64,000 bases of DNA from Fusobacterium ulcerans (GTDB lineage: Bacteria > Fusobacteriota > Fusobacteriia > Fusobacteriales > Fusobacteriaceae), in NCBI RefSeq assembly GCF_003019675.1, contig NZ_CP028105.1, forward strand, positions 1,876,282 to 1,940,281. The letters are read 5' to 3'. A program made the translations under genes and the position numbers. Each line of letters opens with the position of its first letter. The first letter of the stretch is position 1. Positions 1-64,000 of this stretch are shown piece by piece. Under the pieces are notes generated by a model, which was not told the DNA's origin, ran no database searches, and was given only the letters and a program-made list of their open reading frames with translations.

Positions 1-639
1 GGGGAATATGCAGCTTTTGGAGCAGCAGGATATTTGAGCACAGAAGATACAGTAAAACTTACAAGTGCAAGAGGAAAATTTATGAATGATACAGCTGTAA
101 AAGTAAATGGTGGAATGGCTGCAATCATTGGACTTGACTCAGAAAAAATAAAAGAAGTATTAACAAATGTTGAAGGAATAGTAGAAGCAGTAAACTTTAA
201 TGAACCAAACCAGACAGTAATAGCTGGTCAAAAAGATGCTATTGAAAGAGCATGCACAGCTTTAAAAGAAGCTGGAGCAAGAAGAGCAATGCCTTTAGCA
301 GTATCTGGTCCTTTCCATTCTTCTCTAATGAAAGAAGCTGGAGAGAAATTAAAAGAAGAAGCAGAAAAATATACTTTCCAAATGACAGATGTAAAGCTTG
401 TAGCTAATACTACAGCTGATACTTTAAACAGTATTGAAGATATAAAAAATGAGATATATGCTCAAAGTTTTGGACCAGTAAAATGGGTAGATACTGTAAA
501 AAAATTAAAATCTGAGGGAGTAACAAAAATTTATGAAATTGGTCCTGGTAAAGTATTGGCGGGGCTTGTGAAAAAAATCGACAAGGAAATAGAAATAAAA
601 AATATAGAAAAACTTGAAGATTTGGAAAATTTAATGTAA
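1..639 (+). CDS. fabD: Malonyl-CoA:ACP transacylase FabD, C-terminal part (5' end outside window)
   Basis: This is the C-terminal two thirds of FabD, which moves malonyl groups from CoA to acyl carrier protein for fatty acid elongation. The frame is open from base 1 and begins GEYAAFGAAGYLS. That is the stretch just after the nucleophile serine of the family GHSLGEY motif, so the catalytic serine lies just off the left edge. The later AVSGPFHSSLM segment holds the second catalytic histidine, and VANTTAD and YEIGPGKVL are typical of the C-terminal part. An internal ATG could mimic a start, but the upstream codons match the family, so the gene is truncated by the window and not short. acpP and fabF follow in the same direction, the usual fab cluster order. 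Confidence 0.95.
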   Translation, partial: GEYAAFGAAGYLSTEDTVKLTSARGKFMNDTAVKVNGGMAAIIGLDSEKIKEVLTNVEGIVEAVNFNEPNQTVIAGQKDAIERACTALKEAGARRAMPLAVSGPFHSSLMKEAGEKLKEEAEKYTFQMTDVKLVANTTADTLNSIEDIKNEIYAQSFGPVKWVDTVKKLKSEGVTKIYEIGPGKVLAGLVKKIDKEIEIKNIEKLEDLENLM

Positions 640-684
640 AATCTAAGTATAATGCATAGATAAAGAATTTTAAGGAGGAAAAAA

Positions 685-909
685 ATGTTAGATAAAATAA
701 GAGAAATCGTAGTAGAACAATTAGGGGTTGACGCTGAACAAGTAACTCCAGAGGCTAACTTCGTAGAAGATTTAGGAGCAGATTCACTAGATACAGTTGA
801 ATTAATAATGGCTTTTGAAGAAGAATTCGATGTAGAAATTCCTGATACAGATGCTGAAAAAATCAAAACTGTACAAGACGTTATGGATTACATTGAAGCA
901 AAAAGATAA
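685..909 (+). CDS. acpP: Acyl carrier protein
   Basis: A 74-residue acidic acyl carrier protein. The phosphopantetheine attachment site is Ser34 in the GADSLD motif, followed by the conserved [17 protein letters not shown] helix II/III region. It carries growing acyl chains for FabD, FabF and the other Fab enzymes. AcpS, which loads its prosthetic group, is encoded in this same window at 53835. The ATG follows a strong AAGGAGG ribosome site eight bases upstream. The gene lies between fabD and fabF, and the hairpin after it probably lets acpP be expressed at a higher level than fabF, as is common for this gene. Length is normal for the family. Confidence 0.98.
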
Positions 910-929
910 GAAAATCTAATATATTAAGA

Positions 930-953
930 AACGGGGTATGAATGTACCCCGTT
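930..953 (+). terminator. Intercistronic hairpin after acpP
   Basis: A 9-bp perfect stem (AACGGGGTA / TACCCCGTT) with a 6-base loop lies between acpP and fabF. It is followed only by CCTTATATATAG, so the U-tract is poor. It may be a leaky terminator or a 3' mRNA stabiliser that raises acpP message relative to fabF. Confidence 0.6.
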
Positions 954-991
954 CCTTATATATAGTATAATTATAAAGTAGAGGTGAGAGT

Positions 992-2230
992 GTGAAAAGA
1001 GTAGTAGTTACTGGACTTGGATTAATAACTGCGTTGGGGACTGGTTTAGAAAAAAGTTGGAAAAAAATATTAGCAGGAGAAACTGGAGTAGGGCTTATAG
1101 AGTCATATGATACTACAGATATGCCTGTTAAAATAGCAGCTGAAGTAAAAGATTTTGATCCATTAGAATTTGGAATTGAAAAAAAAGAAGTTAAAAAATT
1201 GGCAAGAAACACTCAATTTGCTATCGCTGCAACTAAAATGGCATTGGCAGATTCTGGTCTTGTTATAGATGAAAATAATTGTGAAGATGTAGGAGTAATT
1301 GTTTCTTCTGGTATTGGAGGAATAGAAATATTCGAAGGACAACATCAGACTATGCTTGAAAAGGGAGTAAAAAGAATATCTCCTTTTACTATACCTGGAA
1401 TGATATCTAACATGGCAGCAGGAAATATAGGGATATATTTTGGTGCAAAAGGACCAAATAAATCTATAGTTACAGCTTGTGCAGCAGGAACTCATTCGGT
1501 TGGGGATGCTTTTGAAATGATAAAAACAGGAAGAGCTAAAGTGATGATAGCTGGAGGAACTGAAGCTTCTATTACTCCATTTGCAATGAATGCTTTTGCT
1601 AACATGAAGGCACTATCTACTAGAAATGATGAGCCTCAAAAAGCTTCAAGACCATTCTCAGCAGACAGAGACGGATTTGTAATGGGAGAAGGAGCTGGAA
1701 TTCTTATTCTTGAAGAATTAGAATCAGCTAAAGCAAGAGGAGCAAAAATATATGCTGAAGTAGTAGGGTATGGAGAAACTTGTGATGCATATCATATAAC
1801 TGCACCAGCTGATGGTGGAGAGGGAGCTGCAAGAGCTTTCAAAATGGCATTAAAAGAGGGAGACATTGATTTAAATGATGTTGACTATATAAATGCACAT
1901 GGAACATCTACACCTGCAAATGATAAAAATGAAACTATGGCAATAAAAACTGTATTTGGTGAAAGAGCTAAAGAACTTTTAGTTTCTTCTACTAAGGGAG
2001 CTACAGGGCATGGACTAGGGGCAGCAGGAGGAATTGAAGCTGTATTAATAGCTAATACTATTTTTACAGGAGTAGTACCGCCTACTATCAACTATGATAA
2101 TCCTGATGAAGTTTGTGACCTTAACTATGTACCAAATGCACCAGTAGAAAGAACTGTAGAAGTAGCTATGTCAAGTTCTCTTGGATTTGGTGGACATAAT
2201 GCTGTTATAGCAATGAGAAAATATAAATAA
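992..2230 (+). CDS. fabF: Beta-ketoacyl-ACP synthase II
   Basis: A 412-residue condensing enzyme of the thiolase fold, which elongates acyl-ACP with malonyl-ACP. The Cys-His-His triad is visible: Cys163 in VTACAAGTHS, His303 in NAHGTSTPAND and His340 in KGATGHGLGAAGG. The N-terminus (KRVVVTGLGLITALG) matches the family at full length. Translation starts at a GTG with GAGGTGAG just upstream; no in-frame ATG fits the family N-terminus. FabF extends unsaturated chains and helps adjust membrane fluidity. It follows acpP and precedes rnc with an 18-base gap, so the fatty acid genes and rnc are probably co-transcribed, an arrangement seen in many bacteria. Confidence 0.97.
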   Translation: MKRVVVTGLGLITALGTGLEKSWKKILAGETGVGLIESYDTTDMPVKIAAEVKDFDPLEFGIEKKEVKKLARNTQFAIAATKMALADSGLVIDENNCEDVGVIVSSGIGGIEIFEGQHQTMLEKGVKRISPFTIPGMISNMAAGNIGIYFGAKGPNKSIVTACAAGTHSVGDAFEMIKTGRAKVMIAGGTEASITPFAMNAFANMKALSTRNDEPQKASRPFSADRDGFVMGEGAGILILEELESAKARGAKIYAEVVGYGETCDAYHITAPADGGEGAARAFKMALKEGDIDLNDVDYINAHGTSTPANDKNETMAIKTVFGERAKELLVSSTKGATGHGLGAAGGIEAVLIANTIFTGVVPPTINYDNPDEVCDLNYVPNAPVERTVEVAMSSSLGFGGHNAVIAMRKYK

Positions 2231-2248
2231 TATAATAAGGAGGATAAG

Positions 2249-2956
2249 TTGAAAAGGAATTATTTAGAGCTTGAAGGAAACTTAGGTTATTCTTTTAATA
2301 ATAAAGAGCTTTTAAAAAATTCACTTATCCATAGATCTTTTGGAAATGAACACTGGAGATATAAAAAAATAAGCAATGAAAGACTAGAACTGCTGGGAGA
2401 TGCAGTTCTAGATCTTGTTGTTACTGAATATCTTTATAAAAGCCATGAAAGTTCAACTGAGGGAGACTTAGCCAAAATAAAATCTATGGTTGTAAGTGAA
2501 CCTGTACTGGCATCTATTTCTAAAAAAATGGATGTTGGAAAATATCTTCTTTTAAGCAAAGGAGAAGAAATGACAGGTGGAAGAGAGAGAAGCTCTATAT
2601 TGGGAGATGCATTTGAAGCAATATTAGGAGCAATATATCTTGATTCAGATTTTGAAACAGCAAAAAAATATGCTTTGAGTCATATACAGGATTCAATAGA
2701 TCATGTAGATAAAAATGAAGATATATTAGATTTTAAAACTATACTGCAAGAATACAGTCAAAGAGAATATAAAATAATACCATCTTATGAAGTGATAAGA
2801 GAAACTGGGCCTGATCATCAGAAAATATTTGAAATAGAAGTAAAGATTGGTGATAGAACAGGAAGAGGAACAGGAAAAAATAAAAAAAGTGCAGAACAAT
2901 CAGCAGCTAAAGAATTATGTAAAAAGTTAGGTGTAAAAACACATGAAGCACTATAA
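2249..2956 (+). CDS. rnc: Ribonuclease III
   Basis: A 235-residue RNase III, which cleaves double-stranded RNA in rRNA precursors and regulated mRNAs. The N-terminal catalytic domain has the signature NERLELLGDAVLDLV at about residues 43-57, with the metal-binding acidic residues Glu47 and Asp51. A second acidic site sits in GDAFEAILGAIYLD. The C-terminal part from about residue 160 is a double-stranded RNA-binding domain ending in KKSAEQSAAKELCKKL. The start is a TTG placed 5 bases after a perfect AAGGAGG. The 3' end overlaps the next gene by 14 bases, so the two are probably translationally coupled. Confidence 0.96.
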   Translation: MKRNYLELEGNLGYSFNNKELLKNSLIHRSFGNEHWRYKKISNERLELLGDAVLDLVVTEYLYKSHESSTEGDLAKIKSMVVSEPVLASISKKMDVGKYLLLSKGEEMTGGRERSSILGDAFEAILGAIYLDSDFETAKKYALSHIQDSIDHVDKNEDILDFKTILQEYSQREYKIIPSYEVIRETGPDHQKIFEIEVKIGDRTGRGTGKNKKSAEQSAAKELCKKLGVKTHEAL

Positions 2957-3983
2957 TATTCCCATCTTCATAAGTCATTTTGGATGCCCTAATGCTTGTG
3001 TTTTCTGTAATCAAAAGAAAATAAATGGACGTGAAACTGATGTGACAATGGAAGATCTGAAAGAAACAATAGAAACATATTTAGAAACTCTGCCAAAGAA
3101 TTCCAAAAAAGAAGTGGCTTTTTTTGGTGGAACTTTTACAGGGATCTCTTTTGATCTCCAGAGACAATATCTAGAGACGGTACATGAATATATTAAGAAG
3201 GGATTAGTAGACGGTATAAGACTATCTACAAGGCCTGACTGCATAAATAAAGAGATAGTGGAACAGTTGAAAAAATATGGAGTGACTTCAGTAGAACTTG
3301 GAGTTCAGTCTTTAGATGAAAAAGTATTGAAAGCAACAGCAAGGTACTATCCAGCAGAGGTAGTAGCTGAAGCATGCAGTTTGTTGAAAGAATATAATAT
3401 AGAACTGGGAATACAGCTTATGATAGGTCTTCCTGAATCAACATTTGAAAGTGATTTTTTCACAGCAGAAAAAGCTCTGAAAATGAATCCTGATACAGCA
3501 AGAATATACCCAACTCTTGTAATAAAAGGAACAAAGATGGAAGAGATGTTCAAAGATGGAGAGTATAAGGCTTTATCTATTGAAGAGGCAGTGGAAAGAA
3601 CTAGAAAAATATACTCACTCCTAGAGAGTAGTGGGGTGAATGTAATAAGAGTTGGATTGCAACCAAGTGAAGACTTAAGAGAAGAAGGGGTAGTTTTGGG
3701 AGGACCCTTTCATCCAGCTTTCAGAGAACTTGTGGAGACAGAGATCTACTATAATTTTTTTAAAACTATAGCAGATAGAGAAAAAAAATTAGATATAAGA
3801 GCAAATGAGAGAAATATATCAAGACTAGTAGGAATAAAAAAAGCAAATAGAGAGAGACTGAAGGAATATTTTAATATAAAAATAGACAATAGTATTGGAA
3901 AAAATGAAGTCATTGTAAATGACAGAATATATTCAAGACTAGATATCCTTAGAAAGGAGATTAATGAACCAGATAGTAATTAA
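2943..3983 (+). CDS. Radical SAM protein, Elp3-like family, between rnc and rng
   Basis: A 346-residue radical SAM enzyme. The 4Fe-4S cluster cysteines are Cys15, Cys19 and Cys22 in GCPNACVFC (CX3CX2C). FFGGTFTG is the SAM-contacting glycine-rich strand, and STRPD, ELGVQS and GLPEST are the usual later strands of the TIM-like barrel. It resembles the N-terminal radical SAM half of Elp3 but lacks the acetyltransferase half, so tRNA uridine modification by the Elp3 route is not implied. The substrate is unknown. The ATG lies inside the end of rnc (14-base overlap), and the end overlaps rng by 20 bases. Both neighbours act on RNA, which hints at RNA modification or processing, but that is inference. 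Confidence 0.8.
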   Translation: MKHYNIPIFISHFGCPNACVFCNQKKINGRETDVTMEDLKETIETYLETLPKNSKKEVAFFGGTFTGISFDLQRQYLETVHEYIKKGLVDGIRLSTRPDCINKEIVEQLKKYGVTSVELGVQSLDEKVLKATARYYPAEVVAEACSLLKEYNIELGIQLMIGLPESTFESDFFTAEKALKMNPDTARIYPTLVIKGTKMEEMFKDGEYKALSIEEAVERTRKIYSLLESSGVNVIRVGLQPSEDLREEGVVLGGPFHPAFRELVETEIYYNFFKTIADREKKLDIRANERNISRLVGIKKANRERLKEYFNIKIDNSIGKNEVIVNDRIYSRLDILRKEINEPDSN

Positions 3984-5433
3984 TATAGATGAGTTTCAAT
4001 CCAGAGCAGCAATAATAGAAGATGGAAAAGTTGTAGAAATTCTTGTAGAGAGAGAAGAAGAGGGAAGAATAAATGGAAGTATATACAAGGGAAAAGTAGC
4101 CAATGTCCTTCCAGGAATGGAGTCAGCTTTTGTTAATATCGGACTGGAAAAAAATGGTTTTCTTTATGTAAATGATTTGAGAGAATTTGAAGAAAAATAT
4201 TTAGATGGGATATTAAACAGCAGCAGGCCTATAGAAGATATACTTAATGTAGGAGACGATGTAGTGGTACAGATACTCAATGAGCCTCGAGGAACAAAAG
4301 GAGCTAGAGTCACTACACATTTTACAATACCAGGAAAATATCTGGTGCTTATGCCTAATAATGATCATATAGCTATTTCAAAAAAAATAAGAGATGAAGA
4401 AGAGAGAGAAAGATTAGAAAATATATTTAAAGAGATAAAGCCTGAAAATATGGGTGTAATAATAAGAACAGCTGCTTTTGGAAAAAGTGAGTTCCATTTT
4501 GAAAGGGAGATAGAATATCTTGTAAAGAAATGGGAGGATATAGAAAAGAAAATAAAGGGAGCTAAAATAGGAGAGGTACTGTATAAAGATAATGGAATTA
4601 TAACTACAGTATTAAGAGATATTTTCTCTAATGACATAGACGAGCTTATAGTAGACAATGAAGAGGTATACTGGGAGGTAATAGATTATATTAACGCTTT
4701 CAGTGAGAAGACTCTTAAAACAAAAATAAAGCTGTACAGAGATGGAAAAGAAAAGGATATCTTTGATTTATATGGTATAAATGAAGAGATAGATAAAGCA
4801 CTTAATGAAGTGGTATGGTTAGAGTGTGGAGGATATCTTGTTATTCAGAAGACAGAAGCTCTTATCAGTATTGATGTAAATACAGGAAAGAACACGGGAA
4901 GTTTAAATCTTGAAGAGACAGTTGTAAATACTAATATAGAGGCAGCCAAAGAGATACCTAGACAGCTTAGACTTAGAAATTTTGGTGGGATAATAATAAT
5001 AGATTTTATTGATATGAGAGTGGAAGAGGATAAAATCAAAGTACTTGAAGCTTTGGAAAAACATTTACAAAGAGACAGAATAAAAAATAATATAGTTCAT
5101 TTCACTGATCTGGGACTTGTAGAGATGACAAGAAAACGTGCTGGGAAACCTCTGGCATATTATTTTCAGGAAGTATGTCCACATTGTAATGGAACTGGAA
5201 AAATAAAATCACAAGATGCACTTATTCATGAGCTCATGAAAGAAATCAAGATGTGTTCAGAAGATAAAGATATCAGTACAATAAAAGTGAAATTATCAAA
5301 AACACTTATAGAATCTTTTAAGGAAATATATTTTGAAATTATTAAAGAGTTCTTAAAAATGAAGAAAAAGGCTATAGAATTAGAAGTTGATACAAATAAT
5401 AGTTGCCAATATGAAATAATTCTGGTTAAATAG
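3964..5433 (+). CDS. rng: Ribonuclease E/G family endoribonuclease
   Basis: A 489-residue single-strand-specific endoribonuclease of the RNase G type, acting in rRNA 5' maturation and mRNA decay. An S1-like RNA-binding segment sits at about residues 35-120 (NGSIYKGKVANVLPGMESAFVNIG). The catalytic acidic residues are in LISIDVNTG and IIIIDFIDM. CPHCNG further on is the zinc-link CXXC that joins subunits into dimers. There is no long C-terminal degradosome scaffold, so it is RNase G-like. It overlaps the upstream radical SAM gene by 20 bases and is followed closely by coaD. Confidence 0.93.
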   Translation: MNQIVINIDEFQSRAAIIEDGKVVEILVEREEEGRINGSIYKGKVANVLPGMESAFVNIGLEKNGFLYVNDLREFEEKYLDGILNSSRPIEDILNVGDDVVVQILNEPRGTKGARVTTHFTIPGKYLVLMPNNDHIAISKKIRDEEERERLENIFKEIKPENMGVIIRTAAFGKSEFHFEREIEYLVKKWEDIEKKIKGAKIGEVLYKDNGIITTVLRDIFSNDIDELIVDNEEVYWEVIDYINAFSEKTLKTKIKLYRDGKEKDIFDLYGINEEIDKALNEVVWLECGGYLVIQKTEALISIDVNTGKNTGSLNLEETVVNTNIEAAKEIPRQLRLRNFGGIIIIDFIDMRVEEDKIKVLEALEKHLQRDRIKNNIVHFTDLGLVEMTRKRAGKPLAYYFQEVCPHCNGTGKIKSQDALIHELMKEIKMCSEDKDISTIKVKLSKTLIESFKEIYFEIIKEFLKMKKKAIELEVDTNNSCQYEIILVK

Positions 5434-5444
5434 AGGAGAGAACT

Positions 5445-5939
5445 ATGAAAATAGGTGTTTATGCTGGAAGCTTTGATCCTATAACTAAGGGTCATTATGA
5501 TGTTATAAAAAAATCATTAAAAATAACAGATAAGCTTATTGTGGCAGTTATGAACAATAGCAATAAAAAAGGATGGTTTTCTCTTGAAGAGAGAAAAGAT
5601 ATGATAAAACTCCTAGTTGGAGAAGATAGTGATAGAATAGAAGTGAAAAGTTTTGACGGACTACTGATAAATTTTATGAAAGAAAATGGAGCTGATATAA
5701 TAATCAGAGGATTGAGAGCGGTTTCAGATTATGAATATGAACTGGGATATGCTTTTGCCAATCATGATCTCTCTTATGGAGAAATAGAGACTGTATTTAT
5801 TCCAGCTGCAAGAGAATATATGTATTTGAGTTCTAGTTCAGTAAGAGAAGCAGCCATGGTAGGAGCCAGACTTGATATATTTGTAGATGATAAAATAGCT
5901 GAGATAGTGAAGGAAAAAGCAAAAACTATCAAAGGATAG
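5445..5939 (+). CDS. coaD: Phosphopantetheine adenylyltransferase
   Basis: A 164-residue enzyme for the penultimate step of coenzyme A synthesis (4'-phosphopantetheine + ATP to dephospho-CoA). The nucleotidyltransferase signature GSFDPITKGH is at residues 8-17, with the HXGH-type histidine at 17. The matching C-terminal ATP-binding segment is YLSSSSVREAA, and IIRGLRAVSDYEYE is characteristic of CoaD. The ATG follows GAGGAG. It sits in the tight plus-strand run with rng upstream and radA 8 bases downstream. Confidence 0.97.
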   Translation: MKIGVYAGSFDPITKGHYDVIKKSLKITDKLIVAVMNNSNKKGWFSLEERKDMIKLLVGEDSDRIEVKSFDGLLINFMKENGADIIIRGLRAVSDYEYELGYAFANHDLSYGEIETVFIPAAREYMYLSSSSVREAAMVGARLDIFVDDKIAEIVKEKAKTIKG

Positions 5940-5947
5940 GAGAAAAA

Positions 5948-7339
5948 GTGGCTAAAAATAAAAGTTTTTATGTTTGTGGTGAATGTGGATATAAATCATC
6001 TAAATGGATGGGAAAGTGTCCTCAATGCAATGAATGGGGTACTTTTGAGGAAGAGATAGAGATAACATCAGCAGGGGCACCTGTAGTTTCTTCAGCTGTT
6101 TCTGTAAAAGAGACTGCTGAAAAAGTATATTCATTTTCAGATATAAAAATGGAAGATATGTATAGATACAAAACTGGAGTAGAAGAATTTGACAGAGTAC
6201 TTGGAGGAGGACTCCTTCAGGGAGAAGTAGTACTGGTAACAGGAAATCCAGGGATAGGAAAATCTACTCTTTTGCTTCAGGTAGCAGATAAATATACATC
6301 CTATGGAACAGTCATATATATTTCTGGAGAGGAATCACCTTCTCAGGTAAAAAACAGGGGAGAGAGACTTAAAATAAATGCAAAAGATCTATTCCTTATG
6401 GCTGAAACAGATGTTTCAAGTATTTATGAGTATCTTATAGCCAAAAAACCTAAAGTAGTAATAGTGGACTCAATACAGACTTTGTATAATTCTTCACTGG
6501 ATTCTATACCAGGAACTCCTACACAAATCAGAGAGTGCACTTTAAAGATAATAGAGCTTGCTAAAAAATATAATATATCATTTTTTATAGTAGGACATAT
6601 AACTAAAGATGGAAAAGTGGCAGGACCAAAAATGCTTGAGCATATGGTAGATGCTGTATTTAATTTTGAAGGAGAAGAGGGGCTCTTCTACAGGATATTG
6701 AGAAGTACTAAAAATAGATTTGGTTCAACTAATGAACTGGCTGTTTTCAGTATGGAAGAAGATGGAATGAAAGAGATAAAAAACTCCTCTGAATATTTTT
6801 TAAGTGAAAGAGACGAAAAAAATGCAGGAAGCATGGTAGTTCCTGTTTTAGAAGGAACAAAAGTATTTCTTTTAGAGATACAGACACTTCTTACTGAATC
6901 AAGTGTTGGGATACCAAAAAGAATAGTTCAGGGATTTGACAGAAACAGAATACAGATACTTACCGCAATAGCAGAGAAAAAAATGCACATGAGCCTTGCT
7001 ATGAAGGATATGTTTGTAAATATACCAGGGGGCTTGAATATAGAAGACCCAGCAGCAGATTTAGCTGTCCTTATATCCCTTCTGTCAGTATACAGAGGAG
7101 TAGAAATAAGTCAAAAAATAGCAGCTATTGGAGAGTTAGGATTAAGGGGAGAAATCAGAAAAGTTTTTTTTATTGAAAAAAGGCTGAAAGAGCTTGAAAA
7201 ATTAGGATTTAAAGGAGTATATATTCCAGAAGCTAATAGAAAAGAGATAGAAAAAAATAGTAATAAATATAAATTAAAATTAATATATTTAAAAAATTTA
7301 GAAGAACTTTTAGAAAGGATGAACAAGGATGGTCAATAA
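5948..7339 (+). CDS. radA: DNA repair protein RadA/Sms
   Basis: A 463-residue RadA, a RecA-like ATPase that helps branch migration in recombination and natural transformation. The N-terminal zinc finger has Cys10, Cys13, Cys24 and Cys27 (CGEC ... CPQC). Walker A is GNPGIGKST at residues 99-107, and the family-specific KNRFG motif is present (KNRFGSTNE). The C-terminal third is Lon-protease-like (GLNIEDPAADLAV, GELGLRGEIRKV). The start is GTG with AGGAG close upstream. The last 11 bases overlap disA, the well-known radA-disA order of Gram-positive bacteria. Confidence 0.96.
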   Translation: MAKNKSFYVCGECGYKSSKWMGKCPQCNEWGTFEEEIEITSAGAPVVSSAVSVKETAEKVYSFSDIKMEDMYRYKTGVEEFDRVLGGGLLQGEVVLVTGNPGIGKSTLLLQVADKYTSYGTVIYISGEESPSQVKNRGERLKINAKDLFLMAETDVSSIYEYLIAKKPKVVIVDSIQTLYNSSLDSIPGTPTQIRECTLKIIELAKKYNISFFIVGHITKDGKVAGPKMLEHMVDAVFNFEGEEGLFYRILRSTKNRFGSTNELAVFSMEEDGMKEIKNSSEYFLSERDEKNAGSMVVPVLEGTKVFLLEIQTLLTESSVGIPKRIVQGFDRNRIQILTAIAEKKMHMSLAMKDMFVNIPGGLNIEDPAADLAVLISLLSVYRGVEISQKIAAIGELGLRGEIRKVFFIEKRLKELEKLGFKGVYIPEANRKEIEKNSNKYKLKLIYLKNLEELLERMNKDGQ

Positions 7340-8378
7340 AAAGCTTGAAGAAATGCTCTTGCAAATAACTCCCGGAACGCCTCTGAGAGAAGGATTGTAT
7401 AATATCATTGATGCAGGAATAGGTGCTTTGATAGTAGTTGGAATGGATGAATCAGTAGAAAAAATGCTTGATGGTGGATTTTATATAAATTGTGACTATA
7501 CACCAGAAAGAATGTTTGAGTTGGCTAAAATGGATGGAGCTATAATAGTTGATGAAGAATGTAAAACAATAATATATGCAAATGTACATCTTCAAGTTGA
7601 CAGAAAATATTCATCTGAAGAAAGCGGAACTAGACACAGAACTGCTCAAAGAGCAGGTAAACAGACTGGGAAATTAGTCGTAGCTGTATCTGAAAGAAGA
7701 AAAACTATAAGTTTATATAAAGGCGACATGAGATATAAACTTAAAAATATGGCTGAGATTATGAATGAAGCATCACAAGCTTTAAAAACTATGGAAAGAT
7801 ACAGATATGTATTGGATAAATCATTGGCAAATCTAACTATATTGGAACTTGATGATATAGTGACTATTTATGATGCTGCATTAGTTTTACAAAGATTTGA
7901 AATGATGATGAGAATAGAGGAAGAGCTAGAAGGCTATGTAGTGGAACTTGGAACAGAAGGAAGACTCATAGAACTTCAATTAGAAGATTTAGCTCAGGAT
8001 ATTCATGAAGAGATGCTGGAATTTTTAAGTGACTATAAGAGTGAAGAAGTTGAATATGAAAGTATCATTACACAGCTTAGGGAATTTACTAATACTGAAC
8101 TTCTTGAAATTGAAAACTTTGCAAGTGTTCTTGGATATAAGAAAAGCTACAGCAGCTTAGATAATAAAATAAGCCCTAAGGGATATAGAATTCTTGGAAA
8201 AATAAGCAAACTTACAAAGAAAGATATTGAAAAATTAGTATCTAACTATGGAGAACTTTCTTCTATACAGGAAGCTCCTATTGAAGAACTATCAGATACA
8301 AAGTTGAGTAAATTAAAAATAAAAGCTATAAAAAATGGTTTGAAAAGGCTTAAATTTACAGTAGAATTAGAAAAATAA
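7329..8378 (+). CDS. disA: DNA integrity scanning protein / diadenylate cyclase DisA
   Basis: A 349-residue DisA, which makes cyclic di-AMP from two ATP and scans DNA for branched structures. The N-terminal DAC domain carries DGA at residues 69-71 and GTRHRTA at 100-106, both part of the active site. A helical linker follows, and the C-terminal part has helix-hairpin-helix-like DNA-binding character (SPKGYRILGKISKLTKKDIEKLV, then IEELSDTKLSKLK). The start codon lies within the end of radA. In Bacillus, RadA binds DisA and lowers its activity, so the overlap is functionally sensible. A strong terminator follows directly. Confidence 0.95.
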   Translation: MVNKKLEEMLLQITPGTPLREGLYNIIDAGIGALIVVGMDESVEKMLDGGFYINCDYTPERMFELAKMDGAIIVDEECKTIIYANVHLQVDRKYSSEESGTRHRTAQRAGKQTGKLVVAVSERRKTISLYKGDMRYKLKNMAEIMNEASQALKTMERYRYVLDKSLANLTILELDDIVTIYDAALVLQRFEMMMRIEEELEGYVVELGTEGRLIELQLEDLAQDIHEEMLEFLSDYKSEEVEYESIITQLREFTNTELLEIENFASVLGYKKSYSSLDNKISPKGYRILGKISKLTKKDIEKLVSNYGELSSIQEAPIEELSDTKLSKLKIKAIKNGLKRLKFTVELEK

Positions 8379-8389
8379 AAAAAATTATT

Positions 8390-8440
8390 GAGGATAACCT
8401 TTAAGCAGAAATATTGCTTTTATAGGTTATCCTCTTTTTT
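8390..8440 (+). terminator. Bidirectional terminator between disA and the binding-protein gene
   Basis: An 11-bp stem GAGGATAACCT (8390-8400) / AGGTTATCCTC (8424-8434), with a smaller hairpin AAGCA/TGCTT in its loop, is followed by a T-run. The A-run on the other side gives a T-tract in the opposite direction, so it can end both converging transcripts. Confidence 0.85.
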
Positions 8441-9326
8441 ATTTTTTTATCTCATTCAGCTGTTCATAAAGGACTTCCATAGTTTCGAAAAGTCTTGGAG
8501 ATCCCCTCAAAAAATCAATAGCATCAAAGACAATAATATTTTTTTCTTTTGCAGCTTTTGTTTCAGAGAGAAGAGGGTTTACTTTTAGTAATTCTCCAAC
8601 TCCTCCAACATTTTTTGAAATAATAATAACATCTAAATTTTTAGCTAAAATATGTTCAGATGAGATTATTGGCATATTTCCAGTGAGGTCACCAGCAATA
8701 TTCTCAACTCCCATATAAGTCAAAGTTTTTCCTGGAAGATATTTATTGCTGAATGAAACCAATGGGGAAGCTGAATAAACTATCATTCCTTTTAATTTTA
8801 AAGGATTTACTTTCTCTTTTTCTTTTATATTTTCTAATTTTTTCAAACTTTCATTATATAAAATATCTGCTTCTTTTTCTTTATCTAACAGAGCTCCAAA
8901 TATTTTTATACTTTCCAATATTGTATCAGGACTTTTTATAGTATTATGACAAATAAATGGAACTTTCAATTCTTTTAATGAAGAGACTAAGGAAGAACCT
9001 TCATTTAATATTACTAAATCAGGTTCTAAAGAAATAATTTTTTCAAATGATGGTTTATGAGGAGTACCAACAGAAGTTAATTTTTCTGTTTTCTCATATG
9101 GCCAGACTTTACTTTGAGAATTTTTTACAATTCCAGCTATACACTCTTCTCCATTGAGCATGAATATAGTTTCAGCTACAGCTAAATCTATAATTACTAC
9201 TCTGTTATATTTTTTCAATTCTATGGAGTTTCCAAAAGTATCATGCAGAAAATTATCTTTAATTTCATAAGAGTATAAAGAAATACTGGTAAAGAAAGAT
9301 ACTATAAGTAATATTATTTTTTTCAC
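8439..9326 (-). CDS. ABC transporter substrate-binding protein, iron-siderophore/cobalamin type
   Basis: A periplasmic binding protein of the BtuF/FepB/FhuD class with two helical-backbone lobes. The N-terminus MKKIILLIVSFFTSISLYS is a signal peptide cleaved at about residue 19. Family features include VGTPHKPSFEKIISLEPDLVI and the C-terminal DAIDFLRGSPRLFE. I place the start at the GTG at 9326, because the upstream in-frame GTG at 9335 lies inside the ribosome site AAAGGAGTG. No permease or ATPase lies nearby, so it must share a transporter encoded elsewhere. The ligand (heme, siderophore or corrinoid) cannot be told from sequence alone. It is a convergent neighbour of disA. Confidence 0.8.
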   Translation of the reverse strand: MKKIILLIVSFFTSISLYSYEIKDNFLHDTFGNSIELKKYNRVVIIDLAVAETIFMLNGEECIAGIVKNSQSKVWPYEKTEKLTSVGTPHKPSFEKIISLEPDLVILNEGSSLVSSLKELKVPFICHNTIKSPDTILESIKIFGALLDKEKEADILYNESLKKLENIKEKEKVNPLKLKGMIVYSASPLVSFSNKYLPGKTLTYMGVENIAGDLTGNMPIISSEHILAKNLDVIIISKNVGGVGELLKVNPLLSETKAAKEKNIIVFDAIDFLRGSPRLFETMEVLYEQLNEIKK

Positions 9327-9727
9327 TTTTAACACTCCTTTTATTTTAGTTAAAATTGATACTACAGAAAAATATAATTTAAATAAAGGTTGTTATAATA
9401 TCTAAATTTAAATCTGTATTATAAACTTTTTTATGATAGGATTATATCAATATAATTATTTTGTGTCAATAAAATTTTGATAATCAAATTAATTTAAAAA
9501 GAATAATTTACAGTAAAAATTTATTATAAGAGGCTATGAATTTTAATTTGTTTTAACATTCAATGATAAAAAATTAAGTTTTTTATAGCTAAAGTAATAT
9601 TTAAAAAATAAAGAGAGTATTAATAGGAAAATGAAAAATAATTTTATTTTTTTCAAAAAAACACTTGTATTTTTTTAGAAAAAGGAGTATTATAAAAAAA
9701 ATAAAAAATTAAAAAAGGAGTTCAGAT
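9327..9727. other. AT-rich intergenic region upstream of two divergent genes
   Basis: About 400 bases between the minus-strand binding-protein gene and the small plus-strand gene at 9728. It is very AT-rich, with several short A/T tracts. I see the ribosome site of the minus gene near 9336-9340 and a possible plus promoter at 9665-9693. No convincing Fur box, riboswitch or open frame was found. Any promoter for the binding protein is not clear to me. Confidence 0.5.
9665..9693 (+). promoter_or_regulatory. Possible sigma-70 promoter for the 44-residue gene
   Basis: TTGTAT and TATTAT are separated by 17 bases, 35 bases upstream of the small gene's start. The -10 is a good match and the -35 is only half. 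In such AT-rich DNA this is a modest signal. Confidence 0.4.
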
Positions 9728-9862
9728 ATGTATTCATCAGCTAACGTAATAATAATAAGCATATGTATAATATTGGTTATAATAGTCATTATAAGCAATA
9801 AATTTTTATATGCAAAAGATTACGTTAGGAAAAATGGACTGAACTTAAGATATTTAGGATAG
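9728..9862 (+). CDS. Small single-span membrane protein, 44 residues
   Basis: The frame begins ATG after AAAAAGGAG (8-base spacing) and encodes 44 residues. A hydrophobic run of about 17 residues rich in Ile and Val (residues 7-23) is followed by a basic tail containing KDYVRKNGLNLRYLG. This fits a small inner-membrane protein with its positive tail inside. A promoter-like pair upstream and a terminator at 9903-9930 would give a short single-gene message. I do not recognise the family. The coding segment also contains long-range inverted repeats (see the repeat at 9741-9828), so a structured RNA role is possible as well or instead. Confidence 0.55.
   Translation: MYSSANVIIISICIILVIIVIISNKFLYAKDYVRKNGLNLRYLG
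9741..9828. repeat. Nested inverted repeat inside the small membrane gene
   Basis: A perfect 10-bp pair CTAACGTAAT (9741-9750) / ATTACGTTAG (9819-9828) encloses a second perfect pair GCATAT (9759-9764) / ATATGC (9808-9813). A further TTATAA/TTATAA hairpin lies near the centre. The nesting would fold into one long bulged stem in RNA. Confidence 0.6.
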
Positions 9863-9902
9863 AATAAATAGATCTGACTAAGTATATTTAGAGTGTATGT
9901 TT

Positions 9903-9930
9903 AACAGCCTGACAGGGCTGTTTTTTTTTA
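9903..9930 (+). terminator. Rho-independent terminator
   Basis: AACAGCC (9903-9909) / GGCTGTT (9916-9922) with a 6-base loop is followed by an uninterrupted T-run to 9929. It lies between the 44-residue gene and the transporter operon. It either ends the small gene or acts as an attenuator for the downstream genes. Confidence 0.85.
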
Positions 9931-9963
9931 CAAAAATTTTTAAAAAATGAAAGGGGAAATAAA

Positions 9964-10056
9964 ATGAAAAAGTACATAACAGATCGGATAAAAAGATCAG
10001 AAGCGGACAAAATGGTAAATGGGTATTTAAAACGGAAATTTGATAGGAATAAATAA
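9964..10056 (+). CDS. Very small basic protein or leader peptide, 30 residues
   Basis: ATG after AAAGGGG opens a 30-codon frame encoding a highly charged, basic peptide (MKKYITDRIKRSEAD ... KFDRNK). It ends 11 bases before the transporter start, and the next ribosome site (AAGGAG) overlaps its stop codon, so translation of the two could be coupled. It could be a true small protein or an upstream leader peptide for the transporter. I do not recognise a family, and no regulatory residue run such as repeated Trp or His is present. Confidence 0.45.
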   Translation: MKKYITDRIKRSEADKMVNGYLKRKFDRNK

Positions 10057-10067
10057 GGAGATATAAA

Positions 10068-11072
10068 ATGAAATTATTAAATAAATTAAGTGACTTTTTA
10101 GGGAAATATTTTATTGTTTTGGTTTTACTTATGGTGGTAGCTGCTATGGCATTGCCACAGGCGTTTATTGCATTGGGGAGAACAAGAGTTTTTGGACAGT
10201 CTTTAGTTACAGTAGGGCTGGGATTGATTATGTTTGTTATGGGACTTACTCTTAATGAAAAAGATTTCAAAGTAATTGTAACAAGACCTAAAGATGTATT
10301 TATTGGATGTCTTGCTCAATTTACTGTAATGCCTTTTATGGCTTATTTTTTAGCAAAGACATTAAGACTTCCCCCTGAATTGGCAGTAGGACTGGTTCTT
10401 TTAGGAACTTGTCCAGGAGGAACTGCAAGTAATGTTATGACTTACCTTGCTAAAGGGGATGTAGCTCTTTCTATTGGAATGACTACTGTATCAACATTGG
10501 CAGCACCTATTTTAACACCAGCTCTTACATATTTTCTAGCAGGTCAGTGGGTAGAAATTAATATGTATGCTATGCTCCTTGATATTGTAAAAGTTGTCAT
10601 TGTTCCTATCTTCTTGGGAATGGCAGTCCATAAAGCATTTGGAGAAAAGGTACATAAAGTATCTAAAGTATTGGTAATTATTCCAATTGTATGTATTCTG
10701 ATGATTATGGGACTGTGTGTAGCACCTAATAAAATGAATCTTATTAATTCTGGAGCTGTTCTTATTATGGCAGTATGTCTTCATAACTGGTTTGGATTTA
10801 TTTTAGGATATGCTATTGGGATGTTTGCTAAAATGGATGACTCTAAGAAAAAAGCACTTTCTATTGAAGTGGGATTACAAAATTCTGGACTGGCAGTAGG
10901 ATTAGCGGCACAATTTGCAAATCCTTTATGTGCATTGCCAGCAGCAGTAGCAACTGTAGTACATCAGGTATCAGGTTCTCTGTTAGCTAATGTATTTTCA
11001 GGAAATCTGTCATTTAATTTTTTCAGAAGAAGAGTCAAATCAGCAGCTAATATCAGCATGATGAACAAATAA
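10068..11072 (+). CDS. BASS-family (bile acid:sodium symporter) organic anion transporter
   Basis: A 334-residue membrane protein with about ten spans. It carries the BASS hallmarks LGTCPGGTASNVMTYLAKGDVALS (about residues 116-139) and IEVGLQNSGLAVGLA in the later half; these form the crossed helices and sodium sites in family structures. Characterised bacterial members move small organic acids such as pyruvate or pantoate precursors with sodium, so the substrate here is open. The next gene, 18 bases on, is a dehydrogenase of the GldA/HcxA type, which suggests uptake and reduction (or oxidation) of one organic acid. The start follows AAGGAGAT. Confidence 0.85.
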   Translation: MKLLNKLSDFLGKYFIVLVLLMVVAAMALPQAFIALGRTRVFGQSLVTVGLGLIMFVMGLTLNEKDFKVIVTRPKDVFIGCLAQFTVMPFMAYFLAKTLRLPPELAVGLVLLGTCPGGTASNVMTYLAKGDVALSIGMTTVSTLAAPILTPALTYFLAGQWVEINMYAMLLDIVKVVIVPIFLGMAVHKAFGEKVHKVSKVLVIIPIVCILMIMGLCVAPNKMNLINSGAVLIMAVCLHNWFGFILGYAIGMFAKMDDSKKKALSIEVGLQNSGLAVGLAAQFANPLCALPAAVATVVHQVSGSLLANVFSGNLSFNFFRRRVKSAANISMMNK

Positions 11073-11090
11073 TAAAAGGAGATAAGAAAA

Positions 11091-12164
11091 ATGTCAAATA
11101 GAAGCGTATTTTTACCAAATTATAGTATTGGAGATTCAGCATATGATGAAATTATAAAAGTTTGTTCTAACTATGGAAAAAAAGTTGTATTCATTGGAGG
11201 AAAAACAGCTTTGGAAAAAGCAAGTCATTTAGTGAAAAATTTAATGGAAGGAAGTGAGCTGGAAGTAGTTGATACATTGTGGTATGGAGGAGAAGCTGCA
11301 TATGCCAATGTGGAAAAATTGAAAGAGATGAAAGCAGTTCATGAAGCAGATATGATTTTTGCCTTTGGTGGTGGAAAAGCAATAGATACATGCAAAGTTC
11401 TTACTGGAGATTTGAATAAGCCTCTATTTGTATTCCCTACTATCTCGTCTACCTGCGCAGCGGTTACATCAGTCTGTGCTATTTACACTGTAAATGGAGT
11501 ATTTGATGGGCTGTATTGGAGAAGTGCTCCAGCTGAACATACTTTTATCAATACAAAAATTATAGCAGAAGCACCAGATAAATATTTGTGGGCTGGAATA
11601 GGAGATACTCTGGCAAAAGGATATGAACCTGAGTTTTCATCAAGAGGAAGAAAGCTGGATCACCCTAATGCTTTGGGAGTGACATTGTCTAAACTTTGTC
11701 AGGAACCATTGGTAGAATACGGGTCAAAGGCATTGGCAGACTGTAAAGAAAATAGAGTGTCTGATGATCTTGAGGAAACTGTATTGTCTATTATTGTAAA
11801 TACAGGGCTTGTATCTAATCATGTTATCAATGACTATAACAGCTGTGTAGCTCATGCAATGTGCTATGGATTCTCTACTATGCCAAAGGTAGAGCATAAT
11901 CATCTTCATGGAGAAATTGTATCATATGGAGTATTGGTACAGCTAATGCTAGATAATGCTACTAAAGAGATAGATAAACTTCTGCCTTTCTACAGAGAGA
12001 TAGGACTTCCTACATCATATAAGGACTTTGGAGTGACAAGGGAAGAGATGGAAGGGGTATTGCAGAAAGCTTCTGAAGTAAATGATGTAAAGGTAGCTGC
12101 TATGGATATCACCAAGGATAAACTGGCAGATGCAGTAGATAGATTAGAGAGATATGTCAGATAA
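11091..12164 (+). CDS. Iron-containing alcohol dehydrogenase family oxidoreductase (GldA/HcxA-like)
   Basis: A 357-residue group III metal-dependent dehydrogenase. The NAD-binding GGGKAID is at residues 93-99. Probable metal ligands are Asp172 (GIGDTLAKG), His255 (SCVAHAMCYG) and His273 (HLHGEIVSYG). Length and motifs fit glycerol dehydrogenase and its relative E. coli HcxA/YbdH, which reduces 2-oxo acids such as oxaloacetate and 2-oxobutanoate. I favour a 2-hydroxy/2-oxo acid role because the partner gene is an organic anion transporter, but this is inference. A glycerol role is the main alternative. Translation starts at ATG after AAAGGAG. Confidence 0.8.
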   Translation: MSNRSVFLPNYSIGDSAYDEIIKVCSNYGKKVVFIGGKTALEKASHLVKNLMEGSELEVVDTLWYGGEAAYANVEKLKEMKAVHEADMIFAFGGGKAIDTCKVLTGDLNKPLFVFPTISSTCAAVTSVCAIYTVNGVFDGLYWRSAPAEHTFINTKIIAEAPDKYLWAGIGDTLAKGYEPEFSSRGRKLDHPNALGVTLSKLCQEPLVEYGSKALADCKENRVSDDLEETVLSIIVNTGLVSNHVINDYNSCVAHAMCYGFSTMPKVEHNHLHGEIVSYGVLVQLMLDNATKEIDKLLPFYREIGLPTSYKDFGVTREEMEGVLQKASEVNDVKVAAMDITKDKLADAVDRLERYVR

Positions 12165-12234
12165 TAAAATGAAAAGGTTAATCAAAGAATTAAACTAAAT
12201 TAATATATATAATAGTTTTAGATTATAGAGAATA

Positions 12235-12273
12235 AAAAGAGAGCAAATCAAAAACTTAGATTCACTCTCTTTT
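12235..12273. terminator. Bidirectional terminator between converging operons
   Basis: A 9-bp stem AAAAGAGAG / CTCTCTTTT with a 21-base loop that contains a small AATC/GATT hairpin. It lies between the dehydrogenase (plus) and the ABC exporter (minus) and has T-tracts in both directions. Confidence 0.75.
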
Positions 12274-12274
12274 G

Positions 12275-14011
12275 TTATAAAGCATATTGAGTACTGTACA
12301 GATTAAAATAAAATCCATTTTGATTCATTAATTCATCATGAGTTCCCTGCTCAGCTATTTTTCCATCTTTTAAGACAAGGATAAGATCAGCATTTTTAAT
12401 AGTAGAAAGTCTGTGAGCTATTATGAAGCTTGTTCTTCCTTTGATAAGATTAGCTATAGCCTTTTGCAGTCTTATTTCTGTTCTTGTATCAACTCCACTG
12501 GTAGCCTCATCGAGAATAAGGAACTTAGGATCAGAAGCAATAATTCTTGCTATTGTAATAAGCTGTTTTTGCCCTTGGGAAAGAATCATATTATCTTCAG
12601 TTATCATAGTGTCATAACCATCAGGGAATTTCATGATAAAGTCATGGGCACATGCAAGTTTTGCACTTTCTACAACTTTATCAAATGAAATATCAGTATT
12701 TCCATAGCTTATATTATCTCTGATGGTTCCTGTAAAGAGCCAGCTGTCTTGCAGCACCATACCAAAGAGTTTTCTTATTTCACTTTTCTTGTATTCTTCT
12801 ATATTTATTCCATCCAGAAGTATCTCTCCAGATGTTATGTCGTAAAATCTCATTAAAAGATTTACAATGGTAGTCTTTCCACCTCCAGTAGGTCCTACTA
12901 TAGCAACTACTTCTCCATTTCCTGTTTTAAAGGAAAGGTTTTTTAGTACAGGAGTTTCTTTATTGTATGCAAAATCTACATTTCTAAATTCAATATTTCC
13001 TTTTAAGGAATCAAAATTAATATCTTTTTTACCTACATCTAAGTCTTCCTCTTGATCCATAAATTGGAAGAATCTCTCAGCACTTACCAAAACAGTCTGA
13101 ATAATACTGTAAGCTTCAGAGATGCTAGCTATTGGTCTGTTAAAAAGTTTTGAGTAAATGACAAAACTTGAAAGTCCTCCAAGAGTTATTTTACCTTGAA
13201 GCATAAATATAGCACCAACGAGAATAATGAGAGAATATCCCAGATTTCCTATAAAGTTAAGAGTAGGAAAGTTAAATCCTGCAAGGAAAATTGACTTGAT
13301 TGCATTTTCCTTATAAGAGGAATTTAGATTTCTAAAATTCTCAATAGCCCTCTCTTCATATGAGAAAGATTTTACTTCTGCCTGACCTGTAAGAATTTCA
13401 TCTATATATCCACTTAGTTTTCCAAGATACCTTTGCTGGACTCTTCTTTTTTCACGACTTTTTTCAGTTATCTTCTTTAAGAATACTCCTGTAAATGATA
13501 CCAGCAGAAGCTGTATCAAAGTAAGGGAAGGACTGATATACAGCATTATTCCCAGAGCTGTAAATATAGTAAGTATATTTACTATTACTCTTGTCCCTAT
13601 TTGTGAAAGGGAACCACTGATATTATCTATATCATTTATCATTATACTGATGATATTTCCCTGTGAGATTCCATCAAAATATTTTAATGGGAATCTGTGA
13701 ATTTTTTCAATTCCATCTTTTCTCATCTTATTTACAATATCCTGCGATATTATATTCATCTTTATATTTTGCACCAAAGTAAGAACTGCTCCAGTTACAT
13801 AGGAGAAAAGAAGCAGTATAGACATTTTTCCAAGCTGTAAGAAATTACTTTTGCTCATTTGAAAATGTATCTGGTTTATTCCTTTTCCTACTAGATAAGG
13901 TCCTACCAGAGTAAGAAGATTTCCTATTATTGCAAGAAAAATCAGAAAGATAAACTCAGCTTTATATTTTTTTAAATAAGGGAGCAGTTTTTTAAATAAA
14001 TTATACTTCAC
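12275..14011 (-). CDS. Heterodimeric ABC exporter, subunit with intact catalytic site
   Basis: A 578-residue half-transporter: six membrane spans then a nucleotide-binding domain. Walker A is GPTGGGKTT, the signature reads LSQGQKQ and Walker B is FLILDEATSGVD with the catalytic Glu present. I set the start at the GTG at 14011 (MKYNLFKKLLPYL). It follows a G-rich ribosome site and overlaps the upstream gene by 11 bases. The open frame extends 30 codons further into that gene, but the added residues do not look like a transporter N-terminus. Together with the next gene it matches the TM287/288, LmrCD and BmrCD class of multidrug exporters. Confidence 0.93.
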   Translation of the reverse strand: MKYNLFKKLLPYLKKYKAEFIFLIFLAIIGNLLTLVGPYLVGKGINQIHFQMSKSNFLQLGKMSILLLFSYVTGAVLTLVQNIKMNIISQDIVNKMRKDGIEKIHRFPLKYFDGISQGNIISIMINDIDNISGSLSQIGTRVIVNILTIFTALGIMLYISPSLTLIQLLLVSFTGVFLKKITEKSREKRRVQQRYLGKLSGYIDEILTGQAEVKSFSYEERAIENFRNLNSSYKENAIKSIFLAGFNFPTLNFIGNLGYSLIILVGAIFMLQGKITLGGLSSFVIYSKLFNRPIASISEAYSIIQTVLVSAERFFQFMDQEEDLDVGKKDINFDSLKGNIEFRNVDFAYNKETPVLKNLSFKTGNGEVVAIVGPTGGGKTTIVNLLMRFYDITSGEILLDGINIEEYKKSEIRKLFGMVLQDSWLFTGTIRDNISYGNTDISFDKVVESAKLACAHDFIMKFPDGYDTMITEDNMILSQGQKQLITIARIIASDPKFLILDEATSGVDTRTEIRLQKAIANLIKGRTSFIIAHRLSTIKNADLILVLKDGKIAEQGTHDELMNQNGFYFNLYSTQYAL

Positions 14012-15731
14012 AATAAGACCCCCCTGGTATGCAGATTTCCTGTGATTCACATATTTCTCTGTATACCTCACATTTCTCAGCAAGGGCAGCATGAGAATCA
14101 AATCCTACTACTTTTCCATTATCCATGACTATGATTCTGTCCATTTTCATAAGAGAAGCAACTCTTTGTGAAATAGTAAGGATAGTAGTATTTTTTAGAT
14201 AATTTTTAAGTTCATTTTTTAGATTGTATTCTGTAATGAAGTCTAAGGCACTGAAACTGTCATCAAATATTAGAATCTCAGGTTCTTTGATTAAAGTTCT
14301 GGCTATGGAAAGCCTTTGTTTCTGTCCACCAGAGAAATTAGTTCCACCTTTAGTCACTTCAGTTTTGTACTGTTCAGGAAGTTTTTCAACAAAATCTTTT
14401 CCTTGAACAATAGAGATAACATTTTTTACAGCTTCTTCAGAAGCTTTTTCATTTCCCCATTTGATATTTTGTTCAATACTTTGTGAGAAAAGGAATGACT
14501 TCTGCATTACTATTCCAATTTTATCTCTCAATTCTTTTTCTTTGTATTTATTGACATTGATTCCATCTATAAGAACTTCACCTTTAGTTACTTCATAGAA
14601 TTTAGGAATAAGAGCTATAAGGGAAGTTTTTCCAGAACCTATACCTCCAATTATTCCAATATTTTCACCTTTTTTTATCTTTAAATTTATATTTTCCAGA
14701 ATATAATTATCAGTTTTATCATATGAGAATGAGACATTTTTAAATTCAATAACTGTATCTGTAAATACTTTTTCAAACTCTTCTTCTGACATATTAGATA
14801 CATCTTCAAAAAGAACTTCTTTTACCCTTCTATATGATATAGCAGTTCTGCTGTACAAAGTGAAAAGGAACGAAAGAGCATTCATAGAGAAAAGAAGCAT
14901 ATTAAGGTAGTTTATAAAAGCAACAACTTCCCCCAGATGCATTTTTCCATAATTTACTCTGATACCTCCAAACCATAGAACAGCTACAACTCCAATATTC
15001 ATTATAAGAGTAATAAACGGAAGTTTACTTGCCATTAGATTATCGGCTTCAATTGTTTTTAGTTTAAGATCATCATTTTTTTCTTTAAATCTTTCAGCTT
15101 CAATTTTTTCCTTTGAAAGAGCACGGATAACTCTGATACCAGTAAGATTTTCTCTCATTACCAGTGTAAGATTATCAAGTTTTTTCTGTACCTCTGCATA
15201 TATACCAAAAGATTTTTTCATATAGTACATAGTGGTTCCAACAATAGTAGGTACTATGAATATAAAAAGTATAGCCAGAACAGGATTGATAGAGACAGCC
15301 ATAATTACAGCTCCTACTCCTGTTACCAGACCTCTTAATACCATTCTTATGCACATAAGAAACATATTCATAATCTGATCTACATCTTTAGTCATTCTTG
15401 TAATAAGAGATGCCTGTGTAAATTTATTAAGATGTACAAAATTGAAGCTCTGTATTTTAGTAAATACTTTATCTCTGAGAGTTGCTCCAAAATTTTGAGT
15501 TGCATGAACAGAAAAATAGTTGCAGAAGATAGAACAAATATATCCTCCTAATGCAATGGCTACCATAGTTCCACCCATTCGAGTAATATATGTCAAATCT
15601 TTATTAGAAACACCTATGTCTATTATTTTAGCCATTATCAAAGGAAGAGATAAATCACAGAATGCTTCTCCCATTTTGAAGAATGCAGCTAACAGAGCTT
15701 TAGGTATGAAAGGTTTAAAAATTTTGAACAT
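14001..15731 (-). CDS. Heterodimeric ABC exporter, subunit with degenerate catalytic site
   Basis: A half-transporter of about 576 residues (six spans plus ATPase domain), transcribed first in the pair. Walker A is GGIGSGKTS and the signature is FSGGQKQRLS. Walker B ends ILIFDDSFSALD, so the usual catalytic Glu is Asp. That pattern marks the degenerate subunit in heterodimers such as TM287/288, where only one of two ATP sites turns over quickly. Two adjacent ATGs exist (15734 and 15731). I prefer 15731 because 15734 is only one base from AGGAGG. It probably exports drugs or lipids; the sequence does not say which. Confidence 0.93.
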   Translation of the reverse strand: MFKIFKPFIPKALLAAFFKMGEAFCDLSLPLIMAKIIDIGVSNKDLTYITRMGGTMVAIALGGYICSIFCNYFSVHATQNFGATLRDKVFTKIQSFNFVHLNKFTQASLITRMTKDVDQIMNMFLMCIRMVLRGLVTGVGAVIMAVSINPVLAILFIFIVPTIVGTTMYYMKKSFGIYAEVQKKLDNLTLVMRENLTGIRVIRALSKEKIEAERFKEKNDDLKLKTIEADNLMASKLPFITLIMNIGVVAVLWFGGIRVNYGKMHLGEVVAFINYLNMLLFSMNALSFLFTLYSRTAISYRRVKEVLFEDVSNMSEEEFEKVFTDTVIEFKNVSFSYDKTDNYILENINLKIKKGENIGIIGGIGSGKTSLIALIPKFYEVTKGEVLIDGINVNKYKEKELRDKIGIVMQKSFLFSQSIEQNIKWGNEKASEEAVKNVISIVQGKDFVEKLPEQYKTEVTKGGTNFSGGQKQRLSIARTLIKEPEILIFDDSFSALDFITEYNLKNELKNYLKNTTILTISQRVASLMKMDRIIVMDNGKVVGFDSHAALAEKCEVYREICESQEICIPGGSYCEV

Positions 15732-15821
15732 CATTCCTCCTAAAATTTATATATTTTCCATTTATAATTTTACCATAAAAACCGCAAGAAACAAATACTT
15801 TTATAATCAAAATTTTAGAGT

Positions 15822-15852
15822 ATAAAAAAAGGAACTAAGTTTCCTTAGTTCC
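15822..15852 (-). terminator. Terminator of the cold-shock gene
   Basis: On the minus strand, a 9-bp stem (plus-strand GGAACTAAG 15831-15839 / CTTAGTTCC 15844-15852) with a four-base loop is followed by a T-tract, which is the A-run at 15824-15830 on the plus strand. Confidence 0.85.
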
Positions 15853-15875
15853 GATTAAATTCAATACTAAATCAA

Positions 15876-16073
15876 TTATTTTACTTTGATGTTAGCAGCT
15901 TGAGGTCCTTTTTGACCTTCGATTACATCATAAGTAACTTCTTCATTTTCATTTAAAGTTTTGAATCCATCTTTTTGGATTTGAGAGAAGTGAGCGAATA
16001 TATCTTTTCCATCCTCACCAGTAATAAATCCGAATCCTTTTTCTTGGTTAAACCATTTAACTGTACCTTTCAT
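15876..16073 (-). CDS. csp: Cold-shock protein, CspA family
   Basis: A 65-residue single cold-shock domain that binds single-stranded RNA and DNA. The RNP1 motif KGFGFIT and RNP2 motif DIFAHFS are both present, with KGTVKWFN at the N-terminus. It probably acts as an RNA chaperone. The ATG follows GGAGG. A promoter candidate at 16241-16269 would give a 5' leader of about 160 bases. Long leaders are typical of cold-shock genes, where they control translation by temperature. It is a single-gene unit with its own terminator. Confidence 0.97.
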
Positions 16074-16240
16074 TTGTTTCCTCCATAAATATAAATTTTT
16101 TAATGATATAACTTGTGATATTTTGGCAATAGTTATGACAAACTATCAGGTATAAACTTAATACTTAGGAAGATACTTCTTGAAAGACCTTTAAATATTA
16201 AAACCTCAAAACTCATAAATCTTTTATCACTACAAAAGAT

Positions 16241-16269
16241 ATTATACACTATTTTTTATTAAATGTATA
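16241..16269 (-). promoter_or_regulatory. Candidate promoter of the cold-shock gene
   Basis: On the minus strand, TATACA (4/6 of the -35 consensus) and a perfect TATAAT are separated by 17 bases. The implied start near 16234 leaves about 160 bases of untranslated leader, as expected for csp genes. Confidence 0.55.
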
Positions 16270-16284
16270 GCTTTATTTTTAAAA

Positions 16285-16313
16285 TTGACATGAAGCAAGT
16301 AAAATAGTATAAT
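16285..16313 (+). promoter_or_regulatory. Consensus sigma-70 promoter of the MATE gene
   Basis: A perfect TTGACA and a perfect TATAAT are separated by exactly 17 bases. Transcription should begin near 16320, about 70 bases before the MATE start. A promoter this strong placed ahead of a terminator implies regulation after initiation. Confidence 0.9.
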
Positions 16314-16345
16314 ATACGAGGTCAAATAAAGAAAAAAGCAGGTGG

Positions 16346-16377
16346 GCAGCTGATAACCCAGCTGCTTTTATTTTTTT
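16346..16377 (+). terminator. Leader terminator (attenuator) just before the MATE ribosome site
   Basis: GCAGCTG / CAGCTGC forms a perfect 7-bp stem with the loop ATAACC, followed by TTTTATTTTTTT and then directly by the AGGAGG ribosome site. An upstream AAAAGCAG (16335-16342) can also pair with the right arm CTGCTTTT, giving an alternative fold. Its position between promoter and gene indicates attenuation. Confidence 0.75.
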
Positions 16378-16390
16378 AGGAGGAAAATTA

Positions 16391-17746
16391 ATGTTGGATA
16401 AATTGAAATTGGATAAAAGATTTATAAAAACTCTATTGGTACTAGCAGTTCCAATAATATTACAAAGTTTAGTTACTGCTTCATTAAATCTTTTGGATAA
16501 TCTCATGATAGGAAGTCTGGGAGAAAATGAAATAGCAGCTGTAGGAATATCAAATCAATTCTATATGGTGTATTATTATTCTATAATGGGAATAACTCTG
16601 GGAGCTGGAATTTTTATGTCACAGTTCTGGGGGAAAAAAGATGTATCCAGTATTCATAAATTTCTGGGGATATCTCTTGTATTTGGAATGGCAGCAACTA
16701 TATTCTTTGCAGCAGCAGCCTTTTTTGTTCCTGAGAAGATAATGAGTATATTTACAAAAGAATTTATAGTGATATCTTTAGGAAGAGACTATTTGAGAAT
16801 GGTAGCTTTAAGTTATATATTTACAACTATATCTTTAGCTTTTGCAGCTTCCCTCAGAAGTATAGGGCAGACTAAAATACCAATGTATGGAAGTCTTGTA
16901 GGGCTTATGTTTAATGGAATACTTAATTATATATTTATATTTGGAAAATTTGGAGCACCTGCTATGGGAGTTGCTGGAGCAGCTCTGGGAACTACTGTAT
17001 CAAGATGCATGGAGCTTTCTTTTATTCTTTTCATTATATATAAAAATAAGAATATAGTGGCAGGAAGTATATCACAGCTTTTAGACTTTAACTTTGCTCT
17101 TGTGATAAAATTTTTTAAAACAGCTACACCTGTTATTTTTAATGATGTAATGTGGATAGGAGGAATAACAGCATATTTTGTAGCTTATTCAAAACTGGGA
17201 ACAAATGCTACAGCAACTATGCAGATAGCTAATACAATAAATAATGTATTTAATATATTTGGAATAGGAATAGCCTCAGCTTCTGCTATATTGATAGGGA
17301 ATAAGATTGGAGCAGGACTTGAAGAGGAAGCAAAAAAGGATGCTCTAAAGATATCGGTATTTGGAGTGATGATTGGAGTGGTCATAGGGATATTATTCTT
17401 TGCAGTAGCTCCTCTTATAGCTATGCTCTTTAAGATAACTCCAGAAACATATCATAATGTAATAATTGTACTGAGAATAATGGCAACAGCTCTTCCATTG
17501 AGATTCTTTGGAATAGTACAGATTATTGGTGTGCTTCGTGGAGGGGGAGATGTCCTCTATGCTATAATTACAGAACTTGTAGCTGTATGGTGCATTGGTG
17601 TTCCATTGTCATTCTTGGGAGCTGTATACTTTAAGTTTCCAATAGTTTTAGTTTATCTCATGGTGTGTCTGGAAGAACCATTTAAAGTAATAGCTACTAT
17701 TCCAAGGCTGCGTTCAGGAAAGTGGATAAAAAATTTGATAAAATAA
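16391..17746 (+). CDS. MATE-family multidrug/sodium antiporter (first copy)
   Basis: A 451-residue, twelve-span MATE transporter, which exports cationic compounds using a sodium or proton gradient. The N-terminal half has ILQSLVTASLNLLDNLMIGSLGENEIAAVGISNQ. The matching segment of the second half is NDVMWIGGITAYFVAYSKLGTNATATMQIANTI, showing the internal duplication of the family. The ATG follows AGGAGG. It is preceded by a consensus promoter and a leader terminator, so expression is probably switched by read-through. It is not closely similar by eye to the second MATE gene at 46091. The exported substrate is unknown. Confidence 0.92.
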   Translation: MLDKLKLDKRFIKTLLVLAVPIILQSLVTASLNLLDNLMIGSLGENEIAAVGISNQFYMVYYYSIMGITLGAGIFMSQFWGKKDVSSIHKFLGISLVFGMAATIFFAAAAFFVPEKIMSIFTKEFIVISLGRDYLRMVALSYIFTTISLAFAASLRSIGQTKIPMYGSLVGLMFNGILNYIFIFGKFGAPAMGVAGAALGTTVSRCMELSFILFIIYKNKNIVAGSISQLLDFNFALVIKFFKTATPVIFNDVMWIGGITAYFVAYSKLGTNATATMQIANTINNVFNIFGIGIASASAILIGNKIGAGLEEEAKKDALKISVFGVMIGVVIGILFFAVAPLIAMLFKITPETYHNVIIVLRIMATALPLRFFGIVQIIGVLRGGGDVLYAIITELVAVWCIGVPLSFLGAVYFKFPIVLVYLMVCLEEPFKVIATIPRLRSGKWIKNLIK

Positions 17747-17833
17747 TATAAGATGAAAAGGAATCAAGAAATATAAATCGTAAACAATATTACAAGAATA
17801 AAAAAATAAATTATATAATTAGGAGGAATAAAT

Positions 17834-18202
17834 ATGTTTAATGAAGTTTTCACTAATGTTTTAGCACACAATGGTGTTGTATCTATCACAACATGGGCAG
17901 ATAATTTAGTACATGTTTCTAATACTTGGAATAAATATTTGCAGATTGTGGATAATAAAATTTTGATTCCAGCTGCATGGCTCCATAAAACTGAAAAAAA
18001 TATAAAAATAAATAATCAGGTAATATTGACATTGGGAAGTCCTGATGTACAAGGAAAAATTGGAATGGGAACTGGGTTTGTAGTAGAGGGAACAGCAAAG
18101 TTTCTTGACTCTGGAAAAGAATTTGATATGATGAAAGAGAAGTTTCCATTTTTAACAAGAGTATTGGAAGTAACTGCAAAGAATGTAAGACAGACAATAT
18201 AG
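17834..18202 (+). CDS. Pyridoxamine 5'-phosphate oxidase-like FMN-binding protein
   Basis: A 122-residue protein of the split-barrel flavin-binding superfamily, recognised by the compact N-terminal strand region (GVVSITTWADN ... HVSNTWNKYLQI), IPAAWLHKTEKNI and ILTLGSPDV. Members bind FMN and range from redox enzymes to stress proteins. The small size makes a true PdxH role unlikely. It starts at ATG after AGGAGGAA and lies 87 bases after the MATE gene, with its own terminator downstream. Co-transcription with the MATE gene is possible, since I see no terminator between them. Confidence 0.7.
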   Translation: MFNEVFTNVLAHNGVVSITTWADNLVHVSNTWNKYLQIVDNKILIPAAWLHKTEKNIKINNQVILTLGSPDVQGKIGMGTGFVVEGTAKFLDSGKEFDMMKEKFPFLTRVLEVTAKNVRQTI

Positions 18203-18266
18203 AAGATATAAATAAATATTGAAATTTTTTAATTTTAAAAATTGTATTTATACTAAAAATTGAAGG

Positions 18267-18290
18267 CAGAGAGAAATCTCTGTTTTTTTT
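18267..18290 (+). terminator. Rho-independent terminator
   Basis: CAGAGA-GAAA-TCTCTG, a 6-bp stem with a stable GNRA tetraloop, is followed by eight T. It ends the MATE / FMN-protein transcript. Confidence 0.9.
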
Positions 18291-18329
18291 ATGGAAAAGC
18301 CTAAAAAGTGACATCATTTCGTTTTTAAT

Positions 18330-18344
18330 AACGCAAATACGTTT
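18330..18344 (-). promoter_or_regulatory. Upstream operator candidate of the galactonate operon
   Basis: Read on the minus strand this 15-base site is AAACGTATTTGCGTT. It differs at one base from the downstream site at 18451-18465. It is an imperfect 6-2-6 palindrome lying 46 bases before the -35 box. It probably binds the operon's own IclR regulator. Confidence 0.6.
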
Positions 18345-18389
18345 AAAAATATACATAAGAAACTTTTTTAGAATTTTTTGTATTTTTTA

Positions 18390-18418
18390 TTGACATGGAA
18401 TAAAAAATATTATATATT
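18390..18418 (+). promoter_or_regulatory. Promoter of the galactonate operon
   Basis: A perfect TTGACA and TATATT (5/6) are separated by 17 bases. Transcription should begin near 18425, about 64 bases before the aldolase start and upstream of the second operator. Confidence 0.8.
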
Positions 18419-18450
18419 TATACCAAGAAGATAATGTATATACATCAAAG

Positions 18451-18465
18451 AAACGTATTTACGTT
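18451..18465 (+). promoter_or_regulatory. Downstream operator candidate of the galactonate operon
   Basis: AAACGTATTTACGTT contains the perfect palindrome AACGTA-TT-TACGTT. It lies just after the predicted start of transcription and about 121 bases centre-to-centre from the near-identical upstream site. Repression by blocking or looping is plausible; the length suits IclR-type boxes. Confidence 0.65.
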
Positions 18466-18488
18466 ATAAAAGGAGGTGTAAATAAAAA

Positions 18489-19127
18489 ATGTATGAAGAA
18501 TTATTGAAAACATTGAGGGAAGAAAAAGTAGTAGCAATATTAAGAGATGTTCCTTTGGAAAAATTTGAAAAGACATTGGATATTTTAAAAGAAGAAGGAA
18601 TAAAAATACTTGAAATAACATTGAACAGTAAAGATGTAGAGAAACAATTTGAGATAGTGAATAAAAAATATTCTAATGACTTTATAATAGGAGCAGGAAC
18701 AGTTGTAACATTGGAAGGATTAGATTTTGCAGCAAAGAATAGATCTAAGTTTATACTTACACCTAATCTGGATGAAGAAATACTGAAAGAAGCAGAAAAA
18801 ATTGGAATGTTTTGTGTATGTGGTTTCTTTACAGCTTCAGAAGCTATGAAAGCTAAAAAATACAGCTGCTGTAAAATTTTAAAATTATTTCCAGCAGGAG
18901 AAGTACCATTCTCTTATTTAAAATCTTTGAGAGGACCGATCAATGATCTTGAATGTATGGCAGTAGGAGGAGTTAACAGAAATAATGTTTCAGAATTTTT
19001 AAAAGCAGGTTTCAGCTGTCTTGGAATAGGAAGTTCTCTAGTAGATAATAAACTTATAAAAGCAGATAAATTTGATGAATTAAGAGAAAATATAATTGCT
19101 ATAAAAAAAGCTGCTGAAATTTTTTAG
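18489..19127 (+). CDS. dgoA: 2-dehydro-3-deoxy-6-phosphogalactonate aldolase (KDPG/KHG aldolase family)
   Basis: A 212-residue class I aldolase that splits KDPGal into pyruvate and glyceraldehyde 3-phosphate. The Schiff-base lysine is Lys132 in ILKLFPAG. Glu42 in LEITLN and Arg19 in AILRD complete the usual active site, and GAGTV and AVGGV hold the phosphate end. Sequence alone would also allow KDPG aldolase. The kinase and galactonate dehydratase in the same operon point to the galactonate pathway. The ATG follows AAAAGGAGGTG with an 11-base gap. It is the first gene of the operon. Confidence 0.88.
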   Translation: MYEELLKTLREEKVVAILRDVPLEKFEKTLDILKEEGIKILEITLNSKDVEKQFEIVNKKYSNDFIIGAGTVVTLEGLDFAAKNRSKFILTPNLDEEILKEAEKIGMFCVCGFFTASEAMKAKKYSCCKILKLFPAGEVPFSYLKSLRGPINDLECMAVGGVNRNNVSEFLKAGFSCLGIGSSLVDNKLIKADKFDELRENIIAIKKAAEIF

Positions 19128-19143
19128 CAAGGAAATGGTGAGA

Positions 19144-20094
19144 ATGAAAAAAATAGTAACAATTGATGCAGGAACTTCTAATTTAAGAATAAGAATTGTA
19201 GAAGGAAAAAACATAATTTTTGAAAGAAAAGAAAATTATGGAGTAAAAATTGGAAAAGAAAAATTTGAAAATGAACTGTATAAACTTTTGAAAGAATGTA
19301 TAAAAGAGAATGGAATAGAAAAAGAGGAAATTGAATGTATAATTGCTTCTGGAATGATAACCTCAGCTTTAGGATTATTGGAAATTGAGCACTTGCATGT
19401 TCCTGTATCTCTGGAGAAATTTTCGAAGAATATAAAAAAAATTAAATTTTTTGAATTTGAAATACATCTAATAACAGGAATAAAAGTAGAAAAGAAATAT
19501 TTCAGGGAAGAACATCTAAAAAGTATAGATGTAATACGGGGAGAAGAGGTAGAAGTATTTGGGATACTTGAAGAGATAAAGGTAGAAGAACCAACACTTG
19601 TAATTCTTCCAGGTTCACATAATAAATTTATAGAAGTATCTGATGGAAATATAGTAGACCTTCTTACAACTATGAGTGGAGAAATCTATGATGTAATGAC
19701 AAGATACACTATATTAAAAACTTCTGTAGATGAAAAATTTGCTGATAAAATAGAAAAAAAATACTTATCTTTGGGGAATAGAGCTGGTAGAAAATACGGA
19801 ATAAACCAAGGCTCATTTATGCTTAGAGGACTTGATTTATCAGAAAAACTTACAATAAATGAAAAATCTAATTACCTTTTAGGACTGGTTTTAAGTGAGG
19901 ATATATCTTCTTTAGAAAAAAATGGATACTTAACAAAATACAAGAAAATAATAATAGCAGGAGGAAATATAATTGCTAAAGGATTGTTTGAACTGTTAGC
20001 AGATATGAATTTAGATAATGATATTCAAGTTATTATCTCCAGTGAATTAGCAACAAGAGGAGCATTAAAAATCTGGGAAGAAAGTAAAAAATAA
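19144..20094 (+). CDS. dgoK: 2-dehydro-3-deoxygalactonokinase
   Basis: A 316-residue sugar-acid kinase of the DgoK family, which phosphorylates 2-keto-3-deoxygalactonate. The N-terminal phosphate-binding strand is IDAGTSNLRIRIV. VIRGEEVEVFGIL, LPGSHNKFIEVSDG and TTMSGEIYDVM match the DgoK-specific pattern. An in-frame ATG at 19135 exists but sits two bases from the AAGGA ribosome site. The ATG at 19144 gives normal spacing and the family-like start MKKIVTIDAG. It lies between the aldolase and the regulator gene. Confidence 0.88.
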   Translation: MKKIVTIDAGTSNLRIRIVEGKNIIFERKENYGVKIGKEKFENELYKLLKECIKENGIEKEEIECIIASGMITSALGLLEIEHLHVPVSLEKFSKNIKKIKFFEFEIHLITGIKVEKKYFREEHLKSIDVIRGEEVEVFGILEEIKVEEPTLVILPGSHNKFIEVSDGNIVDLLTTMSGEIYDVMTRYTILKTSVDEKFADKIEKKYLSLGNRAGRKYGINQGSFMLRGLDLSEKLTINEKSNYLLGLVLSEDISSLEKNGYLTKYKKIIIAGGNIIAKGLFELLADMNLDNDIQVIISSELATRGALKIWEESKK

Positions 20095-20105
20095 GGTGGG
20101 ATATT

Positions 20106-20852
20106 ATGTTGAACAAGTCGACTTTGAAAACAATGGAAATACTAGAAAAAATTTCTAACTCAAAAAATGGAATGACAATAACACAACTTTCAAAAGAACT
20201 GGAAATTCCAAGAAGTACTGTAGATGATATAGTAAAAGCACTGGTTTCTAAAAAATATCTTTATTGTTCTGATGAAAGCTTAAAATTATATCAGCTTGGG
20301 AACAAAATATTTGAACTTTCATTAAAAATGAGAGATAAAAGAGAAGTATTGGATATAGTAACACCATTTTTAAAAGAGTTGGTTGATGAATTTAATGACA
20401 CATTATTCTTTGGATTAAAGGATGGAGATGATGTGTTGTATCTTTCGAAGATGGAAAGTTCAAAAACTGTAAGGACTACAGCAGTACTTGGAAGCAGAAA
20501 ATCATTTTACTATACAGGGCTTGGGAAAGCTATCTTATCAACTTATTCTGAAAAGGATTTAGATGAATATATTGCCAGAACAAAATTAGAACCTAGAACT
20601 GATTATACAATAATTGAGCCAGAAAAATTAAAAGAAGATATTTTAGGAGCAAAGAGAAGAGGCTACTCTACAGATTATAGGGAAGGGGATATAGAAGTTT
20701 CCTGTGTAGCAGCTCCAATATATCAAGAAGGAAAAATATTTGGAGCAATAAGTTTAGCAGGTTTGTACACAACGATAGATGAAGAGGAAACAAAAAGAAG
20801 AGGGAAGAAAATAAAAGATACAGCAGAAAAAATATCAGAAATTTTAAGTTAA
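20106..20852 (+). CDS. IclR-family transcriptional regulator of the galactonate operon
   Basis: A 248-residue regulator. The N-terminal winged helix-turn-helix is at about residues 5-60 (MTITQLSKELEIPRSTVDDIVKALVSKKYL). The C-terminal effector domain has the IclR pattern TAVLGSRKSFYYTGLGKAILS, GYSTDYREGDIEVSCVAAPI and GAISLAG. It lies inside the operon between the kinase and the transporter genes, so it should control its own operon and sense galactonate or a pathway intermediate. The two palindromes around the operon promoter are its likely binding sites. The E. coli galactonate regulator DgoR is of another family (GntR), so this is a different control scheme. Confidence 0.9.
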   Translation: MLNKSTLKTMEILEKISNSKNGMTITQLSKELEIPRSTVDDIVKALVSKKYLYCSDESLKLYQLGNKIFELSLKMRDKREVLDIVTPFLKELVDEFNDTLFFGLKDGDDVLYLSKMESSKTVRTTAVLGSRKSFYYTGLGKAILSTYSEKDLDEYIARTKLEPRTDYTIIEPEKLKEDILGAKRRGYSTDYREGDIEVSCVAAPIYQEGKIFGAISLAGLYTTIDEEETKRRGKKIKDTAEKISEILS

Positions 20853-20870
20853 AAATTAGGAGGAGTGAAG

Positions 20871-21842
20871 ATGAAAAGATTTTTAATGGTATGTATGTTT
20901 ATTGTTTTGTCAACATTGGGGTATGCTGAGAAAGTTATGAGAGTAGGATTAGGGGTTCCAGAATCACATTTTGAATATAAAGGAATGGAACTTTTTAAGA
21001 AAAATCTTGAAGAAAAAACAAATAAGGAGATAAGGGTAGAACTTTATCCATCAAACCAAATAGGAGTTGATCAGGAAGTACTTGAACAAATCAAATTTGG
21101 AGCGGCACATATGAATCTTCCTGACCCAGCAGTATTAGGAACATTTGTAAAAGAATTTCAGTTTTTATCATTTCCTTTCATATTTGATAGTCAAGAAAAA
21201 GCTATGGAAGTATGCAATGGTGAATGGGGACAGGAATTATTAAAAAAATTAGAAAAAGCAGGATATGTAGGATTAGGTTTTGGACCGTTTGGTTTTAGAC
21301 ATGTAACAAACAATGCAAGAGAAATAAAATCTTTAGAAGATTTTAAAGGATTAAAAATCAGAACAATGCAAAATCCTTTACATTTGAGAGTATTCAGAGC
21401 TTTGGGAGCAAATCCTACTCCGATGCCTTTTAGTGAATTATTTTCTGCTCTTCAACAAGGGGTTGTTGATGGACAAGAAAATCCAATGATGAATATTTAT
21501 TCTCAAAAAATTTCAGAAGTTCAAAAATATGGAACAATGACAGGGCATGTTTACAGCTGGGTTGTATTAGTAGTAGGAAAGAATTTCCATGATTCATTGA
21601 CACCAGAACAACAAGCTATAATGCAGGAATCTGCTGATATGGCTATAGCTTATATGGCAGAATCAGTAGCAAAAGATGATGAAACAGCAAGAGAAGAAAT
21701 GGAAAAATCAGGGTTAGTATTTGTGGAACCTTCTGATGAATTTAAAACAAAAATAAAAGAAATAGTAGCTCCAATATTAGAAAAAGAAGGAGATAAAATT
21801 AATAAAGATATGTATGAAAAACTTAAAGAAGCAACAAAATAA
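20871..21842 (+). CDS. dctP: TRAP transporter solute-binding protein (DctP family), probably for D-galactonate
   Basis: A 323-residue periplasmic binding protein. MKRFLMVCMFIVLSTLGYA is a signal peptide. The DctP pattern is clear in VDQEVLEQIKFGAAHMNLPDP, GLKIRTMQNPLHLRVFRALGANPTPMPFSELFSALQQGVVDGQENP and the long C-terminal helices. The start is placed at the ATG at 20871; an upstream in-frame GTG overlaps the ribosome site. It captures substrate for the DctQ-DctM channel that follows. The dehydratase in the same operon makes D-galactonate the best guess, though related sugar acids cannot be excluded. Confidence 0.9.
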   Translation: MKRFLMVCMFIVLSTLGYAEKVMRVGLGVPESHFEYKGMELFKKNLEEKTNKEIRVELYPSNQIGVDQEVLEQIKFGAAHMNLPDPAVLGTFVKEFQFLSFPFIFDSQEKAMEVCNGEWGQELLKKLEKAGYVGLGFGPFGFRHVTNNAREIKSLEDFKGLKIRTMQNPLHLRVFRALGANPTPMPFSELFSALQQGVVDGQENPMMNIYSQKISEVQKYGTMTGHVYSWVVLVVGKNFHDSLTPEQQAIMQESADMAIAYMAESVAKDDETAREEMEKSGLVFVEPSDEFKTKIKEIVAPILEKEGDKINKDMYEKLKEATK

Positions 21843-21866
21843 ATCTTTAATGAATAGGAGATAAAA

Positions 21867-22331
21867 ATGGGTGAAAGAAAAGAATTTGAGTATTATGTAA
21901 TAACAGGAGCAATGTTATTACTTGTACTTATGGGAGTATTGCAAATATTATTCAGATTTGTTCTCAATTTTTCTTTATCATGGACAGAGGAATTAAGTAG
22001 ATATTTATTTATCTTAATGGTCTATACTGGAGCTTCATTGGCTCTGAAAAGAAAAAAACATGTTAGAGTAGAATTGATAGATATTTATGTAAAAAGCAAA
22101 ATAAAAAGATGTATTTTTATATTTAATGATATAGTAATGATTTGGTTGCTATTATTAGTAGGATATGCAGGATTAAAAATCTCTATAACAACATATGAAA
22201 TGGAACAGTTATCTCCTGCTTTGGGATTACCTATGTATTTAGTCTATGGAATAATTCCACTGACTTTCTTATTTGGAGCTTGCAGAGCCTTCCAAGTTTT
22301 GATTGCTGAAATCAAAGGAGGGAAAGAATAA
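21867..22331 (+). CDS. dctQ: TRAP transporter small membrane subunit DctQ
   Basis: A 154-residue protein with four predicted membrane spans. It has the DctQ signature LSWTEELSRYLFILMVYTGASLALKRKKHVRVELI. It supports the large subunit and the binding protein in sodium-driven TRAP uptake. The gene lies 24 bases after dctP and 2 bases before dctM, the usual PQM order. Length is normal. Confidence 0.93.
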   Translation: MGERKEFEYYVITGAMLLLVLMGVLQILFRFVLNFSLSWTEELSRYLFILMVYTGASLALKRKKHVRVELIDIYVKSKIKRCIFIFNDIVMIWLLLLVGYAGLKISITTYEMEQLSPALGLPMYLVYGIIPLTFLFGACRAFQVLIAEIKGGKE

Positions 22332-22333
22332 CA

Positions 22334-23617
22334 ATGCAGATATTTATGATAATGATGATAGTATTTATAATTGCCATTTTTATAGGAATTCCTATTGCAT
22401 ATTGTATAGGTATTTCTGGATTGGTAGGATTGTTTATTAGTGGAATAAGTGTAGAATTTGTAGCCAAAACAGTTTTTACAGGATTGGATAGTTACACGTT
22501 TCTAGCTATACCAATGTTTATTCTTGCAGGACTGATAATGGAAAAAGGTGGAATATCCAATAGGCTGATAAAGCTTGCTACTTCATTAGTAGGAAATGTT
22601 TATGGAGGATTGGGAATAATAACAGTTATAGCTTGTTTCTTCTTTGCTGCTATTTCAGGATCTTCTCCAGCAACAGTTGCAGCTATTGGGGCAATGATGA
22701 TTCCAGCAATGAAAGAAGAAGGATATGATACAGCTTTTGCAGGAGCTTTAACGGCAGCTTCTGGTTCTATGGGAGTATTAGTTCCTCCATCAGTTACAAT
22801 GATAATATATGCAATTACAGCAGAAGTATCAATAGGAGAATTATTCCTTGCAGGATTTGTACCTGGAGCACTTTTAACAGTGTGCTTGATAGTTACTGTA
22901 TATATAATAGCTAAAAAGAATAATTACAGAAGCAAAAAAGTTGAAAGATTGTCAGGTAAAGATTTTCTTAAAGCAGTTTGGGATGCTAAGTGGTCAATGC
23001 TGATTCCATTTATAATTCTAGGAGGGATATACAGTGGAATATTTACAGCAACTGAGTCTGCAATAGTAGCCGTTGTTTATGCTCTGGTAATAAGTATATT
23101 TGTTCATAAAGAATTAAAGTTTTCACAAGTGCCTGCAATAGTAGCACAAGCAGCTCTAACAACATCTACTGTAGTAATAATTTTAGGATTTGCAATTGCA
23201 TTTGCAAGATATTTAACAATGGCACAAATCCCACAAGAATTTGCTAAAGAAATATTGAGATTAACAAATAATGTATATGTAATATATTTAATGTTTATAG
23301 CTTTAGCATTTGTAGCAGGAACTTTTATGGCTATAGAAGCACAGATTTTAATTTTTACACCAATGTTTCTTCCAATTTTGAAAAACTTAGGAGTAGATCC
23401 AATACATTTTGGAATAATCTTTATAATTTCAGCGCAAATAGGATTCTTAACACCACCAGTTGGAGTAAATCTATTTGTTGCACAAGGAATATCAAACTGT
23501 TCAATAGTGGATCTTTCTAAGAAGATATTGCCATTTTTAGCTGCAATGACTTTTGCCCAAATGATATTATTGGTATTCCCAGATATTGTAATGTGTTTAC
23601 CTAGACTATTTTTTTAA
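22334..23617 (+). CDS. dctM: TRAP transporter large membrane subunit DctM
   Basis: A 427-residue, roughly twelve-span carrier subunit of the ion transporter superfamily. Family motifs include GLDSYTFLAIPMFILAGLIMEKGGI, FFAAISGSSPATVAAIGAMMIPAM and LTPPVGVNLFVAQGI, which lie around the sodium and substrate sites in known TRAP structures. It is expressed with the matching P and Q subunits and is followed by the dehydratase after 16 bases. Confidence 0.95.
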   Translation: MQIFMIMMIVFIIAIFIGIPIAYCIGISGLVGLFISGISVEFVAKTVFTGLDSYTFLAIPMFILAGLIMEKGGISNRLIKLATSLVGNVYGGLGIITVIACFFFAAISGSSPATVAAIGAMMIPAMKEEGYDTAFAGALTAASGSMGVLVPPSVTMIIYAITAEVSIGELFLAGFVPGALLTVCLIVTVYIIAKKNNYRSKKVERLSGKDFLKAVWDAKWSMLIPFIILGGIYSGIFTATESAIVAVVYALVISIFVHKELKFSQVPAIVAQAALTTSTVVIILGFAIAFARYLTMAQIPQEFAKEILRLTNNVYVIYLMFIALAFVAGTFMAIEAQILIFTPMFLPILKNLGVDPIHFGIIFIISAQIGFLTPPVGVNLFVAQGISNCSIVDLSKKILPFLAAMTFAQMILLVFPDIVMCLPRLFF

Positions 23618-23633
23618 GGAGATGAAATAGAAA

Positions 23634-24785
23634 ATGAAAATAACAAAATATGAATTGTTTGAAATTCCACCAAGATGGTTATTCTTAAAAATAGAAACTG
23701 ATACTGGATTAGTTGGATGGGGAGAACCAGTAGTGGAAGGAAGAGCAAGTACTGTAAAAGGTGCTGTAAAAGAATTGATGGATAATTACATGATTGGAAA
23801 AAATCCATTAACGATAGAAGATCATTGGAATGTATTATACAGAGGAGGGTTCTATAGAGGAGGAGCTATCATGATGAGTGCTCTTGCTGGAATAGATCAA
23901 GCACTTTGGGATATAAAAGGAAAATATTTAAATCAGCCAGTGTATGAATTAATGGGTGGAAAATGCAGAGATAAAATGAAGGTTTATTCTTGGATAGGTG
24001 GAGATAGACCTAATGATGTAGCAGCAGCAGCTAAAGAAAAGCAGGAGCAAGGATTTACAGCAATAAAAATGAATGCTACTGAGGAATTACAATTTATTGA
24101 TTCATATGAAAAAGTAGATGCTGTATTAGAAAGAGTAGCTGCTATAAGAAAAGCAACTGGCAAATATTTTGGTATTGCTGTAGATTTTCATGGAAGAGTT
24201 CATAAACCAATGGCTAAAATATTGGCTAAAAAATTGGAAGAATATGATTTAATGTTTATTGAAGAACCAGTTTTATGCGAGAATAAAGAATCTTTCAGAG
24301 ATATTGCCAATGCCACTTCTATTCCAATAGCAACAGGAGAAAGACTATTTTCAAGATGGGACTTTAAAGATATATTATCTAGTGGATATGTAGATATAAT
24401 ACAGCCAGATTTATCACATGCTGGAGGAATTACAGAAGTTAAAAAAATTGCGTCAATGGCAGAAGCATATGATATAGCCGTAGCTCCACATTGTCCATTA
24501 GGGCCAATAGCACTTGCTGCATGTCTTCACTTAGATGCAACAACATATAATGCTGTAATTCAGGAACAAAGTATGGGAATACATTATAATAAGGGAAAAG
24601 ATGTTTTAGATTATGTAAAAAATAAAGAAGATTTTAAGTTTACAGATGGCTATGTAGACATTTGTTCAAAGGCAGGATTAGGAGTAGATGTTAATGAAGA
24701 ACTTGTAAGAGAACTTTCAAAGACTCTTCATAACTGGAAAAATCCTATATGGAGACATAAGGATGGATCATTTGCTGAATGGTAA
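23634..24785 (+). CDS. dgoD: D-galactonate dehydratase
   Basis: A 383-residue enolase-superfamily enzyme that dehydrates D-galactonate to 2-keto-3-deoxygalactonate. It aligns by eye almost end to end with E. coli DgoD, including the N-terminal [21 protein letters not shown] and the C-terminal [14 protein letters not shown]. Metal and catalytic residues are Asp184 and His186 (DFHGR), Glu210, Glu236 and His286 (APHCPLGP). This is the strongest substrate marker for the whole operon. It is the last gene, placed after the transporter, and is closed by a 13-bp-stem terminator. Confidence 0.95.
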
Positions 24786-24791
24786 AAAATC

Positions 24792-24822
24792 AAAGATAGG
24801 TGGAGTTTCCACCTATCTTTTT
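24792..24822 (+). terminator. Terminator of the galactonate operon
   Basis: A 13-bp perfect stem AAAGATAGGTGGA / TCCACCTATCTTT with a 3-base loop, ending in T-rich sequence. It lies between dgoD and the converging lipoprotein gene. Confidence 0.93.
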
Positions 24823-24832
24823 GTATTTGGAG

Positions 24833-25363
24833 TTACATATCCAAAATTATTTTATTCAGAACTTCTAAGGGTGACAGATCACGAAATTCATCTCTCAGCT
24901 TTTTTTCTTTCGCTTCCATTTCCTCTTTTTCTTCTGGAGTAAGGGCATTAGGATCATACTCTGGAGGAGCCATATATTTTCTTATACCATATTTTGATAC
25001 TACTCTGTCTACAGGATCAAAATATATTGTAAGAATAGTTTCTTTCAGCTCATCTTCTCTTTTTAATACTTTTTTAGGAAGGAGTTTTTTTAATATTTCT
25101 TTGTGTTCTTCAGTATTTTTTAGATAGTAGCTGCCATTGTAGTAAGTTATGCCATAGAATCTATTTTTCTTGGAAATAACAAAATCAGGTTTTCCAAAGA
25201 ATTCTCTCATTTCTTTTTCAGTAGATCGGTATGGAATTATCACAGGATTAAGAGATCTTTCCACATGAAAGACAAACATTTTTTCTGTGATAGAAGAGCA
25301 CCCAGTTAAGAAAATAGTAAAAATAATGATATATAGAAGTCTGGGAACTTTATTTGATTTCAA
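24833..25363 (-). CDS. Lipoprotein of unknown function
   Basis: A 176-residue protein with a lipoprotein signal peptide: a basic N-terminus, a hydrophobic run, and LTGC with the lipidated Cys22. The mature part has short motifs such as STEKEMREFFGKPDFVISKK and ILTIYFDPVDRVVSKYGIRKY. These recall the fold of small BamE/SmpA-like lipoproteins that relate a strand ending in V-S to an upstream 'GKP' turn. That likeness is weak and I do not assign the family. The C-terminal third is strongly charged (EEKEEMEAKEKKLRDEF). The gene stands alone and converges on the galactonate operon. Confidence 0.7.
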   Translation of the reverse strand: MKSNKVPRLLYIIIFTIFLTGCSSITEKMFVFHVERSLNPVIIPYRSTEKEMREFFGKPDFVISKKNRFYGITYYNGSYYLKNTEEHKEILKKLLPKKVLKREDELKETILTIYFDPVDRVVSKYGIRKYMAPPEYDPNALTPEEKEEMEAKEKKLRDEFRDLSPLEVLNKIILDM

Positions 25364-25523
25364 GGGAATACCCTCCTTAAATTTTTAGTATAATTATCTG
25401 TGAAAATTATAGCATAGAATTGTGTCTTTTTTGGAAAATTTCAAAATAAAAAATATAGAAAAAATTCATAAGTATGATATCATAATTATTAAGATAGATT
25501 ATTAGAGAAATAGGGTGAAAAGT

Positions 25524-26507
25524 ATGAAAATAGCATTTTTTGAATTGAGAAAAGATGAAGAAGAAATATTGAAAAAATTAGAAAAAGAATATAGTGTTGA
25601 TGTTGTAAAAACAGAGGAGATACTCACACAGGAGACTCTTCTTATGGCTAAAGGCTGTGAAGGAATAAGTATTCTAGGGCACAGCAAATTAGAAAGAGAT
25701 TTGCTGGACATGATAAAAGAGGCAGGAATAAAATACATATCTACCAGAATAATTGGCTACAATCATATAGATATAGAGCATGCTAAAAAGATAGGATTAA
25801 AAATATGTAATGCAGACTATGCTCCTAATGGAGTGGCAGACTTTACAATAATGCTTATACTTTTAACAATAAGGAATTATAAACCGGCTATGTGGAGACA
25901 AAATGTAAATGATTATTCTCTTAGTGGCTTAATGGGAAGAGAGATAAGAAATCTTACTATTGGAGTAATTGGAACAGGAAAAATAGGTGGAACAGTAATA
26001 AAAAGTCTAGCAGGATTTCAATGCAAAATATTAGCGAATAGTGAATATGAAAGTGATGAGATAAAAAAATATGCTCAATATGTAAGTATGGAAACTTTAT
26101 ACAAAGAATCAGATGTGATTTCTCTCCATGTTCCTTTAACAGATGAATCTTATCATATGATAAATGAGGAAACTATAGATAAAATGAAAGATGGAGTGAT
26201 ACTTATAAATGCTGCCAGAGGAGAACTTATGGATATTCAGGCTTTGATAAAAGGGATAGAAGATCAAAAGATAGGAGCACTGGGGTTGGATGTAATAGAG
26301 AATGAAAATGGAATATATCATATGGATAGAAAATCGGATATAATTCAAAATAGAGATATGGCCTACTTACGTCAATTTCCAAATGTAGTATTAACACAAC
26401 ATATGGCTTTTTATACTGATTCTGCAACTGAAAGCATGGTAAGATGTGGAGTAGAAGGACTGGTGGAATTTAAGAAAAAAGGTACATATAGATGTGAGAT
26501 AGCATAG
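25524..26507 (+). CDS. D-2-hydroxyacid dehydrogenase, D-lactate dehydrogenase/VanH type
   Basis: A 327-residue NAD-dependent dehydrogenase that reduces a 2-oxo acid, most likely pyruvate to D-lactate. The cofactor fold has GVIGTGKIGG. The catalytic set is the Arg in INAARGELMD, the Glu in DVIENENG and the His in LTQHMAFYTD. STRIIGYNHIDIEHAKKIGLKICNADYAPNGVADFTIML is typical of the D-LDH/VanH branch. I moved the start to the ATG at 25524, because the upstream GTG lies in the ribosome site AGGGTGA. It precedes the sigma-54 activator by 26 bases, so it may share a transcript with it. No vanA-like ligase is present, so a resistance role is not implied. Confidence 0.88.
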   Translation: MKIAFFELRKDEEEILKKLEKEYSVDVVKTEEILTQETLLMAKGCEGISILGHSKLERDLLDMIKEAGIKYISTRIIGYNHIDIEHAKKIGLKICNADYAPNGVADFTIMLILLTIRNYKPAMWRQNVNDYSLSGLMGREIRNLTIGVIGTGKIGGTVIKSLAGFQCKILANSEYESDEIKKYAQYVSMETLYKESDVISLHVPLTDESYHMINEETIDKMKDGVILINAARGELMDIQALIKGIEDQKIGALGLDVIENENGIYHMDRKSDIIQNRDMAYLRQFPNVVLTQHMAFYTDSATESMVRCGVEGLVEFKKKGTYRCEIA

Positions 26508-26533
26508 AATAAATTTTGGGGAGGAAAACTGAT

Positions 26534-28048
26534 ATGAGGGAGAGAGATAGTTTAGAAAAAATATGGAAAGATATTGAAAAAGTATTTTTAAAAGCTATGG
26601 AAAAAGATAAAACAGTAAAAGAAAAATACGATTTTATCTACAAGGAATATCAGGAGTTTCTCAATAACTATTTTGATTTTAAAGAGATAGCAGATAATCT
26701 TTTTGATGGTATTTATATTTCTAATGGTGAAGGAAAAACTCTTTTTATAAATGAGGCTTATACAAGAATAACTGGGATAACAAAAGAAGAAATAATTGGA
26801 AAAAATGTCAGAGATATATTGGCAAAAGGGGATATTTATAAAGGAGCAGTAACCTTAGATGTAATAAAAGAAAAAAAGAGAATAAATAATATTGGAAAAA
26901 TAGTTAAACTGGATAAAGATGTTTTAGTAACTGGAAGCCCAATATTTGATAAATATGGAAATGTAGAACTTGTTGTTATAAATAATAGAGATATAAGTGA
27001 ATTGAAAGATTTAGAAAATAAAATTGAAAAATTGAAAAAAACATCTTTAAAAGTGGATGAAGAGATTAAGTTTTTAAGAAGCAGACAAATGTCTAATAGG
27101 AAACTTATATATAAAAGTGAAAAAATGAATTCTATATTTACTTTAATAAATACAATCGCTCCAACAGATGTAACAGTTTTAATAACTGGAGAATCAGGGA
27201 CAGGAAAGGAATTAGTAGCTGATGAGATTTTTTATAAAAGTTTTAGAAAAGACAAGCCTTTTATTAAAGTGAATTGTGCTGCTATTCCAAGTGAATTATT
27301 AGAAGCAGAATTGTTTGGATATGAAGGGGGAGCATTTACAGATTCTAAGAAAAATGGAAAGATAGGAATGTTTGAGTTGGCAAACGAAGGAACTATTCTA
27401 TTGGATGAAATAGGGGATATGCCGATAAAACTACAGACAAAACTTTTAAGAGTTCTTCAACAAAAAGAAATTATGAAACTGGGAGGAACACAGCCGATAA
27501 AATTAAATATAAGAATTATAGCTTCTACTAATCAAAATTTGAAAGAACAGATAAAGAATGGAAAATTCAGAGAAGATTTGTTTTATCGATTGAATGTAGT
27601 TCCAATAGATATAGAACCATTAAGAAAAAGAAAAGAGGATATACCAGAGCTAATATTTGAATTTTTAAATATATTCAATAAAAAATATAATAAAAATACA
27701 AAAATAGATAAAGAGGCTATAGAACTTTTAGTAAAATATAAATGGCCTGGAAATATCAGAGAATTAGAAAATTTTCTTGAAAGAATGGTAGTAATAAATA
27801 CAACTGGAATAATAACTGTAAGAGAAGTAGCTCCAATGATAGATAGTGATGATTTTTTTATGGAAGTAAGTGATTATGATTTAAAAAAAGCAGTATCCTA
27901 TCTGGAGAAAAGGATGATAAGTAAAGCTTTAAAAAATTTTGGCTCAACAAGAAAGGCGGCTAAACACTTAGGGATTGATCAATCAACAGTGGTAAAAAAA
28001 TGTAAAAGTTTAGAGATAGATATTCTTAAATTAAAAGAATATGAGTGA
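26534..28048 (+). CDS. PAS-domain sigma-54-dependent transcriptional activator
   Basis: About 504 residues. An N-terminal PAS domain spans about residues 48-158 (NLFDGIYISNGEGKTLFINEAYTRITGITKEEIIGKNV). A short coiled segment and a central AAA+ domain follow, with Walker A GESGTGKE at 219-226 and Walker B LLDEIGD at 289-295. The C-terminal Fis-type helix-turn-helix is at about 472-491 (STRKAAKHLGIDQSTVVKK). The sigma-54-contacting loop reads GAFTDS (266-271) where GAFTGA is usual. The ATG at 26534 has GGGGAGG before it; the TTG at 26516 overlaps that site. It probably senses a small molecule through PAS and activates the BKACE operon, which has a clear sigma-54 promoter. Confidence 0.92.
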   Translation: MRERDSLEKIWKDIEKVFLKAMEKDKTVKEKYDFIYKEYQEFLNNYFDFKEIADNLFDGIYISNGEGKTLFINEAYTRITGITKEEIIGKNVRDILAKGDIYKGAVTLDVIKEKKRINNIGKIVKLDKDVLVTGSPIFDKYGNVELVVINNRDISELKDLENKIEKLKKTSLKVDEEIKFLRSRQMSNRKLIYKSEKMNSIFTLINTIAPTDVTVLITGESGTGKELVADEIFYKSFRKDKPFIKVNCAAIPSELLEAELFGYEGGAFTDSKKNGKIGMFELANEGTILLDEIGDMPIKLQTKLLRVLQQKEIMKLGGTQPIKLNIRIIASTNQNLKEQIKNGKFREDLFYRLNVVPIDIEPLRKRKEDIPELIFEFLNIFNKKYNKNTKIDKEAIELLVKYKWPGNIRELENFLERMVVINTTGIITVREVAPMIDSDDFFMEVSDYDLKKAVSYLEKRMISKALKNFGSTRKAAKHLGIDQSTVVKKCKSLEIDILKLKEYE

Positions 28049-28061
28049 TGAAATTTGGAAT

Positions 28062-28096
28062 AGGTCAGATGAATTTTTTCATCTGACCTGTTTTTC
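28062..28096 (+). terminator. Terminator of the sigma-54 activator gene
   Basis: A 12-bp perfect stem AGGTCAGATGAA / TTCATCTGACCT with a TTTT loop, followed by GTTTTTCTTT. Confidence 0.93.
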
Positions 28097-28144
28097 TTTA
28101 GTTTAGAGTTAAAAGTATAAAATTTCACATTTTTAAAATAAAAC

Positions 28145-28194
28145 GATGAAAATAATCATCTATAATAAAAATGCACTTTTTCATAAACCATGAA
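28145..28194. promoter_or_regulatory. Candidate upstream activator sites
   Basis: Two short dyads, GATGA-N6-TCATC (28145-28160) and TTCAT-N5-ATGAA (28180-28194), lie 30-80 bases before the sigma-54 promoter, where enhancer sites for such activators usually sit. The two are related in sequence but short, so this is tentative. Confidence 0.4.
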
Positions 28195-28224
28195 TAAATG
28201 TAAATTTTATAATTTAGTGAAAGA

Positions 28225-28240
28225 TGGCATAGCATTTGCT
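28225..28240 (+). promoter_or_regulatory. Sigma-54 (-24/-12) promoter of the BKACE operon
   Basis: TGGCATAGCATTTGCT has the invariant GG and GC with the correct 12-base register, and matches the consensus TGGCAC-N5-TTGCW at all but one defined position. It lies 48 bases before the BKACE start and just after the gene for a sigma-54 activator. Confidence 0.9.
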
Positions 28241-28287
28241 TTATTAATTCATACTATTAATAAAACATAAATGGAGGATGAATTAAT

Positions 28288-29118
28288 ATGAGTAAAATAA
28301 TAATAACAGTAGCTCCAACAGGAGCTTGGCCATCTAAAAAAGATAATCCTAATATACCTTTAACACCAGAAGAAATTGCAAATGATGTGTATGAATGCTA
28401 TAAGGCAGGAGCGTCTATAGCACATCTTCATATGAGAGATGATATGGGAAAAGGAACAATGGATACTAAAAAATTTGAAGAAACAGTTAAACTTATAAAA
28501 GAAAAATGTGATATAGTTATTAATTTAACAACATCAGGAGATCTGAATGCTACTGATGAAACTAGACAGGCACATTTAAAATCAATAAAACCTGATCTTG
28601 CTTCTTATGATTGTGGTTCTATGAACTGGATGCATAATAGTTTGTTTATTAATCACCCTAAATTTTTAGAGGAATTAGGATATACAATGCAGGAAAATAA
28701 TGTCAAACCAGAAATTGAAATTTTTGATGCTGGAATGATATATAATTCATTGTATTATATAAAAAAAGGAGTTTTAAAAGAGCCAGTACACTATCAATTT
28801 GTGTTAGGAGCTGCTGGGGGAACAGCTGCAACTGTTGAAAATCTAGTTTATTTAAAAAGTTTAATACCTGAAGGAAGTACTTGGTCAGCACTGGGAATTG
28901 GAAGAGGACATATACCTATTCTAATGACAGCTATTGCCATGGGAGGACATGTGCGTGTGGGAATGGAAGATAATGTATATTATGGACCAGCAGAATTAGC
29001 TGTTTCAAATGCTCAGCTTGTGGAAAGGGCAGCCAGATTGATTAAAAATTCTATGAATGAAGTAGCAACTCCTGCTGAAGCCAGAGAGATTTTAGGCTTA
29101 AAAAATGGAGATGAATAG
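28288..29118 (+). CDS. Beta-keto acid cleavage enzyme (BKACE / DUF849 family)
   Basis: A 276-residue zinc-dependent TIM-barrel enzyme. Family members react a 3-keto acid with acetyl-CoA to give acetoacetate and a new acyl-CoA. Zinc ligands His46 and His48 are in HLHMRDD, with Glu227 near Arg223 and Asp228 (VRVGMEDN). In the lysine-fermentation enzyme Kce, position 14 is Glu, which I recall contacting the substrate amino group. Here it is Trp (TGAWPSKKDNP), which argues against an amino-keto acid substrate. No lysine-fermentation genes are nearby. It is the first gene after a sigma-54 promoter and 2 bases before the dehydrogenase gene. Substrate unknown. Confidence 0.9.
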   Translation: MSKIIITVAPTGAWPSKKDNPNIPLTPEEIANDVYECYKAGASIAHLHMRDDMGKGTMDTKKFEETVKLIKEKCDIVINLTTSGDLNATDETRQAHLKSIKPDLASYDCGSMNWMHNSLFINHPKFLEELGYTMQENNVKPEIEIFDAGMIYNSLYYIKKGVLKEPVHYQFVLGAAGGTAATVENLVYLKSLIPEGSTWSALGIGRGHIPILMTAIAMGGHVRVGMEDNVYYGPAELAVSNAQLVERAARLIKNSMNEVATPAEAREILGLKNGDE

Positions 29119-29120
29119 TT

Positions 29121-30068
29121 ATGATAAAAAATATTTCAGTTATAGGTGCTGGAACAATGGGACATGGAATAGCCGAAGTTTTTGCTCTGCATGGATACAA
29201 TGTCAGCTTGTATGAGACTAATGCAGAAATAAGAGGGAATGCAAAGAAGGTAATAGAAGATGAGCTCTTGTTTTTATTAGAAAATGATTTTATAAAAAAA
29301 GATGATATTCAAAAAACATTAGAAAATATAGAGATGTTTTCTGATTTAAAAGAAGCAGTAAAAGATGCTGATTATGTGATAGAAGCAATTCCAGAAAAAA
29401 TTGAATTGAAACAAAAATTATTTAAACAATTAGATGAATATTGTAAAAAAGAAACAATTTTTGCAAGTAATACATCAAGTTTGAAATTAGATGAAATGAG
29501 CAGAGATATAAGTGAGGACAGAAAAAAAAGAATAATGGTATGTCATTGGTATAATCCAGCTCACTTAATGCCTATTGGAGAACTATCATTTTTTGGAAAT
29601 ATGCCTGAAGAAATATATAAAGAAGTGGAAGAACTTTATTCTAATTCTGGAAAACAAACTGTAAAGATTTTAAAAGATATACCAGGGTTAGTTGCTAATC
29701 GGATACAGCAGGCAATAGCCAGAGAAGTCTTTTCATTGATAGAGATGGAAGTGGCAGAACCAGAAGATATAGATAAAGCATTAAAATTTGGACCAGCATT
29801 TAGATATGCAACATCTGGTCAATTGGAAATAGCTGATATAGGAGGGTTAGATATTTGGTGTACTGTAGGAGATAATTTATTGAATGTTATGGATAATAGA
29901 AAAGAAGCCAATCCTTTATTAAGAAAAAAAGTACTTGAAAATAAACTGGGAATGAAATCAGGAGAAGGTTTTTTCAAGTATCCTAAAGAAAAAATAAATG
30001 ATATTAAGAATAAATTCAATAAGAAATTGATCATACAGCTAAAAACATCAAAAAACTATGTAGAATAA
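29121..30068 (+). CDS. 3-hydroxyacyl-CoA dehydrogenase family protein
   Basis: A 315-residue NAD-dependent dehydrogenase with GAGTMG at residues 9-14. ASNTSS at about 115-120 and the catalytic His142 are visible. The active-site motif is CHWYNPAHLMP, where butyryl-pathway enzymes usually read HFFNP. The all-helical C-terminal domain has GLVANRIQQAIAREVFSLIE, and about 25 extra residues follow. With a keto-acid cleavage enzyme before it and a permease after it, it probably oxidises an imported 3-hydroxy acid to the 3-keto acid. Whether it acts on the free acid (as carnitine dehydrogenases of this family do) or on a CoA ester is open. Confidence 0.82.
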   Translation: MIKNISVIGAGTMGHGIAEVFALHGYNVSLYETNAEIRGNAKKVIEDELLFLLENDFIKKDDIQKTLENIEMFSDLKEAVKDADYVIEAIPEKIELKQKLFKQLDEYCKKETIFASNTSSLKLDEMSRDISEDRKKRIMVCHWYNPAHLMPIGELSFFGNMPEEIYKEVEELYSNSGKQTVKILKDIPGLVANRIQQAIAREVFSLIEMEVAEPEDIDKALKFGPAFRYATSGQLEIADIGGLDIWCTVGDNLLNVMDNRKEANPLLRKKVLENKLGMKSGEGFFKYPKEKINDIKNKFNKKLIIQLKTSKNYVE

Positions 30069-30085
30069 AATTAGGGGGATAAGAT

Positions 30086-31456
30086 ATGGAAAATACTAAA
30101 TCAACAAATAAAGGAACATTTTTGTGGAGATTAAGTAAAAAATTTCAATTTGCAGCAGATAAATTGATTCCTGATTCATTTGTATTTTGTTTAATACTTA
30201 CTTTTATAGTTTTTGTTTTAGGAATAATTTTTACAAAGACTGGCCCTGTAAAAATGGTTATACACTGGTATAATGGATTATGGACTCAAATGACTTTTGC
30301 ATTTCAAATGGCATTTATGGTAGTCACATGTGCTGTATGTGCAAAATCTAAGCAAGTAAAAAAAGTATTAAGATGGATTGCAAGTGTGCCAAAAACACCA
30401 ATGGGAGCTATGATACTCTTAATGGGATTTGGGTATGTTTCTAGCTTTGTCAACTGGGCTTTTTGTACAGTTGTTACTCCAATTTTAGCTATGCAGCTTT
30501 CAAAACAGATAAAAGGGTTGCATTTCCCTATGATGATTGCAGCAGGATATTCTACAATGATTTTAGGGCAGTGCCTAGGACCAAGTGCATCTGTTTACGC
30601 TCTTGTTGCAACAAAAGGACATTTTCTTGAGAAAGAAATAGGAATACTTACACAGGCAGATACTGTATATAACAATGTAAATGTGGCTTTGTTTATAATC
30701 ATGGCAGTGTTTACTGTATTATTAAGTATTTTTACAGTTCCTCCAAAAGAAGAGATTGTAGAATTTAAAACTGCTTTAGATGATGAAGAAATTAATGAAG
30801 AAATAGAAGAAAATGAGACAGTTGCAGATAAATTAAATGGAAGCAAAATAATAATGTATCTTATAGGAATATCTGGAATCTTAGTTTTAGGAAATACATT
30901 TATAACAAAAGGTTTTCTAGGAGCTTTGAGTGTAAATTTTATTATATTTCTGTTTATTACATTGAATTGCTTCCTGTATAATACTCCAAGAAAATTTGTT
31001 GAAGCATATAAAGAAAATATGTTTTTAACTACTGAGATAATAATTCAGTTTCCATTTTATGGGGGAATAGCAGGAATGATGATGGATTCAGGATTTGGAG
31101 CTGTTGTAGTTGCAGCAATTATAAACGTTGCAAATGCTTCTACTATGCCAGTTTGGGCATATATATCAGCTTCTGTAACTAACTTATTTATTCCTTCACA
31201 AGGAGGACAGTGGATAGTTCAAGGTCCATTATTAGTAGATGCTGCAAAGCAGGTAGATGCTAATATGCTATATGTAATAAATGCTTTTGTATATGGAGAT
31301 GAAGCAACTAATTTATTACAGCCTTTATATGTTATTCCAGCGTTGTCTGTTGTAGGAATGAAATTAAAAGATGTATGGGGGTTCATGGCATTTATTTGGG
31401 TGTTCTGGTTAGTAATTACAACAATTGGACTTTATGTAATACCTATGTTTGTATAA
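30086..31456 (+). CDS. Short-chain fatty acid permease, AtoE family
   Basis: A 456-residue, about twelve-span transporter of the AtoE/SCFA family. Motifs include KLIPDSFVFCLILTF near the N-terminus, GYSTMILGQCLGPSASVYALVA, and NLFIPSQGGQWIVQGPLLVDAA, which is the family hallmark. An acidic cytoplasmic loop (DDEEINEEIEENET) divides the protein. AtoE takes up short-chain acids such as acetoacetate or butyrate; here it should bring in the substrate of the BKACE route or exchange it for a product. It is the last gene of the sigma-54 operon and is followed by a strong terminator. Confidence 0.9.
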   Translation: MENTKSTNKGTFLWRLSKKFQFAADKLIPDSFVFCLILTFIVFVLGIIFTKTGPVKMVIHWYNGLWTQMTFAFQMAFMVVTCAVCAKSKQVKKVLRWIASVPKTPMGAMILLMGFGYVSSFVNWAFCTVVTPILAMQLSKQIKGLHFPMMIAAGYSTMILGQCLGPSASVYALVATKGHFLEKEIGILTQADTVYNNVNVALFIIMAVFTVLLSIFTVPPKEEIVEFKTALDDEEINEEIEENETVADKLNGSKIIMYLIGISGILVLGNTFITKGFLGALSVNFIIFLFITLNCFLYNTPRKFVEAYKENMFLTTEIIIQFPFYGGIAGMMMDSGFGAVVVAAIINVANASTMPVWAYISASVTNLFIPSQGGQWIVQGPLLVDAAKQVDANMLYVINAFVYGDEATNLLQPLYVIPALSVVGMKLKDVWGFMAFIWVFWLVITTIGLYVIPMFV

Positions 31457-31478
31457 ATAATTGAATAAAAATAAATAT

Positions 31479-31523
31479 AAAGCAGTTTTCTTTTGAATTA
31501 AATTTAGAGAAAGCTGCTTTTTA
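31479..31523 (+). terminator. Terminator of the BKACE operon
   Basis: AAAGCAGTTTTCT (31479-31491) pairs with AGAAAGCTGCTTT (31508-31520) through 13 positions with one wobble, and ends in a T-run. Confidence 0.85.
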
Positions 31524-31685
31524 TATTTATTTCCTTTGGGGAAGAATGAAAATGTGTTAGAATAAAGCTATTAAGTATAAAAGATAATTAAATATCTAAC
31601 AAGAAAGGAGAGTTTTTATCAAAATTTTTAGTTAGGTTAATTATTTATAAAAAAGAGCGATTATTTAAGAAAGGAAGATGGTAAC

Positions 31686-33179
31686 TTGAATATTTATACT
31701 GAAAAATTTAAAGAGGCATTGTCTTCAATACTGCCTATTACAATCATTGTGATAATATTGAATTTTACACTGACACCTCTGGGGACACCTTTGATTATTA
31801 GATTTATAATTGGAGCAATTTTAATAACTATTGGACTTTCTATATTTTTGATAGGGGTGGATATAGCGATTACACCTTTGGGAAGTCAGGTAGGAGCCAC
31901 TCTTGCAAAATCAAATAAAATGTGGATTGTGGTTGTTGGGGGGCTGATTGTAGGATTTTTTATCTCAATTGCTGAACCAGGATTAATTATTTTAGCTGAT
32001 CAGGTGGATATAGTTACATCTGGACAGATATCAAGCTTGAGTATCCTTGGCATTGTATCAATAGGACTGGCACTTATGCTGGCAATGGGTTTTGTTAGAA
32101 TTGTAACAAATATACCTTTATACAAGGTACTTACTGTACTTTATATTTTGGTTTTTATATTGGCACTATTTACACCAATAGAATTTTTAACAATTGCCTT
32201 TGATGCTTCTGGGGCAACTACAGGAATTTTAGCTGTACCTTTTATACTTGCTTTGGCACTAGGTGTATCTGCGATGAAAAAAGATAGTAAAGCTTCAGAA
32301 ATGGATAGTTTTGGACTGGTAGCAATAGCATCAGTAGGAGCAATAATGTCAGTTATGATACTGAGTATCTTTTCAGGAACTAGAGATTTTACAGCAAAGC
32401 TTGAATTTAATCTCACAGAATCAAATTCTATATTTGGACCTTTTATAGAAAATACACCAGGTTTATTTAAAGAGGGATTTTTAACTATTTTACCTCTGCT
32501 TATAATATTTCTTTTCTTTCAAAAGGTTTATTTTAAAATGAGCAGCAAAAATGTTGCAAAGATGGTAAAAGGATTTATTTATGCTTTTATTGGTTTATTT
32601 TTGTTTTTGGTAGGAGTTAATACAGGATTTATGGATGTTGGTGGGATTATAGGGCATACTCTGGCATCTTTTGATAATAAGACATATGTGGTTATTATAG
32701 CTTTTATTCTTGGGTTTGTAACGATTTTGGCAGAACCAGCAGTTTATGTTCTTACTCATCAGATCGAAAATGTAACTAGTGGATATGTAAAAAGAAAAGC
32801 TATTTTAATTGCTCTTTCAATAGGAGTAGGAATTGCAGTGGGATTATCAATGATAAGAATTATTGTGCCTGGGATACAGCTATGGCATTATCTTTTGCCT
32901 GGGTATATTATAAGTCTTTCTATGATGTATTTTATTCCTAAACTGTTTGTGGGAATTGCTTTTGATGCTGGAGGGGTAGCAACTGGACCAATGACTACAA
33001 CTTTTATTCTGGCTTTTACACAAGGGGCCGCAGAGGCAGTAGAGGGAGCAAATATACTTACTGATGGTTTTGGAATGATTGCTACAGTAGCTATGACACC
33101 AATAATAACGCTACAGATATTAGGGTTTATTTTTGGAATGAACTTAAAGAAGGGGGAAAGTCTGAAAAATGCAGAATGA
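31686..33179 (+). CDS. DUF1538-family membrane protein with two homologous halves
   Basis: A 497-residue hydrophobic protein built from two copies of one unit. Repeat 1 has FLIGVDIAITPLG, ISIAEPGL (AEP at 96-98), VTSG and FDASGATTG (172-180). Repeat 2 has FLVGVNTGFMDVG, TILAEPAV (AEP at 349-351), VTSG and FDAGGVATG (426-434). DSFGLVAIASVG and DGFGMIATVAM also correspond. I match this to DUF1538, an integral membrane family with no known substrate. The inverted-repeat layout with broken polar motifs looks like a secondary carrier or channel. The start is TTG after AAAGGAAG; no ATG fits. Its end overlaps the PII-like gene by 11 bases. Confidence 0.85.
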   Translation: MNIYTEKFKEALSSILPITIIVIILNFTLTPLGTPLIIRFIIGAILITIGLSIFLIGVDIAITPLGSQVGATLAKSNKMWIVVVGGLIVGFFISIAEPGLIILADQVDIVTSGQISSLSILGIVSIGLALMLAMGFVRIVTNIPLYKVLTVLYILVFILALFTPIEFLTIAFDASGATTGILAVPFILALALGVSAMKKDSKASEMDSFGLVAIASVGAIMSVMILSIFSGTRDFTAKLEFNLTESNSIFGPFIENTPGLFKEGFLTILPLLIIFLFFQKVYFKMSSKNVAKMVKGFIYAFIGLFLFLVGVNTGFMDVGGIIGHTLASFDNKTYVVIIAFILGFVTILAEPAVYVLTHQIENVTSGYVKRKAILIALSIGVGIAVGLSMIRIIVPGIQLWHYLLPGYIISLSMMYFIPKLFVGIAFDAGGVATGPMTTTFILAFTQGAAEAVEGANILTDGFGMIATVAMTPIITLQILGFIFGMNLKKGESLKNAE

Positions 33180-33840
33180 TTTTATGGATGTAGAACTTGA
33201 ATTAATGTATATAATAGTTAATTATGGGTTGGGAAGTAAAATAATTAAATATGCAAAAAAATTTGGAGTGACAGGAAGTACAATATGCTTGGGGATAGGA
33301 ACAATAAAAAATTCCTTCTTAGAATTTCTTGCAATTAATGAGTCTAGAAAAGAGATTATATTAATGGCTGGAGAAAGGAAGATAATTTATTCAACAATGG
33401 AGGAATTGAATAAAAAGTTTTCTTTTGATAAACCAAATAAAGGAGTTGCATTTACTGTTCCTGTAAAAGAAGCAATAGGTGTTAGAGGGCTGAAAGAAAT
33501 TAATTATAATCCTGAAGAAAGTAGAGGTGTAGAAAAATCTATGTATAATCTTATAGTTGTTATTGTTGAAAAAGGTAATGGAGAACATGTTGTTGAAGCT
33601 GCAAATAAGGCAGGGTCAAGGGGAGCTACAGTTATCAATGGAAGAGGCTCTGGGATACAGGAAACAAGCAAGCTTTTTGCTATGGATATAGAGCCAGAAA
33701 AAGAAATTGTAATGATTATTTCTCAAAGTTCTTTGACTGAAAAGATTGTTTCTTCAATAAGAAAAGATCTTAATATAGATGAGCCTGGAAGAGGAGTTAT
33801 TTTTGTTCAGGAAGTTAATAAAGCTTGTGGGCTATATTAA
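33169..33840 (+). CDS. Tandem PII-like signalling protein coupled to the DUF1538 carrier
   Basis: A 223-residue soluble protein made of two PII-like domains. The first (about residues 8-105) has YGLGSKIIKYAKKFGVTGST, GTIKNSFLEFLAI, KEIILM and DKPNKGVAF. The second (about 124-223) has KGNGEHVVEAANKAGSRGAT, NGRGSG, KEIVMI and DEPGRGVIF. The second keeps the glycine-rich nucleotide-pocket signature better than the first. PII proteins bind ATP, ADP and small effectors and gate membrane partners such as AmtB or SbtA. The 11-base overlap with the DUF1538 gene suggests this one gates that protein. The fused two-domain form differs from the usual single-domain trimer. Confidence 0.85.
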   Translation: MQNDFMDVELELMYIIVNYGLGSKIIKYAKKFGVTGSTICLGIGTIKNSFLEFLAINESRKEIILMAGERKIIYSTMEELNKKFSFDKPNKGVAFTVPVKEAIGVRGLKEINYNPEESRGVEKSMYNLIVVIVEKGNGEHVVEAANKAGSRGATVINGRGSGIQETSKLFAMDIEPEKEIVMIISQSSLTEKIVSSIRKDLNIDEPGRGVIFVQEVNKACGLY

Positions 33841-33867
33841 AATTGATTAATTTAATTTAAATTAAAA

Positions 33868-33902
33868 TAAAAAAATGAGGCTGGTCTTTTTGACCAGCCT
33901 CA
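33868..33902. terminator. Bidirectional terminator after the PII-like gene
   Basis: An 11-bp stem TGAGGCTGGTC / GACCAGCCTCA with a TTTTT loop. The A-run before it gives a strong T-tract in the minus direction for the lipoprotein gene. In the plus direction the U-tract is weak. Confidence 0.8.
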
Positions 33903-33908
33903 AATGTT

Positions 33909-34103
33909 CTACTTAGTTTTTTCAGATATAATAGCACCAGAAGCTGCTCCAACACCAGCACCAACAATAGTACCAGTATTACCACCTATTATATGCCCAG
34001 CTACAGCACCAACTGCTGCACCAGTAGCTATATGTTTTTCAGTACGAGTACATCCTGCAAATACTATAGCTAATACAGCTGCTATTAAAAAAGTCTTTTT
34101 CAT
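33909..34103 (-). CDS. Small glycine-zipper lipoprotein
   Basis: A 64-residue protein with a lipoprotein signal peptide (lipidated Cys18 in VFAGC). The mature part is almost all a glycine zipper with GXXXG spacing (TGAAVGAVAGHIIGGNTGTIVGAGVGAASGA). Such segments pack helix to helix in membranes, as in OsmB and related outer-membrane lipoproteins. ATG follows AAAGGAGGG. The proline- and alanine-rich frame on the opposite strand is its antisense shadow. Confidence 0.8.
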   Translation of the reverse strand: MKKTFLIAAVLAIVFAGCTRTEKHIATGAAVGAVAGHIIGGNTGTIVGAGVGAASGAIISEKTK

Positions 34104-34180
34104 TTTTATCCCTCCTTTTTATAATGAAAATAAAATGCTCTTCTCATTAAGAGATATACAAAAAAATTAAACTAATCCTT

Positions 34181-34492
34181 CTATAATTTAATGATAACAT
34201 ATTTTTTACCTTTATAGGTAATATTTTCTTGAATTTTTTTATTTATTTTTTCAAATTTTCTGTGAGTATATTTTCTGGCATGCTTTGGAGGATAGTCCTC
34301 AAAGGTTCTGGAAGCCATAAGAGCAATAGTGAGATCCAGTTCAGCTTTATCTGGAGTTACAAGATAATCTTCTCCAGCAAAAGAGAAAAGTATACCTGGG
34401 TACATATGGTCGCTTTTTATTGATTTAAAGTTAAAAGTTTTTCCTGTTTGATTTACAAGAAACTGTCCAAGAGCGTTTATTCTATCTATCAT
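34181..34492 (-). CDS. Conserved-looking protein of unknown function, 103 residues
   Basis: A 103-residue soluble protein with no recognised motif. It has a folded look, with an aromatic and Gly pattern in SIKSDHMYPGILFSFAGEDYLVTPDKAELDLTIALMASR and a basic C-terminal third (PPKHARKYTHRKFEKINKKI). Its ATG overlaps the stop of the flavoredoxin gene by four bases, so the two are translationally coupled and probably linked in function. I cannot name a family. Confidence 0.6.
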   Translation of the reverse strand: MIDRINALGQFLVNQTGKTFNFKSIKSDHMYPGILFSFAGEDYLVTPDKAELDLTIALMASRTFEDYPPKHARKYTHRKFEKINKKIQENITYKGKKYVIIKL

Positions 34493-35151
34493 TTGTTTTT
34501 CACCTTCTTTTTTCCTGTTTGAGTTTTTTTATTTTTTACTGATGGAGCACCAGTTTTTTTAGAAGCAGCTTTTTTTTCAATAGTTTTCTTTTTAGCAACA
34601 GAATAACCGAAGCTTCCAATAGCTTCTTTAGGCATTGGGAAATATTCTCCATGAGAATAACTTATGAGGTTTGCCCATTCAAAATGAATTTTTTCATTTT
34701 CATCAAGGAGTTTTGAATCTATATGAGAACAAAGAACTTCTGCAAGGAAAAGGTCATGTGTTCCAAGAGGAATTATATCTTTTACTTTACACTCTATATT
34801 TATAGGGCATTCATCAATATATGGACTTTTTACTTCTCTCCCTTCCTTCATAGTAAATTTCATTTCCTCTATTTTGTTGTTGGTTCTTCCTGAACGAACA
34901 CCACAGTAGTCAGTCTCTCTAGTCAGTTTTCTTGTAGGAAGATTTACAGTAAATTCCATAGTTTCTTTTATATATTCATATGAAAGTCTTTCAGGTCTGA
35001 TAGATATAGACAGCATAGGAGGTTTTGTACAAATAGTTCCAGTCCATGCTACAGTGAAAACATTTTCTTTACCTTCGGAATTTCTGCTGGTAATAAGGAC
35101 CACAGGAACAGGGTTAAGCACAACGCTGCCCTTAAATAGGTTTTTTTTCAT
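34489..35151 (-). CDS. Flavoredoxin / flavin reductase-like FMN-binding protein with Lys-rich tail
   Basis: A 220-residue protein. The first about 185 residues are the flavin reductase-like split barrel of the flavoredoxin type: GSVVLNPVPVVLITSR, NVFTVAWTGTICTKPPMLSISIRPERLSYEYI, EFTVNLP and DYCGVRSGR. Relatives carry FMN and pass electrons in anaerobic metabolism. The last about 35 residues (from VAKKKTIEKKAASKK on) are a lysine-rich, probably unstructured tail not seen in the basic family. It may bind RNA, DNA or an acidic partner. It is co-transcribed with the 103-residue gene and divergent from minC. Confidence 0.8.
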   Translation of the reverse strand: MKKNLFKGSVVLNPVPVVLITSRNSEGKENVFTVAWTGTICTKPPMLSISIRPERLSYEYIKETMEFTVNLPTRKLTRETDYCGVRSGRTNNKIEEMKFTMKEGREVKSPYIDECPINIECKVKDIIPLGTHDLFLAEVLCSHIDSKLLDENEKIHFEWANLISYSHGEYFPMPKEAIGSFGYSVAKKKTIEKKAASKKTGAPSVKNKKTQTGKKKVKNK

Positions 35152-35237
35152 GGGATATCCTTTCTTTATTTAATTCATTTTTAGAAAATTATAACATTTT
35201 TTCTCGATTGGTACAAATAATAAAATAAGGATTGTTG

Positions 35238-35266
35238 TTGCTTATAAAAAAACCATATGATATACT
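35238..35266 (+). promoter_or_regulatory. Promoter of the min operon
   Basis: TTGCTT and TATACT (5/6) are separated by 17 bases, about 35 bases before the minC start. Confidence 0.6.
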
Positions 35267-35300
35267 AAGATTATAAAGTTGAGTGAAAAAGGTGAAACTT

Positions 35301-35963
35301 ATGAATAATTATGTTATTTTAAAAGGGAAAAAAGACAGATTAGTGATACACTTAAATTCAGAAGTAGATTTTTTGACTCTTAGAGACAGCTTGGTCGAAA
35401 AAGTAAGAGAAGCTAGGAATTTTATTGGAAATGTTCAGCTGGCTATTGAATTTAGCAATAGAATATTATCAGAATTAGAGGAAAATGTACTAATTGATCT
35501 AATAAAATTAAATAGTGATATTAATATCACTTATGTATTTTCTGAAAGTGGACCTGAAAAAAAAGATAAGATAAAGTTTTTTAAAGCTGTGACAGAAGAA
35601 GGGCCTACAAAGTTTTTTAAAGGGACCTTGAGATCTGGGAGTAAGCTGGAATATGATGGAAATATAGTAATCTTAGGGGATGTAAATCCAGGGGCATTAG
35701 TTAGGGCCAGAGGAAATGTAATCGTTCTGGGATATTTGAATGGTACTATTTATGCTGGACTAGATGAAGATTCAGATGCTTTTATAGGTGCTAATTTTAT
35801 GAATCCTATCCAGATGGTAATCGGTGCAGTTACTGCAAAGCCTATGCAAAAAGAGATTCTTGATACCAACAAGATAGACAGAAAAGGCGGATTCAAAATA
35901 GCTTACATCAGAAACAATGAAATATTTATCGAAGATTTTAGTACACGTTCATTTTGTGAATAA
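35301..35963 (+). CDS. minC: Septum site-determining protein MinC
   Basis: A 220-residue inhibitor of FtsZ ring assembly. The C-terminal beta-helix domain is clear: FFKGTLRSGSKLEYDGNIVILGDVNPGALVRARGNVIVLGYLNGTIYAG, ending in the region that binds MinD. The N-terminal half (from about residue 1 to 95) is the FtsZ-binding domain and is diverged, as is usual. I use the ATG at 35301, which follows AAGGTGA; the upstream GTG at 35283 has no ribosome site. First gene of minCDE. Confidence 0.93.
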   Translation: MNNYVILKGKKDRLVIHLNSEVDFLTLRDSLVEKVREARNFIGNVQLAIEFSNRILSELEENVLIDLIKLNSDINITYVFSESGPEKKDKIKFFKAVTEEGPTKFFKGTLRSGSKLEYDGNIVILGDVNPGALVRARGNVIVLGYLNGTIYAGLDEDSDAFIGANFMNPIQMVIGAVTAKPMQKEILDTNKIDRKGGFKIAYIRNNEIFIEDFSTRSFCE

Positions 35964-35992
35964 CCAAAAATTTATGTTGGGAGTGGATTAAG

Positions 35993-36784
35993 ATGGCAAA
36001 GGTGTTTGTAGTTACATCAGGAAAAGGAGGAGTAGGAAAAACTACTACTACTGCTAACCTTGGAGCTGGATTGGCTCTTAAAGGGAATAAAGTACTTTTA
36101 ATAGATACTGATATTGGGTTAAGAAATCTTGATGTTGTAATAGGACTTGAAAATAGAATAGTATATGATCTGGTTGATGTTATAGAAGGGAGATGCAGAA
36201 TAGCACAGGCTCTTATCAAAGATAAAAGATGTTCTAATTTATGTCTTCTGCCAGCTGCACAGATCAGAGATAAAAATGATATTAATGGTGATCAGATGAA
36301 AACTCTGATAGAAGCCTTGAGAAAAGATTTTGATTATATAATAATAGACTGCCCTGCTGGAATAGAACAGGGATTTAAAAATGCAATAGCAGCAGCAGAT
36401 GAAGCTATTGTAGTTACAACTCCAGAGATATCTGCTACAAGAGATGCAGATAGAATAATAGGATTATTAGAAGCTAATGACATAAGAAGTCCAAAGCTTA
36501 TAATAAATCGTATAAAAATGGATATGGTAAAAGCTGGAAATATGCTTGGAGTAGAAGATATATTGGATATTCTTGCAATACCACTGCTTGGAGTTATACC
36601 TGATGATGAAAATATAGTTATATCAACAAATAAAGGAGAACCTTTAGTATATAAAGGAGAATCTCTGGCAGCAGAAGCATACAGAAATGTTGTAGGAAGA
36701 ATGACAGGGAAAGATGTTCCTTTCCTTAATCTAGATGTGAAACATGGATTTTTTGATAAACTAAAAATGGTTTTTGGAAAGTAG
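35993..36784 (+). CDS. minD: Septum site-determining protein MinD
   Basis: A 263-residue membrane-binding ATPase that positions MinC. The deviant Walker A is GKGGVGKTT with Lys11 and Lys16; IDTDIGLRNLD and IIIDCPAG are the switch regions. The last residues (GFFDKLKMVFGK) form the amphipathic membrane-targeting helix. ATG follows GGGAGTGG. It precedes minE by only a few bases. Confidence 0.97.
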   Translation: MAKVFVVTSGKGGVGKTTTTANLGAGLALKGNKVLLIDTDIGLRNLDVVIGLENRIVYDLVDVIEGRCRIAQALIKDKRCSNLCLLPAAQIRDKNDINGDQMKTLIEALRKDFDYIIIDCPAGIEQGFKNAIAAADEAIVVTTPEISATRDADRIIGLLEANDIRSPKLIINRIKMDMVKAGNMLGVEDILDILAIPLLGVIPDDENIVISTNKGEPLVYKGESLAAEAYRNVVGRMTGKDVPFLNLDVKHGFFDKLKMVFGK

Positions 36785-36791
36785 GTGTGTT

Positions 36792-37061
36792 ATGGGAATT
36801 TTTGATTTTTTTAAAAAAAGTGATAATCAATCTAAAAATATTGCCAAGGACAGACTGAAATTGGTTCTGATCCATGATAGAGCGATGCTTCCTTCTGGTG
36901 TGCTTGAAGATATGAAAGATGATATAATAGCTGCAATATCTAAATATGTGGATATTGATAGAGACAGTCTGAACATAGAAGTGGCTCAAAGTCCTGAAAA
37001 TAAAAGAAGAACGACTTTGATAGCTAATATACCATTGATAATAAAAAAAGATGGAGAATAA
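36792..37061 (+). CDS. minE: Cell division topological specificity factor MinE
   Basis: An 89-residue protein that stimulates MinD ATPase and drives MinD off the membrane. It begins MGIFDFFKK, the membrane-touching N-terminus, then AKDRLKLVLIHDRA, the MinD-contacting helix/strand, and the dimerising strands LNIEVAQ ... TTLIANIPL. An in-frame ATG inside the end of minD (36774) would add six unlikely residues; I use 36792, which follows TAGGTG. The presence of MinE means the oscillating form of the Min system. Confidence 0.94.
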   Translation: MGIFDFFKKSDNQSKNIAKDRLKLVLIHDRAMLPSGVLEDMKDDIIAAISKYVDIDRDSLNIEVAQSPENKRRTTLIANIPLIIKKDGE

Positions 37062-37078
37062 AAACTAATATAAAAGAG

Positions 37079-37141
37079 ATAAGAGATTGAATAAAAAGCT
37101 AAAATTATTTTTTGGCTTAGAAATCAATCTCTTATTATTTT
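37079..37141. terminator. Terminator between minE and the porin gene
   Basis: A 12-bp stem ATAAGAGATTGA (37079-37090) / TCAATCTCTTAT (37124-37135), with an AAGC/GCTT inner hairpin, is followed by TATTTTT. Confidence 0.8.
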
Positions 37142-37173
37142 TCAGAATATTTTTTATGGCAAAATTATATTAA

Positions 37174-38256
37174 TTAGAATACAGTAGTCATTCCTACAGT
37201 AACAGTAGGCTGCCATCTCCAATGACTTGCTGATTTTTCAGATTCTATTGCCCAGTTTCTGTATTCTGCTCCAGCTATAGCATATACACTGAAAGCAGGA
37301 GTGACTTGATAAGTTCCTTGGATTCCAGGATAAGCATATAGAGAGTAAGCTGATTTTTGGCTATCTTCATTTTCGTGTCCATAAAGTTTATATTGGCTCC
37401 AGTTGTACTGGTCATATCCACCTTCAAATACAAAGTCCAGCATGAAGTTTTCACTGCTGTTAGTATAAAGATTTGTTACATTATATAAATATGCTTCTAC
37501 ATCAACAGTGAAATCTTTATCTTTTTCCTTTCTTCCACTATCAAATCCATATTTTTTACCTAAGAAGTTTTGTTGAGCAAAAATATTTAATTCAAAAGCA
37601 AAATTCAAAGGCAATTCAGTCATTGATTCTAGATTAATTCCTATTTTATTAGCATATTCATCATCATTTGAATCTGCCCATTCATATTCATATTTTGGCC
37701 CAATAGTGAAATCTGTAGTTTTGATATAATCATTGTTGAACATATATTCAGCTAAATTAAATCCAGCCCAGTACTCTATTTTTTGAGTTTCATCGGCACT
37801 TACATTTTCATATTCTATTCTAGATACAAATTCTACTTTAGAATCTCCAATAGTTCCATGATTATAGAAATAATCTAATTTTATTTCATTTCCATCTTCA
37901 CCTTTTTGCTTTGGATTGTCTGAGCCATGATTCCAGTCAGAGAATGATTTAACTTCAAATGCAAAAGATTGATTTTCAGTCATTTGAATATCTCCAGAGA
38001 GATTGAGTTCAGTATAGTTATTCTTAACCTCATTGTTCCTGTAATTTAGTTCCTCTGCTTTTCCATAGAATCTAGTTTCCAGATTCAATACTCCATTAGG
38101 TCTAAATCCTTCTGCTCTGTCTCTGTAGACAATAACTTCTTTTTCAATTACTTGTACAGGAGCCTCTTCAACTACAATAGGAGCTGGAACAACTTCTTTT
38201 GCAGATGCAGATGCTGCAACAAGTAAAGAACCTAGTAAAAGGGATAATTTTCTCAT
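37174..38256 (-). CDS. fomA: FomA-family major outer-membrane porin
   Basis: A 360-residue outer-membrane beta-barrel. The signal peptide ends ASASA. A proline/valine stretch (PAPIVVEEAPVQVIEKEVIVYRDR) then RPNGVLNLETRFYG closely match the N-terminus of fusobacterial FomA. Alternating hydrophobic strands with acidic loops follow, and the protein ends in Phe (VGMTTVF), the signal for barrel insertion. FomA-type porins are abundant diffusion channels and adhesins. I use the name at family level; several paralogues are usual in one genome. ATG follows AAAGGAG. Confidence 0.88.
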   Translation of the reverse strand: MRKLSLLLGSLLVAASASAKEVVPAPIVVEEAPVQVIEKEVIVYRDRAEGFRPNGVLNLETRFYGKAEELNYRNNEVKNNYTELNLSGDIQMTENQSFAFEVKSFSDWNHGSDNPKQKGEDGNEIKLDYFYNHGTIGDSKVEFVSRIEYENVSADETQKIEYWAGFNLAEYMFNNDYIKTTDFTIGPKYEYEWADSNDDEYANKIGINLESMTELPLNFAFELNIFAQQNFLGKKYGFDSGRKEKDKDFTVDVEAYLYNVTNLYTNSSENFMLDFVFEGGYDQYNWSQYKLYGHENEDSQKSAYSLYAYPGIQGTYQVTPAFSVYAIAGAEYRNWAIESEKSASHWRWQPTVTVGMTTVF

Positions 38257-38387
38257 TTATGTTTCTCCTTTCAAAATATTTGGTTGCAATAATAAAAATG
38301 TTATCATTTTTTAAGAATAAAGTAAAATTCAATAAAATTCTAATAACTATTCAAAAAATTTATAATACAAATATTTTGAAAATAAAA

Positions 38388-38421
38388 TTAAAAAATGGAT
38401 ACATCTTTGACATCCATTTTT
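38388..38421 (-). terminator. Terminator of the glycosyltransferase gene
   Basis: AAAAATGGAT (38391-38400) / ATCCATTTTT (38412-38421) forms a 10-bp stem. On the minus strand it ends in a T-run just after the stop codon. Confidence 0.8.
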
Positions 38422-38429
38422 TTAATTCT

Positions 38430-39905
38430 TTAATTACTATATAGATAATAAGCTCTATTATTGTAAAGAAGTTTAAATTTATTATTTTCTTCAATTTCGT
38501 CTTTATATTTTTCTCTGCTCACTATAAATATTTTTCTATTTTTTGGAATCTTGGAAATAATATCTTTATTTTCAAGATCTTCTATATTTTTATTTACTTC
38601 ATAAGAGATATTCAGAAAATCAGAGAACTTATAGGTAATTATTTTGTTGTTGGTATTTTGAATAAGTTGAACTATATTTTTCAAGGTAAATTCATCATTA
38701 TACTTTGTGAGTAAAAATGGAAAAGTCAAATAGAGAACAAGGGTAGTTCCTATCAGATACTTTATACATTTCTCTCTATTTTTTTCTTTATTGAATAATA
38801 TGTCAAGGAGCAAAGGAATTATTAAAAGAACCTCTGTTATTTTTATGAAAATATTTCCAATTTTACTATATTTAATTCTCTCCATAAAGGTAAAACCTAA
38901 AACAACAAACCCAGTATAAAGAGGAAGAAGATATATTTCCAGCTTACCACTTACAAAAGAGAAGAATATCAATGGAACTACACTCCATGCAAATCCAATT
39001 TTTTCAATCAGTGACCATGAGAAATATTTTCTTATATTTTTTAAATAATATATGAAAGCTCCAAGATAGATTATTCCATATGGATAAAGTATCAATGGCA
39101 GCCTTACAAGATAAAAATATAGTGGTCTTGAATGAGTTTTTGCTTTTACCATTCTTCCTAGGGTCTCTTGACCTAGGAGAAGAGAAATATATTCTTTTCC
39201 ATCAGGTTGTATATATATTCCATAAAACCAGATTCCTAAGATTACCAGTATCAGTAATATTCCTCTAAAAAAATGAATTTTTTTGAGGAATGACAGATTT
39301 TTTTCAAGAACAAGAAAAGTCAGAATAACTAGAATAGGAATAATAAATCCTGCTCCTCCTTTTGTAAGGACAGCAATACCTATACTCGTATACATGACAA
39401 TAAGTTTTATTATTCTTGGTTTATTATTATTGATATATGTAGTAAAAAAGAGATAGAGAGCTAATGAAATGAAAAAACTCATAAGCATATCCATTCTTAA
39501 AAAAACTGATATTCCTGTAAAATATGGAATAGTCATTAAGATTAAAGTGATAAAAAATCCAAATTTTTCATCTTTTAATTTTGTAAAAAGTTTGAAAGAT
39601 AAAATTGATATCCCAAAAGATGGAAGAAGACTTCCGAATAAAAGAGATAATGAAAAAAACATATTACTGAAATATGTTTTAAAAAATATTAATATCCAAA
39701 AATACAGTGGGGGCTTGTCTGGGTAAAGTTCAGAAAAGTATTTTAATATGAGATAATTTTTAGCTTTTATCATATCTTCAGTTATCACAAAATATTTAAG
39801 TTCATTTCTGGCATCTGGATATCTGAGAAAAACTAAAGGAATGAAAATGATAAGATAGATAAGAATAATAAAAATATATTGTTTTTTATGAGATTTCTTT
39901 TCCAT
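38430..39905 (-). CDS. ArnT-like membrane glycosyltransferase (PMT/GT83 superfamily)
   Basis: A 491-residue integral membrane protein with about eleven spans. The N-terminal part has the catalytic-loop pattern YPDARNELKYFVITEDM and the hallmark YPDKPPLYFW, then RMDMLMSFFISLALYLFF and TKGGAGFIIPILV. ArnT-type enzymes move a sugar from a polyprenyl phosphate carrier onto lipid A or another envelope acceptor. Here the donor and acceptor are unknown; lipooligosaccharide modification is the likely setting. The soluble C-terminal part is diverged. It lies between the porin gene and a phosphatase gene on the same strand. Confidence 0.85.
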   Translation of the reverse strand: MEKKSHKKQYIFIILIYLIIFIPLVFLRYPDARNELKYFVITEDMIKAKNYLILKYFSELYPDKPPLYFWILIFFKTYFSNMFFSLSLLFGSLLPSFGISILSFKLFTKLKDEKFGFFITLILMTIPYFTGISVFLRMDMLMSFFISLALYLFFTTYINNNKPRIIKLIVMYTSIGIAVLTKGGAGFIIPILVILTFLVLEKNLSFLKKIHFFRGILLILVILGIWFYGIYIQPDGKEYISLLLGQETLGRMVKAKTHSRPLYFYLVRLPLILYPYGIIYLGAFIYYLKNIRKYFSWSLIEKIGFAWSVVPLIFFSFVSGKLEIYLLPLYTGFVVLGFTFMERIKYSKIGNIFIKITEVLLIIPLLLDILFNKEKNREKCIKYLIGTTLVLYLTFPFLLTKYNDEFTLKNIVQLIQNTNNKIITYKFSDFLNISYEVNKNIEDLENKDIISKIPKNRKIFIVSREKYKDEIEENNKFKLLYNNRAYYLYSN

Positions 39906-39954
39906 ATTTCCTCCAAAATAAAAGATTTATATGGAAAAGTATCTCATATCAAGG

Positions 39955-40767
39955 TTAATTTTTAGTAAAAATAAATTTATTTATAAGTTCTGCCATTCCA
40001 CCTTCATCATTAGATGAAACAACAAAATCCACAATTTCTTTTATTTCAGGCTGAGCATTTGCAACAGCAACAGAAGTCCCAGCAGCTTTAAGCATTGGAA
40101 GATCATTGAATGAATCTCCAGCTGCAATTACCTCTTCTATTTTTATTCCCAAAATATCAGCTAATTTTTTTACAGCAGTTCCTTTATCTACACCTAGCTT
40201 TGTTACTTCAAGGAAGAAAGGTTTTGATATAGCTATGCTGTATTTGTTTCCATATTCTTTTTTTAATTCCTCTTCTACTTTTTTAAGGTATGAAGGTTCT
40301 TCCAGAAGCATACATTTTACAGCATCTCTATCTACAGTTTTTTTAAAATCTTCAACTTTTTTGTGATTCATTTTAGTAAGATTTACTTCTACATCTATAT
40401 ATTCACTATCAGTTTCAGAGATTATTTCATCGTTTATGTATGTAAGAATATGAGTATTGTGTTTTTTACTGAAATCATACATCAAATGGATATCCTCTTT
40501 AGTCAGTGTCTCTTCAGTGATATTTTTTCCTGTGCTGCACTCTGTAATAATAGAGCCGTTAAAAGAAAGTATATAGCTTCCATAATCAGCAAGCTTTAAT
40601 TCCTGAGCAAGTTCTTTCATAGCAAAAGTAGGTCTTCCAGAAGCAAGAATAAATTTTATTCCAGCTTTCTGAGCCTTCATTATAGCTTCTTTATCTATAG
40701 GAGATACCTGCTTTTTAGAGTTCAAAAGAGTATCATCTAAATCTGTAACTATCATTTTATATTTCAC
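39955..40767 (-). CDS. Cof-type HAD-superfamily sugar phosphatase
   Basis: A 270-residue HAD phosphatase of the Cof/YidA type. Motif I is TDLDDTLLNS with the nucleophile Asp. Motif II is the Ser/Thr of ILASGRPTF, and motif IV is AAGDSFNDLPMLKAAG with the metal-binding acids. A cap domain lies between. Such enzymes hydrolyse sugar phosphates or flavin/pyridoxal phosphates with broad specificity. It is a single gene on the minus strand. Confidence 0.9.
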   Translation of the reverse strand: MKYKMIVTDLDDTLLNSKKQVSPIDKEAIMKAQKAGIKFILASGRPTFAMKELAQELKLADYGSYILSFNGSIITECSTGKNITEETLTKEDIHLMYDFSKKHNTHILTYINDEIISETDSEYIDVEVNLTKMNHKKVEDFKKTVDRDAVKCMLLEEPSYLKKVEEELKKEYGNKYSIAISKPFFLEVTKLGVDKGTAVKKLADILGIKIEEVIAAGDSFNDLPMLKAAGTSVAVANAQPEIKEIVDFVVSSNDEGGMAELINKFIFTKN

Positions 40768-40814
40768 AATAATCCTCCGTAAAAAGTTCTTTCATAATTA
40801 TAGCAACAGGAAGA

Positions 40815-42308
40815 TTATTTTACAACAGATTTTTTAGCCAGAAATATTAAAGGAGTAAGAAGAAGTACCAACAAAGCACTTCCTATAATTATATCATTTA
40901 CTCCCATAAGAGCAGATTGTTCTGTGATCATCTGATTGATAAGAGCAAGTTTTGCTTGTATGGGTCCTTCAACTTGATGAATATAGCTTAAATAATTTGG
41001 ATTTCCAATGTTGATTGCAGAAATCAAATCCTGATGATGCATAGAAATTCTATGATCCCAGAAGTTTATAGCAAGGGAAGTTCCAAAGCTGTTTCCTATA
41101 TTTCTTGTGAAATTGTATAGTCCAGAAGCTCCAGCCATATCTTCAGGCTGAATATTTGATAATGTAATAGTATTCAATGGGATGAAGAACATTCCAAGTC
41201 CGATACCTGTCAAAAATCTGGAAACAGATATATAAGTTGATGTTACATCAGGAGGATAATTTCCTGTAAGTATAGCAGTTATTGAGAAAAGAATAAAGCC
41301 GGTGACGACAACCTTTCTTGCATCTAATCTATTCAATACACTTCCCAACACTGGAGCTATAAACAGTATGGAAATCCCAAGGGTGGCAGTAGTCATACCG
41401 CTTTGAAGAGCAGTATATCCCATGTAATTTTGCAGCCATAGGGGAATTACAACAACAGAAGCAAAGAACGCCATTGAGGATACTGTTAAGGTGATAGCTC
41501 CAATAGCAAAATTTCTGTTAAGAAATAATTTAACATTGACTACTGGATTTTCTTGATGCCATTCCCAGATAACCAGTATAGTAATAAAAATAAATGCCAT
41601 AAGAGCTAGAACTACAATAAAAGGACTTGAGAACCAGTCCAGATCATTTCCTTTATCCAACATTATTTGCAGAGCAGCAATTCCCAAAGCTAAAAATGTA
41701 AGACCCCATTTATCTATAGGAACTTTTTCTATTTTATCTTTATGACCTTTTTTCTTAAAAATAGAATAAACTATGTATGTAGATATTATTCCAAAAGGAA
41801 GATTGATGTAAAAACACCATCTCCAAGAGAAAGAGTCAGTTATCCAACCTCCTATAACAGGCCCAAGAACTGGGGCGATGACTACAGTCATGGACCATAT
41901 TCCCATAGCCATAGCTTTTTTATCTTTTGGATAAAAACTCAACATCAGAGTTTGAGAAAGTGGTATCATACTGGCACCAACTATTCCCTGAAGAACTCTT
42001 GCAAAAAGCAAAAATCCAAAAGAAAAACTTATACCACAGAGCATGCTTGCAAGGGTAAATAAAAGAGTGGCAGCAATATATTGCCTTACTATTCCAAATC
42101 TTTTAGTCAGCCATCCTATTAAAGGAAGAAAGATCGCTTCTGAAACAGCATAAGATGTAATTACCCATGTTCCCTGTGTTGGTGCTACTGCAAAATCTCC
42201 TGCTATATGTGTAAGAGATACATTTACAATTGTGCTGTCCAGTACATTCATAAATGAACCTATTGCCAGAGCTAAGGTGGCTAGTATGAGTTCAAAAGAT
42301 ATTCCCAT
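40815..42308 (-). CDS. emrB: DHA2-family multidrug exporter, EmrB-like
   Basis: A 497-residue, 14-span major facilitator. N-terminal LDSTIVNVSLTHIAGDF contains motif D1 of the DHA2 class. The loop GWLTKRFGIVRQY is motif A, and RVLQGIVGASMIPLSQTLM plus WSMTVVIAPVLGPVIGGWITDSFSWRW are motifs B and C of drug:proton antiporters. It is the pump of a tripartite system with the upstream adaptor (12 bases away) and outer-membrane factor. The last gene of the operon. Confidence 0.94.
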   Translation of the reverse strand: MGISFELILATLALAIGSFMNVLDSTIVNVSLTHIAGDFAVAPTQGTWVITSYAVSEAIFLPLIGWLTKRFGIVRQYIAATLLFTLASMLCGISFSFGFLLFARVLQGIVGASMIPLSQTLMLSFYPKDKKAMAMGIWSMTVVIAPVLGPVIGGWITDSFSWRWCFYINLPFGIISTYIVYSIFKKKGHKDKIEKVPIDKWGLTFLALGIAALQIMLDKGNDLDWFSSPFIVVLALMAFIFITILVIWEWHQENPVVNVKLFLNRNFAIGAITLTVSSMAFFASVVVIPLWLQNYMGYTALQSGMTTATLGISILFIAPVLGSVLNRLDARKVVVTGFILFSITAILTGNYPPDVTSTYISVSRFLTGIGLGMFFIPLNTITLSNIQPEDMAGASGLYNFTRNIGNSFGTSLAINFWDHRISMHHQDLISAINIGNPNYLSYIHQVEGPIQAKLALINQMITEQSALMGVNDIIIGSALLVLLLTPLIFLAKKSVVK

Positions 42309-42319
42309 GATATGCCTCC

Positions 42320-43504
42320 TTAATTTTTACCTATATTAGCCTTTATAATATTATCAATTTCCTTATTCATTACATTTTCATCAATTGAGTAAAGATTTGA
42401 AGATTTTTTCAGATATGGAAGTATATTTTTAGTTTCTTTTCTTACATCAACAATAGCTTCCATTGAACTTCCTATAGGGAGCATACCGTTTTTTTGAAGA
42501 CTGTCTTTATCTATAACTATACGTACTGGGACTCTCTGAACTATTTTTATCCAGTTACCAGTTGCGTTTTGTGCTGGAAGGAGGGAAAGGGAACTTCCTG
42601 TACCAGCAGATAATCCCTGTACATAACCAATATATTTTTTACCGTTGATATCACTTATAAGTTCAGCTTCATCTCCTGGTTTGACATTTTTCATTTGAGT
42701 TTCTTTTAAATTAGCATCTACCCATATATTGTTTAGATCTATAATAGTCACAAGTTCTTGAGAAGCAGAAACTTTTTGACCTAGAAAAGCAGATTTTTTT
42801 GCTATATTTCCAGATTCAGGAGCATATATTTTTGTCCTCATAAGATTAACATAGGCAGTTTTGTATGCTGCTATTGCCTGTTGGACATCTGGATGATTGT
42901 ATATAGAGTTGCTTTCAGCTTGTATCTTTGCATTTTCCAAAGCTTTTTTGCTTTGATTTAAAGAAGAAACAGCAATATTCAAATTATTTTTACTTGTTTC
43001 ATATTGATGCTTGCTTGTCAAACCAGCATTGTATGAAGCCCTGTCCATTGCAAAATCAGTTTCAGCTTTTTTTAATTGACTTTCTTTTACTTTTACATTA
43101 TCTTCAGCCTGAGCTACATCTGAAGAAAGATTTGAATAAGCTCGAACGGCTTTTCCTAAACTTGCAGCGGCATTCTCCAAAGCTATTTTATAATCTGTAT
43201 CGTCTAAGACAGCAAGTAGCTGACCTTTCTCAACAAATTGAGTATCTTCAATGTAGATTTGAGTAATAGTTCCTTCTACTTGAGAAGTTATTACATTTTG
43301 ATTTCCATTGACATAAGCGTCATCAGTTTTTACATAATTTCTTCCATATAAAAACCAGTAAGCTCCATATATTGCTCCTAGTATTATAAGAATAATCAGA
43401 AAAATAGAGATTTTTTTAATTGCTTTTTCTTTTTTTATTTTTGGGCTTTCAGAGTGGTTTTCAGTTTCCTCCACATTATCTTTAGTTATTGTTTTATTTT
43501 CCAT
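42320..43504 (-). CDS. emrA: HlyD/EmrA-family membrane fusion protein
   Basis: A 394-residue periplasmic adaptor. An N-terminal span (about residues 28-50) is followed by KTDDAYVNGNQNVITSQVEGTITQIYIEDTQFVEKGQLLAVLDD, the split lipoyl domain. A long coiled-coil hairpin and the closing half KSAFLGQKVSASQELVTIIDL come next. I place the start at the ATG at 43504, because the ATG at 43516 overlaps the GGAGG ribosome site. It bridges EmrB and the outer-membrane factor. Confidence 0.93.
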   Translation of the reverse strand: MENKTITKDNVEETENHSESPKIKKEKAIKKISIFLIILIILGAIYGAYWFLYGRNYVKTDDAYVNGNQNVITSQVEGTITQIYIEDTQFVEKGQLLAVLDDTDYKIALENAAASLGKAVRAYSNLSSDVAQAEDNVKVKESQLKKAETDFAMDRASYNAGLTSKHQYETSKNNLNIAVSSLNQSKKALENAKIQAESNSIYNHPDVQQAIAAYKTAYVNLMRTKIYAPESGNIAKKSAFLGQKVSASQELVTIIDLNNIWVDANLKETQMKNVKPGDEAELISDINGKKYIGYVQGLSAGTGSSLSLLPAQNATGNWIKIVQRVPVRIVIDKDSLQKNGMLPIGSSMEAIVDVRKETKNILPYLKKSSNLYSIDENVMNKEIDNIIKANIGKN

Positions 43505-43519
43505 ATTATCCTCCATGTT

Positions 43520-44941
43520 TTATTTATCAATTTTATATGTTCCACCAAGAGAGTTAATAAGCTGTAATTGCTGAGTATATAAATTAAAATGCTGCTGTTC
43601 ATTATCTAATTTACTGTCATACCAGCTGTATTTTTTAGATAAATAATCATATTTTGAAATAGTTCCAATATCCAATCTTTTTTTATCTCTTGAAAGTAGA
43701 TTAGTTTGTGTTTTAAAATTTTCATCTGAATCATTTAAAGTGCTCCATAGAGTTTTAGTTTTGTAAAGTTCATTATCTACATCATTATAAGCATTGATAA
43801 TAGCTTTATTGTATTCTTCTATAAATATATTCATATCAGTACCAGCTATTTTATATGTACTTTTGATAGCTCCTGAATGAAAAATAGGAAGATAGATACT
43901 TGGGCCTATGAAACCTAACAGAGAATCTTTTCTCAATATTTTATTAAAATTAATTCCTTCAAATTCATATTCACCTGTGATAGAAAATTGAGGATAAAAA
44001 TCTGCTTTGGCAGCATCCAAATGTTTTTCCTGTCCTTTTATCAACATTAGATAATATTCTACATCTGGTCTGTTTATAATAATATCAGAAGAGATGGAAG
44101 ATGGGATACTGACTTTTTCTTTAAAGGTTGTTTTTAAATTTTGAGAATTTTTTTGCAGAAGAGAAGATATTTCAGTACTGTGCTTGTTTCCTGATAAGAT
44201 ATTCAAATTGTTAATTGTAAGTTGTTTATTAAGTTCATTTTCTTTAAGAAGTGTATCAATTCCTCTTATCTCATCTTGAACAGCCCATACATCATCTTCT
44301 ATACCATTTCCAATTTTTAAATTTGTTTTTTGTAATTTCTCTATTTCAGTAAGGATATTTTTTTGTTCAGTAAGAATGGCATTTTCTTGATATAAATATT
44401 TCCAGTATACATAAAGTCTTGTTACTCTGTTAGATAAATCTAGTTCAATCCATTTTGAATTAAGTTTAACAGCTTCAGCTTTATATTTTTGTTCAGCAGT
44501 TAAAGAACTGGTTTTGTTAAATAGATCAATATTGTAATCAGCCTGAAGGCCGATATTTCCAATATTAATTATTTTTCCGCCAAATGGTGGTGGAGTAGTT
44601 CCATTTTTTCCGAGCTTTTCTCTTTTTAAATCTCCTGCTAAATTTATTGTTATTCCTGAATCAGCTTTTGCAAGATTTATGGCTTCATCAGCTTTTAAAA
44701 TATTTAACTTGGCTATTTTTAGATCTTCATTTTCTTTTAATGCAAAATCTACCAATTGGTCAAGAACAGGATCATTATACATTTTCCACCAGTTTGTGTT
44801 GGAAAATGTAAGTTTTTGATTTCCAAAAGTATCTGTTGAGATGCTATCTGGAGTTATGATTTCATTTTTAGTGATTTTAGGTATGGGGGAACATCCTAAA
44901 AATGTTAATAATATGAGTAGCAAAATAATTTTTTTCTTCAT
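43520..44941 (-). CDS. NodT-type outer-membrane efflux lipoprotein (TolC superfamily)
   Basis: A 473-residue outer-membrane factor. The signal peptide ends with a lipobox (LTFLGC, lipidated Cys17), as in OprM and NodT. WWKMYNDPVLDQLVDFALKENEDLKIAKLNILKADEAI and the later repeat are the two TolC-type helical hairpins, with DFYPQFSITGEYEF near a barrel strand. It is transcribed first in the operon, followed by the adaptor and pump. The three together form a complete tripartite exporter. Confidence 0.93.
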   Translation of the reverse strand: MKKKIILLLILLTFLGCSPIPKITKNEIITPDSISTDTFGNQKLTFSNTNWWKMYNDPVLDQLVDFALKENEDLKIAKLNILKADEAINLAKADSGITINLAGDLKREKLGKNGTTPPPFGGKIINIGNIGLQADYNIDLFNKTSSLTAEQKYKAEAVKLNSKWIELDLSNRVTRLYVYWKYLYQENAILTEQKNILTEIEKLQKTNLKIGNGIEDDVWAVQDEIRGIDTLLKENELNKQLTINNLNILSGNKHSTEISSLLQKNSQNLKTTFKEKVSIPSSISSDIIINRPDVEYYLMLIKGQEKHLDAAKADFYPQFSITGEYEFEGINFNKILRKDSLLGFIGPSIYLPIFHSGAIKSTYKIAGTDMNIFIEEYNKAIINAYNDVDNELYKTKTLWSTLNDSDENFKTQTNLLSRDKKRLDIGTISKYDYLSKKYSWYDSKLDNEQQHFNLYTQQLQLINSLGGTYKIDK

Positions 44942-45012
44942 CTCTCCTCCTATTTCGCATAAAATTTCTTATACTATACTCTTCTAAAATAATCCTGAAA
45001 TCCTTTTTAAAC

Positions 45013-45040
45013 ATTATAACTTTATATCTAACAGGTTAAA
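45013..45040 (-). promoter_or_regulatory. Candidate efflux-operon promoter with overlapping operator
   Basis: On the minus strand TTTAAC and a perfect TATAAT are 16 bases apart. The palindrome TAAC-AG-GTTA (45029-45038) overlaps the -35 side, where a repressor would block RNA polymerase. No regulator gene is adjacent. Confidence 0.4.
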
Positions 45041-45079
45041 AGGATAAATGAAGTTTAATATAATTAGTAAAAAGAGCAG

Positions 45080-45100
45080 ATTCTAAAACCATTTTAGAAT
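45080..45100. repeat. Perfect 9-bp dyad upstream of the efflux operon
   Basis: ATTCTAAAA / TTTTAGAAT with a 3-base centre. It lies about 140 bases before the outer-membrane factor gene. It could be an operator or a small hairpin; there is no T-run long enough to call a terminator. Confidence 0.4.
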
Positions 45101-45432
45101 ATTTCATAAAAAATTGATATAAAACTAATGAAGTTAAGAAATTAGCAAGATAAGTTTTTAAAACAGATATTATAAAATTTTATGTATTTAAATCTTTGGT
45201 TTTAAGAAAAGATATAGTCCGATAAAAGAACTTTATGTTTTTAAAAAAAGAAAATGTGATATAATATAATTAAAATAAGCTTTTTGATAACAAAATAGAA
45301 CACGTTTCTATAAAAAAACATCAGCATATTATAGAATTATAGTGTGTGATAAAATTTATGATTGAGACAAGCGAAAAATGTTTTATAAGTCAAAAGTTTT
45401 TTAGAAATTATTAAAAGACATAAGGGGGAAAA

Positions 45433-45798
45433 ATGAAAAAGGTACTACTAGGATGTATTCTACTTGCAGCATCAATAACAACATTTGCTGAATCTAATGT
45501 TTTATCTACATTAGAGCAGTTAGAACTTAATTTTCAGCAGCTTGAAGCTGAAGAAAAAGCCATGTATGAAAAAAGAAAATCAGAGGCTGAAGAAGCTCAA
45601 AGAACTCTTGCTCAACAAAGAGAAATGTATCAGAAAATAATAACACAGGAAAAACGTATAGCAGATGTAAAAGGAAATAGATACTACAAAGATCAGTATA
45701 ATCAGCTTGCAAAAAAATATGCTGACTCTAAAAAAGTATTGGAAGAGGATATGAGAAAACAGGAAGAGATAATTAATTTATTTGAAATGATTAAATAG
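45433..45798 (+). CDS. FadA-family adhesin-like small coiled-coil protein
   Basis: A 121-residue secreted protein. The signal peptide ends TTFA at about residue 19. The mature part is nearly all helix with heptad character and many Glu/Gln residues. It matches the FadA layout: LEQLELNFQQLEAEEKAMYEKRKSEAEEAQRTLAQQREMY, a central turn, then RYYKDQYNQLAKKYADSKKVLEEDMRKQEEII. FadA forms a two-helix hairpin that assembles into filaments binding host cadherins. This copy is a little shorter than the F. nucleatum protein (129 residues as I recall). Host binding by this paralogue is not shown by sequence. ATG follows AAGGGGG. Confidence 0.82.
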   Translation: MKKVLLGCILLAASITTFAESNVLSTLEQLELNFQQLEAEEKAMYEKRKSEAEEAQRTLAQQREMYQKIITQEKRIADVKGNRYYKDQYNQLAKKYADSKKVLEEDMRKQEEIINLFEMIK

Positions 45799-45816
45799 GG
45801 AAAAGGGGAAAGATTT

Positions 45817-46032
45817 ATGAAGGGAGAAAAAGCTAAACCAACAAGAGGACGACCACTAGGAAGTGGAGTTAAAAAGTATAGAATTTTAGGTTGTAGGTTT
45901 ACTAGAGAAGAATACACATTTATAAACAAGAGTTTGAGTAAATTGAGAAGAAAATACCAAACTAACAGCAGAGTATTGATGGAACTTTTTAAAGTTTATA
46001 GTCAGGAAATGAATCAAACAGCAATAGATTAG
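45817..46032 (+). CDS. Small basic protein with AT-hook-like N-terminus
   Basis: A 71-residue basic protein, 18 bases after the FadA-like gene and ending at the same terminator. The N-terminus carries KPTRGRPLGSGVKK, close to an AT-hook core (RGRP flanked by basic and Gly residues), which binds the minor groove of AT-rich DNA. The rest (FTREEYTFINKSLSKLRRKYQTNSRVLMELFKVY) looks like two helices and might be a short ribbon-helix-helix-type dimer. A DNA-binding role and control of the adhesin gene are inference. No family recognised. Confidence 0.65.
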   Translation: MKGEKAKPTRGRPLGSGVKKYRILGCRFTREEYTFINKSLSKLRRKYQTNSRVLMELFKVYSQEMNQTAID

Positions 46033-46040
46033 AGTAAATT

Positions 46041-46064
46041 AAAAAGCGGCAAAGCCGCTTTTTT
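46041..46064. terminator. Strong bidirectional terminator
   Basis: AAAAAGCGGC-AAA-GCCGCTTTTTT, a GC-rich stem flanked by A- and T-runs, ends the adhesin pair and the converging MATE gene. Confidence 0.93.
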
Positions 46065-46090
46065 CTATTCTTAAATATTTTTAATTGCTT

Positions 46091-47443
46091 TTATCTGCTT
46101 TTCAACATAGTACTCTTTTTCCAACTTCCATATCTCATATAGATTATGCACATGATTAAAGATACAAAAGTAGCCAATGGAGCTCCAAATCCTATTTCAA
46201 AAAGAGTTATTCCTTTCATTCTGCTCAGAGCAAAAGAAACAGGAATTCTTATTAAAAATGTAGCTATAAGACTATGTACCATTGGGAAGACAGGGTGCCC
46301 GCATCCACTGAAAAAGGAGTTCATACAGAAAATAAAGCAAACTAGAATACAATCTATACTATATGATCTTAAATACATAGCAGCTGTATATATAACTTCC
46401 TTGTCATTAGAAAACAGAGATGTAATACTTTCTGGGGAAATTTGTGAATATATCCAGAAAGCAATTCCTATAACTAAAGAGCAGGCAATCCCCCCATAAA
46501 GTGATTTTTGTGCTCTCTCTATTTTTCCTGCCCCCATATTTTGAGCAGTCATTACAGCTATAGCAGAAGCAAAAGCTGTTGGAGGAAGCATAGCAAATAC
46601 AATAACCTTTTCAACCACTCCTACAGCAGCTGAAGCTGTAAGTCCCATAGTATTTATAATAGTTGTAATAAGTAAAAAAGATATATTTATAAGCCCATCC
46701 TGCAATGCAATAGGAAGTCCAAGATGAAATATTATCTTAGCTTTTTTAGGAAACAGCCAGATATATTTTTTCCCAAACTCAAAAGGAAATCCTTTTTTCC
46801 ATAAAAAGAGAACTGCAAGGATAAAGCTTATTCCTTGTGCTCCTACAGTGGCAATAGCAGCTCCAATAGCTCCCATCTTAAAAAAATCTACTAAAATAAT
46901 ATCAACTGCTATATTTATTACACAAGCAATAGCTATAAAATAAAGAGGAGTTTTAGAATCACCCATTCCTCTTAAAATACCACTTACAGCATTATATCCT
47001 ATAATAAAGGGAATACCACATGAGCATATAAAAATATACTGCTGAGTATATTTTAGAGACTCAACTGGAGTGTGCATTATTGTAGCAATGGGGTTAGTAA
47101 ATAATGTCATGAAAATAGTAAGTACTATAGAAAATAAGCCAAATACACAGATAATAGTTCCTACAGTTTTTGCCATATCTTTTTCTCGTTTAGCCCCTAG
47201 ATACTGTCCAATAAGAATAGTACCTCCAGTGGTTATTCCTAAGATAACCCCAGTAATTGTCTGCATTACCTGACTTCCTATAGCTACAGCAGATACAGCA
47301 GCAGAATCTGCATACTGTCCAACTACAAAAAGGTCAGCAGCTCCATAAAGTGCTTGGAGAAGGCTCGCCAGAAGAAAGGGAAATGAAAATCTCATCAAAT
47401 TTTTGAAAATACTTCCCTCGGTTAATAAATTTTTTTGTTCCAT
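46091..47443 (-). CDS. MATE-family multidrug/sodium antiporter (second copy)
   Basis: A 450-residue, twelve-span MATE exporter. Family features are FPFLLASLLQALYGAADLFVVGQYADSAAVSAVAIGSQ in the first half and GLPIALQDGLINISFLLITTIINTMGLTASAAVGVVEKV in the second. It belongs to a different branch from the gene at 16391; the two share only general family features by eye. ATG follows AGGAGG. It has its own consensus-like promoter and a leader terminator directly before the ribosome site, the same layout as the first MATE gene. Confidence 0.93.
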   Translation of the reverse strand: MEQKNLLTEGSIFKNLMRFSFPFLLASLLQALYGAADLFVVGQYADSAAVSAVAIGSQVMQTITGVILGITTGGTILIGQYLGAKREKDMAKTVGTIICVFGLFSIVLTIFMTLFTNPIATIMHTPVESLKYTQQYIFICSCGIPFIIGYNAVSGILRGMGDSKTPLYFIAIACVINIAVDIILVDFFKMGAIGAAIATVGAQGISFILAVLFLWKKGFPFEFGKKYIWLFPKKAKIIFHLGLPIALQDGLINISFLLITTIINTMGLTASAAVGVVEKVIVFAMLPPTAFASAIAVMTAQNMGAGKIERAQKSLYGGIACSLVIGIAFWIYSQISPESITSLFSNDKEVIYTAAMYLRSYSIDCILVCFIFCMNSFFSGCGHPVFPMVHSLIATFLIRIPVSFALSRMKGITLFEIGFGAPLATFVSLIMCIIYMRYGSWKKSTMLKSR

Positions 47444-47464
47444 AAATAAAAAATCCTCCTGTAA

Positions 47465-47518
47465 TTAAAAAATGCTGGATAAAACAGTTGGGCTTTATCC
47501 AACCATCTTATCCAGCAT
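47465..47518 (-). terminator. Leader terminator (attenuator) before the second MATE gene
   Basis: On the minus strand an 11-bp stem (plus-strand ATGCTGGATAA 47472-47482 / TTATCCAGCAT 47508-47518) has an inner GTTGG/CCAAC helix. A T-run follows, and then the AGGAGG of the MATE gene. It lies downstream of the promoter at 47555-47583, so read-through must be controlled. Confidence 0.75.
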
Positions 47519-47554
47519 ATAAAATTTTCTATATACCCTCCGATGAACTAACTA

Positions 47555-47583
47555 AGTATACAATATTTCAGTCGAATAATCAA
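47555..47583 (-). promoter_or_regulatory. Promoter of the second MATE gene
   Basis: On the minus strand TTGATT (4/6) and TATACT (5/6) are separated by 17 bases. Transcription should begin near 47548, about 105 bases before the MATE start. Confidence 0.7.
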
Positions 47584-47704
47584 GAAAAAGATATGTGTAT
47601 ATAAATAAAAATAAAAAATATACTGTATTGTTTCCAATAGTTAGACCTGAATGAAAAATCGTGATATAATTACCTAGAAAAATAGTTTTAAAAAGAGTCA
47701 GCAG

Positions 47705-47733
47705 AAGACAAAGGGTATAAAATATGCTATAAT
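47705..47733 (+). promoter_or_regulatory. Candidate promoter of the pilT run
   Basis: AAGACA (4/6) and a perfect TATAAT are separated by 17 bases and lie about 33 bases before the pilT start. The rest of the 320-base gap between the MATE gene and pilT shows the MATE leader and otherwise only AT-rich sequence. Confidence 0.5.
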
Positions 47734-47765
47734 ATAAAGTAAAAATTTATCTAAGGGAAGGTATA

Positions 47766-48791
47766 ATGATTTTATTAGATATCTTAGAAAAAGGACAGAA
47801 AAAAAGAGCATCAGATATTCATCTTGTGAACAATGAAAAAGTGATCTATAGAGTAAATGGAGAGTTGATAAGAGATGATGAATTTGATAAAGTTTCAGAA
47901 GAATTTTTAATAAATTCTATAAGAGAGATATTAACAGAAAAGCAGAAAGAAATATTTGAAAAGAATAAAGAAATTGACATAGCATTTGAAGATATAAAAA
48001 AAAGAAGATACAGAATAAACTTGTATAATGAAAAAGGATATCCAGCATATTCTATAAGAATTTTAACAAAAAAGATACAGAGTTTTGAAGAACTGAATCT
48101 TCCAAAATCATTGAAAAATATGATAAGATATAAAAATGGGCTGGTACTTATAACAGGACCTACCGGAAGTGGAAAAAGTACAACTTTATCAGCTATGATA
48201 GAAGAGATAAATAAGAGGGAATCTTTAAGTATAGTAACTATTGAAGATCCTGTTGAATATATTTTTGAAAATAAAAAAAGTTTGATAAGGCAAAGAGAGA
48301 TAGGGAGAGATACCCTGTCTTTTGCAAATGCTTTAAAAAGTGTTCTCAGGCAAGATCCCGATATAATAATGGTAGGAGAACTAAGGGATAAAGAGAGTAT
48401 AGAAGCAGCTCTTACAGCAGCAGAGACAGGACACCTTGTGTTCAGTACTCTTCATACTAATGGTGCAGCAGAAACAATCAATCGTCTTATAGATGTTTTT
48501 TCAAAAGAAAAACAGGAACAGATAAAAGCTCAGCTTAGTTTAGTACTGAGAGGTATTGTGAGTCAACAGTTATTGCTGGATAAAGAAAATAAAATTATTC
48601 CAGCTTTTGAAATACTTTTTGTAAATACTGCCATATCTAATCAAATAGCCTCTGGGAAAATAAATCAGATACTTACAGCTATTGAGACAGGACAGAAATA
48701 TGGAATGATATCTATGAGAGAATATATTTCCAATATGCATAAAGATGGGGTCATAAATAAAAAAGAATATGATGAAAAAAGAGGGAACTAA
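47766..48791 (+). CDS. pilT: PilT-like type IV pilus retraction ATPase
   Basis: A 341-residue secretion-type ATPase. The N-terminal domain begins KKRASDIHLVNNEKVIYRVNGEL. Walker A is GPTGSGKSTT at 131-140, followed by the Asp box TIEDPVEYIF, Walker B DPDIIMVGELRD and the His box TGHLVFSTLHTN. Its length and the absence of the long N-terminal domain of PilB fit PilT, which depolymerises pili for twitching or DNA uptake. No other pilus genes are adjacent. A ComEA-like gene lies three genes downstream, so a DNA-uptake setting is possible. Confidence 0.9.
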   Translation: MILLDILEKGQKKRASDIHLVNNEKVIYRVNGELIRDDEFDKVSEEFLINSIREILTEKQKEIFEKNKEIDIAFEDIKKRRYRINLYNEKGYPAYSIRILTKKIQSFEELNLPKSLKNMIRYKNGLVLITGPTGSGKSTTLSAMIEEINKRESLSIVTIEDPVEYIFENKKSLIRQREIGRDTLSFANALKSVLRQDPDIIMVGELRDKESIEAALTAAETGHLVFSTLHTNGAAETINRLIDVFSKEKQEQIKAQLSLVLRGIVSQQLLLDKENKIIPAFEILFVNTAISNQIASGKINQILTAIETGQKYGMISMREYISNMHKDGVINKKEYDEKRGN

Positions 48792-49393
48792 TGAATAGAG
48801 AGAAAGAGAGAATGCTTTCAGGAAAATTATATCAGGGAAATACTGAGGAATTGGTTGCTGAAAGAGCTGAAGCAAAGAAAAAATGTTTTGAAATAAATAA
48901 TATCTCTCCTGAAAAATCTCACGAAATAATGCAAAAGGTAAGGGAACTTTTTGGAGAAACTGGAGAAAATACTTCTGTTAAAACTCCGATTATGTGTGAT
49001 TATGGATATAATATTTCACTGGGAGAAAACAGTTTTATAAATCATGACTGCATATTTCTTGACATAGGAAAAGTAAAAATAGGAAAAAATGTATTGATAG
49101 GTCCAAGAGTATCATTTTTAGCTGTAAATCACCCTCTGTTTCCAAGTGAAAGAGAAACGGGATATGAATATGGAACTCATATAACAATAGAAGATGGTGT
49201 ATGGATAGGTGGAGCAGTTACAATAAATGATGGAGTAACCATTGGAAAAAATAGTGTAATAGGTTCTGGAAGTGTAGTTGTAAAAGATATTCCTGAAAAT
49301 GTTATAGCAGTTGGAAATCCATGCAGAGTATTAAGAAAAATTGATGAAAAAGATAAGATGATGAAAGAATTTCATTTGGAGGAAAAGTGTTAA
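48791..49393 (+). CDS. Maltose/galactoside O-acetyltransferase family protein
   Basis: A 200-residue left-handed beta-helix acetyltransferase of the Maa/LacA type. MNREKERMLSGKLYQGNTEELVAER is the typical N-terminus. FINHDCIFLDIGKVKIGKNVLIGPRVSFLAVNHP carries hexapeptide repeats and the catalytic His (NHP), and GGAVTINDGVTIGKNSVIGSGSVVVKDIPENVIAVGNPCRVL ends the helix. It moves acetyl from acetyl-CoA to a sugar. Its ATG shares a base with the pilT stop. Link to pili is not implied. Confidence 0.9.
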   Translation: MNREKERMLSGKLYQGNTEELVAERAEAKKKCFEINNISPEKSHEIMQKVRELFGETGENTSVKTPIMCDYGYNISLGENSFINHDCIFLDIGKVKIGKNVLIGPRVSFLAVNHPLFPSERETGYEYGTHITIEDGVWIGGAVTINDGVTIGKNSVIGSGSVVVKDIPENVIAVGNPCRVLRKIDEKDKMMKEFHLEEKC

Positions 49394-50790
49394 TTAATTC
49401 AGATTTTGAAATAAATATCAGGAGTATAGAGGAATTTGCAAGGGTAATGGTCCCAGAGGCACTGGATAAAACTATGAATCTTACCATGAAAGAAACTTCT
49501 GATACAATAGAAATAGATATGGAAATAGATGGGAGAAAAGGAAATTTCATTTATGCAAATCAAGAGGATAAAATAGATGAGCAGAAACAGACTATGGTGA
49601 AAATACTTCTGCTGAAAGTATATAATAAAGAGTATTCTTGGGGTGGGCTTATGGGAGTAAGACCTACTAAAGTATTGAGAAGACTTCTGTCTTTAGGATA
49701 TTCATATGAGCAGGCAGAAGATATGCTTAGGGATTTCTATATTGTAAGTAATGAGAAAATAGAGCTCCTTATAGATACTGTGAAAAAAGAGCTGGAATTT
49801 TTGAATAGAGAGTATATAAATCTATATATAGGAGTGCCTTTCTGCCCAACTAAATGTAAGTACTGTTCATTTGCTTCTTATGAAATAAATGGAGGAGTAG
49901 GAAGATACTATAAAGGATTTGTTGAAACTTTGCTGGAAGAGATAGAAATGGCAGGAAAGTTTTTGAAAGATGAAGGATATAAGATAGAATCTATCTATAT
50001 AGGTGGAGGAACTCCAAGTACTCTTACAGAAGAGGATTTAGAAAAAGTATTAAGAAAAGTAAATGAAAATATTGATATGACTTATCTGAAAGAATTTACT
50101 TTTGAAGCAGGAAGAGAAGATTCTCTTACTGAGAAAAAACTGGAGCTTGTAAAACAATATGGTGCTGATAGAATAAGCTTGAATCCTCAAACTTTCAATG
50201 AAGAAACTTTAAGAAAAGTAAATAGAAATTTTAATAGAGAAAATTTTGATAAATATTTTAAAATAGCCAAAGAGATGGGCTTTATAATAAATATGGATCT
50301 GATAATAGGGCTTCCAGATGAAACAACAGAAGATGTACTTCACACATTAAATGAGGTAGAAAAATATGATATAGAAAACCTTACTGTGCACTCTTTAGCA
50401 TTTAAAAGAGCCTCTAAGCTTTTTAAAGAGGATAAAAGCAGAAAAGAACTGGACAGGGAAATAATTGAGAAAAGAATAAGAGAACTTACAGAGAAAAAAC
50501 AGATGAAACCATATTATATGTACAGACAGAAAAATATTATGGAATGGGGAGAGAATGTAGGTTATGCAAAAGAGGGAAAAGAATCAGTATTCAATATAGA
50601 GATGATAGAGGAAAATCAATCAACTATGGGATTGGGTGGAGGAGCTATTACTAAAATAGTAATAGAAGAAACTGAATTTAGAGACTATATTGAAAGAATA
50701 ATTAATCCTAAAGATCCAGCATTGTATATAAAAGAGATGAAAGAAAGAATGGAGAGTAAATATAAATTATTTAAAAAAGGAGAAAAATAG
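49387..50790 (+). CDS. hemZ: Coproporphyrinogen III oxidase-like radical SAM enzyme HemZ
   Basis: A 467-residue radical SAM enzyme. Cluster cysteines are Cys153, Cys157 and Cys160 in GVPFCPTKCKYCSF. YIGGGTPSTL is the SAM-binding strand, and RISLNPQTFNEETLRKVNR and DLIIGLPDET follow. The extra N-terminal domain of about 140 residues (with WGGLMGVRPTKVLRRLL) separates HemZ from HemN/HemW. HemZ enzymes are linked to oxygen-independent porphyrin synthesis, though activity of many members is unproven. No other heme genes are in the window. Start is a GTG after GGAGGAAAA, overlapping the acetyltransferase by 7 bases. Confidence 0.88.
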   Translation: MLINSDFEINIRSIEEFARVMVPEALDKTMNLTMKETSDTIEIDMEIDGRKGNFIYANQEDKIDEQKQTMVKILLLKVYNKEYSWGGLMGVRPTKVLRRLLSLGYSYEQAEDMLRDFYIVSNEKIELLIDTVKKELEFLNREYINLYIGVPFCPTKCKYCSFASYEINGGVGRYYKGFVETLLEEIEMAGKFLKDEGYKIESIYIGGGTPSTLTEEDLEKVLRKVNENIDMTYLKEFTFEAGREDSLTEKKLELVKQYGADRISLNPQTFNEETLRKVNRNFNRENFDKYFKIAKEMGFIINMDLIIGLPDETTEDVLHTLNEVEKYDIENLTVHSLAFKRASKLFKEDKSRKELDREIIEKRIRELTEKKQMKPYYMYRQKNIMEWGENVGYAKEGKESVFNIEMIEENQSTMGLGGGAITKIVIEETEFRDYIERIINPKDPALYIKEMKERMESKYKLFKKGEK

Positions 50791-51315
50791 ATGAAAAGCT
50801 GTAAAGGTATACTTATTGCAGTTATGCTTGCAATTATCAGCAGTTTTACTTTTGGAGAAGATGAAACATCAAAACCATTTAAATTGATAATGAGTGAAAA
50901 TATGCTTGAAAAAAAAGATAATCTTATTGATATAAATAGTGCTTCTAAAGAAGAGATGGTATCTCAAGGAATTGGAATAGGATATGTTGGTAAGATTTTA
51001 AGCTACAGAGAAAAAACAGGTGGTTTTGAAAAGCTGGAAGAGATGAAAAGAATAAAAGGGATAGGAGATGCAACTTATGAAAAACTTTCTAAAAAGTTTA
51101 AGATAGAAAGTGAAATTGAGAAAAGTTCCCTTTACATAAATGAAGCTAATGATGAACTTTTAAAATATTTTGGCTTTGAGAAAAAAGAGATCAAAAAAAT
51201 TAGAGAATATATTAATAAGAATAAAAGAATAGATAATAATATTCAATTAATGGAGATACTTTCAAAGAAAAGATATGAAGAATATAAAGAAATAATTAAA
51301 TACGATAAATTTTAG
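50791..51315 (+). CDS. ComEA-like secreted helix-hairpin-helix DNA-binding protein
   Basis: A 174-residue exported protein with a signal peptide ending near residue 22 (SSFTFGEDE). The central part matches ComEA: IDINSASKEEMVSQGIGIGYVGKILSYREKTGGFEKLEEMKRIKGIGDATYEKL, a double helix-hairpin-helix that binds DNA backbone. A second, diverged unit of similar length follows (LYINEANDELLKYFGFEKKEIKKIREYI). ComEA helps pull DNA into the cell during transformation. The ATG abuts the hemZ stop. Role in uptake is inference from family and from the nearby pilT. Confidence 0.85.
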   Translation: MKSCKGILIAVMLAIISSFTFGEDETSKPFKLIMSENMLEKKDNLIDINSASKEEMVSQGIGIGYVGKILSYREKTGGFEKLEEMKRIKGIGDATYEKLSKKFKIESEIEKSSLYINEANDELLKYFGFEKKEIKKIREYINKNKRIDNNIQLMEILSKKRYEEYKEIIKYDKF

Positions 51316-51326
51316 AGGTGATATAA

Positions 51327-52220
51327 ATGGGTAAAATAATAAGAGGAGTAAGTAAAAATGCCAGATTTTTTCTGGTGGATTCAACAGATATAGTACAGGA
51401 GGCATTGGATATTCATAAATGCAGTCCTACTGGAATAGACGCTTTTGGAAGACTTCTTACAGCAGGAGTAATGATGGGAAGCACTTTAAAAGGAAAAGAT
51501 TTATTAACTTTGAGAACAGATACTGATGGACTGCTTAATAATATGGTAGTTACAGCAGATTCTGAAGGAGGGGTAAAGGGATATGTTTCTAACCCTTCAG
51601 CTGATGTGACACTAAAAGATAATGGAAGATCAAATGTAGGAGCTTTAGTTGGAAAAGGAATGCTGAGAATAATAAAAGATATGGGATTAAAAGAACCATA
51701 TGTTGGAATGTCTCCAATAGATTCAGGAGAGATAGCTCAGGATTTGGCTTACTATTTTTTCAATTCTGATCAGACGCCAACTGTAATAGCATTAGGAGTT
51801 AATTTAAAAGATGAAAAAACTGTAGCTTGTGCTGGAGGATATATGATACAGCTTCTTCCTGGGGCAGAGGAATGTTTTATAGAAGCTTTGGAAGAAAAAA
51901 TAAATGCAATCAGACCTATGACTGAACTTATGATGGGCGGAATGGATCTTAAAAGAATCTTGAAGCTTCTGTATGAAGATATGAGCAGTGAAGATAATGA
52001 AAAATTGATTGAGGAATATGAAATACTTGAAGAAAAAGAAGTAGAATATAATTGTAATTGTGATAAAGATAAATTTTATAGAGGACTTATCACTCTTGGT
52101 AAAAAAGAATTGAATGAAATATTTGAAACACAGGAATTTCTAGAAACTGAATGTCATTTCTGTGGAAAAAAATATAAGTTCACTAGGGAAGATTTTAAAG
52201 ATATTTTAGAGGTGAAATAA
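51327..52220 (+). CDS. hslO: Redox-regulated chaperone Hsp33
   Basis: A 297-residue heat-shock chaperone switched on by oxidation. The C-terminal zinc switch has Cys243 and Cys245 (CNC) and Cys276 and Cys279 (CHFC). The N-terminal domain carries the family pattern LTAGVMMGSTLKGKDLLTLRTDTDG and SPIDSGEIAQDLAYYFFNSDQTPTVIALGV. Oxidants or unfolding release zinc and open a client-binding surface. It directly abuts tatD. Confidence 0.96.
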   Translation: MGKIIRGVSKNARFFLVDSTDIVQEALDIHKCSPTGIDAFGRLLTAGVMMGSTLKGKDLLTLRTDTDGLLNNMVVTADSEGGVKGYVSNPSADVTLKDNGRSNVGALVGKGMLRIIKDMGLKEPYVGMSPIDSGEIAQDLAYYFFNSDQTPTVIALGVNLKDEKTVACAGGYMIQLLPGAEECFIEALEEKINAIRPMTELMMGGMDLKRILKLLYEDMSSEDNEKLIEEYEILEEKEVEYNCNCDKDKFYRGLITLGKKELNEIFETQEFLETECHFCGKKYKFTREDFKDILEVK

Positions 52221-52979
52221 ATGAAACTTATAGATTCTCATGCTCATATGGATTCTGAGCAATTTAATTCAGATAGAGCAGAGGTATTTCAAAGAATAAA
52301 AGATAATATGGATTTCATAGTCAATATAGGGTATGATATAGAAAGCAGCAAACAAGGTGTTGAATACAGTAAAAAATATGATTTTATATATGCTGCTGTG
52401 GGAATACATCCTGATGATATAGAGGGATATGATGATAAACTTGAACAGGAATTGGAAGAACTGGCTAAGAATGAAAAAGTGCTGGCTATTGGAGAAATAG
52501 GACTGGACTATCACTGGATGACTCGTCCGAAGGAAGAGCAGCAGGAGATATTCAGAAGACAGATGAAAGTGGCAGAAAGAGTTGGAAAGCCAGTGGTAAT
52601 ACATTCAAGAGATGCTATAGAGGATACTGTGAAAATATTGAAAGAATTTCCTTCAGTAAAAGGAATATTTCACTGCTATCCAGGATCAGTGGAAACAGCT
52701 CTTCAAGTAATAGATAACTACTATTTTGGTATTGGAGGGGTTCTTACTTTTAAAAATGCAAAAAAACTGGTTGAAGTAGTGAAGAATATACCTTTAGAAA
52801 AATTAATTCTTGAAACTGATTGTCCATATATGGCTCCCACTCCATTTAGAGGGAAAAGAAATGAGCCTGTATATGTGGAATATGTAGCTAAAAAAATAGC
52901 AGAGATAAAGGGAATAACATATGATGAAGTAGCAGAAGCTACAAATTTAAATACAAGAAAAGCCTATAATATGGCATAG
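52221..52979 (+). CDS. tatD: TatD-family metal-dependent deoxyribonuclease
   Basis: A 252-residue TIM-barrel hydrolase. Metal sites are DSHAHMDS at the N-terminus, EIGLDYHW, VVIHSRDA, GIFHCYPGS and ETDCPYMAP. Members have 3'-5' DNase activity on single-stranded or damaged DNA and D-aminoacyl-tRNA deacylase activity in some cases. ATG begins immediately after the hslO stop, so the genes are co-translated. Length is normal. Confidence 0.95.
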   Translation: MKLIDSHAHMDSEQFNSDRAEVFQRIKDNMDFIVNIGYDIESSKQGVEYSKKYDFIYAAVGIHPDDIEGYDDKLEQELEELAKNEKVLAIGEIGLDYHWMTRPKEEQQEIFRRQMKVAERVGKPVVIHSRDAIEDTVKILKEFPSVKGIFHCYPGSVETALQVIDNYYFGIGGVLTFKNAKKLVEVVKNIPLEKLILETDCPYMAPTPFRGKRNEPVYVEYVAKKIAEIKGITYDEVAEATNLNTRKAYNMA

Positions 52980-52995
52980 GAATGAAGGGGAAAAA

Positions 52996-53817
52996 ATGAT
53001 AATTTGTCCTGTTTGTAAAAAAGTTTTAAACAAAGAAGGAAAAACGTATAGATGTGAAAATAATCACTGTTTTGATGAAGGGAAGCAGGGGTATCTAAAC
53101 CTTCTTCTTTCAAATCAGAAGCACAGTAAAGCTCCTGGTGATGATAAGGAAATGGTGCTCAGCAGAAAGGGATTTCTAGAGAAAGATTATTATAAAATAA
53201 TATCGGAGACAGTAAATAGATTAGTTTTAGATAATAGATCATCTGATGATGCAGAGATACTGGATATAGGATGTGGAGAAGGATACTATACTGGAAGATT
53301 AAAAAAATCTCTTGAAGAAAAGGGGATAAAATCTAATATAACAGGGATAGATATTTCTAAAGAGGCAGTAATATGTGCTGCAAGAACATATAAAAATATA
53401 GACTGGATAGTAGCCAGTGCAACTAATATTCCTTTGGAAGATGAATCGCTGAACTATATAATCTGTATGTTTGCCAAAATAATTCCAGAAGAGAAAATGA
53501 GAACATTAAAAAAAGGTGGAAAACTGATAATAGTTTCTACTGGAGAAAATCATTTGTTGGAATTAAAAAAAGTTGTGTATGATAATGTAAGAACAGAATT
53601 TTATTCTCCAATAGAGGATCTGAAAATATTCAAGCATATAAAGACAGTAAACTGTACAGGGAAATCTTTCATAAAAGAAAATGAAAGTATAAGAAATCTT
53701 TTTGATATGACTCCATATAAATGGAGAAGTCCAAAAGAAGGCGTGGATAAACTCTTTGCATTGAATGAGTTGGAAATAACTATTGATGTGAATATAGATA
53801 TTTTTGAGAAAGAATAA
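52996..53817 (+). CDS. rlmA: 23S rRNA (guanine-N1)-methyltransferase RlmA family
   Basis: A 273-residue methyltransferase. The N-terminal zinc finger has Cys4, Cys7, Cys20 and His24 (CPVC ... CENNH), then GKQGYLNLLLSNQKHSKAPGDDKEM, the RlmA-specific linker. The SAM fold has ILDIGCGEGYYTGRL and ISKEAVICAARTYKNIDWIVASATNIPL. RlmA enzymes methylate G745 or G748 in 23S rRNA helix 35, near the macrolide exit tunnel. Which position cannot be told from sequence. ATG follows GAAGGGG. Confidence 0.88.
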   Translation: MIICPVCKKVLNKEGKTYRCENNHCFDEGKQGYLNLLLSNQKHSKAPGDDKEMVLSRKGFLEKDYYKIISETVNRLVLDNRSSDDAEILDIGCGEGYYTGRLKKSLEEKGIKSNITGIDISKEAVICAARTYKNIDWIVASATNIPLEDESLNYIICMFAKIIPEEKMRTLKKGGKLIIVSTGENHLLELKKVVYDNVRTEFYSPIEDLKIFKHIKTVNCTGKSFIKENESIRNLFDMTPYKWRSPKEGVDKLFALNELEITIDVNIDIFEKE

Positions 53818-53834
53818 TCCTCAAGGAGAAAAAT

Positions 53835-54218
53835 ATGATTCTAGGGATAGGAAATGATATTGTAGAGATAACAAGAATAGAAAAAGCTATATCTAATGAA
53901 AAATTCAAAAAGAGAGTATATACAGAAAAAGAGATAGAGATTACAGAAAAAAAAGGCAGTAAAGCTGCCAGTTATGCTGGAAGATTTTCAGCAAAAGAAG
54001 CAATATCTAAAGCATTGGGAACAGGGGTAAGAGATTTTAATCTGACTGATATAGAAATATTAAATGATGAACTGGGAAAGCCATATGTTGTATTTAAAAA
54101 TATATTAAAAGACAAAATGGCAGGTATGAGAATGGAAATATCCATTTCTCATTCTAAAGAGTATGCAACAGCAGTAGCAGTTATGTTTAAAAGGAGTGCT
54201 GAAGATGGAAGTAAATAA
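53835..54218 (+). CDS. acpS: Holo-[acyl carrier protein] synthase
   Basis: A 127-residue phosphopantetheinyl transferase that activates AcpP. The N-terminal ILGIGNDIVEITRIEKAI holds the metal-binding Asp, and AGRFSAKEAISKALGTGV holds the second acidic residue and catalytic Lys. MEISISHSKEYATAVAV closes the trimer. It starts at ATG after AAGGAG and overlaps the next gene by 14 bases. Confidence 0.96.
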   Translation: MILGIGNDIVEITRIEKAISNEKFKKRVYTEKEIEITEKKGSKAASYAGRFSAKEAISKALGTGVRDFNLTDIEILNDELGKPYVVFKNILKDKMAGMRMEISISHSKEYATAVAVMFKRSAEDGSK

Positions 54219-54669
54219 AGAGTTTTATACTGAACTGGAAGAATTTATCAATGGATTGAAGGACAAAAAAAATGATGTAAAAATTCTTAACTTTGTATTG
54301 GAAAAGCTGGATGCTATTCCAGTAGAGGTACAAAAATTTATAGCAGATAAAACGGGATTACTTGAAATATCAATAGAAAATACAATAAATTTTTACCCTA
54401 AATTTAGAAATAAAGCTGGTGGGAAAAAAATTAAAGAAGTTTCTATATGTGTAGGAATGACTTGTGGTGTATATGGAAAAGGATTTTATGATGAGTTGGC
54501 TGAAATATTAGAAGTAGATGAAAATGGAGTATCAAAAGATGGAAAGATACTTTTAACAACAAAAAGATGTTTTGGAAGATGTAATAAAGGTCCAAATGTT
54601 TCAATTGACGGGGAAATTTATAGTATGATGACTATGCCTGAATTGAAAAATAGATTGGGATTGAAATAA
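54205..54669 (+). CDS. Stand-alone NuoE-like [2Fe-2S] thioredoxin-fold protein
   Basis: A 154-residue protein of the NuoE/HndA type. Cluster ligands are Cys82 and Cys87 (CVGMTC, CX4C) and Cys122 and Cys126 (CFGRC, CX3C). The N-terminal helical segment with VQKFIADKTGLLEISIENTINFYPKF matches the NuoE lead-in. In known enzymes this subunit pairs with a NuoF flavoprotein to take electrons from NADH, but no NuoF-like gene is adjacent. It may serve a hydrogenase or a ferredoxin-linked enzyme encoded elsewhere. The ATG at 54205 is used, because an upstream GTG falls in AAGGAG. Confidence 0.82.
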   Translation: MEVNKEFYTELEEFINGLKDKKNDVKILNFVLEKLDAIPVEVQKFIADKTGLLEISIENTINFYPKFRNKAGGKKIKEVSICVGMTCGVYGKGFYDELAEILEVDENGVSKDGKILLTTKRCFGRCNKGPNVSIDGEIYSMMTMPELKNRLGLK

Positions 54670-54689
54670 TATAATTAAGGAGGAAAAGT

Positions 54690-55791
54690 TTGGATATATT
54701 AGACATAAAAAGAGAATTCTCTGAATATAAGCAAAAAATAAGTGATATAAGGGGGTCTCTTTGACCTAGAAAAAAGAGAAAAAAAGATATCAGAGCTTGA
54801 GAAAATGACTATGGAAGAAAATTTCTGGAATGATAAGAGAAGCAGTTCAGCTATTATAAAAGAGATGAATGATGAAAAGGAAATTGTAGCTGAATTTAAA
54901 AAACTGGAATCAGAAATGGGAGAAGAGGAAGTATTAATAGATTTTGTTGAGATGGGTGAAGCAGATTTTCAGACTGAGCTTGAAGAAAAACATATGATAC
55001 TTGGAAAAGATATAGATCACTTTGATACAAGACTTCTTTTAGATGGAGAATTTGATTCTAATAATGCTATTGTTACTATTCACTCAGGAGCTGGAGGAAC
55101 AGAAGCTTGTGATTGGGCAGATATGCTCTACAGAATGTATTCAAGATGGTGCAATGAAAAAAAATATAAAATAAGTGAAATGGATTTTATGCCTGGAGAC
55201 AGTGTGGGAATAAAATCTATAACTTTTCTTGTAGAGGGCAGAAATGCTTATGGATATATGAAAAGTGAAAAAGGAATTCACAGACTTGTAAGAATTTCTC
55301 CTTTTGATGCCAATAAAAAAAGGCATACATCTTTTGCTTCAGTGGAAGTTATGCCAGAAGTAGATGAAAGTGTAGAGGTAAATATAGATGCTGGAGATTT
55401 GAGAATAGATACATACAGAGCCAGTGGAGCTGGAGGTCAGCATGTAAATATGACAGACTCAGCAGTAAGAATTACTCATATTCCAACAGGGATAGTTGTT
55501 ACATGCCAAAGGGAAAGATCTCAGTTGAATAACAGAGAAACAGCTATGAAAATGTTAAAATCTAAATTGATTGAACTTGAAATGAAGAAAAAAGAAGAAG
55601 AAATGAAGAGAATACAGGGAGAACAAAGTGAAATAGGATGGGGAAATCAAATAAGATCATATGTATTCCAGCCTTACACTTTGGTGAAAGATCACAGAAC
55701 ATCAGCTGAATCAGGAAATATCAAGGCTGTTATGGATGGAGACATAGATATTTTTATAAATACATATCTAAGATGGAATAAAACAAAATAA
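54690..55791 (+). CDS. prfB: Peptide chain release factor 2, with programmed +1 frameshift
   Basis: A 366-residue RF2 made from two frames. The first starts at TTG 54690 after AAGGAGG and runs 24 codons to an in-frame TGA at 54762-54764. A +1 shift at CTT-T-GAC then enters the main frame, which continues DLEKREKKISELEK and on to 55791. The stop-recognition motif SPF (VRISPFDANKKRHTS) and the GGQ motif (SGAGGQHVNMTDSAV) are present. RF2 reads UGA and UAA. The in-frame UGA is the normal autoregulatory device: low RF2 causes shifting and more RF2. An apparent short frame from 54805 is only the post-shift part. Confidence 0.95.
54750..54765 (+). promoter_or_regulatory. Programmed frameshift site of prfB
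   Basis: AGGGGGTCTCTTTGAC: an internal Shine-Dalgarno-like AGGGGG is spaced three bases before CTT-TGA-C. It differs by one base from the best-known form AGGGGGTATCTTTGAC. All functional parts (stimulator, slippery CTT, stop with a 3' C) are kept. Confidence 0.95.
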
Positions 55792-55861
55792 TCCTTTAAA
55801 AATGATAAAAATTGTGGTAAAATTTGTATTAAATTATTAAAACTTAAGAGGGGTGGAAAAA

Positions 55862-57376
55862 ATGGAAAAGAGAGTAAGAACTAGAATAGCACCATCACCT
55901 ACTGGAGATCCTCATGTAGGGACTGCGTATATAGCGCTTTTCAACTTAGCATTTGCACATATTAATAACGGAGACTTTATTTTAAGAATAGAGGACACTG
56001 ATCAGAATAGATATACTGCCGGTTCAGAACAGATGATTTTTGATGCGTTAAAGTGGCTTGATCTGACTTATGCAGAAGGTCCAGATGTAGGAGGACCTTA
56101 TGGGCCATACAGACAATCAGAGAGATTTGAACTTTATGGTGACTATGCAAAACAATTAGTAGAAAAAGGTGGAGCATACTATTGTTTCTGTACACAAGAA
56201 AGACTTGAAAAATTAAGAGAAAGACAAAAAGCTATGGGAAAAGCTCCAGGGTATGATGGACATTGCAGATCATTAACTCCTGAAGAAATTCAAGCTAAAT
56301 TAGCTGCTGGAGAACCATATGTAATAAGATTAAAAATGCCTTATGAAGGTGAAACTATCATAAAAGACAGACTGAGAGGAGATATCGTATTTGAAAATAA
56401 TAAGATAGATGATCAAGTGCTTTTAAAAGCAGATGGATATCCTACTTATCACCTTGCCAATGTAGTTGATGACCATTTAATGGAAGTTACTCATGTAATA
56501 AGAGCAGAGGAATGGATAGCTTCAACACCTAAACATATTCAGTTGTACAAAGCTTTTGGATGGGATGCACCAGAATTTATTCATATGCCTTTACTTAGAA
56601 ATGCAGACAGAACTAAAATATCTAAGAGAAAAAATCCTGTATCATTAAACTGGTATAGAGATGAAGGATATCTTAAAGAAGGTATAGTAAACTTCTTAGG
56701 ACTTATGGGATATTCATTTGGAGAAAATAAAGAAATATTTACATTGGAAGAGTTTAAAGATAACTTTAATATAGATAAAGTATCTCTTGGAGGACCTGTA
56801 TTTGACCTTGTGAAACTAGGATGGGTAAATAATCAGCATATGAGAATGAAAGATCTTGATGAACTTTCTAAATTAGCTGTTCCTTTCTTCCAACAGCAAG
56901 GACATGTGGGAGAAAATGTTTCTGAAAAAGAATATGAAGCTATTGTTAAAATAGTTGGAATATTAAGAGAAAGTGCTCAAACTCTAAAAGAGATTGCGGT
57001 AGAAGCAACAGCTTACTATCAGGATGAATTTGAACTTCCAGAAGTAAATGAAGAAATGAATAAAAAAGAGAGAAAAAGTGTAGAAAAATTATGTTCATCT
57101 ATAGAAGATCCAGTTGGAAAAGAATCTATAAAATTATTTATGGACAAACTTGAGAAATGGGAAAAAGATGAATTTACAGTAGATGAGGCAAAAGATCTAT
57201 TACATCATACAATGGATGAAATAGGAGAAGGACCAGCAAAAGTATTTATGCCATTGAGAGCAGTAATTACTGGTCAAGCTAGAGGAGCTGACCTTTTCAA
57301 TGTTCTTTACATAATAGGAAAAGAAAGAACATTAAAAAGAATGAAGACTATGATAGCTAAATACAACGTTCTTTAA
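55862..57376 (+). CDS. gltX: Glutamyl-tRNA synthetase
   Basis: A 504-residue class I aminoacyl-tRNA synthetase. The N-terminal IAPSPTGDPHVGTAYIALFN carries the HIGH-type motif, and RADRTKISKRKNP region (KISKR) carries the KMSKS-type motif. The C-terminal helical anticodon-binding domain follows. I use the ATG at 55862; an upstream GTG overlaps GAGGGG. It charges tRNA-Glu and, where no GlnRS exists, may be non-discriminating. A strong terminator follows. Confidence 0.96.
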   Translation: MEKRVRTRIAPSPTGDPHVGTAYIALFNLAFAHINNGDFILRIEDTDQNRYTAGSEQMIFDALKWLDLTYAEGPDVGGPYGPYRQSERFELYGDYAKQLVEKGGAYYCFCTQERLEKLRERQKAMGKAPGYDGHCRSLTPEEIQAKLAAGEPYVIRLKMPYEGETIIKDRLRGDIVFENNKIDDQVLLKADGYPTYHLANVVDDHLMEVTHVIRAEEWIASTPKHIQLYKAFGWDAPEFIHMPLLRNADRTKISKRKNPVSLNWYRDEGYLKEGIVNFLGLMGYSFGENKEIFTLEEFKDNFNIDKVSLGGPVFDLVKLGWVNNQHMRMKDLDELSKLAVPFFQQQGHVGENVSEKEYEAIVKIVGILRESAQTLKEIAVEATAYYQDEFELPEVNEEMNKKERKSVEKLCSSIEDPVGKESIKLFMDKLEKWEKDEFTVDEAKDLLHHTMDEIGEGPAKVFMPLRAVITGQARGADLFNVLYIIGKERTLKRMKTMIAKYNVL

Positions 57377-57385
57377 TATGAAGGA

Positions 57386-57419
57386 TAAAAGGGAAAGAGT
57401 AAAACTCTTTCCTTTTTTT
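57386..57419 (+). terminator. Terminator of gltX
   Basis: GGAAAGAG (57392-57399) / CTCTTTCC (57405-57412), extended by A/T pairs and followed by seven T. Confidence 0.92.
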
Positions 57420-57448
57420 GTAATATTTAAGTAAAAGCAGAAATTGTT

Positions 57449-57476
57449 TTTACATGAAGAGAATTTATGTTATAAT
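57449..57476 (+). promoter_or_regulatory. Promoter of the TPR gene
   Basis: TTTACA (5/6) and a perfect TATAAT are separated by 16 bases, about 42 bases before the TPR start. Confidence 0.65.
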
Positions 57477-57517
57477 ATTCTAGGAGCAAATCTTTTTAAT
57501 AGGAGGATGATCACAAG

Positions 57518-58096
57518 TTGTTAAAAACAGAATTATTAAAAACTGAGATATTCAGGGATTATAGTGATAAAGATCTGGTTAAAGAGGAAGAGGAAATAAG
57601 ATTTTCACTTTTAGAAAATCCTCAAAACATAGAAAATTTAAAAAGTTTAGCAGCAATATTATATTATAAAAGAGACTATAATGGAGCAATCAAGTTATAC
57701 GAGAAGATAGTGAACACGAATCCTGAAAATGCAGATTATGCAGCTTTTTTAGGATATCTTTATTATGAAAATGAAAATTATGAGAATGCTATTGATTATT
57801 TCAACAAGTCATTGGAAATAGCACCAGATAATTCATTTGCTCATTTTCTTCTTGGAAATACTTATTCTAGAGCAGGACTTATAAAAGAAGCCATTAACAG
57901 CTATGATTTTGCTATATTTTTGGACTTAGATATTTATACTGCACATTTAGACTTTGCAAAAAAATATGAGGCAATAGGTCAGAAGCAAAGAGCTTTAAAA
58001 GAATATATCATAGCTTATGAAATAGACCCTAGAGAAAAGAGTATTATCAATAAGATAAATGAATTAAAAGCGGATATAGGATCTAAGAAATATTAA
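57518..58096 (+). CDS. Tetratricopeptide-repeat protein
   Basis: A 192-residue helical repeat protein. Three to four TPR units are visible: ENLKSLAAILYYKRDYNGAIKLYEKIVNTNPEN, ADYAAFLGYLYYENENYENAIDYFNKSLEIAPDN, SFAHFLLGNTYSRAGLIKEAINSYDFAIFLDLD and a less regular fourth. No signal peptide or enzyme motif is seen, so it is probably a cytoplasmic scaffold. Start is TTG after AGGAGG with an 11-base gap; an ATG closer to the ribosome site opens only five codons. The specific role is unknown. Confidence 0.8.
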   Translation: MLKTELLKTEIFRDYSDKDLVKEEEEIRFSLLENPQNIENLKSLAAILYYKRDYNGAIKLYEKIVNTNPENADYAAFLGYLYYENENYENAIDYFNKSLEIAPDNSFAHFLLGNTYSRAGLIKEAINSYDFAIFLDLDIYTAHLDFAKKYEAIGQKQRALKEYIIAYEIDPREKSIINKINELKADIGSKKY

Positions 58097-58105
58097 AAAT
58101 TTCTA

Positions 58106-58140
58106 ATAGAAGGAAAAGTGTTTCTTTTCTTTCTATTTTT
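58106..58140 (+). terminator. Terminator after the TPR gene
   Basis: ATAGAAGGAAAAG / CTTTTCTTTCTAT forms a 13-position stem with one G-T wobble and is followed by a T-run. Confidence 0.8.
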
Positions 58141-58173
58141 ACTTTTTAATATTTAATTTTTAAAGGAGAAAAA

Positions 58174-58719
58174 ATGATATATAGTGTTTCATTAGTATTT
58201 ATACTAATAATATTTTTATTTATAGGGATGGCATTTGGATTTAACAGAGCAGTAGCTCTTATTCCAGTTTTGTTTATCCTCTTCTTAATTGTTGCGTTTT
58301 TTGGATGGTTTGCAGTAAACTTTTTTTGGCTGATACTTCTTGTAATGCTGATAAATTATATTAAAAATCAAAATCAGCCTAAAGGCACTAAAAAAAGAAC
58401 GTATTACTATAAGTTTGAAAGAACAGAGGATTTTGATGATTTTTTTCGTCAGGCTGGTCAACAAAATGGAGGGTATTCTTATGGGGGAAATTCTGGAAAT
58501 CCCTTTGGATATGCTGAAGATAAAACAAAATATTATAAAATTTTAGGTGTTAACTCTAATTCAACAAAAGAGGAGATAAAAAAAGCTTATAGAGATCTTG
58601 TAAAACAGCATCATCCTGATAGGTTTACCAATGCAAGCGAGGCAGATAAGAAATACCATGAAAATAGAATAAAAGAGATAAATGAGGCTTACGATAAATT
58701 GTCAAAAGATTTTTCTTAG
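58174..58719 (+). CDS. Membrane-anchored J-domain protein
   Basis: A 181-residue protein. Residues 1-63 form two to three membrane spans. A linker with FDDFFRQAGQQNGGYSYGGNSGNPFG, rich in Gly and Asn, follows. Residues 118-181 are a J domain: KYYKILGVNSNSTKEEIKKAYRDLVKQHHPDRF with HPD at 147-149. J domains stimulate the ATPase of DnaK, so this protein probably recruits DnaK to the membrane. There is no zinc finger or C-terminal client-binding domain, so it is not DnaJ itself. Start is ATG after AAAGGAG. Confidence 0.87.
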   Translation: MIYSVSLVFILIIFLFIGMAFGFNRAVALIPVLFILFLIVAFFGWFAVNFFWLILLVMLINYIKNQNQPKGTKKRTYYYKFERTEDFDDFFRQAGQQNGGYSYGGNSGNPFGYAEDKTKYYKILGVNSNSTKEEIKKAYRDLVKQHHPDRFTNASEADKKYHENRIKEINEAYDKLSKDFS

Positions 58720-58809
58720 CTTGAAATGATTTATAAGCTATGCTATAATTATATGGGTTTAAGTTTAGTAAAAAATTTAACTTATTCTTAACAGACAAAG
58801 GAGAAAAAA

Positions 58810-60159
58810 ATGAAACTGAAAACATTGATTCTTGCTGCTGGAAAAGGTACTAGAATGAAGTCAGAACTTCCTAAAGTTATTCATGAGGTAAATGGAATTC
58901 CAATGATTTCTAAAATAATCAAAGTTTTAGAGGTTTTAAAACCTGAAGAAAACATACTTATTTTAGGACATAAAAAAGAAGAAGTTTTGAAAGTGGTAGG
59001 AGAAGATGCAGATTATGTAGTGCAAACTGAGCAACTTGGAACAGGACATGCAGTGCTGCAAGCAAAAGATAAATTAAAAGACTATGATGGAGATGTAATG
59101 GTACTGTGCGGAGATACTCCTCTGTTAAGAGAAGAAACTTTGGAAGAACTTTATAAATTCCATAGAGATACAGATTCAGTGACGACAATACTTACTTCTA
59201 TCTATGATAATCCATTTGGTTATGGAAGAATAGTGAAAAAAAATGGATTAGTTAAAGCAATAGTTGAAGAAAAAGAGGCAGATGCTGAAATTAAGAAAAT
59301 AAAAGAAGTAAATGCTGGAGTTTACTGTTTCAAAGGAAGAGAACTTTTTGATGCTCTTTCAAAAATAACTAATAACAATGAAAAAGGGGAATATTACCTC
59401 ACTGATGTAATAGGTATACAAGTAGGAGAAGGGAAAAAAGTACAAAGTTTTGTGTTGAATGACAATATAGAAATATTGGGAGTAAACTCAAAAGTAGAAC
59501 TTGCTCAGGCTTCAAAAGTATTGAGAGATAGAAAAAATATAGATCTTATGGAAAAAGGGGCTATCCTTATAGATCCATCAGCTGTATATGCAGAAGAAGA
59601 TGTAGTGGTAGGACGAGATACTGTTATTTATCCTGGAGCAATACTGCAAGGTAAAACAGTAATTGGTGAAAATTGTCAAATTTTAGGAACTACTAGAATA
59701 ATAGATAGTACTTTAGGAAATGATATCAAAGTGGAAAGTTCTGTAATAGAGGAAAGTATACTGGAAGACGGAGTAACTATGGGACCTTTTGCACATTTGA
59801 GACCAAAAAGCCATTTAAAAGAAAAAGTACATGTGGGAAACTTTGTAGAAGTGAAAAAATCTACTCTGGAAAAAGGAGTAAAAGCTGGACATCTAACTTA
59901 TTTGGGAGATGCTCAGATTGGTGAGGACACAAATATTGGTGCTGGAACTATAACTTGTAATTATGATGGAAAAAACAAGTTTAAAACTGTTATAGGAAAG
60001 AATTCTTTTATTGGAAGTGATTCTATGCTGGTAGCTCCAGTAATCATTGGAGAAAATGCTCTGGTAGGAGCAGGATCAGTAATAACTAAGGATGTTCCTG
60101 ATAACTCATTGGCTGTATCGAGAAGTAAACAAATTATTAAAAATGATTGGAGGAAATAA
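58810..60159 (+). CDS. glmU: Bifunctional UDP-GlcNAc pyrophosphorylase / glucosamine-1-phosphate acetyltransferase
   Basis: A 449-residue enzyme making UDP-GlcNAc for peptidoglycan and lipooligosaccharide. The N-terminal uridylyltransferase has [22 protein letters not shown] and [11 protein letters not shown]. The C-terminal left-handed beta-helix has [61 protein letters not shown] and [10 protein letters not shown], including the acetyltransferase site. ATG follows AAAGGAG. prs is 3 bases downstream, a pairing conserved in Firmicutes. Confidence 0.97.
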
Positions 60160-60162
60160 AAA

Positions 60163-61140
60163 ATGGTTAAATCTGAAAATGTTAAGATTTTTGCTGGGAC
60201 ATCAAATGTGGCTTTGGCTACAAAAATCGCTGAGAGGTATGGACTGCCACTAGGAGAAGCAGAAGTAGTTAGATTTAAAGATGGAGAGGTTTTTGTTAAA
60301 ATTGATGAAACAGTTAGAGGTAGAGATGTGTTTGTTGTACAATCAACTTCAGAACCTGTTAACGAAAATTTAATGGAACTTTTAATTTTCATCGACGCAT
60401 TGAAAAGAGCATCTGCAAAAAGTATCACTGTCATCATTCCTTACTATGGATATGCAAGACAAGATAGAAAATCTAGTCCTAGAGAACCAATTACTTCTAA
60501 ATTAGTAGCAAATTTATTAACAAAATCAGGGGCTAACAGAATTGTTGCCATGGACCTACATGCTGATCAAATACAAGGATTTTTTGACATCCCAGTTGAT
60601 CATATGCAAGCTTTACCATTAATGGTAAAATATTTCATGAAGAAAGGGCTTTATGGAGATGATGTAGTAGTAGTTTCTCCAGATATTGGTGGAGTAAAAA
60701 GAGCTAGAAAATTAGCTGAATGGCTAGATTGTAAAATAGCTATCATCGATAAAAGAAGACCTAAACCAAATATGTCAGAGGTTATGAATCTAATAGGAGA
60801 AGTTCAAGGAAAAACTGCTATATTCATAGATGACATGATTGATACAGCTGGAACTATTACAAATGGTGCTGCTGCTATAATTGCAAGAGGAGCAAAGGAA
60901 GCTTATGCTTGTTGTACACATGCAGTATTCTCTGATCCTGCTATTGAAAGATTAGCAGAATCTCCTTTAAAAGAAGTTATAGTAACTGACTCTATTGCTT
61001 TACCAGAAAGAAAGAAATTAGATAAAATAACTGTTCTTTCAGTTGATGAAATCTTCTCAGAAGCTATTAACAGAATTGTAAATAATCAATCAGTTTCTGA
61101 ATTGTTTGAAAAAGCTGAAACAAAAAGAAATGTTAAATAA
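60163..61140 (+). CDS. prs: Ribose-phosphate pyrophosphokinase
   Basis: A 325-residue enzyme that makes PRPP for nucleotide, His, Trp and NAD synthesis. Motifs are [51 protein letters not shown], the metal/ribose-binding [17 protein letters not shown] and the PRPP-binding loop [13 protein letters not shown]. It starts just after glmU at an ATG preceded by GGAGG. Its end is followed by a clear terminator. Confidence 0.97.
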
Positions 61141-61176
61141 TTCACTCACAAAGGTAAAAAAATAATTTTTTCTGAT

Positions 61177-61207
61177 AAAAGCTAGTAGTTTTACTAGCTT
61201 TTTATTT
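61177..61207 (+). terminator. Terminator of glmU-prs
   Basis: AAAAGCTAGTA-GTTT-TACTAGCTTTT, an 11-bp perfect stem, followed by a T-rich stretch. Confidence 0.92.
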
Positions 61208-61265
61208 GTATATATGATAAAATTATGGATATTTTAATAATGATATGTTAGGTTAGGTGTATAGA

Positions 61266-61916
61266 ATGAACAAAGTAAAATATACTTCTTTAAATGCCGA
61301 CTATGATGAGATAGGAAGACTATTAAAAGATGGAAATTTAATAATTTATCCTACAGATACAGTGTATGGTGTGGGAGGAATAATAGAATCTGATGAAGCT
61401 ATAACTAAAGTATATAAAGCTAAAGAAAGAAGTTTTAAATCACCTCTTATTGTTTTAGTAAGTGATGTATCTAAAATAGAAGAAATAGCATATATTGAAG
61501 AAAAAAATAGAGAAAAAATAGAAAAACTGATAAAAAAATTCTGGCCTGGAGGACTTACTATTATACTGAATAAAAAAGAGAATGTTCCAGATATAATGGT
61601 ATCAGGTGGAAAAACAGTAGGAGTCAGAATGCCTGATCTTGATACTGCTTTAAAGATAATTGAAGCAGCTGGAGGATTACTTCCTACTACAAGTGCGAAC
61701 ATATCTGGTGAGGCCACACCAAAAAGCTATGAGGAACTTTCAGAGGCTTTTAAAGAGAGAGTGGAGATATTAGTTGATGGAGGAAAATGCCCAATAGGAA
61801 ATGCCTCAACTATAATAGATATGAGTGACAAACCAAAGATACTTAGAACAGGAGCCATATCTATTGAAGAGATAGAAAAAATTATTGGAAAATTAAATGG
61901 GGAGGAAATAAATTAA
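61266..61916 (+). CDS. tsaC: Threonylcarbamoyl-AMP synthase (TsaC/Sua5/YwlC family)
   Basis: A 216-residue enzyme for the first step of t6A modification at tRNA position 37 (threonine, bicarbonate and ATP to threonylcarbamoyl-AMP). YrdC-fold motifs are IIYPTDTVYGVGG, YKAKERSFKSPLIVLVSD, WPGGLTIIL, VGVRMPD and LPTTSANISGEATP. The C-terminal Sua5 domain is absent, so it is the short form. I use the ATG at 61266 with TTAGGTG before it; an upstream GTG overlaps that site. The stop shares a base with the next ATG. Confidence 0.93.
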   Translation: MNKVKYTSLNADYDEIGRLLKDGNLIIYPTDTVYGVGGIIESDEAITKVYKAKERSFKSPLIVLVSDVSKIEEIAYIEEKNREKIEKLIKKFWPGGLTIILNKKENVPDIMVSGGKTVGVRMPDLDTALKIIEAAGGLLPTTSANISGEATPKSYEELSEAFKERVEILVDGGKCPIGNASTIIDMSDKPKILRTGAISIEEIEKIIGKLNGEEIN

Positions 61917-62353
61917 TGAAAACACAAAGAGTAAATCCAAATGCAATGAATCCTATGCAGATGAATAATATGTCATCTATGATGGGAATGATGAACAGCA
62001 TTCAAAAAATAGGTAAGGGAAAAAGAAAATATTCTATTATGCTGGACAAAAATAATAAAAAATTCTTAGCTAAATTTATAGATGAAGTAAAAAAACAATT
62101 TGCTTCTTCACCTCTAGGAACACAAGGACAAGGGGTTAGTGATTTTTTTGATTATGTTAAAAAAATGTGTGAAGATAAAAATCAAATGGAACTTAAAGTT
62201 AGCTTTGAAGAGTATGAGTTTCTTAAAAAGATGGTAATTGATTCTGTAAAAGGAATGGAAGCTATGGAATTTAAATGGTACCAACTTATCAAAAAAGGTA
62301 TGATAAAAATGATGGTAAAACAATACAGAGAACTTCTGACAAAATTAAAATAA
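61916..62353 (+). CDS. Protein of unknown function with Met-rich N-terminus
   Basis: A 145-residue soluble protein. The first about 30 residues are strikingly rich in Met and Asn (MNPMQMNNMSSMMGMMNS). The rest is a charged helical domain, FLAKFIDEVKKQF, VSDFFDYVKKMCEDKNQMELKVSFEEYEFLKKMV and FKWYQLIKKGMIKMMVKQYREL. No family is recognised. It starts on the base overlapping the tsaC stop and precedes murI by 25 bases, so it is part of the same transcript. The Met-rich part might bind copper or a hydrophobic partner, but that is a guess. Confidence 0.65.
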   Translation: MKTQRVNPNAMNPMQMNNMSSMMGMMNSIQKIGKGKRKYSIMLDKNNKKFLAKFIDEVKKQFASSPLGTQGQGVSDFFDYVKKMCEDKNQMELKVSFEEYEFLKKMVIDSVKGMEAMEFKWYQLIKKGMIKMMVKQYRELLTKLK

Positions 62354-62378
62354 AGTTTGCCTTTATGAAGGGGGAGTA

Positions 62379-63170
62379 ATGAAGAAAGATTACAGTATTG
62401 GAGTATTTGACTCTGGAGTTGGAGGCACAACTGTACTAAAGATAATGGCAGAAATATTACCCCATGAAAATATGATATATTATGCTGACAGTGGAAACGC
62501 TCCATATGGGAAAAAAACTGTAGAAGAACTGCAAAGTCTATGCTTTAATATAATGGATTTTTTTCTGAAAAATAGATGCAAAGCTGTTGTTATAGCATGC
62601 AATACTGCTACAGCTGCCGCTTTAACTGCAATAAAAGAAAGATATGATATACCTGTGATAGGAGTGATAACTCCAGGATCAAAAGCAGCTGCAAATATAA
62701 GTAAAAATGGACATATAGCTGTACTAGCAACTCCATTTACTGCTAATTCAAATGCTTATGGAGAGGAAATAAAAAAGTTTGCTAAAAAAGCTTCTGTTTA
62801 TCAAGAAGGATGCTCTGAACTATGTACTATGATAGAAGAGGGATGGGAAACTTTTGAAGATAGAGGAGAAATTTTAGATGGACATATATCTCAATTTCCA
62901 GGATCAGCAGATACATTAGTACTGGGATGTACTCACTATCCTATTATAAGAGAGGATATAGAGAAGTATTTTTCTGGAAAGATAGTTGATCCAGCTAGAG
63001 AAACTGTTATTGAACTTATTGAGAGTTTGAGAGATGAAGATATGCTGAATAACTCTAAAGAAAAAGGGAAAATAGAATTCTTTGTTAGTGGAGATAAAGA
63101 ACAATTCAGAAGGACAGCAGAAAAGTTTTTAGGATTTGAAGTAAAAAAACTTTATCAAATAGAAAAATAA
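62379..63170 (+). CDS. murI: Glutamate racemase
   Basis: A 263-residue racemase that makes D-glutamate for peptidoglycan. The two catalytic cysteines are Cys74 in VIACNTATAA and Cys184 in VLGCTHYP. DSGVGGTTVLK and YYADSGNAPYG complete the substrate site. ATG follows AAGGGGGAG. It is the last gene of the plus-strand run and is followed at once by a terminator. Confidence 0.97.
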   Translation: MKKDYSIGVFDSGVGGTTVLKIMAEILPHENMIYYADSGNAPYGKKTVEELQSLCFNIMDFFLKNRCKAVVIACNTATAAALTAIKERYDIPVIGVITPGSKAAANISKNGHIAVLATPFTANSNAYGEEIKKFAKKASVYQEGCSELCTMIEEGWETFEDRGEILDGHISQFPGSADTLVLGCTHYPIIREDIEKYFSGKIVDPARETVIELIESLRDEDMLNNSKEKGKIEFFVSGDKEQFRRTAEKFLGFEVKKLYQIEK

Positions 63171-63172
63171 TT

Positions 63173-63213
63173 AAAAAAAAGAAGTATCCTTTAAAAAGAT
63201 ACTTCTTTTTTTG
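63173..63213. terminator. Bidirectional terminator between murI and the APH-family gene
   Basis: AAAGAAGTATC / GATACTTCTTT with A- and T-runs on either side. The right arm lies within the last codons of the minus-strand gene. Confidence 0.88.
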
Positions 63214-64000
63214 TTATATACCATGACGGAATAATTTTTTCAAATCCATCAAAATGCTTATAAGTTTCATAATATCTATTTTTCATTCCAGTGATTTCAT
63301 TGTCATCAAAATTTTCAGCCCAAGCTATTGAAATTAAAGATGAAAAAGCACAATAAAAAGAAAAATTTTTCCAAAATTTATGAGGGGGGTCATCATTAAA
63401 GTATCCATGAATCTGCCCAATAGAAAATGGAATACTGCTTTCTATACTGAAACTTTGTAGTTTAAAAAACTCTTCATACCTATTACCACAACTATAACGA
63501 TTAAAGTCAATAACACCTATATGTTCATCAGGGGTAAGAATGAGATTTCCAACATGAAAATCACCATGAAGATAAACAGCAGCAGAGGAATTTGCTAAAT
63601 CTATATTATCTCTAACATATTTTAAAACCTTAGAATCATTTTTCACTCTGTTGAAACCTTTTTCAAAATTTTCTAATTTCCAAAGAAGATATTTTTCTTT
63701 ATTTGGAGGGATGTCTTTTTCTTCTACTGGGATAGAATGAATTTTTTTTAATATCTGACCAGCTTCAATTCCTAAAAGATATTGTTTCTTTTCAGATAAA
63801 TGAGGTAGGATTTCATCTAATGTTTTTCCCTCAATCCAATTTAATATCATATATACATAAGAATCTTCAATATCTTTTCCAAAATATAAAGCCTTAGACA
63901 TTTGGAAATCTAAGGCATTTACTATTTTTATAAATTCAAATTCTTTTCTTTTATTTTCATAAAATTTGATATCAGAAGTACGTAGAAGAAGCTTTTTATT
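63191..64000 (-). CDS. Aminoglycoside phosphotransferase (APH) family protein, N-terminus outside window
   Basis: A kinase-fold protein of the APH/choline kinase superfamily. The catalytic loop is YLHGDFHVGNLIL and the metal-binding motif is GVIDFNRYSCGNRYEEF. MILNWIEGKTLDEIL is the typical hinge region. The frame stays open in codons to base 64000 (NKKLLLRTSDIKFYENKRKEFEF), so the true N-terminus with the nucleotide loop lies beyond the right edge. The ATG at 63901 is internal. Members phosphorylate drugs, sugars or small metabolites; sequence does not establish antibiotic resistance. Confidence 0.88.
   Translation of the reverse strand, partial: NKKLLLRTSDIKFYENKRKEFEFIKIVNALDFQMSKALYFGKDIEDSYVYMILNWIEGKTLDEILPHLSEKKQYLLGIEAGQILKKIHSIPVEEKDIPPNKEKYLLWKLENFEKGFNRVKNDSKVLKYVRDNIDLANSSAAVYLHGDFHVGNLILTPDEHIGVIDFNRYSCGNRYEEFFKLQSFSIESSIPFSIGQIHGYFNDDPPHKFWKNFSFYCAFSSLISIAWAENFDDNEITGMKNRYYETYKHFDGFEKIIPSWYITKKEVSF

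Follow-up and report, generated by a model that had tools for sequence, protein, structure and literature searches.

The leader of a MATE family efflux transporter gene in Fusobacterium ulcerans is probably a transcriptional ON riboswitch of a class absent from the sources searched, in which a ligand in an internal loop would hold a short helix, P1, and block an intrinsic terminator; we put the probability of this reading at roughly three in four. The initial annotation had suggested a ligand-sensing RNA acting through the leader terminator, and this is also the best reading at the end of our analysis. Computation shows (i) two mutually exclusive folds and the order in which they form, (ii) covariation in three helices, (iii) a conserved loop, (iv) a position just after the promoter and (v) a link to unrelated exporters. 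Judged from its sequence, the leader is a member of a conserved RNA class. Because the loop is fixed, the motif widespread and exporters its recurrent targets, we infer that a small-molecule ligand rather than a protein binds; binding would turn the gene ON, and the ligand would be, or would report, a substrate of MATE or MFS transporters. The leader thus probably senses a harmful small molecule and permits synthesis of the pump that expels it.

The window, i.e. the whole 64,000-nt stretch of DNA analysed, carries the leader on its minus strand (47465–47583). A −35 box TTGATT (47583–47578) is separated by a 17-nt spacer from a −10 box TATACT (47560–47555); the two match 9 of 12 consensus letters, and transcription would start near 47548, assuming a start ~7 nt past the −10 box. 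The leader, ~105 nt from promoter to MATE gene, comprises the P1 5′ strand UCAUC (47542..47546, pairing with 47503–47507), the conserved 5′ side of the internal loop, GGAG (47538..47541), the hairpin P2 (GGUAUAUAGA, loop AAAU, UUUAUAUGCU; 47514..47537), the conserved 3′ side of the internal loop, GGAUAA (47508..47513), and the P1 3′ strand GAUGG (47503..47507). The intrinsic terminator hairpin (47518–47472, loop of 7 nt) is followed by a T-run (47472–47467), the ribosome-binding site AGGAGG (47460–47455) and the ATG (47443–47441) of the MATE gene (46091..47443, minus strand), which encodes 450 aa and matches Pfam MatE (6.6e-56) and TIGR00797 (216.8 bits, cut-off 147.4). Promoter, terminator with T-run, ribosome-binding site and gene all lie where the initial annotation had placed them; the 11 bp it gave for the hairpin are the base of a longer stem, counted as 20 pairs by the terminator scan and as 18 pairs by step-wise folding. 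Promoter-like sites in this region are about as frequent as expected by chance alone (11 found, 9.5 expected); the promoter call gains support because TTGATA-17-TATACT is kept at the same place, with a partly changed spacer, in the orthologues L032–L034. At the other end of the gene, the scan finds a hairpin that is terminator-like on both strands (46041..46063, listed on the minus strand), and a FadA adhesin-family gene (45433–45798, plus strand) lies close to where the MATE gene ends.

In the predicted conserved fold, the purine-rich internal loop GGAG/GGAUAA is closed by P1, with P2 above it. The 3′ half of this fold doubles as the 5′ arm of the terminator, and since the P1 3′ strand lies inside that arm, P1 and the terminator are mutually exclusive. 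A 49-nt RNA by itself adopts P1/P2 (z −4.2). Step-wise folding of the window RNA gives P1 and P2 as the best structure at lengths of 49–68 nt (−12.0 to −16.9 kcal/mol), and the terminator displaces them from 72 nt onward, so that a ligand holding P1 would cause read-through, as in an ON switch. In computed folding, the leader therefore possesses an expression platform that excludes the conserved fold. The region 47553–47441 folds at −34.9 kcal/mol (z −5.6), a value equalled by 0 of 200 shuffles, and within the intergenic region hairpins followed by a T5 run reach at best −28.6 kcal/mol, compared with a mean of −6.2 and a best value of −15.4 kcal/mol for 200 shuffles. A plain leader terminator, or an mRNA-stabilizing hairpin with no sensor attached, would by itself account for the folding z of the leader and for the terminator scan, but leaves unexplained the covariation of P1/P2 and the loop letters that stay fixed both within and beyond the stem, and we consider it very unlikely.

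For the riboswitch, we propose the following order of events. RNA polymerase would start a few nucleotides before P1, and the first 45–49 nt would fold into P1, the GGAG/GGAUAA internal loop and P2. If no ligand is present, the 3′ arm of the terminator, synthesized 20–30 nt later, would invade this fold on its 3′ side and undo P1 and the loop, and transcription would end before the MATE gene. If a small molecule is bound in the internal loop, P1 would stay closed and the polymerase would read through, so that accumulation of the substrate, or of a signal for it, would lead to synthesis of the exporter.

We assessed covariation in an alignment of related leaders. A pattern search yielded 88 matches, of which 69 have a terminator-like hairpin; L080, L094, L097 and L155 were removed by eye, one identical leader was taken out and five Fusobacterium leaders were added, again giving 69, and alignment A2 retains 52 of these after exclusion by hand of 17 near-copies or leaders with an over-long 3′ end. 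P1, P2 and the terminator covary over these 52 sequences, compared with shuffled alignments and with slid partners. For P1 and P2, 84.2% of cells are paired, against 66.6% in shuffles and at most 47.4% in slid controls, and 79 cells are changed on both sides (26.9 in shuffles); the corresponding values for P2 and the terminator are 90.0% paired (78.4%) and 156 double-changed cells (53.6). Changes on both sides occur at 10/11 pairs of P1 and P2, a count reached by 21/500 shuffles, and at 15/25 pairs of P2 and the terminator, reached by 16/500, and kinship among the sequences can inflate the remaining covariation measures. All seven counted pairs of P2 change on both sides, and the upper stem of the terminator covaries. 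The leader is thus a structured 5′-leader RNA with covariation, as required of a riboswitch.

P1 is short, with 4–5 pairs, and varies among leaders as a unit: CAU/AUG, UAA/UUA, CAAU/AUUG, GGU/ACU and a bulged CAC[G]/GUG. Its two outer pairs fail in 13 and 11 of the 52 sequences, which belong in part, many of them, to the bulged subtype that pairs only with one base bulged out. P2 extends down to the internal loop: among 27 leaders found with a covariance model, one basal pair is G-U or G-C in 27/27, another is G-C in 25/27 (A-C in two) and a third is U-G, C-G or U-A in 27/27. The shortest leaders, L225 and L227, in which P2 is reduced to GGUU-UAUGU-AACC or AACU, stand before Bcr/CflA-like MFS genes. 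Invariance of the core is uninformative in most of the alignment, where the search pattern itself fixes the core; its conservation rests on searches with free letters and on leaders found by the model, which is itself biased. Left free, GGA on the 5′ side and GG on the 3′ side of the loop are each kept in 12/12 Clostridiaceae-family matches, i.e. 60/60 letters, in leaders that are related to one another. Three Lachnospiraceae-family matches show a single change, U to C, among 12 free loop letters (AU twice and AC once on the 3′ side).

Hexamers resembling a −10 box cluster 10–14 nt upstream of the core; 71 of 107 distinct leaders have one 8–17 nt before it, compared with 10/107 in a control interval, and a −10 together with a −35 box at the expected place is found in 84/107 (control 10/107). 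Taking the start ~7 nt after the −10 box, the RNA would begin ~1–5 nt before P1. Translation-linked attenuation, also considered in the initial annotation, would have a drug-stalled ribosome on a short leader ORF block the terminator. GGAGGG does look like a ribosome site, and ATG CTG GAT AAG ATG GTT GGA TAA stands within the 5′ arm of the window terminator, but the distance between the two core parts does not keep frame in the 107 distinct leaders (44/35/28 by remainder modulo 3), a start codon follows GGAGG by 4–11 nt in 32/107, the stem ATG of the window and that of L035 do not share a frame, and the conserved GGAG sits within ~10 nt of the presumed 5′ end. These 107 leaders hold no conserved short ORF with a ribosome site of the kind a leader-peptide attenuator has, which makes this mechanism highly improbable.

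The leader recurs in near relatives and far beyond them. Absence of the terminator at orthologous MATE genes in close relatives had been named in the initial annotation as the observation that would speak against its proposal; among 12 genomes of the genus we found three close orthologues (L032, L033 and L034; 88–92% identity), and all three have the leader with its terminator. It also precedes a 44% identical MATE homologue (L035) in a fourth genome, in which CATCGGAGGGTA and GCTGGATAAGATG are retained although both P2 and the tip of the terminator are rewritten. The exact pattern CGGAGGGTA-N10-34-GCTGGATAAG occurs in 86 stretches of a genome contig collection; the 80 of these that were listed with titles include many from Clostridium, Lachnospiraceae and other Clostridia, several from Bacteroidales, some from Erysipelotrichaceae and one each from Enterococcus, Streptococcus and Limosilactobacillus, and scattered others look like chance matches.

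The covariance model, R1, scores the window leader at 86 bits. In Fusobacteriota, 6 of 98 genomes have a single match apiece; five of them belong to this genus, and the match in the other scores 39.5 bits. In the family of Clostridium tetanomorphum (Clostridiaceae), 25 of 194 genomes are matched, and in that of Sporofaciens musculi (Lachnospiraceae) 62 of 299. The filters of these searches may miss weak matches. In three of the 25 Clostridiaceae-family genomes, the sole match has no 5′ core (L223, L224, L226). We examined loci for the best 28 matches in Clostridiaceae and the best 30 in Lachnospiraceae, a part of the 62 matched genomes of that family; seven loci have no core by pattern (L223, L224, L226, L228, L229, L257, L258), the first five of which are part of a 32-row set and are excluded from the 27 leaders of the P2-base count. 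A separate search of 100 chosen sources gave 134 matches, including reverse-strand ones; R1 also matches the reverse strand of the window terminator at 26.8 bits because the terminator is palindromic. Two copies of the motif lie 0.7–1.5 kb apart in L077, in L132 and in the genome of L123 (G110); in L132, the two stand before different genes, GNAT and MATE.

The genes that follow share a theme rather than a lineage. Counting 104 distinct leaders (122 minus 18 identical) and calling MATE genes by a profile of 20 MATE proteins of the F. ulcerans genome, a MATE ORF starts within 700 nt after 80. Among the other 24, seven are followed by <450 nt of DNA, and behind 17 stands something else or no clear gene. 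Seven of these 17 stand before unrelated MFS transporters (L109, L127, L134, L154, L156, L225, L227, with L109, L154 and L225 tested); five look Bcr/CflA-like by eye (L109, L127, L156, L225, L227), and TIGR00710 Bcr/CflA is the best match of L109 (198.2 bits) and L225 (218.6 bits; cut-off 200.9). One further leader precedes a GNAT acetyltransferase gene (L132). Non-homologous genes with one theme, MATE in 80/104 and MFS in 7/104, thus lie downstream, as is typical of riboswitches. The MATE proteins behind the motif range from 92% down to ~20% identity to the window protein, which indicates that the leader follows function and not one gene lineage. The window MATE is 65–70% identical to motif-bearing MATEs of Clostridium and its family and at most 41% identical to its own paralogues, so that leader and gene seem to have moved together; other motif-bearing MATEs are only 20–25% identical to it, which implies that the leader also serves distant pumps.

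The same distribution bears on whether the terminator is instead switched by a protein bound at the GGAG/GGAUAA loop, an antiterminator or repressor like LicT, TRAP or PyrR. A 42-nt stem that is stable, has an asymmetric loop and overlaps the terminator would suit such a protein as well. The same loop is found, however, in Fusobacteriota, Firmicutes and Bacteroidales (by record titles) and before unrelated transporter families, and no shared regulator was seen by eye directly after the transporter in the 41 MATE loci with enough DNA, 13 of which have a candidate ORF there; nor did we see a shared second gene in the transcript. We therefore regard a protein-operated switch as unlikely, and a small-molecule riboswitch as the preferred reading.

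The initial annotation had also proposed a common control of the MATE genes in this organism. The 3.54-Mb single-contig genome holds 50 MatE domain matches, one of them below the cut-off, and the 20 distinct MATE ORFs extracted from 30 of these loci represent a large MATE set. R1 finds one match in the whole genome at E up to 0.001, the window leader itself, and no second copy; at 18 other MATE loci, with default filters, its best E is 8.7. A DNA-similarity search of the same genome returned, beyond the leader itself, matches of 15–47 bases (best E 0.005). These results do not support common control. As had been claimed, the window does contain a second MATE gene (16391–17746, plus strand) behind a leader terminator of its own, preceded by TTGACA-17-TATAAT, and the two leaders are indeed unlike. 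We considered this second leader as a further member of the class and rejected it, since R1 does not match it. It is conserved separately: the leader (16285–16390, plus strand) has a promoter matching 12/12 consensus letters and a hairpin like AGCAGRTGGGCRGCTRATAACCCAYCTGCTTTTATTTTTTT, recurs with few changes before seven further orthologues (84–95% and 68–69% identity) and is reduced in two at 66% (L273, L274). Its conserved loop is unusual for a plain terminator.

Comparison with known RNAs gave no identification. Searched with Rfam 15, neither the window nor the motif at 18 loci gives a match that reaches the gathering threshold; at E up to 10, the leader has 11 sub-threshold matches with no riboswitch among them, the best being CRISPR-DR66 (47471–47437, 28.6 bits against 45, E 0.0027), and at E up to 1 none was found at the motif in eight loci. 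GGAUAAG has what we took to be a resemblance to guanidine-III, an idea abandoned as no Rfam riboswitch matched. The SugE genes of Clostridium carry a different leader, presumably guanidine-I, and were not used as the yardstick.

A known guanidine riboswitch, i.e. class IV (mepA motif) or its variant Gd4v, was suggested by the association with MATE genes, before which guanidine-IV (PMC12186494) and both RNAs (PMC9788692) are reported. Guanidine-IV was our first identification and was dropped after comparison with SugE leaders of the guanidine-IV type. By our reading, the SugE leaders L184, L185, L186 and L191 of the Streptococcaceae family belong to guanidine-IV: their CTCCACCGGGAG and AGTAGGTCT..GAAG fit the published positions G62/G66/U67/G72 and the A29-U72/C30-G71 pairing. 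They share no core with the motif. A second type of SugE leader in the same family (L187, L188, L192, L193, L195) has CTCGCCGGAG ... CCTTAGGCCTTGTGG and is neither the guanidine-IV type of L184–L186 nor the motif. On ten SugE-type leaders, R1 reaches at best 15.3 bits (E 0.4). Guanidine-IV (mepA motif, GGAM-1), as described in PMC7736828, PMC11611296 and PMC12186494, resembles the motif as a transcriptional switch with conserved letters in the terminator hairpin, before MATE and other exporter genes, in which pairing of an upstream segment blocks the terminator. It differs in that a 5′ hairpin of its own contacts the terminator by loop–loop pairing, whereas the motif has no 5′ hairpin, its P1 encloses P2 and its conserved letters are others, located at the base of the terminator and not at its tip. 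The window leader has no 5′ hairpin with an ACC loop able to pair with the GGU of a GUAGGUC..AG loop, and an RNA start 1–5 nt before P1 would leave no space for such a hairpin.

Gd4v shares with the motif, according to PMC9788692, that it is an orphan with MATE and GNAT targets in Firmicutes and Bacteroidetes, often of the gut. It is characterized by conserved letters like those of guanidine-IV and by a pseudoknot joining two hairpins. According to that paper, its sequence and structure are extremely close to those of guanidine-IV, and it mostly precedes a transaminase gene; the motif resembles guanidine-IV in neither respect, which makes identity with Gd4v unlikely. Among the partly identified genes behind the 17 non-MATE leaders, we saw no transaminase. 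Taken as a whole, a known guanidine riboswitch is hardly to be expected here. The HMP-PP riboswitch (thiS motif) is likewise an ON switch with its aptamer embedded in the terminator (PMC6478431, PMC8632094), but its conserved letters are at the terminator tip (PMC8632094), and no Rfam riboswitch model matched the leader. A term search of PMC8632094, PMC11109978, PMC6429828, PMC2864571 and PMC7266159 gave no such MATE motif. No description of this motif was seen among the papers listed by the literature searches, and an earlier listing under another name may exist.

The internal loop of the motif bears a likeness to an FMN aptamer. The in vitro selected FMN aptamer has the internal loop AGGAUAU / AGAAGG. 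The motif agrees with it in GGAUA (5/5) and, with GGAGG in place of GAAGG, at 4/5 letters; nine of ten core letters are thus the same, and the loop sits between two helices in equal register, a likeness to be read with the caveat that many loops could have served for comparison. It differs by an extra A beside P1 and by one A replaced by G, and the aptamer's free position (GGNUA) is fixed in the motif. The U-to-C change, the only natural one seen in the loop, would be compatible with a G on the opposite side making a pair-like contact. By this analogy, the class could be a natural flavin-type sensor, in which the FMN-aptamer-like loop would bind a flavin or a breakdown product such as lumichrome and switch on export by MATE or MFS transporters, a tentative and rather improbable assignment. 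According to a preprint (PMC12934955), the MATE protein YeeO of E. coli is reported, in work cited there, to export flavins, and C. scindens, a gut member of Lachnospiraceae, degrades riboflavin to lumichrome.

An orphan riboswitch class matched in 62 of the 299 sampled Lachnospiraceae-family genomes would suggest that some toxic metabolite or foreign compound is common and has gone unrecognized. With sensor and terminator contained in ~80 nt and a conserved loop of 10 nt, ligand screening is practical and a compact biosensor possible. Such a class would also reveal what a group of 'multidrug' MATE pumps naturally transports.
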